IMG/VR virus record: IMGVR_UViG_3300044645_001878
Location: 1-31,255 of that record
DNA: 31,255 bases
Origin: a virus
Reading direction: 5' to 3' (one strand)
The notes beneath the pieces are model-generated. The model had not been told where the DNA came from. It saw only the letters and a program-made list of their open reading frames with translations, and ran no database searches. Both the position numbers and the translations under genes were made by a program. The first letter of the stretch is position 1, and the number at the start of each line of letters is the position of its first letter. This document shows positions 1 to 31,255 of this stretch, piece after piece.

Positions 1-189
1 ACAACCGCAATTCTTTCCTTCCTGCCACGCAGGAAATTCACCGTAACGCGGGCGATAGAAATCCACCAATACTTTACGAAGATACTTGCAGGGTTCGGAT
101 TGGATGAAGCGGGTACGGCAACATTCAGAATTGAAGTTGTACGCGCCGGTGGGTTGGGTTTTTGATCGTTCACAGTTGGGGCAGGTCAT
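1..189 (-). CDS. Cys-rich hypothetical protein, partial (3' end outside window)
   Basis: A leftward reading frame opens with ATG at 189 and stays open for 63 codons to the window edge. It begins MTCPNCERSKTQPTGAYNF and holds CxxC (residues 3-6), CC (about 23-24), a further Cys near 33, and CGC at the edge, a pattern that suggests a zinc-ribbon or other metal site. Its start overlaps the stop of the upstream replication-type gene as ATGA, so the two are probably translationally coupled in one leftward early operon. I do not recognise the family; a metal-binding function is inferred from the cysteines only. Confidence 0.7.
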   Translation of the reverse strand, partial: MTCPNCERSKTQPTGAYNFNSECCRTRFIQSEPCKYLRKVLVDFYRPRYGEFPAWQEGKNCGC

Positions 190-611
190 GCGGATTTCAG
201 TTGGTAAACATTTGATTGGGCATTGCGTTCGGCGCGGGCGGCTTTGTAAACCGCTTCTTTGAAATAAATTGGGTGTTCAAAATCGGATTCGTTGATCCCC
301 AATTCTTTGCCCTTCATTTGGATACCTGCCCAGGTTTCATGCCAATCCTTGCCCAATACTTTGCCTGGTATCGTAGTTTGGATTTCATCATCCCATCGTT
401 CGGCGCGAAGCCAGGTTGCGGGGTACGGAATATATGCGTGGTTATCTTTTAACCATTGTTCCGTATTGCATTGCGCCTGGATCGCCGCAAGGATTTGTTC
501 CAGGGGCGGGCGAATGGATTTGGTTTGTTGCCAGGCTTTGCGGGCATCACCTTTGGCAACCTTTCTTGGATACGCTTTGTAAAACGCATCGAAGGCTTGT
601 TCATCGGTCAT
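186..611 (-). CDS. phage replication protein, DnaT/replisome-organiser C-terminal-like domain
   Basis: This 141-aa protein opens with FDAFYKAYPRKVAKGDARKAW (residues about 7-27 region) and has AYIPYPATWLRAERWDDE near residue 60. That pair, an aromatic 'YPRK..K..ARKAW' helix followed by 'I/FPxPATWLxxxRWxDE', is characteristic of the C-terminal region of many phage replication initiators and helicase loaders. The usual N-terminal winged-helix DNA-binding part is absent, so this is either a stand-alone loader module or a trimmed protein. The start ATG at 611 is preceded by AAGGAAAAAAAG. It follows a 59-aa Cys-rich gene and is coupled by ATGA to the Cys-rich gene cut by the window edge. A role in loading the host helicase at the phage origin is inferred from the family resemblance. 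Confidence 0.75.
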   Translation of the reverse strand: MTDEQAFDAFYKAYPRKVAKGDARKAWQQTKSIRPPLEQILAAIQAQCNTEQWLKDNHAYIPYPATWLRAERWDDEIQTTIPGKVLGKDWHETWAGIQMKGKELGINESDFEHPIYFKEAVYKAARAERNAQSNVYQLKSA

Positions 612-645
612 TCTTTTTTTCCTTATCTTGTCTTGTCAAATCTTA

Positions 646-825
646 TTACGAATTTGTTTCCTTGATCCGAAAGCAATTGCAAAGTTGCCCTTCGGTGATC
701 CTTTCATGCAAGTTACAAAATTCAAACACACCAACGATTTCAAAGTGTTTGCAACATGAACAATTCGGCATCGCAAAACACTTCACGAACGCTTCACCAA
801 AAAAGGTTTTTTCGTTTTCAGTCAT
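646..825 (-). CDS. small Cys-rich protein (59 aa)
   Basis: ATG at 825 and TAA at 646-648 give 59 residues starting MTENEKTFFGEAFVKC. The ATG is preceded by a strong ribosome site (GAAAGGGG, about 9 nt upstream) and lies about 36 nt downstream of a good leftward promoter. Cysteines are dense: C at about 16, C..CC around 22-25, then FCNLHER and GQLCNCFRI, consistent with a small zinc-binding protein of CCHC or CCCH type. It is the first gene of the leftward early operon and no family is recognised. The good RBS, the promoter position and the ordered Cys/His pattern are the reasons for calling it a real gene. Confidence 0.65.
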   Translation of the reverse strand: MTENEKTFFGEAFVKCFAMPNCSCCKHFEIVGVFEFCNLHERITEGQLCNCFRIKETNS

Positions 826-844
826 AACAAACCCCTTTCAAAGT

Positions 845-855
845 TTGTTTACACC
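845..855 (+). repeat. 11-bp direct repeat TTGTTTACACC, copy 1 (possible operator)
   Basis: An identical TTGTTTACACC occurs at 1481-1491. This copy sits just downstream of the -10 of the leftward early promoter, around the expected transcription start; the other contains the -35 of the rightward early promoter. The matched placement at both divergent early promoters suggests a shared regulator site. This is inference. Confidence 0.45.
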
Positions 856-860
856 GGGAA

Positions 861-889
861 ACGATAACACATTGTTTATTGGTTGTTAA
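861..889 (-). promoter_or_regulatory. leftward early promoter (sigma70-like, extended -10)
   Basis: On the minus strand there is TTAACA (889-884, 5/6 to the -35 consensus), a 17-nt spacer, and TATCGT (866-861, 4/6) preceded by TG one base upstream, i.e. an extended -10. The predicted start near 854 gives a short leader with GAAAGGGG before the 59-aa gene at 825. It would drive the leftward early operon. The copy-1 11-bp repeat overlaps the initiation region. Confidence 0.5.
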
Positions 890-892
890 CAG

Positions 893-1327
893 TCATGTAT
901 ATTTTTTTCCGTTTTTTGAACACATTGATTGCCTTATGTATAGGTATTCAATAATTTCACCCAAACGCCCCCCTACCCCCAGGGGGTAAGAAAGCAGGAT
1001 GGCTTCACCCGGAAAAATTCCGACCTTCGCATGGAATGGATTGGATACCATTTCCCCCCGGCTTGAAGGTTCACGCCCGCCGCAGGCTTTACGGATTTGC
1101 ACCGGGTTGGGAAAGCCATTCCCACCATCCTGTACCCTTTTCTTGTCAGCCGCCGGGTTGGGCGCATTGCTACCGCGAACAGTACGGCAACGGCGTGGCA
1201 CAAAAGAAAAACCCCCAATGGCTTTGGTGGGCTTGACCCTTGGCGTGGGCAATCTTGGAAACAGTACGCTTAAACGCAAAGGTAAAAATCTACCCTTTCC
1301 AAGATCACGCAAGCCCACCAAAAACAT
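893..1327 (-). CDS. possible ash/Icd-like ORF in the control region (start uncertain)
   Basis: The frame is open for 144 codons from ATG 1327 to TGA 893. A more likely start is GTG at 1201, which follows GGGGG with 10-nt spacing and lies just after the inverted repeat. The internal text (KPTKAIGGFSFVPRRCRT, then AADKKRVQDGGNGFPNP, QIRKACGGREPS, SNPFHAKVGIF) reminds me of ash/Icd-like ORFs that lie downstream of C4-type antisense RNAs in proteobacterial phages. That resemblance is from memory and untested. Composition differs from neighbouring genes (Arg- and Pro-rich), and both strands carry overlapping open frames, so the conserved element may be RNA rather than protein. A hairpin TACCCCC-A-GGGGGTA lies at 974-988. 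Confidence 0.3.
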   Translation of the reverse strand: MFLVGLRDLGKGRFLPLRLSVLFPRLPTPRVKPTKAIGGFSFVPRRCRTVRGSNAPNPAADKKRVQDGGNGFPNPVQIRKACGGREPSSRGEMVSNPFHAKVGIFPGEAILLSYPLGVGGRLGEIIEYLYIRQSMCSKNGKKYT

Positions 1328-1335
1328 CGGGGGTT
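1210..1335. repeat. large imperfect inverted repeat (arms 1210-1261 and 1296-1335)
   Basis: The left arm contains AACCCCCAATGGCTTTGGTG followed by GGCTTG, and later ATCTTGGAAA. The reverse complement of the right arm reads AACCCCCGATGTTTTTGGTG followed by GGCTTG, CGTG and ATCTTGGAAA. Pairing covers about 40 positions, with one bulge of roughly a dozen bases and a few mismatches. The 34-nt centre holds a small dyad, AAGGTA-AAAATC-TACCCTT. The arms can act as one long hairpin or as an antisense segment plus its target on the same leftward transcript. Confidence 0.85.
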
Positions 1336-1385
1336 GTTGATCCTTTGCATTTTACGCGGTTCCAACGGTTGCCACACCGTTAGCA
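1262..1385 (-). ncRNA. candidate C4/CI-like antisense RNA
   Basis: A leftward sigma70-like promoter (1392-1421) would start a transcript near 1385. Its first segment forms a hairpin AACGGT-loop-ACCGTT (1364-1381), followed by the arm at 1296-1335. That arm is complementary to sequence 35-85 nt further downstream on the same transcript, just before the RBS-like GGGGG of the overlapping ORF. Promoter, short structured RNA, antisense segment, target at a leader RBS and Icd/ash-type ORF is the known order in the immI region of phages P1/P7 and the CI RNA region of P4. Boundaries are approximate and family membership is inferred, not tested. Confidence 0.4.
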
Positions 1386-1391
1386 AGTCCG

Positions 1392-1421
1392 ATTCTGCCC
1401 GAAATTTCTGCCAGGTGTCAA
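1392..1421 (-). promoter_or_regulatory. leftward promoter upstream of the candidate antisense RNA
   Basis: On the minus strand there is a perfect TTGACA (1421-1416), an 18-nt spacer, and CAGAAT (1397-1392, 4/6 to TATAAT). It is the best -35 in the control region. No gene starts directly after it; what follows is the hairpin and inverted-repeat region, which fits an RNA gene. Confidence 0.5.
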
Positions 1422-1480
1422 CCCCTACCCCCCAAAAGCCCAAAACCTAGGGAAACCACCTAGAAAAAAACACGAAAAAA

Positions 1481-1491
1481 TTGTTTACACC
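1481..1491 (+). repeat. 11-bp direct repeat TTGTTTACACC, copy 2 (possible operator)
   Basis: This is identical to 845-855. It includes the -35 hexamer TTTACA of the rightward early promoter, so a protein bound here would block RNA polymerase. Confidence 0.45.
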
Positions 1492-1514
1492 CCGTTAACA
1501 ATCCATGTTAAGAT
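1484..1514 (+). promoter_or_regulatory. rightward early promoter
   Basis: TTTACA (1484-1489, 5/6 to consensus) is followed by a 19-nt spacer and TAAGAT (1509-1514, 4/6) with an upstream TG one base away (extended -10). The expected start near 1521 lies upstream of the RBS AAAAAGGAAACC for the gene at 1565. It also makes the upstream ATG at 1505, inside the -10 region, an unlikely start. Confidence 0.55.
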
Positions 1515-1564
1515 TCTTCTACGGTCAAACATTCCATGACCGGATGAAAAAAAGGAAACCGAAA

Positions 1565-1999
1565 ATGAACTTCTACAAAACACAACAACACCGCAACGCC
1601 CCTGCCTGTATCGAAGTTGTAGCGATCAGCGATAGACCTGAAAACATGGAAGGTTGGGTTTGCCGTTGGGATTGGTCAACATTTGAAGCCGCCCACGAAG
1701 TTGCCGAAGCCGCAAGCATTTTTGAAGGCGTTGAATACATCGCCATTGATCGCGGGGCTTGCACATCACCACGCTTTGATGTTATCCGCGCCCCCCAGGT
1801 ACTTGATCCCGTTTCGTACTCATTCAACGGCGATTCTTATCCATGCGGTTACATCAAGACCATTTCCAAATCATTAAAAAAGATCACCACAACAACCGGT
1901 GAAACTTTTTATCGCCGTAAACAATCCGGCGCGTGGTTGATGAACCAAACCTGGTCATTGATTCCAGGGCATATCGAAGAACGCAATCCACACTTTTAA
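1565..1999 (+). CDS. hypothetical early protein (144 aa)
   Basis: First gene of the rightward early operon. I chose ATG 1565 (MNFYKTQQHRNAPACIEVV) because AAAAAGGAAACC precedes it and the in-frame ATG 1505 lies inside the promoter. The protein is soluble, with a mixed alpha/beta look, scattered Cys, and a C-terminal segment FYRRKQSGAWLMNQTW rich in aromatic and basic residues. No family is recognised. Its first place after the early promoter suggests an early regulatory or host-takeover role, by position only. Confidence 0.7.
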   Translation: MNFYKTQQHRNAPACIEVVAISDRPENMEGWVCRWDWSTFEAAHEVAEAASIFEGVEYIAIDRGACTSPRFDVIRAPQVLDPVSYSFNGDSYPCGYIKTISKSLKKITTTTGETFYRRKQSGAWLMNQTWSLIPGHIEERNPHF

Positions 2000-2004
2000 G
2001 GTTC

Positions 2005-2020
2005 GGGGGCGCAAGCCCCT
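2005..2020 (+). other. intercistronic hairpin with GCAA tetraloop
   Basis: GGGGGC-GCAA-GCCCCT forms a 6-bp stem (last pair G-T) closed by a GNRA-type loop, six bases after the stop of the 144-aa gene and 47 bases before the next start. There is no T-run, so it is not a standard terminator. It may be an RNA stability or processing hairpin. Confidence 0.5.
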
Positions 2021-2066
2021 GGATCACCCCATGAGCCAACCAAACAATACGATAGGAAAAGAAAAG

Positions 2067-2303
2067 ATGGAAACACTTAAACGAATCATGGTTCCGCTTG
2101 TTTACTGCGATTACATCGCCCTGGTAATCAAGGAAGCCATTACCCAGGAAGCCACCCAACCAGGTTCATTGCTTGCCGGTTGCGGATCGGTGCGCTTCGA
2201 CCTGGGCGAAGATGGATCATTTGCATCCACCACCAAATTCATTAACTGCGCCGATGTTAACGGGCGTTTGTACGAAATCACCGTAAAGGAAGTTACCAAA
2301 TGA
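2067..2303 (+). CDS. hypothetical early protein (78 aa)
   Basis: I chose ATG 2067 (METLKRIMVPLVYCDYIALV) because GATAGGAAAAG precedes it at good spacing; the in-frame ATG at 2031 has no ribosome site. The protein has an N-terminal mixed hydrophobic helix, a Gly/Ser loop (GSLLAGCGSVRFDLGEDG) and a beta-rich C-terminus. No family is recognised. It ends AAATGA so that its stop overlaps the start of the next small gene (ATG 2300), indicating translational coupling. Confidence 0.65.
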   Translation: METLKRIMVPLVYCDYIALVIKEAITQEATQPGSLLAGCGSVRFDLGEDGSFASTTKFINCADVNGRLYEITVKEVTK

Positions 2304-2467
2304 AAAATCAATACCTGGTTGATCGCGATTACGCGCACGAAGAAAAACAAAGATTCATTCGGGAAGTGTCAGCCCGCACCCCGATTTGGAAGGAAGAAAC
2401 CCTGGGCGAAAAAATCCTGGGCGGTTTTGCATTTGCCGCCTTTATGTTGTTGATCTGCTTTATCTGA
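2300..2467 (+). CDS. small single-pass membrane protein (55 aa)
   Basis: ATG 2300 overlaps the TGA of the preceding gene (ATGA arrangement), and TGA 2465-2467 ends the frame. The product starts MKNQYLVDRDYAHEEKQR, has a charged N-terminal two-thirds, and ends in a hydrophobic stretch GGFAFAAFMLLICFI, predicting a tail-anchored inner-membrane protein. Next comes AAAGGAAACAA and the 69-aa gene at 2478. It falls below usual length cut-offs, but the overlap, frame continuity and clear topology support it. Function unknown. Confidence 0.6.
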   Translation: MKNQYLVDRDYAHEEKQRFIREVSARTPIWKEETLGEKILGGFAFAAFMLLICFI

Positions 2468-2477
2468 AAGGAAACAA

Positions 2478-2687
2478 ATGAACGATCAAACCCAAACCCC
2501 GGTTGAACAACCGATTGATACCTGGAACAAGGAATTCCAGGCGTTAATGAACGAAGCCCGCAAGCGTGAATTGTTTGCGCCCGATGTTTTGTTCATCCTT
2601 ACCCGCGCCGCCAACGAAATCCAACACCAATGCAATTCGATTTTGTTTACGCACGAACACAAAGTTAACCAGGAAGAAGGTGAATAA
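2478..2687 (+). CDS. hypothetical early protein (69 aa)
   Basis: The ATG is preceded by AAAGGAAACAA. The acidic, helical 69-aa protein begins MNDQTQTPVEQPIDTWNKEF and carries a helix LFAPDVLFILTRAANEIQHQ. It sits immediately before the ERF annealase, two bases from its start, in a tight recombination cassette. Small acidic partners are common beside phage recombinases, but no family is recognised and no function is claimed. Confidence 0.7.
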   Translation: MNDQTQTPVEQPIDTWNKEFQALMNEARKRELFAPDVLFILTRAANEIQHQCNSILFTHEHKVNQEEGE

Positions 2688-2689
2688 TC

Positions 2690-3337
2690 ATGCAACAAAT
2701 CGCAACCGCCCTGGTGAAAGCCCAACGGGATTTCGCCCCTGCCCTGAAAACATCCACCAACCCGCACTTCCGTTCGCGTTACGCCGATCTTGCGGCTTGC
2801 GTTGAAGCGGTGATTGATGCCCTTAACGCCAACGGGATCGCCCTGGTGCAACGCACCCATGATTCCGATAACGGCGTTGCGGTGGAAACATTGTTGGTTC
2901 ACGAATCCGGGGAAACAATTTCCGGTGGAATCCTTCATGTACCCGCCGCCAAACACGATCCCCAGGGATACGGTTCCGCCCTTACATACGCCCGCCGGTA
3001 TTCCTTGATGGCGGCTTGCGGGATCGCGCCCGAAGATGATGATGCCAACGCCGCATCAAAAACGCGCCCAACGCCCGTTCCCAGGAACGCCGGGGCATCG
3101 GTATCGCCTGCACAAAATAACGCGCCTGCGGGCGATCCTGCCCCTTCCCAGGAAGATATTGAACGCGCCGCCGGGATCATCCGCGCTTGCAAGACCCTGG
3201 TAAACCTGCAAGTGGAATGGCAAGGTTTGCCCAAGGCGGTTCAAAAGGAAATCGTTGCGGTGAAGGATGAAGTTAAAGCCGCCCTGGTTGCGGCACAAAA
3301 GAAGCCAGGCGAAGCCGCCCAGGAAGGGGGCGCGTAA
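2690..3337 (+). CDS. erf: ERF-family single-strand annealing protein
   Basis: The 215-aa protein has the ERF family N-terminal core: MQQIATALVKAQRDF, ALKTSTNPHFRSRYADLAAC (residues about 19-38), ALNANGIALVQ, and the hallmark GYGSALTYARRYSLMAACGI (about 97-116) followed by an acidic EDDDAN. ERF proteins anneal complementary single strands and promote recombination and genome circularisation. The C-terminal part (about 125-215) is a Pro/Ala linker plus a helical domain, as is usual in this family. It lies with YqaJ exonuclease and SSB, forming a complete two-component recombination set. Its stop overlaps the next start as TAATG. Confidence 0.93.
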   Translation: MQQIATALVKAQRDFAPALKTSTNPHFRSRYADLAACVEAVIDALNANGIALVQRTHDSDNGVAVETLLVHESGETISGGILHVPAAKHDPQGYGSALTYARRYSLMAACGIAPEDDDANAASKTRPTPVPRNAGASVSPAQNNAPAGDPAPSQEDIERAAGIIRACKTLVNLQVEWQGLPKAVQKEIVAVKDEVKAALVAAQKKPGEAAQEGGA

Positions 3338-3504
3338 TGGCGTACTACCAAAAGGTATTTGGCGAAACAAAAGAAGAAGTGCAACAAAAGGCGAAGGAAG
3401 AAATCGCCCGCATGGATTACATGAGATCGCCCACCCTGGAATCGGTTTACCCTGCCATTGGCGGCGGTTGGGTTGCCACCATCAAATATTACGGATTGGA
3501 TTGA
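3337..3504 (+). CDS. small hypothetical protein (55 aa)
   Basis: ATG 3337 shares its A with the TAA of the annealase gene, and the frame ends with TGA 3502-3504, one base before the next gene at 3506. The product begins MAYYQKVFGETKEEVQQKAK, a helical N-terminus, and ends in a Gly/aromatic beta-like segment PAIGGGWVATIKYYGLD. The gap-free overlaps on both sides within the operon are the main support. No family is recognised. Confidence 0.6.
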   Translation: MAYYQKVFGETKEEVQQKAKEEIARMDYMRSPTLESVYPAIGGGWVATIKYYGLD

Positions 3505-3505
3505 A

Positions 3506-3718
3506 ATGCAAAAACAGTTTGAAGCCATTACGGTATTGCAGGCGATGGATGATCGCATCGACTACCTGAAAGCAAAGTACCGCGATACCCAGGGCGAAGA
3601 ACGCCTGGAATGGAAAGCCAGGTTTAACGAAGCCAAGACCATCCGCGAAGCGGTATTGATCGCGGTTGATATTGATGCCCGCAAGGGTGATGCAACTGAT
3701 TTAACAAAAGGAAACTAA
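3506..3718 (+). CDS. hypothetical helical protein (70 aa)
   Basis: I chose ATG 3506 because it directly follows the stop of the previous gene (TGAAATG) and gives MQKQFEAITVLQAMDDRID. The protein is almost entirely charged helix (YLKAKYRDTQGEERLEWKAR), probably a short coiled coil. It lies two bases before the exonuclease gene and after the annealase gene, so a helper role in recombination is possible from context only. Confidence 0.65.
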   Translation: MQKQFEAITVLQAMDDRIDYLKAKYRDTQGEERLEWKARFNEAKTIREAVLIAVDIDARKGDATDLTKGN

Positions 3719-3720
3719 AA

Positions 3721-4383
3721 ATGCGCGAAGCAAACCAACTGCAAAACACCGGTGCATGGTTCAATGATCGAACCGGCAAACTTACCGCTTCCAGGATGGC
3801 GGCGGCAATGTCGTACCTGAAAGCCAAAAAGGATGAAGCCCCGAAGGAAGCATCCGAACGCCGTAAGTTGAAGATCGAAATCCTTGCGGAACGCCTTACC
3901 GGGAACATCGTTCCCAAGTATGTAACGCAAGAAATGCAATGGGGCATCGACCAGGAACCCGCCGCGAAGGAAGCGTTCACCGCCAAAACCGGATTGGCAA
4001 TCACCGATTTGGGATTTGTGGATCACCCAACGATTGATTTGTGCGGGGCTTCCCCGGATGGCTTGATCGAATCCACGCACGAATTGGTTGAAGTGAAATG
4101 CCCATCAACCGCAACAATGCTTTCTTGGTTGATGGAAGCCGCCCAGGATAAAACCTGGGTTCCCGAAGAATACAAACCACAAATGGCATTGCAATCGGCT
4201 TGCATCGGCGGCATCCCGGTTTGGTTTTGTGCGTTTGATCCGCGCTTGCCGGAAAAGAACCGATTGTTGGTTCGCAAGTTTGTACCAACGCCGGAATACA
4301 TCCAGGAAATCGAATCCCACGCGGTTCGCTTCCTGGGCGAAATCGAAGCAATGTTTGAACAATTATCCTTGGGGGTTGAATAA
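3721..4383 (+). CDS. YqaJ/lambda-type 5'-3' exonuclease
   Basis: The 220-aa protein has the YqaJ-domain motifs in order: an N-terminal helix with GAWFNDRTGKLTASRMAAA, WGIDQEPAAKEAF (catalytic-site Glu about 79), the signature GASPDGLI (about 109-116), LVEVKCPS with the E-x-K pair (about 124-126), and YKPQMALQ (Gln about 154). These are the PD-(D/E)XK residues of lambda exonuclease relatives, which digest the 5' strand of duplex ends and leave 3' tails for the annealase. ATG 3721 follows AAAGGAAACTAAAA. With ERF upstream and SSB overlapping downstream (TAATG), it forms the phage recombination operon. Confidence 0.95.
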   Translation: MREANQLQNTGAWFNDRTGKLTASRMAAAMSYLKAKKDEAPKEASERRKLKIEILAERLTGNIVPKYVTQEMQWGIDQEPAAKEAFTAKTGLAITDLGFVDHPTIDLCGASPDGLIESTHELVEVKCPSTATMLSWLMEAAQDKTWVPEEYKPQMALQSACIGGIPVWFCAFDPRLPEKNRLLVRKFVPTPEYIQEIESHAVRFLGEIEAMFEQLSLGVE

Positions 4384-4784
4384 TGATTACAGTTGGATTG
4401 GCAAGGATCGGCAACGATCCGCAAGTGCGGTACACGCAGGCAGGCAAAGCGGTGTTGGAACTTTCCTTGGCGTATAACTACGGGCGCAAAGGGCAGGATG
4501 GCAACTACGCAACGCAATGGATCAACGCTTCCCTTTGGGGCGAACGATGCGAAAAGATTGCGGCTTATCTGCACAAAGGCGGGCAAGTGGTGGTTGAACT
4601 AACCGATTTGCACATCAACGAATACGCGAAACAAGATGGCACGAAAGGCGTAAACCTAAAAGCCATGATTCGCGATTTGCAGTTGGTTGGCAAACCGCAA
4701 TCCCAGGAAGCCGCCCAACCTGCCGCAAAACCTGCCGCCGCCCCTGCCCAGGCGGATTTCCCCGATGATGATATTCCGTTTTAA
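4383..4784 (+). CDS. ssb: single-stranded DNA-binding protein
   Basis: The 133-aa protein has an OB-fold beginning MITVGLARIGNDPQVRYTQ, with core motifs AVLELSLAYN, TQWINASLWGERCEKIA and YLHKGGQVVVELTDL, an Ala/Pro linker, and the acidic C-terminal tip DDDIPF that in bacterial SSBs recruits replication and repair partners. It coats single-stranded DNA during replication and recombination. The start overlaps the exonuclease stop (TAATG). The C-terminal tip matches the consensus closely, suggesting that it interacts with host SSB partners. Confidence 0.93.
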   Translation: MITVGLARIGNDPQVRYTQAGKAVLELSLAYNYGRKGQDGNYATQWINASLWGERCEKIAAYLHKGGQVVVELTDLHINEYAKQDGTKGVNLKAMIRDLQLVGKPQSQEAAQPAAKPAAAPAQADFPDDDIPF

Positions 4785-4794
4785 GGGGGTTCGA

Positions 4795-5019
4795 ATGAGC
4801 ATCGGCGAACAAACCCTTGGATCATCCCTGGTTGCAATTAACAACCTAAACATGAAGTTGCAACGCATAAGTGCCGATGGCAGGCGGCACAAAGAAATGC
4901 GCGAATTGGCAACGCAAATCATGTTGGAATGTCAGATGATCCGCGAAGTAACGGAAGAAGCCCTGGGCGATAAAAAGCCCGGATTATTTGAACGGTGGTT
5001 TGGCAATGGCAAGGCTTGA
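4795..5019 (+). CDS. hypothetical helical protein (74 aa)
   Basis: I chose ATG 4795 (MSIGEQTLGSSLVAINNLNM) because AAGGGGG precedes it and it follows the SSB stop by ten bases; upstream in-frame triplets lie inside SSB. The protein is helical with a Met-rich middle (LATQIMLECQMIREV) and a basic tail ending GLFERWFGNGKA. It overlaps the next gene by 14 bases. No family is recognised. Confidence 0.65.
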   Translation: MSIGEQTLGSSLVAINNLNMKLQRISADGRRHKEMRELATQIMLECQMIREVTEEALGDKKPGLFERWFGNGKA

Positions 5020-5215
5020 TTGTTGGGCTTTGGCAATTAAGGGAAGGGCGGGGCTTGTTAAGTTGCCGCCCGGAACCTTGCCTTATTCACCATATCGCAC
5101 GATGTTGTTCAAGACCAGGCAAGCGGCACAAACCTGGGCGGATGCCGATCCGTATTGGCGCGATAAGGTGATGGCACAAAAAGTTACCGTAACCACGAAA
5201 GGATTTATGGAATGA
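5006..5215 (+). CDS. hypothetical protein (69 aa)
   Basis: ATG 5006 (MARLDCWALAIKGRAGLVKL) is preceded by GGTGG; an in-frame ATG at 4988 is also possible. It overlaps the previous gene by 14 bases in another frame. The text LPYSPYRTMLFKTRQAAQTW then WRDKVMAQKVTV resembles small accessory proteins seen in several phage early regions, of unknown role. It is soluble and basic. It ends ten bases before a small membrane protein gene. Confidence 0.6.
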   Translation: MARLDCWALAIKGRAGLVKLPPGTLPYSPYRTMLFKTRQAAQTWADADPYWRDKVMAQKVTVTTKGFME

Positions 5216-5224
5216 AGGAAACCA

Positions 5225-5392
5225 ATGATGGCTTTAATCGCCCGATTTTTTATCGTAAGCGTAGCGTATGGCGTAGCGTTATCAATCGCCGTAATGCAAT
5301 TGTTGTTTGTGGGGCTTTGTTTTTTACTTGGCTTGGCTTTTATCTTGATCGCCTTTCCAATCTTTGTAATTAAACAAACGCTTTTCAAATAA
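5225..5392 (+). CDS. small two-segment membrane protein (55 aa)
   Basis: Tandem ATGATG at 5225 follows AAGGAAACC, and TAA at 5390-5392 closes the frame. The product is nearly all hydrophobic: FFIVSVAYGVALSIAVMQLL and then LCFLLGLAFILIAFPIFVI, ending KQTLFK. This predicts a two-helix inner-membrane hairpin with short ends. It is the second tiny membrane protein of the early operon. An early superinfection-exclusion or host-membrane role would be typical but is only a guess. Confidence 0.6.
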   Translation: MMALIARFFIVSVAYGVALSIAVMQLLFVGLCFLLGLAFILIAFPIFVIKQTLFK

Positions 5393-5417
5393 AAAAAGCC
5401 CCGGTGGAAGCCGGGGC
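5391..5417 (-). terminator. rho-independent terminator for leftward transcription
   Basis: Read leftward, the stem is GCCCCGG, the loop CTTCCA, the stem CCGGGGC, followed by seven T. On the plus strand the hairpin is preceded by the A-run and not followed by T, so it works only leftward. It is the first strong leftward terminator found beyond the endolysin, 540 bases past that stop, on the far side of the oppositely oriented gene 5466-5960. Confidence 0.8.
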
Positions 5418-5465
5418 GTAATCCATCACTCACACGATGGCAACTGCTTGCAAAGAAGGAAACAA

Positions 5466-5960
5466 ATGTTACGGGTATATTTTAGCCCAACCGAACTGCG
5501 AATATGTAGGGGAATCGGCAAGTTGCGGAACGAAATCACATCCGCCCAGGGAACCGAACGGAAACAATCTCAAAACCTGGATGGCTTGCAAATGTCCATT
5601 GATGGCACGATCACCGAATACGCGGTTTCAAAGGCGTTAAACCTGCATTTCGATTTGAACTGCGATTTCCGCAAGTTTGGGGCGGATTTGAAGTTGCATA
5701 CAGGCGCAACCATTGATGTTAAGAGTACGAAGCCAGGCGGCAACCTAAACGCGGTTAAATGGTCAAATGGCAAGGATGCCGATTACTTCGTGCTTACGGA
5801 AATTCACCACAACTTCGTTAACATTGTGGGATACATTCAACGCGATTACTTCCTGGTTGAAGCAAACCTGCGGGATGTTGGCAACGGTGCGTTTTATTCC
5901 GTACCGCAAAGTTACCTGGGAAGCATCGAAGATTTGATGCCCCAGGCGTTTGCGTTTTAG
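5466..5960 (+). CDS. PD-(D/E)XK nuclease-like protein (164 aa)
   Basis: I chose ATG 5466 (MLRVYFSPTELRICRGIGKL) because AAGAAGGAAACAA precedes it. The middle holds a nuclease-like core: helix TITEYAVSKALNL with Glu about 51, then FGADLKLHTGATIDVKST with Asp about 74 and D-V-K about 84-86, followed by ADYFVLTEIHHNFVNIVGYI strands. This E...D...DxK order fits the PD-(D/E)XK superfamily (resolvases, repair and restriction-type nucleases). The catalytic role is inferred from the motifs. It is the last rightward gene; its TAG overlaps the endolysin stop by 4 bp head-on. It lies wholly between the late operon and its terminator, so late transcripts should be antisense to it. Confidence 0.7.
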   Translation: MLRVYFSPTELRICRGIGKLRNEITSAQGTERKQSQNLDGLQMSIDGTITEYAVSKALNLHFDLNCDFRKFGADLKLHTGATIDVKSTKPGGNLNAVKWSNGKDADYFVLTEIHHNFVNIVGYIQRDYFLVEANLRDVGNGAFYSVPQSYLGSIEDLMPQAFAF

Positions 5961-6421
5961 GCTTGAAGCCCTGGAAGATAAACCGTTTTACCTTCCCGTT
6001 TAATTGCGGTTAACGATTGCTTTTTTAGGTTTTTGGGATCATACGAAACATGAACCCAACCGGAATCCGGTATGCCCTGGGTGTAAAACTCCAAGATCAA
6101 TTGCGTATATTCCAGGTTGGCTTCGATCCATTGCGCCAATTCCGCGTTGGGCAATCCTGGGATTTCAATATCCGCCGCCATGCCCATACAATGATCCGAA
6201 GTAATCGAACCACCAACCGCCGCATTGACCACCGGGGCGCGATAACCTGAATTCACCTTCACACCACGCGCAAAGTTATTGCGTACGGGTTGCAGTACCT
6301 TTTCTGCCAGGGTTTTAAGATTTTCAACAATTTCAACCGTTGGCGTATTGTCCAAACCTTTACGCAAAGCGGTTTCGCTTTTTGTTAATTCTTCCAGGGT
6401 GAAGTTATTTGTTAGTTTCAT
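5957..6421 (-). CDS. endolysin, peptidase M15 family (D-Ala-D-Ala peptidase type)
   Basis: The 154-aa protein begins MKLTNNFTLEELTKSETALR. It has the M15 zinc motif SDHCMGMAADIE (residues 75-86: His77 and Asp84 as ligands, the SxHxxGxAxD pattern) and GWVHVSY (His124, third ligand), plus VNSGYRAPVVNAAVGG upstream. Such proteins cut peptide cross-links in peptidoglycan at lysis. There is no signal peptide or SAR helix, so it needs a holin, and a holin-type gene overlaps its start by 17 bases. Last gene of the late operon. Confidence 0.92.
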   Translation of the reverse strand: MKLTNNFTLEELTKSETALRKGLDNTPTVEIVENLKTLAEKVLQPVRNNFARGVKVNSGYRAPVVNAAVGGSITSDHCMGMAADIEIPGLPNAELAQWIEANLEYTQLILEFYTQGIPDSGWVHVSYDPKNLKKQSLTAIKREGKTVYLPGLQA

Positions 6422-6818
6422 CGCGTTTGGCTTTCATATCCATAATCTTTTCCAGGGTACGCCCGCCGAAATAAAAACTCATAATCAACATACCCCATTG
6501 CCCCAACAACTCCACATATTTTTCGTTGGCGTTGTTTCCAAATGCCGACATCATTGCAAACAGGAAATATGCGCCCAGGATAAAAATCAAAGTCATTGGG
6601 CGGATGTTTTTGGAAAGCCAGGAATCCGATGCCATATCAGCCGCTTGGCGTTTGCTTAATTCCTGGGCTTCAATGTTATCGGCGTTCAACTCTGCCAATC
6701 GCCCTTCTTGTTGCATCTTCAACAATTCTTGTTGGGCTTTCGCCTTGGCTTCGGGATCAGGAATAAATTTATCCAAAACCTTCATTCCAACATCAAACAA
6801 TGCCGTAATTGGAAACAT
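6405..6818 (-). CDS. holin, 3TM/GTA-type family
   Basis: The 137-aa protein has an amphipathic N-terminal region (MFPITALFDVGMKVLDKFIP), a charged helix of Gln/Glu/Lys, then hydrophobic segments RPMTLIFILGAYFLFAMMSA and LGQWGMLIMSFYFGGRTLEK. The layout DPEAKAKAQQEL...SWLSKNIRPMTL matches the 'holin of 3TMs' family known from gene transfer agents and many phages. It would form the inner-membrane hole that releases the M15 endolysin. ATG 6818 is preceded by CGGGGGTTAA. It sits directly upstream of the endolysin with a 17-base overlap. Confidence 0.85.
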   Translation of the reverse strand: MFPITALFDVGMKVLDKFIPDPEAKAKAQQELLKMQQEGRLAELNADNIEAQELSKRQAADMASDSWLSKNIRPMTLIFILGAYFLFAMMSAFGNNANEKYVELLGQWGMLIMSFYFGGRTLEKIMDMKAKRDETNK

Positions 6819-6820
6819 GA

Positions 6821-7189
6821 TTAACCCCCGCGTTTAGATGCCATTTCGGTATCGCCTTTGGTAACCAATACGCGATCCTTATCAACAACGATATTCATCG
6901 GATCACGATCCGCCATGCGATCTAGGCGGGCGATCAATTCCTTCATAATTTCGAATTCGGGCTTTTCTTGTTTTGGCGATGCGCCTGCAACACCGTTCAA
7001 CATGGAAATAAGGGCAGTTAACGATGCGCCCAACAATCCCATTACTGCCGCCATCTTGCCTTCTTCAAGTACGATGGATGCGCCAACACCCATTGCAACA
7101 ATGATGGTTATATAAACCAATCCATGCTTGCCAATTGCTTTGCCTGCAACTTCCTTTGCGCTTTCAATGTACGGTTGTTTTTCTTCCAT
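6821..7189 (-). CDS. membrane protein of the lysis cassette (possible second holin or antiholin)
   Basis: The 122-aa protein begins MEEKQPYIESAKEVAGKAIG, then carries two hydrophobic segments, HGLVYITIIVAMGVGASIVL and KMAAVMGLLGASLTALISML, and a charged C-terminal tail with LIARLDRMADRD. The RBS AGGGGGAAGC precedes ATG 7189. Two membrane segments beside a holin and an endolysin suggest a holin partner or inhibitor. No specific family is recognised. Confidence 0.65.
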   Translation of the reverse strand: MEEKQPYIESAKEVAGKAIGKHGLVYITIIVAMGVGASIVLEEGKMAAVMGLLGASLTALISMLNGVAGASPKQEKPEFEIMKELIARLDRMADRDPMNIVVDKDRVLVTKGDTEMASKRGG

Positions 7190-7197
7190 GCTTCCCC

Positions 7198-7500
7198 CTA
7201 TTTACTAAACCCCAATTTGGCGGAAACACCAACAACCACCAAACCACAAATAATTACCAATAGCGACCAAATGCCTTTCTTGGCAACTTCCAATTTCAAT
7301 TCGTTCCAAAACTGTTCCTGGGCGGTTGCCGCTTTAATCATGGCTTCGTGATATTGCCGATGCCCATCGTGATCCACCGATCCATCCGGGTTACGGGCAA
7401 ACGCGCCATTGATTTTTTGCAATTCGTGCATGATTTCATCGAACCGTTTATCCAGGTGCGCGTTATCTTGTTTTGAAAAATGAACCTCATCCCCCGACAT
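7198..7500 (-). CDS. C-terminally anchored membrane protein of the lysis cassette (100 aa)
   Basis: MSGDEVHFSKQDNAHLDKRF starts a long charged helix containing a His-rich stretch (DHDGHRQYHEAMIK). One membrane segment near the C-terminus, GIWSLLVIICGLVVVGVSAK, ends the protein. The RBS AAGGGGAAAA precedes the ATG. It is the first of three adjacent membrane proteins before the endolysin. The topology (long soluble N-terminus, C-terminal anchor) does not match classical i-spanins, whose anchor is N-terminal. A regulatory role in lysis is possible, but no family is recognised. Confidence 0.6.
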   Translation of the reverse strand: MSGDEVHFSKQDNAHLDKRFDEIMHELQKINGAFARNPDGSVDHDGHRQYHEAMIKAATAQEQFWNELKLEVAKKGIWSLLVIICGLVVVGVSAKLGFSK

Positions 7501-7514
7501 TTCTTATTTTCCCC

Positions 7515-9929
7515 TTAGACCGGATAATTTATATCAACAACATCGCCCGCCGTACACGCCACCGCGAACACCACAGAAGTACCGCCCGAAACCGTTACAT
7601 CCGAACCATTCCGTTGTTTTGCGCCGTTCTTAAATACGGAAATTTTGCCCGCCGTATAAGTTGCGCTTGTAGTGAAATTGGTTTGTCCGCCGGTTGCGGT
7701 AAATACATCAAATACATTTTGCCCGGCAATCGCGGTTGCAGGATATTCAATATCCACCACATCGCCGGAAGTGCAAGCAACCGCAAAAACAACCTGGGTT
7801 CCCGAAGTAACCGTTACATCCGATCCATTGCGTTGTTTTGCACCGTTTTTGTAAACGGAAATTTTGCCGCTTGTATAAGATTGCGAAGTTGTAAAGGTGG
7901 TTTGCGATGCCGTTGCGGTGAAAGTATCGAAATAATACGAACCCGCAATACTTGCCAAAGAAACAGTAACCGCGCCCGTTGAACTTGAAACGGCAATGCC
8001 GGTTCCTGCGGAAATTGAAGTTACACCACCACCGGTTCCGTTTGATGCGGCGGTGATTCGACCCTGGGCATCAACCGTAATATTGGCATTGGTGTACGAA
8101 CCTGCCGTTACTGCGGTGTTTGCCAGGGAAATCGTGCCGGTGCTTGTAATTGTTCCGCCGGTAAGACCTGTACCGGTTGCAACCGAAGTAACGGTTCCGT
8201 TGCCCGTACCCGCACCGATTGCAGTACGGAAATCAGCCGCCGACAATGCCGAAACGGTGTTATCCGCATTAAACCTTGGGAAAGTGATTGCGCCTGGATT
8301 GGTGATCGTAAACAGGTTCGATCCCAAGGTGCTTGCCCCAAGGGATGTTCTTGCCTGGGCAGGCGTTTCAAGTATCCAGGTTGTTCCGTTGCCAACAATA
8401 AAATTATCTGCGGTGGGCGTTAGTGCCGCAATTGCCGCCAAATCCGCATCGTATGCTTGAACATTGGTTCCGATTGCAAGCCCAAGATTTGTTCTTGCGG
8501 TTGCCGCATCGGTTGCCCCCGTACCGCCGTTTGCAACCACCAAAGTACCGCCAAGGGTAAATGTTCCGCTTGAAGTTATTGGGCTTCCGCTTGCAGTTAG
8601 TCCGGTTGTTCCACCGGATAACGCCACCGAAGTAACCGTTCCCGCGCCCGCCGCCGACCAGGTAAATGCCGAACCATTCCATGCCAGGGTGGTATTGGAA
8701 ACCGTTGGTGCGGTAATAAACGAAGTTGCGCCCGCGCCGGTTTGGTAAGGAATACGGTTTGCCGCGCCACCTGCCAAGTTGGTTGAAGTGGTTGCGGTTG
8801 CCGCGTTGCCCGAAGTGTTTACATTGATTGTTGCAGGCAAGGAAAGCGTTACGCCGCCGGTTGATGCCGATGCGGTGATTTGGCTTGCCGTACCTGTAAT
8901 TGAAGTTACGCCGGTGTTTGTAATCGTAACCGCGCCGGTTGCACCGGATACGGAAATGCCCGTTCCTGCAACTGCACTTGTTACGCCCGAATTGGTAATT
9001 GTGATTGATCCCGCGCCTTCGGTAATCGTGATACCGGTTCCATCCGTAAGGTTGGCGTTTTTCCAAACCCCAACGCTTGCATCATAAATAAGCGTGTTGC
9101 CGCTTGCCGGGCTTGTGATTTGAACATCGTGCAATTCATCTAATTCGTAACCGTTATCAATCTTTATATAGATTGAACCAACGGTTGCGTTTACCCTTTC
9201 AATCCAACCCAATACAACAAGTTGATCGGGTGCTTGCGGTTTTGTGATGGTAAACGCGCCTGCGGTAGTTGGCGATAAATATACGGTTGCACCCGCAGTT
9301 AATCCCGTTGTATTTAATTTATACAATGCACCGGAAACAATAATGAAACCTTCCGCGCCGCTTGCAATGGTTTCAGCAACCAATCCAATCGTGCCAAACG
9401 AAGTGGCTTCAACATTCGCCCTTGCCAATTTAACGGCAACGCGATTGCCTTGTGCGCCGGAAATATAAACAACCTGCCCAATGGTTAGCGTTGTTCCGCT
9501 ATCGTTGTAAACCCTTGCGTATTCCTGGGTTCCAACCTGCAAAGTTGTATTGCCACCTTTCAGAATAACCGAAGGTACGCCATCACCATCATCCCAAGAC
9601 ATAGTGCCAACCGAAGTTGGCAGGGTTGCGGGGGTAGTGTCAAATCCGATTGAATTTACATTGGTGAAGTTGCCGTTGTCATCCAGGGCAACGGTTGAAT
9701 TTTGAATTAGTTTGCCGGTTGTTCCATCGAAACGAACCAGGGCGTTATCGGTTGCGCTTGCCGCGCCAACCACATCGCCAACCTGAACAACGGATGCGGT
9801 TCCATCGTTCTTTTCGAAATACATCTTGCCATCGTATGTATTGATAGCAATTTCGCCCAATTCCAAATCACCCGTTGTTGGCACTTTGCCCGCAACGGAT
9901 GATCTTTTTACCTTAATTGTATTTGCCAT
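7515..9929 (-). CDS. tail fibre / receptor-binding protein (804 aa)
   Basis: The N-terminus MANTIKVKRSSVAGKVPTTG...GELEIAIN-type text with DGKMYFEKNDG is a virion-attachment module common to tail fibres. The middle is low-complexity Gly/Thr/Ala beta structure with repeated VTSV, GTGI, SGAVTI and GGTGATDAATARTNLGLA motifs, as in trimeric fibres. The C-terminus holds two tandem modules of about 73 aa (FTATASQTTFTT..., KNGAKQRNGSDVTV...VVFAVAC), a beta domain likely to face the receptor. The RBS AAAGGGTAGCC precedes ATG 9929. It adsorbs phage to the host surface. A second fibre with a related N-terminus lies just upstream. Confidence 0.85.
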   Translation of the reverse strand: MANTIKVKRSSVAGKVPTTGDLELGEIAINTYDGKMYFEKNDGTASVVQVGDVVGAASATDNALVRFDGTTGKLIQNSTVALDDNGNFTNVNSIGFDTTPATLPTSVGTMSWDDGDGVPSVILKGGNTTLQVGTQEYARVYNDSGTTLTIGQVVYISGAQGNRVAVKLARANVEATSFGTIGLVAETIASGAEGFIIVSGALYKLNTTGLTAGATVYLSPTTAGAFTITKPQAPDQLVVLGWIERVNATVGSIYIKIDNGYELDELHDVQITSPASGNTLIYDASVGVWKNANLTDGTGITITEGAGSITITNSGVTSAVAGTGISVSGATGAVTITNTGVTSITGTASQITASASTGGVTLSLPATINVNTSGNAATATTSTNLAGGAANRIPYQTGAGATSFITAPTVSNTTLAWNGSAFTWSAAGAGTVTSVALSGGTTGLTASGSPITSSGTFTLGGTLVVANGGTGATDAATARTNLGLAIGTNVQAYDADLAAIAALTPTADNFIVGNGTTWILETPAQARTSLGASTLGSNLFTITNPGAITFPRFNADNTVSALSAADFRTAIGAGTGNGTVTSVATGTGLTGGTITSTGTISLANTAVTAGSYTNANITVDAQGRITAASNGTGGGVTSISAGTGIAVSSSTGAVTVSLASIAGSYYFDTFTATASQTTFTTSQSYTSGKISVYKNGAKQRNGSDVTVTSGTQVVFAVACTSGDVVDIEYPATAIAGQNVFDVFTATGGQTNFTTSATYTAGKISVFKNGAKQRNGSDVTVSGGTSVVFAVACTAGDVVDINYPV
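7518..7936 (-). repeat. tandem duplicated receptor-domain module in the fibre (period 219 bp)
   Basis: ACCGTTACATCCGA at 7591 recurs at 7810, an offset of 219 bp (73 codons). The flanking text encodes KNGAKQRNGSDVTV twice with only a few changes. It is a two-copy in-frame tandem duplication, recent enough to be visible at the DNA level, and prone to copy-number change by recombination. Confidence 0.85.
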
Positions 9930-9944
9930 TTGGCTACCCTTTCA

Positions 9945-9958
9945 CGCCTATATAGGCG
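9945..9958. other. 14-bp perfect palindrome between fibre genes
   Basis: CGCCTATATAGGCG is fully self-complementary and lies in the 42-bp gap between the two fibre genes, just before the RBS of the 804-aa gene. There is no T-run, so it is more likely an RNA hairpin or a protein site than a terminator. Confidence 0.6.
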
Positions 9959-9971
9959 GGTGTTTGATTAT

Positions 9972-11174
9972 TTAGAATGTACCGCCATCAATCGTAATAC
10001 CATCAAAGGTTGTTAGATTGGTGATCGAACCGCCGGTGATTGCCACATTGTTCGCATCTTGCGTTGACATTGTGCCAAGTCCTGAAACCTGGGTGTTTGC
10101 AATCGCAATCGGCGTTGCGGCAAGGGCGGTAAGTTGACCTTGCGCGTTTACCGTTGCGGTAAGCGTATTCGATGCGGAACCGTATGAACCGGCAGTTACG
10201 GCGGTGTTGGTGATACTAAAAGTATTGCCGGTAAGGGTAAGACCTGTACCCGCAACATAAGTACCCGCACCGCTAAATTGCGACCAGGTGATCGGCGTTG
10301 TTCCAAGTGTTCCACCGGCATTTACCGTACATACCCAACCCGTATCGGCGTATGTTGAACCTTCTTCCACAAAGGTATAAGCGGAAACCAATTCCGCCCA
10401 GGTATCAGCATCCGAAGAACGCGCCCATGCGCCGGAAGCCGCAACATAAATACCGTTGTTTTGGCTTGCAGTTTGATTTTTAACCAATACGCGATCACCG
10501 GCAACGATGGAAACGCCATCAATTGTTTGTGCGCCGGAAAGTGTAATGTTGGCAGTAGTTGCCGCCTTAACGGATGCCTTAACATCAAGACCCTGGGCAA
10601 CTGAATCCACATAGTATTTGGTTGCCGCATCTTGATCGCTAACAGGATCAGCCAGGTTGGTGATCTTGTAACCGTTCATACTGAAATCGGCAGTTGTTGC
10701 GCCTAAATCAGCCAACACCGCCGCCGCCGCCGCAGTAACAAGACCTTTGGCGTTTACAGTTACTTTGGTGAAAGTACCAACATTACTGTTAACAGTTGCA
10801 AGGGTAAGTGCCGCGCTTACATTGGCGGAACCGTCAACACTTGCAAGCGTTGCAGTTGCATCACCGGTAAGGGATAGATCACGCGCCGTTGCCCAGGTGG
10901 TTGCAGTACCCGCATTACCGGAAATACTGCCCTGGATAGTGCTAGAAAATGTTTTTGTGCCACCAATGGTTTGCGAAGTTGATAGATCAACGAACGCGCC
11001 ATTACCGGCAATTGCAATTACAGAAGTTGCCGAACCGCCTGCGCCGCCCGTACCCGTACCGTAATAAAGAATATTACTTGCTTCGTTAAAAGCCAATTCC
11101 GCGTTTGCAAGCGTACTTGGCGCACCTGCGCCACCGGAAGCGGCGCGGCGTTTAATGCGAATGGTATTTGACAT
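9972..11174 (-). CDS. tail fibre protein (400 aa)
   Basis: It begins MSNTIRIKRRAASGGAGAPS then LANAELAFNEASNILYYGTG, the same attachment-module pattern as the 804-aa fibre (M-N-T-I-[KR]-[VI]-K-R). The centre contains ATTADFSMNGYKITNLADPV and YYVDSVAQGLDVKASVKAAT, text typical of phage fibre shaft domains, followed by WARSSDADTWAELVSAYTFV and GWVCTVNAGGTLGTTPITWS. It ends FDGITIDGGTF. RBS AAAAGGAATTAAACC. A structural side-fibre role is inferred; it may assemble with, or alternate with, the longer fibre. Confidence 0.82.
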   Translation of the reverse strand: MSNTIRIKRRAASGGAGAPSTLANAELAFNEASNILYYGTGTGGAGGSATSVIAIAGNGAFVDLSTSQTIGGTKTFSSTIQGSISGNAGTATTWATARDLSLTGDATATLASVDGSANVSAALTLATVNSNVGTFTKVTVNAKGLVTAAAAAVLADLGATTADFSMNGYKITNLADPVSDQDAATKYYVDSVAQGLDVKASVKAATTANITLSGAQTIDGVSIVAGDRVLVKNQTASQNNGIYVAASGAWARSSDADTWAELVSAYTFVEEGSTYADTGWVCTVNAGGTLGTTPITWSQFSGAGTYVAGTGLTLTGNTFSITNTAVTAGSYGSASNTLTATVNAQGQLTALAATPIAIANTQVSGLGTMSTQDANNVAITGGSITNLTTFDGITIDGGTF

Positions 11175-11188
11175 GGTTTAATTCCTTT

Positions 11189-11482
11189 TCAAAAGTTGCC
11201 GCCATCGGCGATTTCGGTTTGCGGCGTATTAACCCATTCGTTCACGCCGAACATTAAAACATCGTATTGTTGCGCCCCGGTAATGCTTACCGGATAACCG
11301 CCTATCTTATCGCCGCCATCCGCACCTTTAACCCCGCGATTGATTTGAATCACTTGTTTAGGTGTTGGCGTTACCTGCACATTAACTTCGTTACCACCTT
11401 GAATATTGGCAACGATGTTATTTGCATTTTGTACGGTTACATTCGTGCTTGAAGGTACGGCGGTAACATTAAGTTTTGCCAT
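11189..11482 (-). CDS. small tail/fibre-associated protein (97 aa)
   Basis: MAKLNVTAVPSSTNVTVQNA opens a beta-rich, Asn/Val-rich protein with a short collagen-like turn GVKGADGGDK. It ends with MFGVNEWVNTPQTEIADGGNF, a C-terminal pattern (…DGG-N/T-F) shared with the 400-aa fibre end. The RBS AAGGGGCGCATT precedes the ATG. A part in fibre or baseplate assembly is inferred from position between fibre genes and the shared ending; no family name is certain. Confidence 0.65.
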   Translation of the reverse strand: MAKLNVTAVPSSTNVTVQNANNIVANIQGGNEVNVQVTPTPKQVIQINRGVKGADGGDKIGGYPVSITGAQQYDVLMFGVNEWVNTPQTEIADGGNF

Positions 11483-11492
11483 AATGCGCCCC

Positions 11493-11981
11493 TTATACCT
11501 TCACAATTCCATCCGAACGAACCAGGAAAAGCAAAAAGATAATGTTATCTTCGGCGGGTTGGGAACCTGCTACCGGGAAACTAATTTTGATCCGCCCGCT
11601 AAATCCTGCGCCATTGTTCGAATTGATTGCCATTTCGTCATCGGTGCTTAAAAGCCCCCAGGATGAATCGTTAATTACCAGGGTAAATTCCCCGGCGGCA
11701 TCATCGCGATTGGTGATTGTTAGCGGAATTGCGGAAGGCGTAGGCGTGTAATTGCTAATGTCAAAGGTAAGCCCGTAACGGGTATCTTGAACATTGGAAA
11801 GTTGCCTGCGAACGATTTGTGCATCAATGGTTGCGCCGGTTAGATCAACGGGCGTTGTTCCATCTTCACTTGTTAATTGCAGGTTCCAATAGGTTTGTTG
11901 GTTGTAAACCAATTCGCCTGCAATGATCGGATTATCAAATCCGCTTACTTGCGTAAGTGTATTTTTTGCAAAAACTGCCAT
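11493..11981 (-). CDS. baseplate/tail-associated protein, BppU-N-like fold suspected (162 aa)
   Basis: After MAVFAKNTLTQVSGFDNPII comes LVYNQQTYWNLQLTSEDGTT, PVDLTGATIDAQIVRRQLSN and later GEFTLVINDSSWGLLSTDDE. The 'DLTGATIxAQI' strand pattern resembles the N-terminal domain of BppU-type baseplate upper proteins, which tie receptor-binding proteins to the tail. The RBS GGGGCTAAC precedes the ATG. Assignment is from pattern and position only. Confidence 0.55.
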   Translation of the reverse strand: MAVFAKNTLTQVSGFDNPIIAGELVYNQQTYWNLQLTSEDGTTPVDLTGATIDAQIVRRQLSNVQDTRYGLTFDISNYTPTPSAIPLTITNRDDAAGEFTLVINDSSWGLLSTDDEMAINSNNGAGFSGRIKISFPVAGSQPAEDNIIFLLFLVRSDGIVKV

Positions 11982-12004
11982 GTTAGCCCCATTTTCCGGT
12001 TATA

Positions 12005-12026
12005 GGTTTCGCGCACTCGCAAAACC
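12005..12026 (-). other. 9-bp hairpin upstream of the 162-aa gene
   Basis: The sequence GGTTTCGCG-CACT-CGCAAAACC folds into a 9-bp stem including one wobble pair. TATAAC follows on the leftward strand, but no convincing -35 is present. It may be a leader structure. Confidence 0.45.
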
Positions 12027-12061
12027 CGCCATCATGTCTTGTTTTATCTTTTCAAAAGTAT

Positions 12062-12079
12062 AACGCCCCGAAGGGCGTT
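12062..12079 (-). terminator. hairpin terminator-like element, UUCG loop
   Basis: Read leftward: AACGCCC-TTCG-GGGCGTT, then ATACTTTT. The 7-bp stem with the very stable TTCG loop lies three bases after the stop at 12083. The T-run is interrupted, so termination is probably partial and would lower expression of the fibre genes and lysis cassette. Confidence 0.55.
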
Positions 12080-12082
12080 TTA

Positions 12083-12445
12083 CTACCCCCAAACCGCTTC
12101 GGGTGTTGGCGGAAATACAGGATCAGCAACGGGATTAACTGCCAGGGCGCGAATTTGCGAACGCCATGCAATAAATTCCGCTTGATTGGTTAGATATGGC
12201 GAATTTGCAGGATCAGCAACATCGGGAATCGTTGTCCAATCAGTTTCGTATAAAAGTGCGCTTGCTTGTTCTTTGCATTTTATTTTTGCGCTTGCTTCTT
12301 GCGTTGGAATCCAAAGTGCATCCAATTCCGCTTGCGTTGGTTTTGGGCGTGAATCAAGCCAATCAATACCTTCATAAGAATCGCCATTTGTTACCCAGGC
12401 ATAAGAAGCGTAATTTGAACGAAGAATTTTATCGTAATCAATCAT
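12083..12445 (-). CDS. tail fibre assembly-like protein (120 aa)
   Basis: I chose ATG 12445 (MIDYDKILRSNYASYAWVTN) because it follows the previous stop (TAAAATG) with GGGG upstream; a TTG further upstream would overlap. Conserved features are GDSYEGIDWLDSRPKPTQAELDALW and an alternating pattern TEWTTIPD-like (YETDWTTIPDVADPANSPYL), AEFIAWRSQIRALAVNP. This matches the C-terminal text of many phage fibre assembly or tail proteins ('W..IR..A..Y'). A chaperone or fibre-tip role is inferred. Confidence 0.7.
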   Translation of the reverse strand: MIDYDKILRSNYASYAWVTNGDSYEGIDWLDSRPKPTQAELDALWIPTQEASAKIKCKEQASALLYETDWTTIPDVADPANSPYLTNQAEFIAWRSQIRALAVNPVADPVFPPTPEAVWG

Positions 12446-12446
12446 T

Positions 12447-13091
12447 TTATGCCCCAATTTCAATTGCAATTAAACTTGAAGTTGTACGGAAACTTCCGGT
12501 GGAATCGCCATCATCCCATTCGCGGTTTATATAAACCGTACCATCCGGGCTTGGAACTCGGAATATTTGAATATTGTAATTTGTGGAAGAAGTTGTGGAT
12601 GGGCTATCAATATACATAATTGTATTTGAACTAATTTCATATCTTGATCGTGTACCGCCGCCAACAGTTGCCCTTGTTCGGCTTCCCGATCCATCCCCTT
12701 GCAAAACTAAAGTTGAACCTCTATAAATTCCCAATCCTGAATCTTGTGAAATAATTTCACTTCCGCCAACTTGAACCTGCCCAAGAATTAAAATTCTGCT
12801 ACCTGTACCGCTTGGCGTAATGTTCAAAGATAAACCGGTAATTGCAGTCCAACCACCAACATTTATGCCTTGCGTATCTGTTTTTGTTACCTGTACCGCC
12901 TGCAATACTTTACCCACATTGCCAATTGATGCCCAAGTGCGATCACCGCGCAAATAAGTTGTTGAAGATGCGGTTCCGCTTGATGCCAGGTTTGCGTTTG
13001 CAACCAATCCATTAAGCCCATCGGTTGCATCAAGTTGCCCCGAAGTGTTTAGGTTGTTGGCTAGTTGTGCCAGGTTAAATGCTTGCGTCAT
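12447..13091 (-). CDS. tail fibre / tip-associated protein (214 aa)
   Basis: MTQAFNLAQLANNLNTSGQL leads into TYLRGDRTWASIGNVGKVLQ, a common fibre shaft-to-head junction. The C-terminal jelly-roll-like domain has SLNITPSGTGSRILILGQVQ, GIYRGSTLVLQGD, and the ending SLIAIEIGA, as seen in many aquatic phage fibres. Its ATG shares bases with the stop of J (TAATG), so it is translationally coupled to the tip protein and probably attaches to it. Receptor contact is inferred. Confidence 0.75.
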   Translation of the reverse strand: MTQAFNLAQLANNLNTSGQLDATDGLNGLVANANLASSGTASSTTYLRGDRTWASIGNVGKVLQAVQVTKTDTQGINVGGWTAITGLSLNITPSGTGSRILILGQVQVGGSEIISQDSGLGIYRGSTLVLQGDGSGSRTRATVGGGTRSRYEISSNTIMYIDSPSTTSSTNYNIQIFRVPSPDGTVYINREWDDGDSTGSFRTTSSLIAIEIGA

Positions 13092-16000
13092 TAGACTGCC
13101 CCCGTTCTTGCAAAGGTTTGTTGCAACAATAATTCGGTGTTTAAGGTTGGCGAAATTGCCAAATTATAACCACCCGTTGCAGTAGTGTAATCGGTTCCCT
13201 GGAATAAAAGAACCCCGTTTTGATACAAATTAAACGCATCCGTTGTATAACTAAACGGATAAGAAGTTTGCCCAATAACCGTATTTGTCAGCACATTAGC
13301 AATATCACCCGCAGGCAAACCAAGGTTGTTTGGTGTCCATTGAATCACCGTTAACAATCCATTTGCCAGGCTTGGGAAGTTTGTAATTGTGCCGCCAACA
13401 ATATCGTAATCTTGATCGGTCATTACTGTACCGTTTAAGAAAAGCAATTCATATCCGCTTGTTAGCGCAAATCCAGGCGTGTAATTTGATGCATTGGTTA
13501 GCGTAGTGGTGTTGCGCGTAAATGATGCGTAAGGCGTTCCCGCGTTGGTTGATTTCATGGAAGTAATGGTTACCTTATCGCCCAGGGTTAAGCCCGTTGC
13601 AAAAGTAACCGTTCCCGTACTTCCTGCCGTATCGGTATATTCTGATTCATCAATCAATACACCGTTCACAAAAACCAAACATTGATCCGCTATATAACCC
13701 GAACCCCTGGTTACCGTAAACACCGTTTGCCCGGCGGTTGCGGTAAATTGTTCAATGGTCATATAAAACGGATCAGGCGTTGCAAAGCCAACTACGCGCC
13801 CGTAAATATCAATGGTTAGTTGCGCGATTCCCGTAACTGTTTGTTGATAAACGCCGGAACCAAAATCCAGGTAAGGTTTAAGGGATGCAACAATCTTGCC
13901 ATCGGGATTATTGGAAACCGCAATTTCACCGGTTCCGGTTGTAGTTGTACCGGTTTGAATAACCTGCCCGGTTCCATAATCCAAATCAATCGTATTGGTT
14001 CCAATGGGCAATGCCGACCACAAACGCGGATCAAAAATTGTTGCCTGGGTTGGAACGAACGCACCGGTACTTGCGGCGTAATCCGCAAAGCCCGTTGCAA
14101 AACTAAACTTGCGCCCGGTTCGGTTAGCGTATGCCAGGTAAACCGTTGTACCAAATCCAGGATCAGCCAAATACCAGGTGTAATTTGCCGGGTTTGTGCT
14201 TGCTTCCGGCGAAGGAACATTGTGCAAACCGTAATACAGGCGATTGGTTGGCGTAAAACTAAAATTGGAAGTGCCGGTTGCATTGTCTGCGTATGCAACA
14301 TCCAAGTAACGATCCGAATATTGGAAAGTGGTTGGCTTCCAAATAAAAGGCAAACTTGCGCTTGAATACGCCGAAGTACCCAAAGAATTAACCATCCTGG
14401 AAAAAAAGTACCAGGTTCCCGCAGGGATGTTGGCAAGCGTTATGGCAGGCAACGCCGATCCAGGCGCGTAAGGCGTACCGTTGGATTGAATTTCGGTTGT
14501 ACCTGCAAAGATCAACTGATTAGTGGTTGGCGTTGCAAATGCCGAATACCACAATTCCGCGTACTGAATAATGCCTTGGGAACTTGCCGTTAGGTTTACC
14601 AGGAACAAGGGATTCGTTGCGGTTGGGTAACTTGCGCCAACCGTAGGCGCGGGGATCGTGCCAAACACCAATGGGTTTGGTATGCCCGTATTGGGCGAAG
14701 GTTGAAATTGCGTAATGGCGGTATCGTCATAAACGGCGGCATTAAATTCTGTAAGAATCAAATCCGCAGTAACCGCGCCATCGCTTGCAAACTTTTCCGT
14801 AACCTTCATTACGCGGAACAACTTTGCCGCCCAACCGTAATTGGTATTGGTAACGGTAACAATATCACCGGCTTCCAATTGGATGCCTTCAAAGTTGATT
14901 TGCACCGAAACTTGCAAATCTTCGCGCCCGGCTTTAAGCATACGGGTTGCAATGTATTGCGCCCGCACATCATTGTTAACCAAAGGAAGGGAAACTGAAT
15001 TTTTGTTTACCGGTTCATTCGGGAACAAAAGGCTTGGATCAATTTCCTGCAAATCGAAAGTGGTGGAATTGAACGCATCCTGGTTACTGTTATCCGGGAA
15101 TTTACATTCGATCACATTGTAAGAAGCCGCAACATCCAAGGGCGTGATTTGGATTGCCGAAACCATGTTGGAATCGTTCAAATCCATTGCCACCGTATAA
15201 GTTGGGCTTTGCGTAATAATTCCCCATTGCCCCGCAATTTCGTTGTATTTCAGCAGGGCATCGCATGAACTTGCCATATCTTGCAAGTTATCCATGATGG
15301 AACGATTTGTATCCACCACTCCATCAAATCGGAATCGCGCCTGGGTTGCAGGGTTACCGCTTGCATTGGTGTACGAAAACGATTGGGCGCAGTAAGTATT
15401 TAATGCGGTAAGGCTTGCGGTATCAACCTGGGCAAGCGGAATTGCCGCGCCGTACACTTCATTGGTAAGGTAATCGCGGAAACAATCCCCGGGTGCATAC
15501 CTTGAATTGGTTACCTGGAATTTTGTTTGTTGAATACCGGTAAGCCCGGCATCGGTGTTGTATGTAATATGAACAATTGCAAACGCGCAATTTGTCATTA
15601 ACTTATTGTTGTCCCAGGTATAAGTTAACCCAGGGGTTTGCATTACCTGTATTGCCGTTTGAGTACCGCGCACCGGCGTATTTGATCCGTTGCGAAACAT
15701 AAATATTTGCAACTTGCCGTTAACCGAAGAATCGGTGGTTCCGGTAGATTCATCCGTTAGTGAAACCACATCCGGCGAAGTGCTTGAAGCAAAGTTGCAA
15801 CGCTTACCACCCCAATACACATTCCCAAAAGTAATCGTATCGGAACCGTTGTTGGTTACTTCGGAAATGGATAACACATAATACAATTCCTGGTTGTTGG
15901 AACTGATTGATAGATCGGTGATCGTGCCACCCAACCAGGCTTCACCGTACACCACCGGAAGTTTGTTATCAGTTGCGGGCGGAATTTGTTGGCGATTGCC

Positions 16001-16240
16001 TGGATTGGGTGAATCACCCGCAAGACCGCCGCCGCCATCAGGTTGTTGGGGCGAGAAAAACGCCTTCGTAATAATGGCGGAAATCGCCATGTTGATAACA
16101 AACGCGGTTGCCACCGCCGCGAAAGAACCTGCCGCCAAACCAATAACGGCGGTTGCAATGATCGTACCCGCCGCCCAGGAAGGAACGGCAACGGTTGCCA
16201 GGATTACGGCAAGGGCTAGTTTATTGAATCCAATTTTCAT
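13091..16240 (-). CDS. tail tip / host-specificity protein, J-like
   Basis: About 1,049 aa. I chose ATG 16240 (MKIGFNKLALAVILATVAVP); an in-frame ATG at 16258 adds six residues, and neither has a strong RBS. The N-terminus is a signal-like hydrophobic run ending VPSWAA, then a second hydrophobic stretch, a Pro/Gly linker, and NKLPVVYGEAWLGGTITDLS, which is typical of J-family starts. The middle carries FQVTNSRYAPGDCFRDYL, NLQDMASSCDALLKYNEIAG and GDIVTVTNTNYGWAAKLFRV (tail-tip beta domains). The last 230 residues are three degenerate beta modules. It forms the tail tip and, with the fibres, determines adsorption. Confidence 0.88.
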   Translation of the reverse strand: MKIGFNKLALAVILATVAVPSWAAGTIIATAVIGLAAGSFAAVATAFVINMAISAIITKAFFSPQQPDGGGGLAGDSPNPGNRQQIPPATDNKLPVVYGEAWLGGTITDLSISSNNQELYYVLSISEVTNNGSDTITFGNVYWGGKRCNFASSTSPDVVSLTDESTGTTDSSVNGKLQIFMFRNGSNTPVRGTQTAIQVMQTPGLTYTWDNNKLMTNCAFAIVHITYNTDAGLTGIQQTKFQVTNSRYAPGDCFRDYLTNEVYGAAIPLAQVDTASLTALNTYCAQSFSYTNASGNPATQARFRFDGVVDTNRSIMDNLQDMASSCDALLKYNEIAGQWGIITQSPTYTVAMDLNDSNMVSAIQITPLDVAASYNVIECKFPDNSNQDAFNSTTFDLQEIDPSLLFPNEPVNKNSVSLPLVNNDVRAQYIATRMLKAGREDLQVSVQINFEGIQLEAGDIVTVTNTNYGWAAKLFRVMKVTEKFASDGAVTADLILTEFNAAVYDDTAITQFQPSPNTGIPNPLVFGTIPAPTVGASYPTATNPLFLVNLTASSQGIIQYAELWYSAFATPTTNQLIFAGTTEIQSNGTPYAPGSALPAITLANIPAGTWYFFSRMVNSLGTSAYSSASLPFIWKPTTFQYSDRYLDVAYADNATGTSNFSFTPTNRLYYGLHNVPSPEASTNPANYTWYLADPGFGTTVYLAYANRTGRKFSFATGFADYAASTGAFVPTQATIFDPRLWSALPIGTNTIDLDYGTGQVIQTGTTTTGTGEIAVSNNPDGKIVASLKPYLDFGSGVYQQTVTGIAQLTIDIYGRVVGFATPDPFYMTIEQFTATAGQTVFTVTRGSGYIADQCLVFVNGVLIDESEYTDTAGSTGTVTFATGLTLGDKVTITSMKSTNAGTPYASFTRNTTTLTNASNYTPGFALTSGYELLFLNGTVMTDQDYDIVGGTITNFPSLANGLLTVIQWTPNNLGLPAGDIANVLTNTVIGQTSYPFSYTTDAFNLYQNGVLLFQGTDYTTATGGYNLAISPTLNTELLLQQTFARTGAV

Positions 16241-16655
16241 CTTTTTTTCTAAACCCATATTTTTCGTATTTCAAGCCCGGCGAAGTATCTAACTTTGTGA
16301 TCGTGAAATACTTGATTCTTCCTTGTTCCTTCAAGTGTTTAGCATACGCCAAGTATGCGGCAAACAATCGAAAGCCGGTAGTGGTATCACGATGTTCGCG
16401 GCGAACAAACCATGCCAATTCGTGCATCGCAAAAGTTTTGTTGCACCAAATTGTAGGAAGTACCATCGCCATTAACAACCCCTTACCTTCTTCCAGGAAC
16501 ACTACACCTTGCCCGGCAAACACATTATCCAACAAGGTGTTCCAATATTCTTCGTTTTCTATTCCTTCCAATTCAGGAAAATCCGCTTCGGCGCGAAATT
16601 CCTTCATCATTTGGATTATTTCTGTCTTATCGTATTTTGTTGCCTGTCTTATCAT
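16221..16655 (-). CDS. GNAT-family acetyltransferase-like protein (144 aa)
   Basis: I chose ATG 16655 (MIRQATKYDKTEIIQMMKEF) because it overlaps the previous stop as ATGA; a longer frame opens upstream inside the preceding gene. The pattern fits GNAT: an N-terminal 'IRxATxxDxxxIxxM' strand and helix, GQGVVFLEEGKGLLMAMVLP, AMHELAWFVRREHRDTTTGF (the beta-4/alpha-3 region where acetyl-CoA binds, though the Q/RxxGxG loop is degenerate), and KYEKYGFRKKDENWIQ (the usual 'YEKxGF' end). It lies in the tail operon directly before J and overlaps J. A modifying role on tail or host protein is inferred. Confidence 0.7.
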   Translation of the reverse strand: MIRQATKYDKTEIIQMMKEFRAEADFPELEGIENEEYWNTLLDNVFAGQGVVFLEEGKGLLMAMVLPTIWCNKTFAMHELAWFVRREHRDTTTGFRLFAAYLAYAKHLKEQGRIKYFTITKLDTSPGLKYEKYGFRKKDENWIQ

Positions 16656-17242
16656 GTTTTGCCAAATTGATAGTTGATCGTTGTAATGAACGCCACGCGA
16701 TTCATGGAAGTATCCCCAGGCGTGAAGAACTGCCACGAATTGTTATTGGTATAACGCCCCGCAACGCGATTTTTCAAAATCAGTTGAATCGAAGATGCGT
16801 TTACCGTAATCACGCCAACAAACATTCGCGCTTCTTCCATCCATTGTTCGGAAATTGCAAAACTGTTTACAAACCCGGTAAAGAATTTGTAAAGCCCGCC
16901 GGTTCCGCCGGAAGTAATCAATGCGCCATCAACGGTAAAGAAGCCATGCCAGGCTTCAATCTTTGCACCCTTAATTTCATTGCCCAACACCCAACCCAAC
17001 ATGGCGGTATCAATGCCGACCAGGGAAAATGATGTTTCGTTGGCGGTACTCTTAATATCCCTGGTTGCCTGCCCAACCGAAATCAGTTGTCCAACACCTG
17101 CGAACGGTGCGGCATCAACTGCCGGAACGGTGATCGGTGCGGGTGCGGTGGTAAACAAGTAAGTGTTTGAAGGCGTGGTTACCCGCACAAAATCCGCGTA
17201 ACGAATATTGTTGGTGTTATCAACCGGCGCAATTATGTTCAT
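16652..17242 (-). CDS. distal tail / minor tail protein (196 aa)
   Basis: MNIIAPVDNTNNIRYADFVR starts a beta-rich protein with VRVTTPSNTYLFTTAPAPIT, SFSLVGIDTAMLGWVLGNEI, KIEAWHGFFTVDGALI and KFFTGFVNSFAISEQWMEEA. The strand order (measure of travel in a field, 'G.v....', then 'A...N..') is like minor tail proteins between tape measure and tip (L/DUF2163-type). Its start overlaps the stop of the previous gene (ATGA), and its stop overlaps the GNAT start. Role: adaptor between tube and tip, by position. Confidence 0.7.
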   Translation of the reverse strand: MNIIAPVDNTNNIRYADFVRVTTPSNTYLFTTAPAPITVPAVDAAPFAGVGQLISVGQATRDIKSTANETSFSLVGIDTAMLGWVLGNEIKGAKIEAWHGFFTVDGALITSGGTGGLYKFFTGFVNSFAISEQWMEEARMFVGVITVNASSIQLILKNRVAGRYTNNNSWQFFTPGDTSMNRVAFITTINYQFGKT

Positions 17243-17922
17243 GTTGTTACCGCTTCAAATGCAACAAAGTTGCCATCCCAGGCAATGAACGAATCATTGG
17301 TGATTGGCATCAATGTATAAGTTGGATATTCGCGCAGGATCACCGGGAAGGTTACGCCGGTGTAAGAACTGCCCCCCATGCTTACGGTTGTACCGTACTG
17401 CCCAATTACCGCATTGATCGGCGAAACCACCGCTTCAAGTAAGTTGCGGTGTACCGGAATTGTTACCGTTGATCCAATGCCCCGTTGCACATCGGCGGTT
17501 GCAATGTATGAGTAAAGCCCAACTTGGCAAAAATCACCGGCGCGAACAATGTACGCGGATGAACTCATTGTTGGCAGGCTTCCCAACACCAGGTTTTTGT
17601 TTGCACTTGATGTTTGCCATTGGCAAGCGGCAATTGAACCGGTGTTCATATCGCCTTGATACGCAATGTAATTCACCCAACCGGTTGCGCCAAAATTAAG
17701 GTATTGGGTAAGTGCCTTATCGTAATAACGCAGGTTTGCCAACACATCGCGGTTTTGCGAATAATAAAGGTACTTCATTGGCGTAAGCGTGAATTGGAAC
17801 GGAACAACCGTAAGAATTTCGGAAGTGCTAATCCGTTGGTTGCGGCTTAACACTTGCCCAACGAAGCGTTGATCGTTAATGCCAACGCTTTCGGCAATTG
17901 CTAGTATTTGGTTCAAACTCAT
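17239..17922 (-). CDS. distal tail protein downstream of tape measure (227 aa)
   Basis: MSLNQILAIAESVGINDQRF opens; the core has RNQRISTSEILTVVPFQFTL, YIVRAGDFCQVGLYSYIATA, DVQRGIGSTVTIPVHRNLLE and TLMPITNDSFIAWDGNFVAF. The last strands resemble the tail-end of phage minor tail proteins that cap the tube beneath the tip. It starts after AGGTGATTAA, two bases after the tape measure stop. Distal tail (Dit/M-like) is the best positional call. Confidence 0.65.
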   Translation of the reverse strand: MSLNQILAIAESVGINDQRFVGQVLSRNQRISTSEILTVVPFQFTLTPMKYLYYSQNRDVLANLRYYDKALTQYLNFGATGWVNYIAYQGDMNTGSIAACQWQTSSANKNLVLGSLPTMSSSAYIVRAGDFCQVGLYSYIATADVQRGIGSTVTIPVHRNLLEAVVSPINAVIGQYGTTVSMGGSSYTGVTFPVILREYPTYTLMPITNDSFIAWDGNFVAFEAVTT

Positions 17923-17926
17923 TTAA

Positions 17927-20140
17927 TCACCTGCTTGTTGGCATACTGCGCGCCGCCGATTGGTTCGCCGCATATATGGTTTGTTTATTTTGTGTAAGGA
18001 ATTGAATTGCGGATTGCGTATCAATTGCCGAAAGGTTTTGCACCACCGGCGCGTTGTAAACCACCGATGGTTGATTGCCCATTACCGTTGAAAGTTGTTG
18101 GTTTGGAATTACCGTTCCACCTTGGCGGTTAGGAATGAACAATTCGGGGCCGTTTTCTCCAACCAATGTTGGTACATTCGTGAAACCGCCACCCGCCTTA
18201 CCTGGTACGGTTGCGCCTGCGCCTGGGAAAAAGAAATTCATTCCCATACGGAACAACTGCATTGCTTGCATCTTCAATTGGATTGCAATCAAATCTTGAA
18301 TGATTGATTTAGCAAAATCCTTGAACGAAAACTTGCCGGTACGAACGAACGCATCAATCGCGGAATTCATATTCGAAACAACCGCATTAAATGATTCACC
18401 GCCAACGCGGGCATAATTTTCCGCATCTTCGGAAAACTGCCGGAACGCCGCGTTCCAACCTTCGGAAAACGATTGTTGGCGGGCGCGTTCTTGTTCAATG
18501 TTGCCAATACGAATTTCGGATAAATCTTTTTCCGCCTGGATCATTCCATCAATTTGCGTTTTGGTGGTTACATATTCAGGATTGAAACGATCACCGCCTG
18601 ATTTTTCCAAGGCTTCTTTTCGTTGTTGTTCCAACTCTAAAAGTTTCTTTTCAAGTGCAAGGCGTTCTTCGGCGATCTTGTAATCAAACGAATTCATCTT
18701 GTACCGTTGCCCTTCCAACTCTGCGCGGCGTTGGTTAAAGATTTCCATCTTCACTACATATTCGCCCATCATTTCCATCATTCGCAATTCTTTATCGCGT
18801 TGGGCATTTATGTAATCGCGATCTTGTTTTTCTTTTTGATTTGCGGCTTCAACGGCAACGCGATAACGCATTTCAATTGCGTTACGCATTTCGGAACTAA
18901 TGTTGGCTTTGGAAAGGGCTTCCGTTCTTTCTGCCTGGGCTTTTGCAATTTCTTCTTCGCGTTTTACTTGAATTTCGCCCAACTTTGCTTCAATTGGTTT
19001 GCCTTCCAACTCCCACATCCGGTATTCGCCCCGGCGTTTATCCAACTCCAAAAGTTTTTTGCTTAATTCAACTTTGGCGCGTAGTGCGGCGGCTTCATTG
19101 CTTCCGCTTGCACCACCGCTTGCACTTGCACCGGTTCCGCCACTTGCGGAATCTTCTTCGGCGGATGCGGCGGCTTCTTCGCTTTGATCGTCAAATATTT
19201 TTTTAGCGGCAAAGTACGATGCCAATGCCGCGCCCGCCATCGCGATACCCTTCACGCCCTGGGCGGATTGGATTGCAATGCCCAGGCTTGCGGTGGTTTT
19301 CAATGCGGCGTTTAATGCTTTGAATACGGCAACCAACTTAAACATTCCGTTAAGTACGGCAACGGAAGTAACTGCAACCATCGCGGCTTTGAAAGTGTTT
19401 ACATTAACCAGGGCTTCGCCGCCGGAACTGCCGGTGAAGGGCGATAAGAAATCCGCAATGGCAAGTTTCAGGTTGTTATATGTTGCATCCAGGGCATCAC
19501 CCAATTCCGCCAAACGCTTCATGGATTCTTCTTGGCGTTTGAATTCGGCACTTGATTTGCCCAGGGCTTCGGCGATTTCTTCCACCGATTTACCCAAACC
19601 GGCTTTGCCCAGGAATTCTTTTACCGCCTTGATGCGGTCATAAGTGTTTCCAATACTTGCAAGCCCTTCATATACGCGGCGGATTGCTTGATCCGGCGAA
19701 AGGTTTTGCAACTCGCGGAAGGAAATGCCCAATTGTTCAAACGAAGCAATCGCGGAATCATTACCTTCCTGGGCGGCGGAAATCTTGGAAAACATGGTTC
19801 CCAAAATCTTGTTGGCATCTTCCGCCTTACCGCCCGACATAACAATCGCTTTTTGGAATTGCAGTACGCGGGCAATACTCAAATCGTAAGACTTGGCAAG
19901 ATCATCCACCTGCCCCGCCATATCCATCGTTGCCTTCGCCAATATGCCCATCCCGGCAAGGGATAGACCCATTGCGCCACCCAGGGCGTTAAAGGTGTTT
20001 TTTAGGTTTTTAAGATCAATGCCCAGGTTGTTAAACGAACCTTGCAAATCTTTGGCTTGTTGTTTCGCCTTGGCGGTTGCCTTATCCCAATCAACCGTTA
20101 CCAAACCCAACTTAACCGATAGTGATCCAATTACTGCCAT
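17927..20140 (-). CDS. tape measure protein (737 aa)
   Basis: The N-terminus MAVIGSLSVKLGLVTVDWDK has the 'G.L.v.l.ld...f......a' pattern of tape measures. It is followed by helical domains, hydrophobic segments around VAVTSVAVLNGMFKLVAVFK and GIAMAGAALASYFAAKKIF, a Ser/Gly/Ala linker, a long charged coiled coil (EIAKAQAERTEALSKANISS region), and a lambda H-like C-terminus FVRTGKFSFKDFAKSIIQDL then GENGPELFIPNRQGG. It sets tail length and is ejected at infection. At roughly 0.15 nm per residue it implies a tail near 110 nm. Confidence 0.93.
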   Translation of the reverse strand: MAVIGSLSVKLGLVTVDWDKATAKAKQQAKDLQGSFNNLGIDLKNLKNTFNALGGAMGLSLAGMGILAKATMDMAGQVDDLAKSYDLSIARVLQFQKAIVMSGGKAEDANKILGTMFSKISAAQEGNDSAIASFEQLGISFRELQNLSPDQAIRRVYEGLASIGNTYDRIKAVKEFLGKAGLGKSVEEIAEALGKSSAEFKRQEESMKRLAELGDALDATYNNLKLAIADFLSPFTGSSGGEALVNVNTFKAAMVAVTSVAVLNGMFKLVAVFKALNAALKTTASLGIAIQSAQGVKGIAMAGAALASYFAAKKIFDDQSEEAAASAEEDSASGGTGASASGGASGSNEAAALRAKVELSKKLLELDKRRGEYRMWELEGKPIEAKLGEIQVKREEEIAKAQAERTEALSKANISSEMRNAIEMRYRVAVEAANQKEKQDRDYINAQRDKELRMMEMMGEYVVKMEIFNQRRAELEGQRYKMNSFDYKIAEERLALEKKLLELEQQRKEALEKSGGDRFNPEYVTTKTQIDGMIQAEKDLSEIRIGNIEQERARQQSFSEGWNAAFRQFSEDAENYARVGGESFNAVVSNMNSAIDAFVRTGKFSFKDFAKSIIQDLIAIQLKMQAMQLFRMGMNFFFPGAGATVPGKAGGGFTNVPTLVGENGPELFIPNRQGGTVIPNQQLSTVMGNQPSVVYNAPVVQNLSAIDTQSAIQFLTQNKQTIYAANQSAARSMPTSR

Positions 20141-20142
20141 GA

Positions 20143-20658
20143 TTAACCGCCTTTACCTTTATTCTGCCCCCAATTAACTTCCGCCCAAATTGCTTGCCCC
20201 AATCGCGCAATCACGCGATCCGTATTGCTTGAAAGGGCAGGGCGTAAGAATGGGCGGGCGGGTGTTCGGGCATTGCCGAATTCCTGGGAAATTGGGGCGC
20301 GGCTTTTGTTTGCCCAAGTTGCCTGCAATCTTCCCTTTTTGTTTACCACGAAGTTTTGAACCGAATCTTCGCGCAGGGTGGAAGCGGTTACCCGCGCCAT
20401 AAACATTTCCCCGGCATATCGGTTCGAACTCTTATCGCGCCCCTGGGGGCGGTGTACGCGCAAGTAAATGCGTTCGGATGTTTCGCCCGTATCTTTAGGG
20501 GCAAACGATTTGGCATCCTGCAATACCGGTTCCATCGCCCAGGCAAGTGCCTTGCGCCAAATGCGATCCGTTTTGCCTTTGCCGATTTCTTCTTCCAATT
20601 CGCCCATCTTGGCGAACAATTCTTCGAAACCTTCAACGCGGAATTCGGCGTTACTCAT
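20143..20658 (-). CDS. HK97 gp10-like tail-joining protein (171 aa)
   Basis: MSNAEFRVEGFEELFAKMGE, then MEPVLQDAKSFAPKDTGETS and PARPFLRPALSSNTDRVIAR match the HK97 gp10 family hallmarks ('GfeeL...l', 'A....P..TG.L', 'ARPFLRPAld'). That family acts at the head-tail connection or in tail completion. It is usually found before the major tail protein, but here it lies between the frameshift chaperone gene and the tape measure. The ATG overlaps the T stop (ATGA). Confidence 0.85.
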   Translation of the reverse strand: MSNAEFRVEGFEELFAKMGELEEEIGKGKTDRIWRKALAWAMEPVLQDAKSFAPKDTGETSERIYLRVHRPQGRDKSSNRYAGEMFMARVTASTLREDSVQNFVVNKKGRLQATWANKSRAPISQEFGNARTPARPFLRPALSSNTDRVIARLGQAIWAEVNWGQNKGKGG

Positions 20659-20975
20659 GCCTTAAACCTTTCCTTGTTGAACCCCTTGGCTTGCGCCATG
20701 AAACCCAAAAGGTTTGCGCTTACTTGTTCTTCGGGGGTTGGTTCGAAATCGGGATTGATTAGGTATTCATTGATCCAAGGGAATATTTGTTCAACGCGGT
20801 ATGCGGGCGCACCCTGGGGGCGTATGTAATTGAACAAAGCGGTGGTGATCGGTGCTAGTGCATCGAAGATCGCTTTGTTGCCCAACATTCCTTCCGCATA
20901 CATGATTTGAATATCCCCGAATAATTCTTCATCCAATGAATCAACATATTGTGTTGTATGTCCGTTAAAAACCAT
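20655..20975 (-). CDS. tail assembly chaperone T domain (expressed as GT fusion by -1 frameshift)
   Basis: The frame contains MVFNGHTTQYVDSLDEELFG, NKAIFDALAPITTALFNYIR, YRVEQIFPWINEYLINPDFE and EQVSANLLGFMAQAKGFNKE. The ATG at 20975 has no RBS. The same frame is open back to the A9 run at 21012-21020 in gene G, whose frame differs by exactly -1, so the natural product is a G-T fusion of about 290 aa, as in lambda. GT recruits tube subunits onto the tape measure. Confidence 0.85.
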   Translation of the reverse strand: MVFNGHTTQYVDSLDEELFGDIQIMYAEGMLGNKAIFDALAPITTALFNYIRPQGAPAYRVEQIFPWINEYLINPDFEPTPEEQVSANLLGFMAQAKGFNKERFKA

Positions 20976-20976
20976 T

Positions 20977-21020
20977 GCCGCAGTTACTTGGCGGCGCAGG
21001 CTTCTTCTTAATTTTTTTTT
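20977..21020 (-). other. programmed -1 frameshift signal (slippery A-run plus stem-loop)
   Basis: Leftward text GTA followed by AAAAAAAAT gives codons AAA-AAA-AAT-TAA for G. A one-base slip back on the A-run gives AAA-TTA-AGA and continues without a stop into the T frame. About 15 nt downstream is a stem GCCGC (20991-20995 complement) pairing with GCGGC (20977-20981 complement), loop of nine. Slippery run and hairpin before a zero-frame stop are the standard arrangement. Confidence 0.85.
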
Positions 21021-21529
21021 ACTGTCTTGTAATCCGGCTTAATCGAATTCTCGATTGCCTTCAAAATTTCTTGCACCGCAAATTCCGGGAATTCTGCGGT
21101 TATTTCTTCGTAAGTTTCGGTTACCGGTTCGTTGGTTTCTGAAACTAACAGGTGGAAATATTCTTCAACCCTAGTTTCTTCGATTGCCGCAAAATTGGCA
21201 ATCTGTTTAACGGATTTGCCATCAACAATAAGATCATCTTCCAAAACTTCGATTGCTTGGCGATCCTTGTTAATGGCTTCCAGGAATTCTTTGCCGCCTT
21301 CTTCCAGGGTTTTACGCAATGGCGCGGCGAACTTTTCGTAAATCTTGGCAACGCGATCTTCGGAAGGGTTCACGATTTTTGCGGTGATTTCTTCCATTTC
21401 CTTTTTCAAAGGAACGCGAACGCGAATATCGAACTTCACATCGCCCAGGTCAACTGTTACCCGCTTGATCTTGGATTGATCCGCAACGATTTCGTACGAT
21501 TTGCCTAGTTTGTTAGCAAGTTTTCCCAT
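21008..21529 (-). CDS. tail assembly chaperone G (173 aa)
   Basis: MGKLANKLGKSYEIVADQSK is followed by TVDLGDVKFDIRVRVPLKKE, a helical middle, VEEYFHLLVSETNEPVTETY and AVQEILKAIENSIKPDYK, ending TVKKN at TAA 21008. The position between major tail protein and tape measure, the acidic C-terminus and the slip site at the last codons identify it as the G-type chaperone. Most ribosomes stop to make G; a fraction shift to make GT. ATG overlaps the previous TAA (TAATG). Confidence 0.88.
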   Translation of the reverse strand: MGKLANKLGKSYEIVADQSKIKRVTVDLGDVKFDIRVRVPLKKEMEEITAKIVNPSEDRVAKIYEKFAAPLRKTLEEGGKEFLEAINKDRQAIEVLEDDLIVDGKSVKQIANFAAIEETRVEEYFHLLVSETNEPVTETYEEITAEFPEFAVQEILKAIENSIKPDYKTVKKN

Positions 21530-21786
21530 TATTCTGATCCCTTAACAATCTTTGAGTAAATGGCATTATTCAGGCGAACGGCGTAATCCGCACATTCTTC
21601 CGGTGTCATTTTGTCAGCGTGGTATTTGGCGATTTCATACGCGATATGAATCCCGGCAAGGCGTTGTTGCGGGAAGCCAAACCAATTTTTCTGCCCGGTA
21701 TTGAACTGCGTTACCAGGAAGGTTAAGAGTGCTTCCGAATTGTTCGGAAGTTGGGAAGGTGTAAAGGTAGTATTGTTTTGTGTCAT
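21529..21786 (-). CDS. small protein before chaperone G (85 aa)
   Basis: MTQNNTTFTPSQLPNNSEAL precedes helices LLTFLVTQFNTGQKNWFGFP, GIHIAYEIAKYHADKMTPEE and YAVRLNNAIYSKIVKGSE. There is no good RBS; the nearest GGGG is inside the terminator stem 15 bases upstream. Its stop overlaps the G start, so it probably drives coupled translation of G. No family is recognised; being inside the chaperone cassette, it may be a further tail assembly factor. Confidence 0.65.
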   Translation of the reverse strand: MTQNNTTFTPSQLPNNSEALLTFLVTQFNTGQKNWFGFPQQRLAGIHIAYEIAKYHADKMTPEECADYAVRLNNAIYSKIVKGSE

Positions 21787-21793
21787 ATTTTGT

Positions 21794-21818
21794 AAAAAAG
21801 CCCCTGGGAAGGGGCTTT
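21794..21818 (-). terminator. rho-independent terminator after the major tail protein gene
   Basis: Read leftward: AAAGCCCC-TTCCCA-GGGGCTTT-TTT, an 8-bp stem with a T6 run, nine bases after the tail tube stop and eight bases before the next ATG. It should reduce transcription of the downstream tail genes relative to capsid and tube genes, unless a late antiterminator acts. Confidence 0.8.
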
Positions 21819-21827
21819 CCTGGTTAA

Positions 21828-22346
21828 TTAACTGTTAGACCAACCATAAGCGTTTCCGCCGGTTGGGTGAAGCGTGAAAATAAACTTACCTTCCGCGCCT
21901 GGGCTTAAATCCCATTGCAAGCCACCAACGCGGGCGTTGAAAGCGTACGCAACGGTATCAGTACCATCGTAAGCGGCGATCACATAAGTACGGATGATCG
22001 TACCGTTGTAACCGTCATCACGAATAAGAAGTTGGGCAGGATCGGCAGGATTCCACGCGGCGGTAATGGTTAGCGAAGTAACCTGGTTTTGCGTGGTGAT
22101 TTTCGAACCCGTACGCGCACCGGCAACAGAGTATGCGGCGAACGCATCATCCGCACCGAAGGCGGGGATGGCTTCAACCGGAACTTGAATACCGGCAGTA
22201 CCTAGACCGCCTGCGGCAGTACCAATGATCGTTTCAGTATCCGCCCAAGTACCCAATTCTGAATCGGTGAAAGCGGTTGGATTTGCACCGGTTTGTGTCC
22301 AAAGGGTTGCAACATAACCCGGAAGAATTTTGTTAATAAGTGCCAT
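21828..22346 (-). CDS. major tail (tube) protein (172 aa)
   Basis: MALINKILPGYVATLWTQTG opens a beta-rich protein with ITTQNQVTSLTITAAWNPAD, LLIRDDGYNGTIIRTYVIAA and WDLSPGAEGKFIFTLHPTGG. The strand pattern ending 'L..G..G.f.f...P' resembles lambda gpV/phage tail tube folds. It lies between tail terminator and G/GT, the invariant place of the tube gene, and is followed by a strong terminator, fitting a highly expressed structural gene. RBS AAAAAGGAATTG. Confidence 0.85.
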   Translation of the reverse strand: MALINKILPGYVATLWTQTGANPTAFTDSELGTWADTETIIGTAAGGLGTAGIQVPVEAIPAFGADDAFAAYSVAGARTGSKITTQNQVTSLTITAAWNPADPAQLLIRDDGYNGTIIRTYVIAAYDGTDTVAYAFNARVGGLQWDLSPGAEGKFIFTLHPTGGNAYGWSNS

Positions 22347-22387
22347 TTTTCAATTCCTTTTTGAAAGTGTTGAACAAAAAATTCTTG

Positions 22388-22804
22388 TCATGTTGGTATG
22401 TCCAAGGTGCAATCCAAAACAATTTGGTTCAACCCCAATTCATTGTCGTATGTATTGTAAAGCCAATTCACATCGCACTTGGCAACCCAAAAACCACTTG
22501 CGCCGCCAAACTGCCCCGAATATCCATGTAACGATTGTAATATCGTGTTGGATAAATTGAAAGCATCCTGCATGGATTGGGCAAAGATATTCACCTGGAA
22601 AATCGGGCGATCAATGCCTTTATTGCTTTGCGTTTGTCCGGTATAAACCGGTTGATGCACATTCCGCAAATTCCAGGTTAAAAACTTGGGTTGGGTTGCG
22701 AAATTGCGGTTAAAACTTGCGTAAACCGGCGTTCCTGTAACGGTTTGCGCCAATTGATATTGGATCGCTTCCCCGTATTCGATTGGATTATTTTGTTGTG
22801 CCAT
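22388..22804 (-). CDS. tail terminator / completion protein (138 aa)
   Basis: MAQQNNPIEYGEAIQYQLAQ leads to VTGTPVYASFNRNFATQPKF, IFQVNIFAQSMQDAFNLSNT and ILQSLHGYSGQFGG. The 'FQVniFa.s...a..la..i...l.g..g' pattern matches the DUF3168/gp17 tail completion family that caps the head-proximal end of the tail. Position before the tube gene fits. Its ATG is near the stop of the head-closure gene. Confidence 0.8.
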   Translation of the reverse strand: MAQQNNPIEYGEAIQYQLAQTVTGTPVYASFNRNFATQPKFLTWNLRNVHQPVYTGQTQSNKGIDRPIFQVNIFAQSMQDAFNLSNTILQSLHGYSGQFGGASGFWVAKCDVNWLYNTYDNELGLNQIVLDCTLDIPT

Positions 22805-22806
22805 GA

Positions 22807-23151
22807 TTACACCGGAACCACAGGATCATTGCGATAACAAACAAACGATACATATTGCCGATCATTTGTTTCCCGGCAATCGGTGATTCGCCAATTCTTG
22901 CCACGCCATTCAAACGAATATTGATCCTGGTTATCCACGATTGTTTTCATGTTCGGCGTGTAGTTGAACATAAAATTAACCAGGTCAGCGTAAACACGAT
23001 ACCGTTCGGAAATGCGAAGTTGGTTTGCCACATCGGAAACCAGGGCGCGGGATTCGAACCACAGGGTTACCCCGGTGGTTTGTTCGCCCAGGCTTGAAAC
23101 GGTGGTTGCCACCGTTTTAACCTTCACATTTTCGTATCGTTTAATCGTCAT
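22807..23151 (-). CDS. head-tail closure protein (114 aa)
   Basis: MTIKRYENVKVKTVATTVSS, then TTGVTLWFESRALVSDVANQ, and QDQYSFEWRGKNWRITDCRE followed by NDRQYVSFVCYR. The small beta-barrel pattern 'i.w.g..w.I.di.e..d.ry..f.c.R' is typical of head closure proteins (SPP1 gp16/HK97 gp7 group). Its start and the connector stop share bases (TGA/ATG overlap at 23151). It would sit between connector and tail terminator. Confidence 0.75.
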   Translation of the reverse strand: MTIKRYENVKVKTVATTVSSLGEQTTGVTLWFESRALVSDVANQLRISERYRVYADLVNFMFNYTPNMKTIVDNQDQYSFEWRGKNWRITDCRETNDRQYVSFVCYRNDPVVPV

Positions 23152-23834
23152 TACATCACCAACGGTTTATATGGGCGCAATAGCATCGTAACGCCAAACG
23201 GGATTTCCGCCTTCATTTGCACCGAATCGCCAACCGTAGATCGCGAATTGTATAGGTGGGTAAGCAACATCAAGCCCGCTTGTTTTACCACCGGGTATTG
23301 AGCCGCAAACGCCGAATTAACGGTGTATTCCACTTCGATTGGGTTCGCCACATTCTGCGCCAATGGTTGCGGAATTCCTGCGGTAACCACAATTCGATTG
23401 CCGCTTGCATCATAAAAATAATTGCCCGCCGCCAAAGTGTTTTTGGTTGCCGCACCGGTTCCGGTGTAGTAATTCACCTTGTTAATCGTAACCCCAGGCG
23501 TTTGCCCCTGGTAAGTTGCGCTTACTTCGGGCAAATCCAAATACACCGCCGTACCCGTAACCATCAAGCCAGGGTTGCCGTAATACACCCGGTAAGTTGT
23601 TGGGAAGATCGCGAAGCCCACGAAATCTTCGATTGCCATCCGCGTTGCCAATTCCAAGGATTCCAAATATCCATCCTGGGATTCATCCTGGAACAAGTTA
23701 AGTTGTTGCGTTATCTCATCCAGGGTAAGCCAACCCGTACTTATATCGCGGTTGATTTGTTCAACCTTTTCGTACGAATACGGGTTGCGCGTATTGGCGT
23801 AATACGGGGCAATTGTTTGGTTTTCAACCGCCAT
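23151..23834 (-). CDS. head-tail connector, gp6-like adaptor (227 aa)
   Basis: The text ISTGWLTLDEITQQLNLFQD then YLESLELATRMAIEDFVGFA is the hallmark N-terminal helical bundle of phage gp6-like connectors, which plug onto the portal. The insertion GVTINKVNYYTGTGAATKNT and a C-terminal helix QYPVVKQAGLMLLTHLYNSR (often 'P..vk.AiLlla..wY..R') follow. Order portal, protease, capsid, connector fits HK97-like modules. Confidence 0.88.
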   Translation of the reverse strand: MAVENQTIAPYYANTRNPYSYEKVEQINRDISTGWLTLDEITQQLNLFQDESQDGYLESLELATRMAIEDFVGFAIFPTTYRVYYGNPGLMVTGTAVYLDLPEVSATYQGQTPGVTINKVNYYTGTGAATKNTLAAGNYFYDASGNRIVVTAGIPQPLAQNVANPIEVEYTVNSAFAAQYPVVKQAGLMLLTHLYNSRSTVGDSVQMKAEIPFGVTMLLRPYKPLVM

Positions 23835-23848
23835 TTTTACCCCCTAAA

Positions 23849-25174
23849 TTAACCAACTAGGCGAACACCTGCGAACACATCCAGGATCGTTGAACAAACG
23901 CGCTTTTCAGCGAATAGGTAAACAAAGCCAGGGGCGGTTTGATCGAATCGCGTGATCTTCATTTGTTGATTGTCCGCAATCGTAACGAAGCGTTGCCAAT
24001 CAGCAAGGTACACCGGGTAATTGCCGGAACCCGCAACATCCATGTACGGGTTCGGGATCACACGATGCCCGAAGATATGAATCACCGCGCCACCATCTTC
24101 ATCGCCAACTTCCAGGAAGTTGTTTGCGGTAGTGCTTGCCTTCAACTTACGAAGTGCCGCAATGGTGGTTGGGTGCATCATCCAACAAGTTGTTGGCTTG
24201 AATAGGTATTGGGCAGGCAATGCGCCCATAAGGTTTGCCAGGTCATCGTAAACAACCGCGCTTGCACTTGCCTGGGTTACTTCCAACACCGTATGAATAC
24301 CGTTGGTAATCGCGCTACCGTTCGAACCGAACGCCGCCGCGCTAGTGCTACCAGGATAAGAATTCAACCCGCGCAAACCACTTGTTGCACCGTATGCGGT
24401 GGTGGTACTGCCGGATTGGTCATCGTTGAACATCATCGAATTTGCTTCGTTTTGCGAAAACTCCAAAGCCAAATCCATAACCAGGGTTTCTTCCAGGTTA
24501 TCAATATCGGAAAGGATCGCAGTACGAACCGGCAACACCGCGTTTACATCGCGGATCGGAAGTTGCCAAAACGAAGTTGCCTGGTTGGGCGAACCTTCGT
24601 TGGTGTTTACACCGTAACCCCAAGGGTTCGTTGTATCGGAACTGTTACCCGTTTTCACCACGAACGCTTGATCGGAACCAATCGTTGTAATTTGGCGGGA
24701 AACCATGCGGAACGGGTTGGCGTAACGAAGGGATGCAAACGCATCATCGTAAATTACGCGACCACCGGCATCCGAACCGGAACCGGTTAGCGCACTTGCT
24801 TCGCGCAGGTTTACTACGGATTGCCCTTCAACAAGGGCTTCTTTGATGCCTTGAAAGATTGCGTTATTGTCCATTTTCCTTAATTCCTTTTCTGCCCATG
24901 TTTTACCCGGATCACCGCCCCATAATGCCCAGGCGATGCGACCCGCACTTGGGTAACCATCTTCGCCAGGCTTCCATCCTTTACCCTGCTTATCGACTTC
25001 ATGCCGCGCAAAGTAACTTACCATTCTTGCAATCGTTGCGCGGGGCAAATCTTTGCCATTGCTAATATCACGCGCCCTTGCAACTCCAATTTCTGTACCG
25101 CCACGCCCAAATTCCTTCCGCCAATCCAATCCCCTTCGGGCTTCGGCTTTCATGGCATCGGTTGATTTAGGCAT
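23849..25174 (-). CDS. second HK97-type major-capsid-like protein with N-terminal fused domain (441 aa)
   Basis: Residues 1-99 form a separate module: MPKSTDAMKAEARRGLDWRK, GRGGTEIGVARARDISNGKD, ATIARMVSYFARHEVDKQGK, GRIAWALWGGDPGKTWAEKE, text known from phage head-gene neighbourhoods. Residues about 101-441 are a capsid domain clearly paralogous to the next upstream gene: EASALTGSGSDAGGRVIYDD, FNDDQSGSTTTAYGATSGLR, RFDQTAPGFVYLFAEKRVCS. It lacks the long coiled-coil prodomain of the other copy. An internal ATG at 24874 has its own ribosome site (AAGGAATTAAGGAAA), so a 341-aa short form is likely. It may be a minor or decoration capsid subunit. Confidence 0.88.
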   Translation of the reverse strand: MPKSTDAMKAEARRGLDWRKEFGRGGTEIGVARARDISNGKDLPRATIARMVSYFARHEVDKQGKGWKPGEDGYPSAGRIAWALWGGDPGKTWAEKELRKMDNNAIFQGIKEALVEGQSVVNLREASALTGSGSDAGGRVIYDDAFASLRYANPFRMVSRQITTIGSDQAFVVKTGNSSDTTNPWGYGVNTNEGSPNQATSFWQLPIRDVNAVLPVRTAILSDIDNLEETLVMDLALEFSQNEANSMMFNDDQSGSTTTAYGATSGLRGLNSYPGSTSAAAFGSNGSAITNGIHTVLEVTQASASAVVYDDLANLMGALPAQYLFKPTTCWMMHPTTIAALRKLKASTTANNFLEVGDEDGGAVIHIFGHRVIPNPYMDVAGSGNYPVYLADWQRFVTIADNQQMKITRFDQTAPGFVYLFAEKRVCSTILDVFAGVRLVG

Positions 25175-25199
25175 TTATTTTTTCCTGTTCATTTAAGAA

Positions 25200-25218
25200 G
25201 GGGGGCGCGAAGCCCCCC
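25200..25218 (-). other. intercistronic hairpin between the two capsid genes
   Basis: Leftward: GGGGGGC-TTCGC-GCCCCCC, a 7-bp all-GC stem, six bases after the stop of the first capsid gene. No T-run follows (TTCTTAAATG), so it is likely an mRNA 3'-end stabiliser or weak attenuator that separates expression of the two capsid paralogues. Confidence 0.6.
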
Positions 25219-25224
25219 ATCCAA

Positions 25225-26541
25225 TTACGCGCCCGTTGCAGTAGAACGGTAACGAATGATCGCGAAAGGATCAACAACGCTTGAGCAAACGCGCTTTTCA
25301 CCGTAGAAGGTGATGAAACCAGGCGCAGTTTGATCGTAACGGCGAAGAACCATGTTAAGGCGATCAACGATAGTATGTCCGCGAGTGAAATCGCCGAAAT
25401 ACATTGGGTATTGCGAAGTAGTACCGGCGGAACCACCAACGGCAACCGGGCTATCAACATAGTTGTTAACAACTACATCGTAACCAAGCAACTTACCAAT
25501 GATGCCATCGGTAACCAACGGAGCCATGCGTTCGAAAACAGGCGTACCGTTATCATCCTTCAAGCCACGAATACCGGCGAGCATAAGCGGGCTAATCATC
25601 CACTTATTACCGTTGTTCCAATATTGTTGCGGCAAGGTGTATAGGAAGTTAATCAGATCGCTATAAGTAACATTGTTAGTTGCGGCGAATCCGTTAGTAG
25701 TTTCCTGGTCATAAGTTGCAATTGAGTGCAAACCGGCAGTTGCGCCCGTACCGCTAGTACCAAAAGCGGCAACGCTTGCAGTACCACCGGCGTACGAACC
25801 GTTCGCGCCTGGATAGAAATCCAAACCACGCAAACCGTTAGTGCCACCCGTTGCAGTAGTAGTTGAACCTGATTGATCGTTGTTGGCGATCATAGATGCG
25901 CCTTCAACTTGCGAGAATTCAACCAACATATCATCAACCACATTGGCTTCCAAACCATCAATATCATCCAATGCCGCAGTACGGATCGGGAATTGAGTGT
26001 TCACATCTTGAAGGTTCAATTGCCAAATGTTCGTGTTTTCAGTAGTTGCCGAACCGTTGTTTTGGATCGTGTAACCCCATGTTGCACCTGCATTACCGGT
26101 TTTTGCGCGGAACTGATAAGTTGCGCCATCGGTAGATACATTGCGAGAAAGACCGCGCATTGGGTTAGCCAAACGAAGTGCGTGGAACACAGGATCGTAA
26201 GCAGTACGACCACCAACGCCCGCGCCTGAACCGGTTAGTGCGCTTGCTTCTTTTAGGTACGCATCATACTGATCGACAGATTCGAACATTTTGATTTCGC
26301 GTTCAAGGGTATTGCCCTTGGCAACGAATTCTTTAAGTTGTGATTTAACCATGCGGTTAACATCGCCCTTAATAGTTTTTGCCGGTGCTTGAATAATCGC
26401 AGGGGCTTTAACTTCCGCAACCTTGGCTTCAAGGGCGGCGATCTTTTCTGCCACTTCGCCTTTTACGGCTTCAACGGCTTCGGCAATCTTGGCTTGTTGG
26501 TTGGCTTCGATTGCATCAAGTTTTTCAAATACTTTTTCCAT
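25225..26541 (-). CDS. major capsid protein, HK97 fold (438 aa)
   Basis: An N-terminal coiled coil of about 70 residues (MEKVFEKLDAIEANQQAKIA, EKIAALEAKVAEVK) acts as the scaffolding delta domain that the prohead protease removes. The mature domain starts near EASALTGSGAGVGGRTAYDP, with ANNDQSGSTTTATGGTNGLR (A/P domain) and RRYDQTAPGFITFYGEKRVC near the C-terminus. RBS AAAGGAAATGCAAA. Protease gene directly upstream, paralogue directly downstream. This is presumed to be the main shell protein since it alone has the prodomain. Confidence 0.95.
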   Translation of the reverse strand: MEKVFEKLDAIEANQQAKIAEAVEAVKGEVAEKIAALEAKVAEVKAPAIIQAPAKTIKGDVNRMVKSQLKEFVAKGNTLEREIKMFESVDQYDAYLKEASALTGSGAGVGGRTAYDPVFHALRLANPMRGLSRNVSTDGATYQFRAKTGNAGATWGYTIQNNGSATTENTNIWQLNLQDVNTQFPIRTAALDDIDGLEANVVDDMLVEFSQVEGASMIANNDQSGSTTTATGGTNGLRGLDFYPGANGSYAGGTASVAAFGTSGTGATAGLHSIATYDQETTNGFAATNNVTYSDLINFLYTLPQQYWNNGNKWMISPLMLAGIRGLKDDNGTPVFERMAPLVTDGIIGKLLGYDVVVNNYVDSPVAVGGSAGTTSQYPMYFGDFTRGHTIVDRLNMVLRRYDQTAPGFITFYGEKRVCSSVVDPFAIIRYRSTATGA

Positions 26542-26556
26542 TTTGCATTTCCTTTA

Positions 26557-27348
26557 TTAAATGCGTTTAGCAAGTGCCTTTTCCAATTCGCGCATTTCGA
26601 AGGCGTGAATCAGTTGGGCTTCCATATCCACCGCATCCGCTTCACGCGAAGTTGGGGTTTCCTGAACAACTGCGGGCTTCACATCACGCGAAACCATTAG
26701 TTTTTTCAGAATTGAAGATGCGGTGGTTGCATCTTTTCGGGAAACGCCTGCTTCACGCAGTAGTTTTTCGATTACTCGCGGATTCGGATTGCCCTGGGCA
26801 TCAAAGGCTTCCAGGGTTTGAATTTCCGCATTGGGATTATTTGGATACATAACAACGGATACTTCGCGCAATCCGCCTTTGGTGATTTGGAAATATGCTT
26901 CGGCATCATCATCGCCCGACATAATCGGGTTGCCTTCGCCATCCACCCAACAGGCTTCTTCCGCGTATGCACCAACGGAAACGCCGCCGAACAAATCGGG
27001 GCTTTCTTTTAATACGGTGTAAAGGTCATTACCGGCATTTGTATTTAGGAACAATTTGCCCTTGGCGGTCATGCCTTCATCATCAAAATCGAATTCGTAC
27101 CATTCGCCAACGGGCATACCCATATCGTTATGGTTTAGGAACATCGGCAACGGTTTACCGGCTTCGCGGAACTCCATCGCCCAATCCATAAAACCTTCGG
27201 GTTGGTAATTGAACTTGCGACCATCTGCGCCTTCCCTTGCGCCCCAGGTGGTAACGCGGGCTTCCATCATGCCGGAAGGGTTTGCGGCTTCGTTCGCGCT
27301 TTCGCTAATCGAAAGTTTTGCTTCGCAAACTAGATTCAAATTTTTCAT
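26557..27348 (-). CDS. prohead protease, HK97 family (263 aa)
   Basis: The sequence contains MFLNHNDMGMPVGEW (catalytic His about 73) and FGGVSVGAYAE (catalytic Ser about 124), followed by KGGLREVSVVMYPNNPNAEI, the standard S78/U35 protease motif set. It cleaves the capsid prodomain during head maturation. The C-terminal third is charged and helical, with EKLLREAGVSRKDATTASSI, likely self-processed. ATG 27348 follows GGGGTGATAC and is 15 bases from the capsid gene at its other end. Confidence 0.93.
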   Translation of the reverse strand: MKNLNLVCEAKLSISESANEAANPSGMMEARVTTWGAREGADGRKFNYQPEGFMDWAMEFREAGKPLPMFLNHNDMGMPVGEWYEFDFDDEGMTAKGKLFLNTNAGNDLYTVLKESPDLFGGVSVGAYAEEACWVDGEGNPIMSGDDDAEAYFQITKGGLREVSVVMYPNNPNAEIQTLEAFDAQGNPNPRVIEKLLREAGVSRKDATTASSILKKLMVSRDVKPAVVQETPTSREADAVDMEAQLIHAFEMRELEKALAKRI

Positions 27349-27478
27349 GTATCACCCCATTGTGAATTGATTGGTTATCGTCTTGTATCTTGTGGGGCTT
27401 AACGCTTTTTGGCAGTTTAACATTTGGCTTCTTGATTTGGGAAGCAATTGTTGCCAATATTTTATTCAGCAATTTCAT
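27305..27478 (-). CDS. small ORF linking portal and protease genes (57 aa)
   Basis: ATG 27478 overlaps the portal stop as ATGA, and the frame runs across the otherwise empty 126-bp gap and 44 bases into the protease gene (other frame), ending TAG 27305. The product, MKLLNKILATIASQIKKPNV then KLPKSVKPHKIQDDNQSIHN, is basic with an amphipathic N-terminus. The overlaps favour a real, translationally coupled gene, but it could be chance; no family recognised. Confidence 0.4.
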   Translation of the reverse strand: MKLLNKILATIASQIKKPNVKLPKSVKPHKIQDDNQSIHNGVIHEKFESSLRSKTFD

Positions 27479-28875
27479 GTTTTGCCAATATTTGCTTTAA
27501 GCGTTTGATTGCCACCACCCCCGCCGGTATCTTGCGGGCTTGATCCTGGTACGGGTTCGAATTGCGTTGGTTCGATTTTAATCACATCGCCACCATCAAT
27601 TTTGGGCATATTCAAATATTCACGCCCTTCGTTTACAGTCATCACGCCCGCATTAACTGCGGAATTAACAAAGTTGATTTGATCCAACACCGCGCCTTTT
27701 AGGAATTCTTTAGTATCGAATCGAACAACCAGGTTCGGATACCCGCGCAAAAGGTGTTGATTCAATTTTTGTTCCACATTGATAACCATCGGGTACATCG
27801 TGGTTTTGTAGAATTCATCCAATTGGGTTTGGGTGTTGTTGTATTTGGATTCGCCGATGCCAAGCATTGCAGGCGGCACACCGAACAAACCGCAAATACG
27901 CTTCATGGTTTGCAGTTTCAAGGCGGCGGCTTCGGCATCTTGCAAGGTCAGCATATCAATCGGGGTATATTTCATGCCCTGATCCAAAAGCATCCCTTGA
28001 CCTGGTTTGCTTAAATCCTGGTTGCGGGAACCAAGCATATTTGTCCAGGCTTCTTTAAGGCGGGCGGCAATTTCCTTGTATTTCACATCCGGGATCACCT
28101 GATCCGTTGTAAACATACCGGAAGGCTTCGCGCCGTTTTGCATAATGTAATTGGCGTACAAATCAATATCTTGATCCAAGCCCACCAATTCAGCCGCAAG
28201 GATGCCTTTGTTAAAGCCGGAAGAACCTTGCCAGGCGGCTTCCTTGATATGCATCACCTGGTAATACTCCAACGGATTTTCCTTGGAAAAACCGTACGAA
28301 GGTGTTGAAAGGCGGTAATACGGATACCGCGTATCTGAAATGCCAACCGTTATCAGCGTGGAATCCAGGTTATACATTTCCGTTGGCGTTTGCATTTGAT
28401 CTTTTTGATCTTTGCGCCACCAAAGGGTAAATGATTCGCCGGTCAAATCCTGCCACATACTCCATTGATACCAAAATTCGTATGCATCCTGGAAGTTGTT
28501 TGGTTGGTATAGCAGGTTCAAAACCTGTTTGGCTTTCGCCTTATCGCGGGCGGTTGTTTTGTCAGATTGCAACGCATCAACGAATGTTCCATCATCCATT
28601 TTTAGCATGATCTTTTTCGGCAGTTGTGCCAGGGCGCGGGCTTTAACGCCAACGCATCCCATGATCGTACTGTTTCGGGTAAGCATCGAAAGATCGACTT
28701 GCCGCCCCGCAGTTGTTGCGCTTGAAGTGGTTACATATAAAAGTTGTTGGGCGGTTTTACCTTGTTGGGTAACGCCATAAATTACCTGGTTACCAAGTTG
28801 GGTTTGCCCAAGAACCGTATTAGATTCTTGTTGGATTTGGGTTTTTTTACCCTTGAAAATGTCCAAAATTCCCAT
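27475..28875 (-). CDS. portal protein, HK97 family (466 aa)
   Basis: MGILDIFKGKKTQIQQESNT opens; STIMGCVGVKARALAQLPKK, YQWSMWQDLTGESFTLWWRK, VMHIKEAAWQGSSGFNKGIL, MLGIGESKYNNTQTQLDEFY and VRFDTKEFLKGAVLDQINFV follow the HK97 portal order. A Pro/Gly-rich tail (EPVPGSSPQDTGGGGG) ends it. It forms the dodecameric ring through which DNA is packed and ejected. The RBS GTGGGGGTAA precedes ATG. It lies between terminase and protease. Confidence 0.95.
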   Translation of the reverse strand: MGILDIFKGKKTQIQQESNTVLGQTQLGNQVIYGVTQQGKTAQQLLYVTTSSATTAGRQVDLSMLTRNSTIMGCVGVKARALAQLPKKIMLKMDDGTFVDALQSDKTTARDKAKAKQVLNLLYQPNNFQDAYEFWYQWSMWQDLTGESFTLWWRKDQKDQMQTPTEMYNLDSTLITVGISDTRYPYYRLSTPSYGFSKENPLEYYQVMHIKEAAWQGSSGFNKGILAAELVGLDQDIDLYANYIMQNGAKPSGMFTTDQVIPDVKYKEIAARLKEAWTNMLGSRNQDLSKPGQGMLLDQGMKYTPIDMLTLQDAEAAALKLQTMKRICGLFGVPPAMLGIGESKYNNTQTQLDEFYKTTMYPMVINVEQKLNQHLLRGYPNLVVRFDTKEFLKGAVLDQINFVNSAVNAGVMTVNEGREYLNMPKIDGGDVIKIEPTQFEPVPGSSPQDTGGGGGNQTLKANIGKT

Positions 28876-28906
28876 GTTTTACCCCCACAGTTTTACGAAT
28901 AATACT

Positions 28907-30574
28907 CTAAAAACTGCGAAAACCCCAACTATTTGAAAGCGTTGGATTGTCCAACGCGCAATGCATGGCAATAATCATCGCAATTATTCCATCAACTTTC
29001 GCGGATTTATCGGCTTCATTCTTACGAACCTTGATGTTTCCGTTCACATCTTCGTACACTTCGCAGTTTCCAAGTTGCCAACCAACGAACGGATTGCCAT
29101 CGTGTTTGATTTGATGTTGCATGATTAGGCGTTCAACCTGTTTGGATGGATTGTTCATAACCGCCATGCCCTGCCCAACCTTCTTCACCGGCAACCCGGC
29201 TTCGTGCAAGCGGGCAACCAGGGAAGCGGCGTTGTACGCATCGTATCCAATTTCCTTCACATTCTTAAATTCGCCGCATTTGTTAATAATGTAATTGGAT
29301 ATTTCGCGATCATCCATCACATTGCCAGGCGTAAGTTTCAGGATTCCCGTATCAACGGCAACCCGAAATATATCCTGGTAGTGTTTAGGAATGAGGTTAT
29401 AACCTTCTTCCGGCAGGAAGAATTTGAATTCAACTTCGTAATCGTCATCGGCAAATCTTTTCAAAAAACAACAGGCGTTCAAATCTCGCGTTGCCGCAAG
29501 GTCAAAGCCAACAAATACGGATTCCGGTTCCCTGGATTCTTTAACCAGGCAATCTTCGTGATCCCAATGGGCGCGATCCAACCAGGCGGTGTTCGCGCTA
29601 ACAAATACATTCAGGGTTTTACAAAGGAATTCGTTAAGCGTTGCGGGTTTGTGCTTCGCTTCTTCCGCCCTTTGTTCAATGGCTTCCTGGAATACGGTGA
29701 TGCCATGCATCGGGTTGGCTTTCGCCCAGGTGCGGGAATCCTTCCAATCATCCTGGGGATCAAGCCCGTAAAGCAATCCGAACCACCTGGGGTTATCGGT
29801 TGCTTCCCCGTTCAACATGGATTGATACAAATCCATATCTTCGTGGAACTTTGTTTCCTTCGTAAACGATGCGGTGGTGATATAGATACGCAGGGGGTTT
29901 GCCCGCGCCACCATGCCCGAATGTAAAACTTCAATCGAATTGCGATCAACAATCTGCGCGGCTTCGTCAACAATTACGCAGGATGGATTCTTACCATCGC
30001 CGCTTTTTTTGGTATCCCTGGATAGGGCTTTGAAAACAGTTTGCGAATCGCCGGTTTTTTGGATTTCGTATTTGGTAGGGTTAAACAATCCCTTCAATTC
30101 GCCGGGCATGGATTCAACAAATCCCTTGGCGGAATTGAAAACAATACTTGCTTGTTCCCGGTTGGTTGCCAGGGTGAATACTTCCGCGCCTGGTTCACCG
30201 CATACCAATTCGTACAAACCGATCACCGCCGTAAGGGTGGATTTGCCCGCCTTCCTGGGAATGAACAAGATCACATCCGTAACCATCCGCCGGGCGTGAT
30301 CCTTCTTTGATCGGAATCCGTAAATCGCGCAAAGGAAGAAAATTTGGAACGGTTCCAGGATCACCGGTTCGTTTGCCATTACGCCCTTCGTATGTTTTAG
30401 GCAGGCGGCAAACTCCAAGATATGTTGCGGGTAATCAGGATCGAATACCCATTCCCATTCTTTGTTTTCGTATTGGTTAATGAAGCGTTGGCAGGCAAGC
30501 CGCACATTGCGGCACACATTGATTTCGCCCTTTGTTACGGCGTGGGCGTACGCGATTCCATCTTGCCAATTCAT
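28907..30574 (-). CDS. terL: terminase large subunit (555 aa)
   Basis: The ATPase domain has FIPRKAGKST (Walker A, about 104-113), PSCVIVDEAAQI (Walker B, about 197-208) and RIYITTASFT (coupling motif, about 229-238). The nuclease domain has SVFVGFDLAATRDLNACCFL (Asp about 358) and a later GYDAYNAASLVARLHEAG. This is the HK97/lambda-like large terminase that packs and cuts the concatemer. It follows terS after a 41-bp gap with a 22-bp palindrome; the RBS is weak, so expression may be coupled. Confidence 0.96.
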   Translation of the reverse strand: MNWQDGIAYAHAVTKGEINVCRNVRLACQRFINQYENKEWEWVFDPDYPQHILEFAACLKHTKGVMANEPVILEPFQIFFLCAIYGFRSKKDHARRMVTDVILFIPRKAGKSTLTAVIGLYELVCGEPGAEVFTLATNREQASIVFNSAKGFVESMPGELKGLFNPTKYEIQKTGDSQTVFKALSRDTKKSGDGKNPSCVIVDEAAQIVDRNSIEVLHSGMVARANPLRIYITTASFTKETKFHEDMDLYQSMLNGEATDNPRWFGLLYGLDPQDDWKDSRTWAKANPMHGITVFQEAIEQRAEEAKHKPATLNEFLCKTLNVFVSANTAWLDRAHWDHEDCLVKESREPESVFVGFDLAATRDLNACCFLKRFADDDYEVEFKFFLPEEGYNLIPKHYQDIFRVAVDTGILKLTPGNVMDDREISNYIINKCGEFKNVKEIGYDAYNAASLVARLHEAGLPVKKVGQGMAVMNNPSKQVERLIMQHQIKHDGNPFVGWQLGNCEVYEDVNGNIKVRKNEADKSAKVDGIIAMIIAMHCALDNPTLSNSWGFRSF

Positions 30575-30596
30575 ATTGTTTATTGTCTTGTCCAGG

Positions 30597-30618
30597 TAAG
30601 GTAAAAATTTTTACCTTA
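30597..30618. other. perfect 22-bp palindrome at the terS/terL junction
   Basis: The two 11-bp arms, TAAGGTAAAAA and TTTTTACCTTA, are exact reverse complements. It overlaps the last codon of terS. It may be a protein-binding site or an AT-rich hairpin; a related AAGGTA...TACC(C)TT dyad lies at 1279-1297 in the control region. Confidence 0.75.
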
Positions 30619-31083
30619 ACCCTTCGCACCCCGCAGGAACTTGGAAGCGGGCGAATCTTCATCCGGTTTGGTGGTTGCCAGGCGGCTTCGTGGGGTAAGC
30701 CCCATTTCGTTCATCAACTGCAAGATCAACGAAAGGGTTTTGTTTCGAATCGTAATGTAAGGGTTTGCCCCAATCGTTTTGCCTTCGTTAAATTCAACAA
30801 CCAATCCTTGCGTTGCAATAAATTTGTTGCACTCGATATAGGTTTCCAGGTGATCCGCAAGCATTGCCAGGGTATGCCGATCTTGTTCCGATCCGATGCC
30901 GTAAACGGTAAACAGGAATTCGGCGGTTTCGTTAACGAACCGTTCCTTATCCCAGGCTTCCGGGTTATCCATCCATTCGGAAACGGGAACCCGCCCACGA
31001 ACGGATTGCGGCAGTAAGCCGCCCTGGTTCATTCCTTTCGAACCATTAACGATATGCAATTCCGGTGGAAGTTTGTTATTCAT
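30616..31083 (-). CDS. terS: terminase small subunit, P27-like (155 aa)
   Basis: I chose ATG 31083 (MNNKLPPELHIVNGSKGMNQ) because GAAAGG precedes it; an upstream TTG is less likely. Residues PPELHIVNGSKG match the start of P27-family small terminases, followed by ERFVNETAEFLFTVYGIGSE, LADHLETYIECNKFIATQGL, PYITIRNKTLSLILQLMNEM and LTPRSRLATTK, the characteristic C-terminal helix. It recognises phage DNA for packaging. First gene of the late operon, with a promoter-like element just upstream. Confidence 0.88.
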   Translation of the reverse strand: MNNKLPPELHIVNGSKGMNQGGLLPQSVRGRVPVSEWMDNPEAWDKERFVNETAEFLFTVYGIGSEQDRHTLAMLADHLETYIECNKFIATQGLVVEFNEGKTIGANPYITIRNKTLSLILQLMNEMGLTPRSRLATTKPDEDSPASKFLRGAKG

Positions 31084-31113
31084 TTTTTGCGCCTTTCGCA
31101 ATTAACTGTTAAT

Positions 31114-31143
31114 AGTTTACGCAAAAACCCTGTACCGCGTAAA
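31114..31143 (-). promoter_or_regulatory. candidate late promoter with overlapping dyad
   Basis: Leftward TTTACG (31143-31138), an 18-nt spacer and TAAACT (31119-31114), each 4/6 to consensus. The two hexamers lie in the arms of an inverted repeat (TTTACGC 31116-31122 and GCGTAAA 31137-31143), so a dimeric regulator could sit across the promoter. It would start the 25-kb late operon. Confidence 0.4.
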
Positions 31144-31149
31144 GCGTTC

Positions 31150-31250
31150 GGGGAAATTCCCCAGGGAATTCCCACGCAAAAAGGCTTTTTTCGGTTCCGC
31201 CCCCCGAACAAAGTTAACACCCCCCTTTGTCAAATTCCATTTGTGGGAAT
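31150..31250. repeat. GGGAATT-type repeats in the non-coding right end
   Basis: GGGGAAATTCCCC (31150-31162, near-palindrome), GGGAATTCCC (31164-31173, perfect palindrome) and a later TGGGAATTTGCC (near 31243-31254) recur within about 100 bp, with an ACAAAG...CTTTGT stem between. No gene is seen from 31084 to the window edge. Position beside terS makes this a candidate packaging or regulatory site. Confidence 0.45.
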
Positions 31251-31255
31251 TTGCC

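What the first reader, a model, noticed from the sequence alone, without database searches (positions are those of the whole stretch)
893..1421. Probable C4/CI-like antisense-RNA immunity module between divergent early operons
Seen: a leftward promoter with perfect TTGACA, then a hairpin (AACGGT...ACCGTT), then an antisense arm (1296-1335) complementary to a downstream leader segment (1210-1261) that ends at an RBS-like GGGGG and an overlapping Arg/Pro-rich ORF. Known: P1/P7 immI (c4 RNA and icd) and P4 CI RNA use this order to block translation and elongation. Inference: this phage has an RNA-based repressor, which would explain the lack of a visible protein repressor in the window.
Basis: partly seen in the sequence, partly recalled or inferred. 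Interest (0 to 1): 0.75.

Follow-up and report, generated by a model that had tools for sequence, protein, structure and literature searches.

The report
Phage RNA antisense attenuator, hypervariable arms
Upstream of a phage DNA-replication gene lies a short structured RNA that ends in a transcription terminator and carries a pair of matching, fast-changing arms; close phage relatives swap the arms as a set, so it probably lets each phage recognise and switch off its own kind by RNA alone.

Summary
The leftward promoter, the small hairpin and the long complementary arms are really there. The long arms (1210-1261 / 1296-1335) are not antisense and target. They are the two strands of one hairpin (H2, with its inner stem hpA) that ends in UUUUUCUUUU, an intrinsic-terminator-like structure. 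The RBS and ORF reading fails. The window is not a C4 RNA by covariance model (no hit at E<=10; P1 and P4 controls hit). It belongs to a family absent from Rfam: I found about 39 modules (about 27 distinct) in viral contigs, all with promoter, H1 hairpin (loop GUGGCA), variable segment X, H2 terminator holding X' and a GCCA loop. Stems covary (0/500 shuffles). X pairs with its own X' (-20.3 kcal/mol) far better than with others' (-12.4; 0/20000 permutations). Relatives with nearly identical flanks carry unrelated X/X' sets that do not cross-pair. The module usually precedes a replication-initiation gene; no integrase or CI-type HTH repressor was found in 16 records. Best reading: an RNA attenuator whose terminated product acts in trans on X, giving RNA-specified immunity or incompatibility. 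It works like C4/P4 CI but is a distinct family with an intrinsic terminator and no detectable downstream target. Transcription and trans action are inferred.

The parts
1392..1421 (-). leftward promoter, TTGACA (1421-1416), 18 nt, CAGAAT (1397-1392)
   Evidence: in 20 of 23 members listed a promoter-like -10 ends 12-13 nt before the H1 core
1362..1383 (-). H1 hairpin, 8 bp, loop GUGGCA
   Evidence: 100% of cells paired in 13 type-B and 12 type-A members
1342..1359 (-). X, hypervariable arm
   Evidence: pairs with cognate X' at -18.9 kcal/mol against non-cognate mean -11.4
1310..1335 (-). H2 5' strand
1251..1306 (-). hpA inner hairpin (stem 1296-1306 / 1251-1261) presenting X' in its loop
   Evidence: 6 of 11 pairs with changes on both sides
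1266..1283 (-). X', complementary to X
1236..1250 (-). hpB hairpin with loop ACGCCAA (relatives mostly AUGCCAA); GCCA complements UGGC of the H1 loop
1210..1235 (-). H2 3' strand
   Evidence: 8 of 25 H2 pairs with changes on both sides
1202..1211 (-). U tract UUUUUCUUUU directly after H2 (terminator)
   Evidence: sequence; present in all module members
1189..1200 (-). P0 segment UGCCACGCCGUU, complementary to the H1 5' strand and loop
   Evidence: (I10)
950..1188 (-). downstream conserved structured leader (3' domain), reached only by read-through
   Evidence: 7 pairs with compensatory changes over the whole A2 structure of 5 relatives, 5 of them in this 3' domain; energy alone not unusual (z -0.76)
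646..825 (-). 59-aa ORF, first gene of the leftward operon, function unknown
186..611 (-). replication-initiation protein (phrog_270), likely regulated gene
   Evidence: E 9e-19

Best explanation
It is the leader of the phage's replication operon, built as an antisense-controlled transcription attenuator. A leftward promoter starts RNA at H1. Most transcripts stop at H2, giving a roughly 185-195-nt RNA that shows X single-stranded, X' in a hairpin loop, and a GCCA loop complementary to the H1 loop. On a new transcript, X can first pair with X' as it emerges, delaying H2 and letting polymerase run on into the rep gene. When terminated RNA from a resident or co-infecting phage with the same X/X' set is present, its X' (with the GCCA loop) binds nascent X (with the H1 loop), H2 forms, and the rep operon is not transcribed. 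Specificity lies in X/X', so phages with different sets ignore each other: immunity or incompatibility by RNA alone. Shown by computation: conserved promoter position, fold with covariation, cognate X:X' complementarity, set swapping between near-identical phages, position before rep. Inferred: transcription, termination, trans action, immunity.
For: Type-B alignment: 94.7% cells paired, 16 of 48 pairs with both sides changed, 0/500 shuffles. Type A: 97.9%, 10 of 51, 0/500. A model built from type B only finds type-A members at E 1e-16 to 1e-29. Cognate X:X' -20.3 against non-cognate -12.4 kcal/mol, 0/20000 permutations. 22 of 35 flank-matched pairs have X at or near random identity, e.g. L091/L113 flanks 100% and 99%, X 45%. 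In such pairs cognate -19.3, crossed -10.0, shuffled -11.8. Before the H2 3' strand is made, X:X' is favoured in 17 of 27; in the terminated RNA H2 wins in nearly all. -10 to H1 distance fixed at 12-13 nt in 20 of 23. Rep-initiation gene downstream in the window, L063, L087, L090, L098 and L034/L035. No PF00589, PF00239 or PF13614, and no HTH_3 above cut-off, in 16 records.
Against: No RNA data. In the window itself X:X' is not favoured even in the truncated RNA (1.6 pairs). No recognised integrase or partition pair, so a lysogenic state that would need immunity is unproven. Members were found with a pattern containing the H1 loop, so its conservation is partly by construction, except in L033-L036, which were first reached through the rep gene. 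Most records are fragments.
Confidence: 0.62

Rival explanations
1. Cis-only attenuator: X:X' is just an antiterminator helix responding to a protein, ribosome or transcription speed. Arms drift freely because only complementarity matters, and there is no trans-acting immunity.
For: X:X' against H2 alone makes a two-state leader; no lysogeny genes recognised.
Against: Drift does not readily explain wholesale replacement of both arms between phages whose flanks are 90-100% identical while H2 is usually kept, nor crossed sets pairing no better than shuffled sequence.
Confidence: 0.2
2. True member or direct descendant of the C4/P4-CI antisense RNA family.
For: Same layout: upstream hairpin with a UGGC loop, outer stem, arm in an inner hairpin loop, GCCA segment before the closing strand; a1/a' core UUUGGCAG / UUGCCAAC in RF03163/RF01695.
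Against: No RF01695 or RF03163 hit in window or relatives, while P1 and P4 score 68.8 and 74.9 bits. The reverse search with model R1 misses P1 and P4. No downstream target. Intrinsic terminator built into the stem.
Confidence: 0.08
3. Copy-number control of a plasmid-like phage, as in antisense attenuation of plasmid rep genes: same mechanism, but the role is copy control and incompatibility rather than immunity against infection.
For: Directly upstream of rep in several members; no integrase; ParB_N domain in two related records.
Against: No ParA; full virion gene set; no plasmid record matches.
Confidence: 0.25
4. A small protein gene (Arg/Pro-rich ORF, icd-like).
For: Open frame of 144 aa in the window and L061.
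Against: Frame broken in L062-L064; no convincing family hit; covariation with G-U pairs on the RNA strand.
Confidence: 0.02

Closest known systems
C4 antisense RNA of phages P1/P7 (RF01695) with c4-a1b1 (RF03163)
   Same: Regulatory RNA cotranscribed with its target; upstream target in a hairpin with a UGGC/UGAC loop; complementary arm in an inner hairpin loop plus a GCC(A)/GUC(A) segment before the closing strand; specificity by base pairing.
   Different: No model hit; arms about 15-25 nt and hypervariable rather than 7-8 nt; RNA ends in its own intrinsic terminator; no second target near an RBS; downstream genes are rep rather than icd/ant.
CI RNA immunity of satellite phage P4
   Same: Prevents replication-gene expression by premature termination, with an upstream target in the same leader (PMC4825925).
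   Different: P4 CI is processed from the transcript and pairs with seqA upstream and seqC downstream; here no downstream site was found and the terminator is intrinsic.
Antisense-induced attenuation of plasmid rep genes such as pT181 repC (own knowledge)
   Same: Competing anti-terminator and terminator in a rep leader; antisense RNA forces termination.
   Different: There the antisense RNA comes from the opposite strand; here sense and antisense arms lie on the same RNA.
Betaproteobacteria-1 RNA (RF02932)
   Same: Lies immediately downstream of the module in 7 of 30 records searched.
   Different: Not part of the module, absent from the window, and in bacterial genomes found without it.

Membership tests
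C4 antisense RNA (RF01695) | match to the covariance model | tested here: not met
   no hit at gathering or E<=10 in the window, none in 8 relatives at E<=5; P1 and P4 controls hit
C4 antisense RNA (RF01695) | upstream target hairpins a1/b1 complementary to a'/b' | tested here: met
   H1 loop UGGC / hpB GCCA, and X/X'; analogous, not a c4-a1b1 model hit
C4 antisense RNA (RF01695) | downstream target a2/b2 near the RBS of the regulated gene | tested here: not met
   best downstream pairing of X' -18.8 against -18.6 for shuffled sequence
C4 antisense RNA (RF01695) | icd/ant-type open frame after the RNA | tested here: not met
   frames not conserved, no convincing family hit
C4 antisense RNA (RF01695) | small stable RNA cut from a longer transcript | not testable with these tools
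   no transcript data; the terminator suggests an end by termination instead
Antisense-controlled transcription attenuator | intrinsic terminator in a leader before the regulated gene | tested here: met
   H2 plus U tract in all module members; rep downstream in several
Antisense-controlled transcription attenuator | competing earlier pairing that excludes the terminator | tested here: inconclusive
   favoured in 17 of 27 truncated RNAs, but not in the window's own
Antisense-controlled transcription attenuator | trans-acting RNA changes termination | not testable with these tools
   needs a reporter or in vitro transcription

The most novel reading that the evidence does not exclude
A previously undescribed family of RNA-only immunity or incompatibility systems in (probably betaproteobacterial, freshwater) phages that lack recognisable integrase and CI repressor. 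One transcript carries both a hypervariable antisense arm and its target, self-terminates, and sets which phages exclude each other; specificity sets are swapped as cassettes.
Probability: 0.45. Interest if true: 0.85.

Novelty: new variant of a known kind. Interest (0 to 1): 0.72.

Why it matters
C4 and P4 CI have stood as a rare class of phage immunity RNA. A second, unrelated-by-model family with the same layout, in uncultured aquatic phages, would show that RNA immunity is commoner and more inventive than thought. It makes a clear test possible: X/X' sequence alone should predict which phages exclude each other, and the terminated RNA is small enough to clone and swap.

Tried and rejected
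Rfam on window and relatives: only RF02932, outside the module. Coding hypothesis. Genome scan with GGGTCAAGCCCACCNAAGC: chance hits where inspected, mostly in coding sequence. Model R1 in 399 genomes of the Limnohabitans family: only 36-80-nt terminator-like matches. H1 pattern in 399 order-level genomes: none. Annotated phage and plasmid records: no significant match. Nearest cultured phage by TerL, Methylophilaceae phage P19250A (70%), lacks the module. Second downstream target for X': none. P0 helix: stronger than shuffled tails (-19.0 against -15.7) but not cognate-specific by permutation (0.12), so only suggestive. Structural meaning of the 3' domain left open. Kissing H1/hpB loops: consistent but not independently proven, because the search pattern fixed the H1 loop. 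About half of the 74 pattern loci are chance hits, mostly in genes, and were dropped by inspection.

Full report
WHAT IS THERE. On the minus strand a promoter-like site TTGACA-18-CAGAAT (1421-1392) precedes H1 (1362-1383, loop GUGGCA). A long hairpin follows: H2 strands 1310-1335 and 1210-1235, inner stem hpA 1296-1306 / 1251-1261, small hairpin hpB 1236-1250. H2 runs straight into UUUUUCUUUU (1211-1202). The 193-nt RNA folds at -86.3 kcal/mol, z -7.6, 0/200 shuffles.

NOT A GENE, NOT C4 BY MODEL. The 144-aa frame is open in the window and L061 but broken in L062-L064 by indels and stops, and no protein family matches convincingly. Rfam gives no C4 or c4-a1b1 hit at gathering or E<=10, while the same search finds C4 in P4 (74.9 bits) and in P1 (68.8 bits, with c4-a1b1 at 51 bits).

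RELATIVES. A pattern scan found four homologous contigs besides a 100%-identical one (L004). A second found L065 with only the 5' module conserved. Independently, contigs reached through the rep protein (L033-L036) carry the same organisation just before rep, L033 with a different H1 loop. A scan with the H1 motif gave 74 loci. About half are the real module, judged by eye from the shared layout; 27 are distinct after removing duplicates. A model built from the 13 window-type members alone (R1) finds nine members not used to build it (eight type A and L101), at E 1e-16 to 1e-29.

STRUCTURE IS CONSERVED. Window-type members: 94.7% of cells pair, 16 of 48 pairs change on both sides, 53 such cells against 16.6 in shuffles, 0/500. 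Type A: 97.9%, 10 of 51 pairs, 25 cells against 7.4, 0/500. Sliding the partners destroys the signal in both. G-U pairs fall on the minus-strand RNA. In 20 of 23 members listed a promoter-like -10 ends 12-13 nt before the H1 core, so the RNA start is fixed.

THE ARMS THAT MATTER. Between H1 and H2 lies X (window 1342-1359); in the hpA loop lies X' (1266-1283). Both differ widely among members, yet each X pairs with its own X': mean -20.3 against -12.4 kcal/mol for non-cognate, 0 of 20000 permutations (window -18.9 against -11.4). Among pairs of contigs whose two flanks are over 85% identical, 22 of 35 have X at or near the identity expected for unrelated sequences (some of these pairs involve duplicate contigs, so the independent cases are about five). 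In nine such pairs cognate pairing averages -19.3, crossed -10.0, shuffled -11.8. So the arms are exchanged together as a specificity set.

HOW IT PROBABLY WORKS. Before the 3' strand of H2 is made, X:X' is favoured in 17 of 27 members; in the finished terminated RNA H2 wins in nearly all. That is the behaviour of an anti-terminator and a terminator. The terminated RNA leaves X free and X' in a loop, ready to act in trans. I infer that such RNA binds X on a nascent transcript, prevents X:X' in cis, and lets H2 terminate before the replication operon. The window itself does not show the early X:X' preference by energy (1.6 pairs), which weakens this step for this member. The hpB GCCA loop complements the H1 loop and may help pairing; the H1 loop was fixed by the search pattern, so this is only consistent.

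CONTEXT. The next recognised gene is a replication-initiation protein in the window, L063, L087, L090, L098 and L034/L035. Other members have HNH and methyltransferase, or primase/helicase, genes further down. Divergent genes are Erf, Sak or exonuclease types. The module thus sits where lambdoid phages keep their immunity region (comparison from own knowledge). In 16 records, several of 31-37 kb, no tyrosine or serine recombinase and no ParA was found, and HTH_3 gave only one match below its cut-off; ParB_N appears in two. Records may be fragments, so absence is suggestive only. The nearest cultured phage by TerL infects a Methylophilaceae bacterium (70%) and lacks the module.

COMPARISON. P4 blocks its replication genes by premature termination through CI RNA pairing with seqA upstream and seqC downstream (PMC4825925). 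The present module has the upstream site but no detectable downstream site, and carries its own intrinsic terminator. It works like C4/CI in layout, but model tests in both directions fail, so I do not file it as C4.

VERDICT. A real, structured, previously uncatalogued RNA module (very likely); an antisense attenuator of the replication operon (probable); an immunity or incompatibility determinant (about even).

Noticed in passing
950-1188 (minus): A conserved structured 3' domain follows the terminator, with compensatory changes in 5 relatives. Other members carry different 3' domains; in seven it is Rfam Betaproteobacteria-1 (RF02932), so this slot is exchangeable. Its role is unknown.
   Followed up: partly
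L160, L161: In these bacterial genomes RF02932 directly follows what looks like a toprim/primase-type coding sequence, without the H1-H2 module, which suggests RF02932 is itself a mobile-element leader RNA.
   Followed up: no
L068:1-1100 (minus): A tRNA-like sequence is followed by ACCCGGTGCAAATCCGTAAA and TACCCTTGTGGGGTAGGGGG, both resembling motifs of the window's 3' domain.
   Followed up: no
1448-1465: CTAGGTGGTTTCCCTA (minus strand) recurs as CTAGGTANTTTCCCTA-like motifs upstream of homologues of the 1565 gene in L005, L006, L008 and L012; a possible shared operator.
   Followed up: no
846-890 and 1483-1520: Repeated TTGTTTACACC / GTTAACA elements flank the region on both sides, with a second leftward promoter-like site TTAACA-17-TATCGT at 889-861.
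   Followed up: no
23849-26541 (minus): Two tandem genes both match the major head protein family phrog_10.
   Followed up: no
L098:3606-3914: In several type-A phages a same-strand ORF of about 102 aa ends 26 nt before the H1 core; no family match.
   Followed up: partly

Follow-up and report, generated by a model that had tools for sequence, protein, structure and literature searches.

An old tandem pair of HK97-fold capsid genes in a phage group, with a mobile head module and a retained internal start codon on the second copy

RESULTS AND DISCUSSION

The window analyzed here (the whole stretch of 31,255 nucleotides from IMG/VR virus record IMGVR_UViG_3300044645_001878, positions 1 to 31,255) carries on its minus strand two adjacent genes for HK97-fold capsid proteins, which we call MCP1 and MCP2, the second with an extra domain fused to its N terminus. 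The pair is conserved across relatives of the virus, the fused domain recurs on other proteins of phage heads, and in every fusion the start codon of the module-less gene persists inside the reading frame. The full picture would be that of a delta-based lineage with two dedicated shell paralogues, some of whose members make two forms of the second subunit by alternative starts, the long one carrying a mobile module of the prohead interior; we give it, as a whole, a little under an even chance. Neither the HK97 fold nor the concept of a second paralogue dedicated to the shell is new; new, within the literature searched, are the mobile module, the internal start that the fusions retain, and the presence of an old tandem pair in delta-type phages of this group. 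That literature, with most subscription papers outside its scope, contained no description of either the tandem pair or the module.

The tandem capsid genes and their age

The minus strand carries the two capsid genes, and the head-gene order is TerL, portal, S78 protease, MCP1, MCP2, adaptor. Four of these genes are as follows.

27475..28875, minus strand: portal protein (PF04860, E value 7.9e-60)
26557..27348, minus strand: S78-type prohead protease without the module (PF04586, E value 1.2e-9), adjoining MCP1 in relatives too
25225..26541, minus strand: MCP1, HK97-fold major capsid protein of 438 aa with an N-terminal delta-like helical leader (PF05065, E value 1.7e-32; ortholog in phage P19250A)
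23849..25174, minus strand: MCP2 long form, module plus HK97-fold core, 441 aa (PF05065, E value 3.4e-21 on residues 146-431; VIA Z score of 19.9 to 6tsu_B5)

Both capsid proteins match the Phage_capsid profile (PF05065) and PHROG_10, and both have the core fold. They are 43% identical to each other (146 identities over 339 positions), and at a BLASTP E value of 6e-77 this likeness is not due to chance. The original prediction of adjacent HK97-fold paralogues, made from the sequence alone, therefore holds, down to the exact coordinates. Every motif that it quoted as common to the two genes was also recovered: EASALTGSG, NDQSGSTTTA, and GLRGL in both, and a block reading RFDQTAPGF...EKRVCS in MCP2 and RYDQTAPGF...EKRVCS in MCP1. 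The pair is flanked by terminase, portal, protease, and tail genes, which is not the arrangement of a Family 2B encapsulin operon; as with gp24 of T4, the paralogue stands beside the major capsid gene in the head cluster.

Among the IMG/VR relatives, both genes are present at 176 loci (ca. 175 distinct records), and the three loci with MCP1 only belong to records that end shortly after that gene. All 20 of the pair-bearing records of 35 to 39 kb that were searched whole have exactly two capsid copies, side by side. The pair is also found in an isolate, Methylophilaceae phage P19250A (KX815270), as gp5 and gp6 (59% and 56% identity). Unlike MCP2 of the window, gp6 has no module; it is annotated as hypothetical, and the duplication goes unmentioned in the record. 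Another candidate for a cultured relative, OM43 phage Venkman, was dropped, as the head genes annotated for it are different, comprising scaffold and capsid but no tandem pair, and it gave no match.

A phylogeny of the two copies had been suggested as a check. In a joint tree, built by a quick search and with long branches leading to the outgroups (the single-MCP Pseudomonas phage VW-6S, Azospirillum phage Cd, and MW462191), all MCP1 sequences form one clade and all MCP2 sequences another (SH-aLRT 95 and 99). Because the copies separate in this way over all relatives, a recent duplication is ruled out, and a single old one, before the radiation of the group, would explain the two clades. Values of dN/dS from 0.04 to 0.09 for the module and from 0.06 to 0.10 for the core indicate purifying selection. 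MCP2 diverges faster than MCP1, with a mean identity of 61% versus 72% over 139 genomes. In one relative (L036:2870-4096), MCP2 carries an in-frame insertion of ca. 70 residues in the part that follows KTGNA, similar to the repeats of fibre-like proteins, which could be a displayed domain if MCP2 sits in the shell.

Fold and N-terminal leaders

The closest solved shell fold to MCP2 is that of Rcc01687 (6tsu, 6tb9), the capsid protein of the Rhodobacter capsulatus GTA, whose shell is described as made of a single major capsid protein (PMC7296036). The predicted core of MCP2 aligned to chain 6tsu_B5 with a Z score of 19.9 and an rmsd of 3.1 over 234 residues (AlphaFold model, VIA), and the MCP2 sequence profile retrieved Rcc01687 with an E value of 1.5e-10. 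Absence of the HK97 fold from the predicted structure had been named as grounds for rejecting the paralogy, and on these two results that refutation fails. The full-length models are of low or modest confidence (mean pLDDT of 54.8 for MCP2 and 61.4 for MCP1), and the module part of the MCP2 model (pLDDT 33 to 46) is too weak to interpret.

The two proteins differ in what precedes the EASALTGSG block, ca. 95 residues in MCP1 versus ca. 20 in the MCP2 core.

26257..26541, minus strand: delta-like leader of MCP1, residues 1-95 (helices in the model; none on MCP2 in all relatives)

What stands of the cleavable coiled-coil prodomain originally attributed to MCP1 is a leader predicted to be helical at residues 2-42, 57-74, and 78-85 (low-to-moderate pLDDT), with the gene of an S78 protease, which may cleave it, adjoining. 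The MCP2 of module-less relatives is 334 to 352 aa long, starts ca. 20 residues ahead of EASALTGSG, and is always devoid of delta. Since the single capsid proteins of the outgroups carry a coiled leader, it was probably lost from MCP2 early.

A conserved hairpin between the two genes

25200..25218, minus strand: terminator-like hairpin GGGGGGC-TTCGC-GCCCCCC, followed by TTCTT, in the gap between MCP1 and MCP2

A GC-rich stem with a T-rich stretch behind it is found between MCP1 and MCP2 at 170 of the 176 loci, compared with only 3 of 159 after MCP2 by the same test, and the stem sequences vary among loci. With its short T run, the hairpin of the window escaped a standard terminator scan. Partial termination after MCP1 is the simplest reading and suggests that MCP2 is made in the smaller amount; a terminator-like hairpin conserved at this point would make it the minor subunit. 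Alternatively, the hairpin may stabilize the RNA, or leak little.

A mobile head module

24875..25174, minus strand: mobile head module of the PHROG_2859 type, 100 aa, residues 1-100 of MCP2 (E value 2e-24)

That the second gene carries a fused N-terminal domain was borne out, as residues 1-100 match PHROG_2859 only and are unrelated to the leader of MCP1; there was no Pfam, NCBIfam, or PDB match. The module has both the PHROG_2859 profile and the pattern GGTxVGxARAR...RHEVDK...IAWxLWGGD, as do 16 of 16 members, and its alignment is without any conserved stretch of 7 to 10 columns. A single-sequence search of IMG/VR with the module returned at least 599 true relatives among the 600 stretches listed, counts of this kind being biased to close relatives. 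In 68 proteins among the matches listed, its partners are Peptidase_S78 (28), Phage_capsid (22), Phage_portal (10), Clp protease (6), and Mu F (4), and in the portal fusions the module lies C-terminal of the portal domain. Among annotated phages, it occurs in the protease-capsid polyproteins of S-CBS3 and CRP-406, in the proteases of phiPsal1 and HGTV-1, in the portal-gpF fusions of HRTV-4 and HRTV-28, and as free proteins of 100 to 130 aa in S-CBS4 (gp19), PaBG, and Vibrio 150E35-1. Synechococcus phage S-CBS3 (gp4) and Roseobacter phage CRP-406 resemble the window in having the same module at the N terminus of a capsid-containing protein; there, however, the module stands in front of a polyprotein that fuses protease and capsid, and the stretch read has one capsid gene.

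The module is a widespread, uncharacterized phage-head domain. As most of its partners, or their relevant ends, are inside the prohead, we infer that it acts in, or faces, the prohead interior. This reading calls for some caution because of the free copies near replication genes: in Pseudomonas phage PaBG (L120:2980-3312), the free module gene lies among replication genes, away from the head genes, and carries the annotation of a putative DNA-binding protein. Elsewhere (L147:5001-5309), a free module gene of 103 aa is located upstream of terminase genes. The large terminase subunit encoded there is very similar to the one in the window, which means that the module also exists unfused in a related phage. 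Another version (L172:4302-7484) forms part of a 1061-aa protein with ferritin-like and TUDOR-like domains.

On the MCP2 tree, module-bearing genes fall into three groups, a distribution that requires five changes, four of them forced by well-supported branches, and the module-less genes of two relatives (L019 and L023) nest among the module-bearing ones. By this tree, the module has been gained or lost several times. The proposal that a 99-aa module replaced delta did not hold up. All relatives without the module have an MCP2 that lacks delta, which makes this the common state and rules out a replacement, and the module was placed ahead of the start codon; on this comparison, it arrived after MCP2 had lost delta.

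A retained internal start codon in the fusions

23849..24874, minus strand: predicted short form of MCP2, 341 aa, from the ATG at codon 101 (same position as the start codon of module-less MCP2)
24884..24889, minus strand: internal Shine-Dalgarno-like sequence AAGGAA, -15 to -10 from ATG101

The junction between module and MCP2 coincides, in every fusion, with the start codon of module-less genes, and this ATG persists as codon 101. Both ATG101 and AAGGAA are present in all 18 non-identical fusions, which come from three MCP2 lineages and are related in sequence. Of 70 codons for conserved amino acids, 9 are synonymously invariant, including three consecutive ones (95 to 97) that form the AAGGAA; Lys96 is encoded by AAG in all 18 fusions, whereas AAA prevails at the other lysines. 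The RNA near ATG101 ranks between the 91st and 99th percentiles for lack of structure within its own gene (five genes). In 20 genes of the window there are 142 internal ATGs in frame, of which ATG101 is the only one with a properly placed AAGGA upstream, and the same type of site precedes 4 of the 20 gene starts, including those of MCP1 and of the likely major tail protein. Two module-protease fusions (L133 and L210) have AAGGAA at the same site without the ATG, so part of this signal may be ancestral module sequence. At the junction of the module-S78 protease fusions L133:3344-4366, L134:1999-3021, and L210:1700-2722, there is an in-frame cluster of ATGs (MMMKKN or MMLKKN), which suggests that the retained-start arrangement may extend beyond MCP2.

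Judging from these features, it is rather likely that both starts of the fused gene are used, one gene giving two proteins. Translation from the first ATG would produce the long module-MCP2 and translation from ATG101 the ordinary MCP2 of 341 aa, the former giving some of the MCP2 subunits an interior domain and the latter supplying the rest. The alternative, that ATG101 is idle and only the long fusion is made, its leader being cut by the prohead protease near the L[KR]EASALTGSG site, draws on the conserved EASALTGSG block after the leader in both paralogues, a plausible common cleavage point. It leaves aside an internal site that is conserved, uniquely Shine-Dalgarno-like, and unstructured, and we regard it as unlikely, although cleavage of the long form would still be compatible with the use of both starts.

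A probable two-component shell

We consider a two-component shell with MCP2 as the minor subunit reasonably probable and the best reading of the pair. The delta-bearing MCP1 would be the bulk subunit, and MCP2, delta-less and probably less abundant by way of the hairpin, would co-assemble with it at special positions, most likely the pentameric vertices, like gp24 beside gp23 in T4. Both the two-component shell and the vertex-like subunit were among the original suggestions and agree with the evidence; the vertex placement rests on the analogy to T4 and is tentative, its probability being somewhat below one half. A decorating subunit, also proposed then, is unlikely because MCP2 carries the shell fold. 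The computation shows the paralogy, the fold, how old and how conserved the pair is, the repeated gain or loss of the module, and the conservation of the internal start signal and of the hairpin; the presence of MCP2 in the virion, its stoichiometry, and the role of the module are what we infer from all of this.

In T4, gp24, which forms the vertices, is believed to descend from a duplicated gp23, and the propeptides have 65 aa in gp23 and 10 aa in gp24 (PMC9958956). The longer leader is on the major subunit and the shorter on the second; in our pair, ca. 95 residues precede EASALTGSG in MCP1 and ca. 20 in MCP2. In contrast, gp23 and gp24 are only ca. 20% identical, compared with 43% for MCP1 and MCP2, and the T4 head has a scaffolding core, whereas in the phages studied here the leader is of the delta type and a separate scaffold gene was not seen. 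The account of gp23 and gp24 consulted there mentions neither a fused module nor an internal start.

The main alternative is that MCP2 mixes into the MCP1 lattice at no fixed position and in variable proportion, as in Family 2B encapsulins, where two HK97-fold paralogues co-assemble in one shell (PMC12407261). Both of our paralogues keep the whole HK97 core, and encapsulins appear among the structural matches. However, encapsulins are bacterial compartments that package no genome and come without terminase, portal, or protease, and the conserved hairpin and invariable gene order suggest that MCP1 and MCP2 are made in a fixed, unequal ratio; we regard a mixed lattice as improbable. We think it less probable still that a few copies of MCP2 sit next to the portal as a factor for assembly or for the portal vertex, with a module that recruits the protease or the portal at initiation and is later partly removed by the protease. 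Other phages do join the module to protease or portal, and the separate protease of the window has none, but in most relatives MCP2 comes with no such module (none at any place in all 18 module-less pair-bearing records searched whole), so the MCP2 core must function without it. Finally, the faster evolution of MCP2 would agree as well with an accessory role or one outside the shell, but a diverged duplicate acting outside the virion, as regulator or decoy, is very improbable given the strong purifying selection, the complete HK97 core, and the universal retention in the head operon.

Implications for phage heads

Most HK97-type phages are thought to use one protein for hexamers and pentamers, T4 being the textbook exception. 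The freshwater phages described here, a large group of which one member has been cultured, have an old duplication that is separate from that of T4, and they allow a direct test of when phages come to reserve a second protein for part of the shell. The repeated attachment of the module to capsid, protease, or portal provides a handle on its function. If the two-start reading is true, the internal furnishing of the shell would be set by the choice of translation start.
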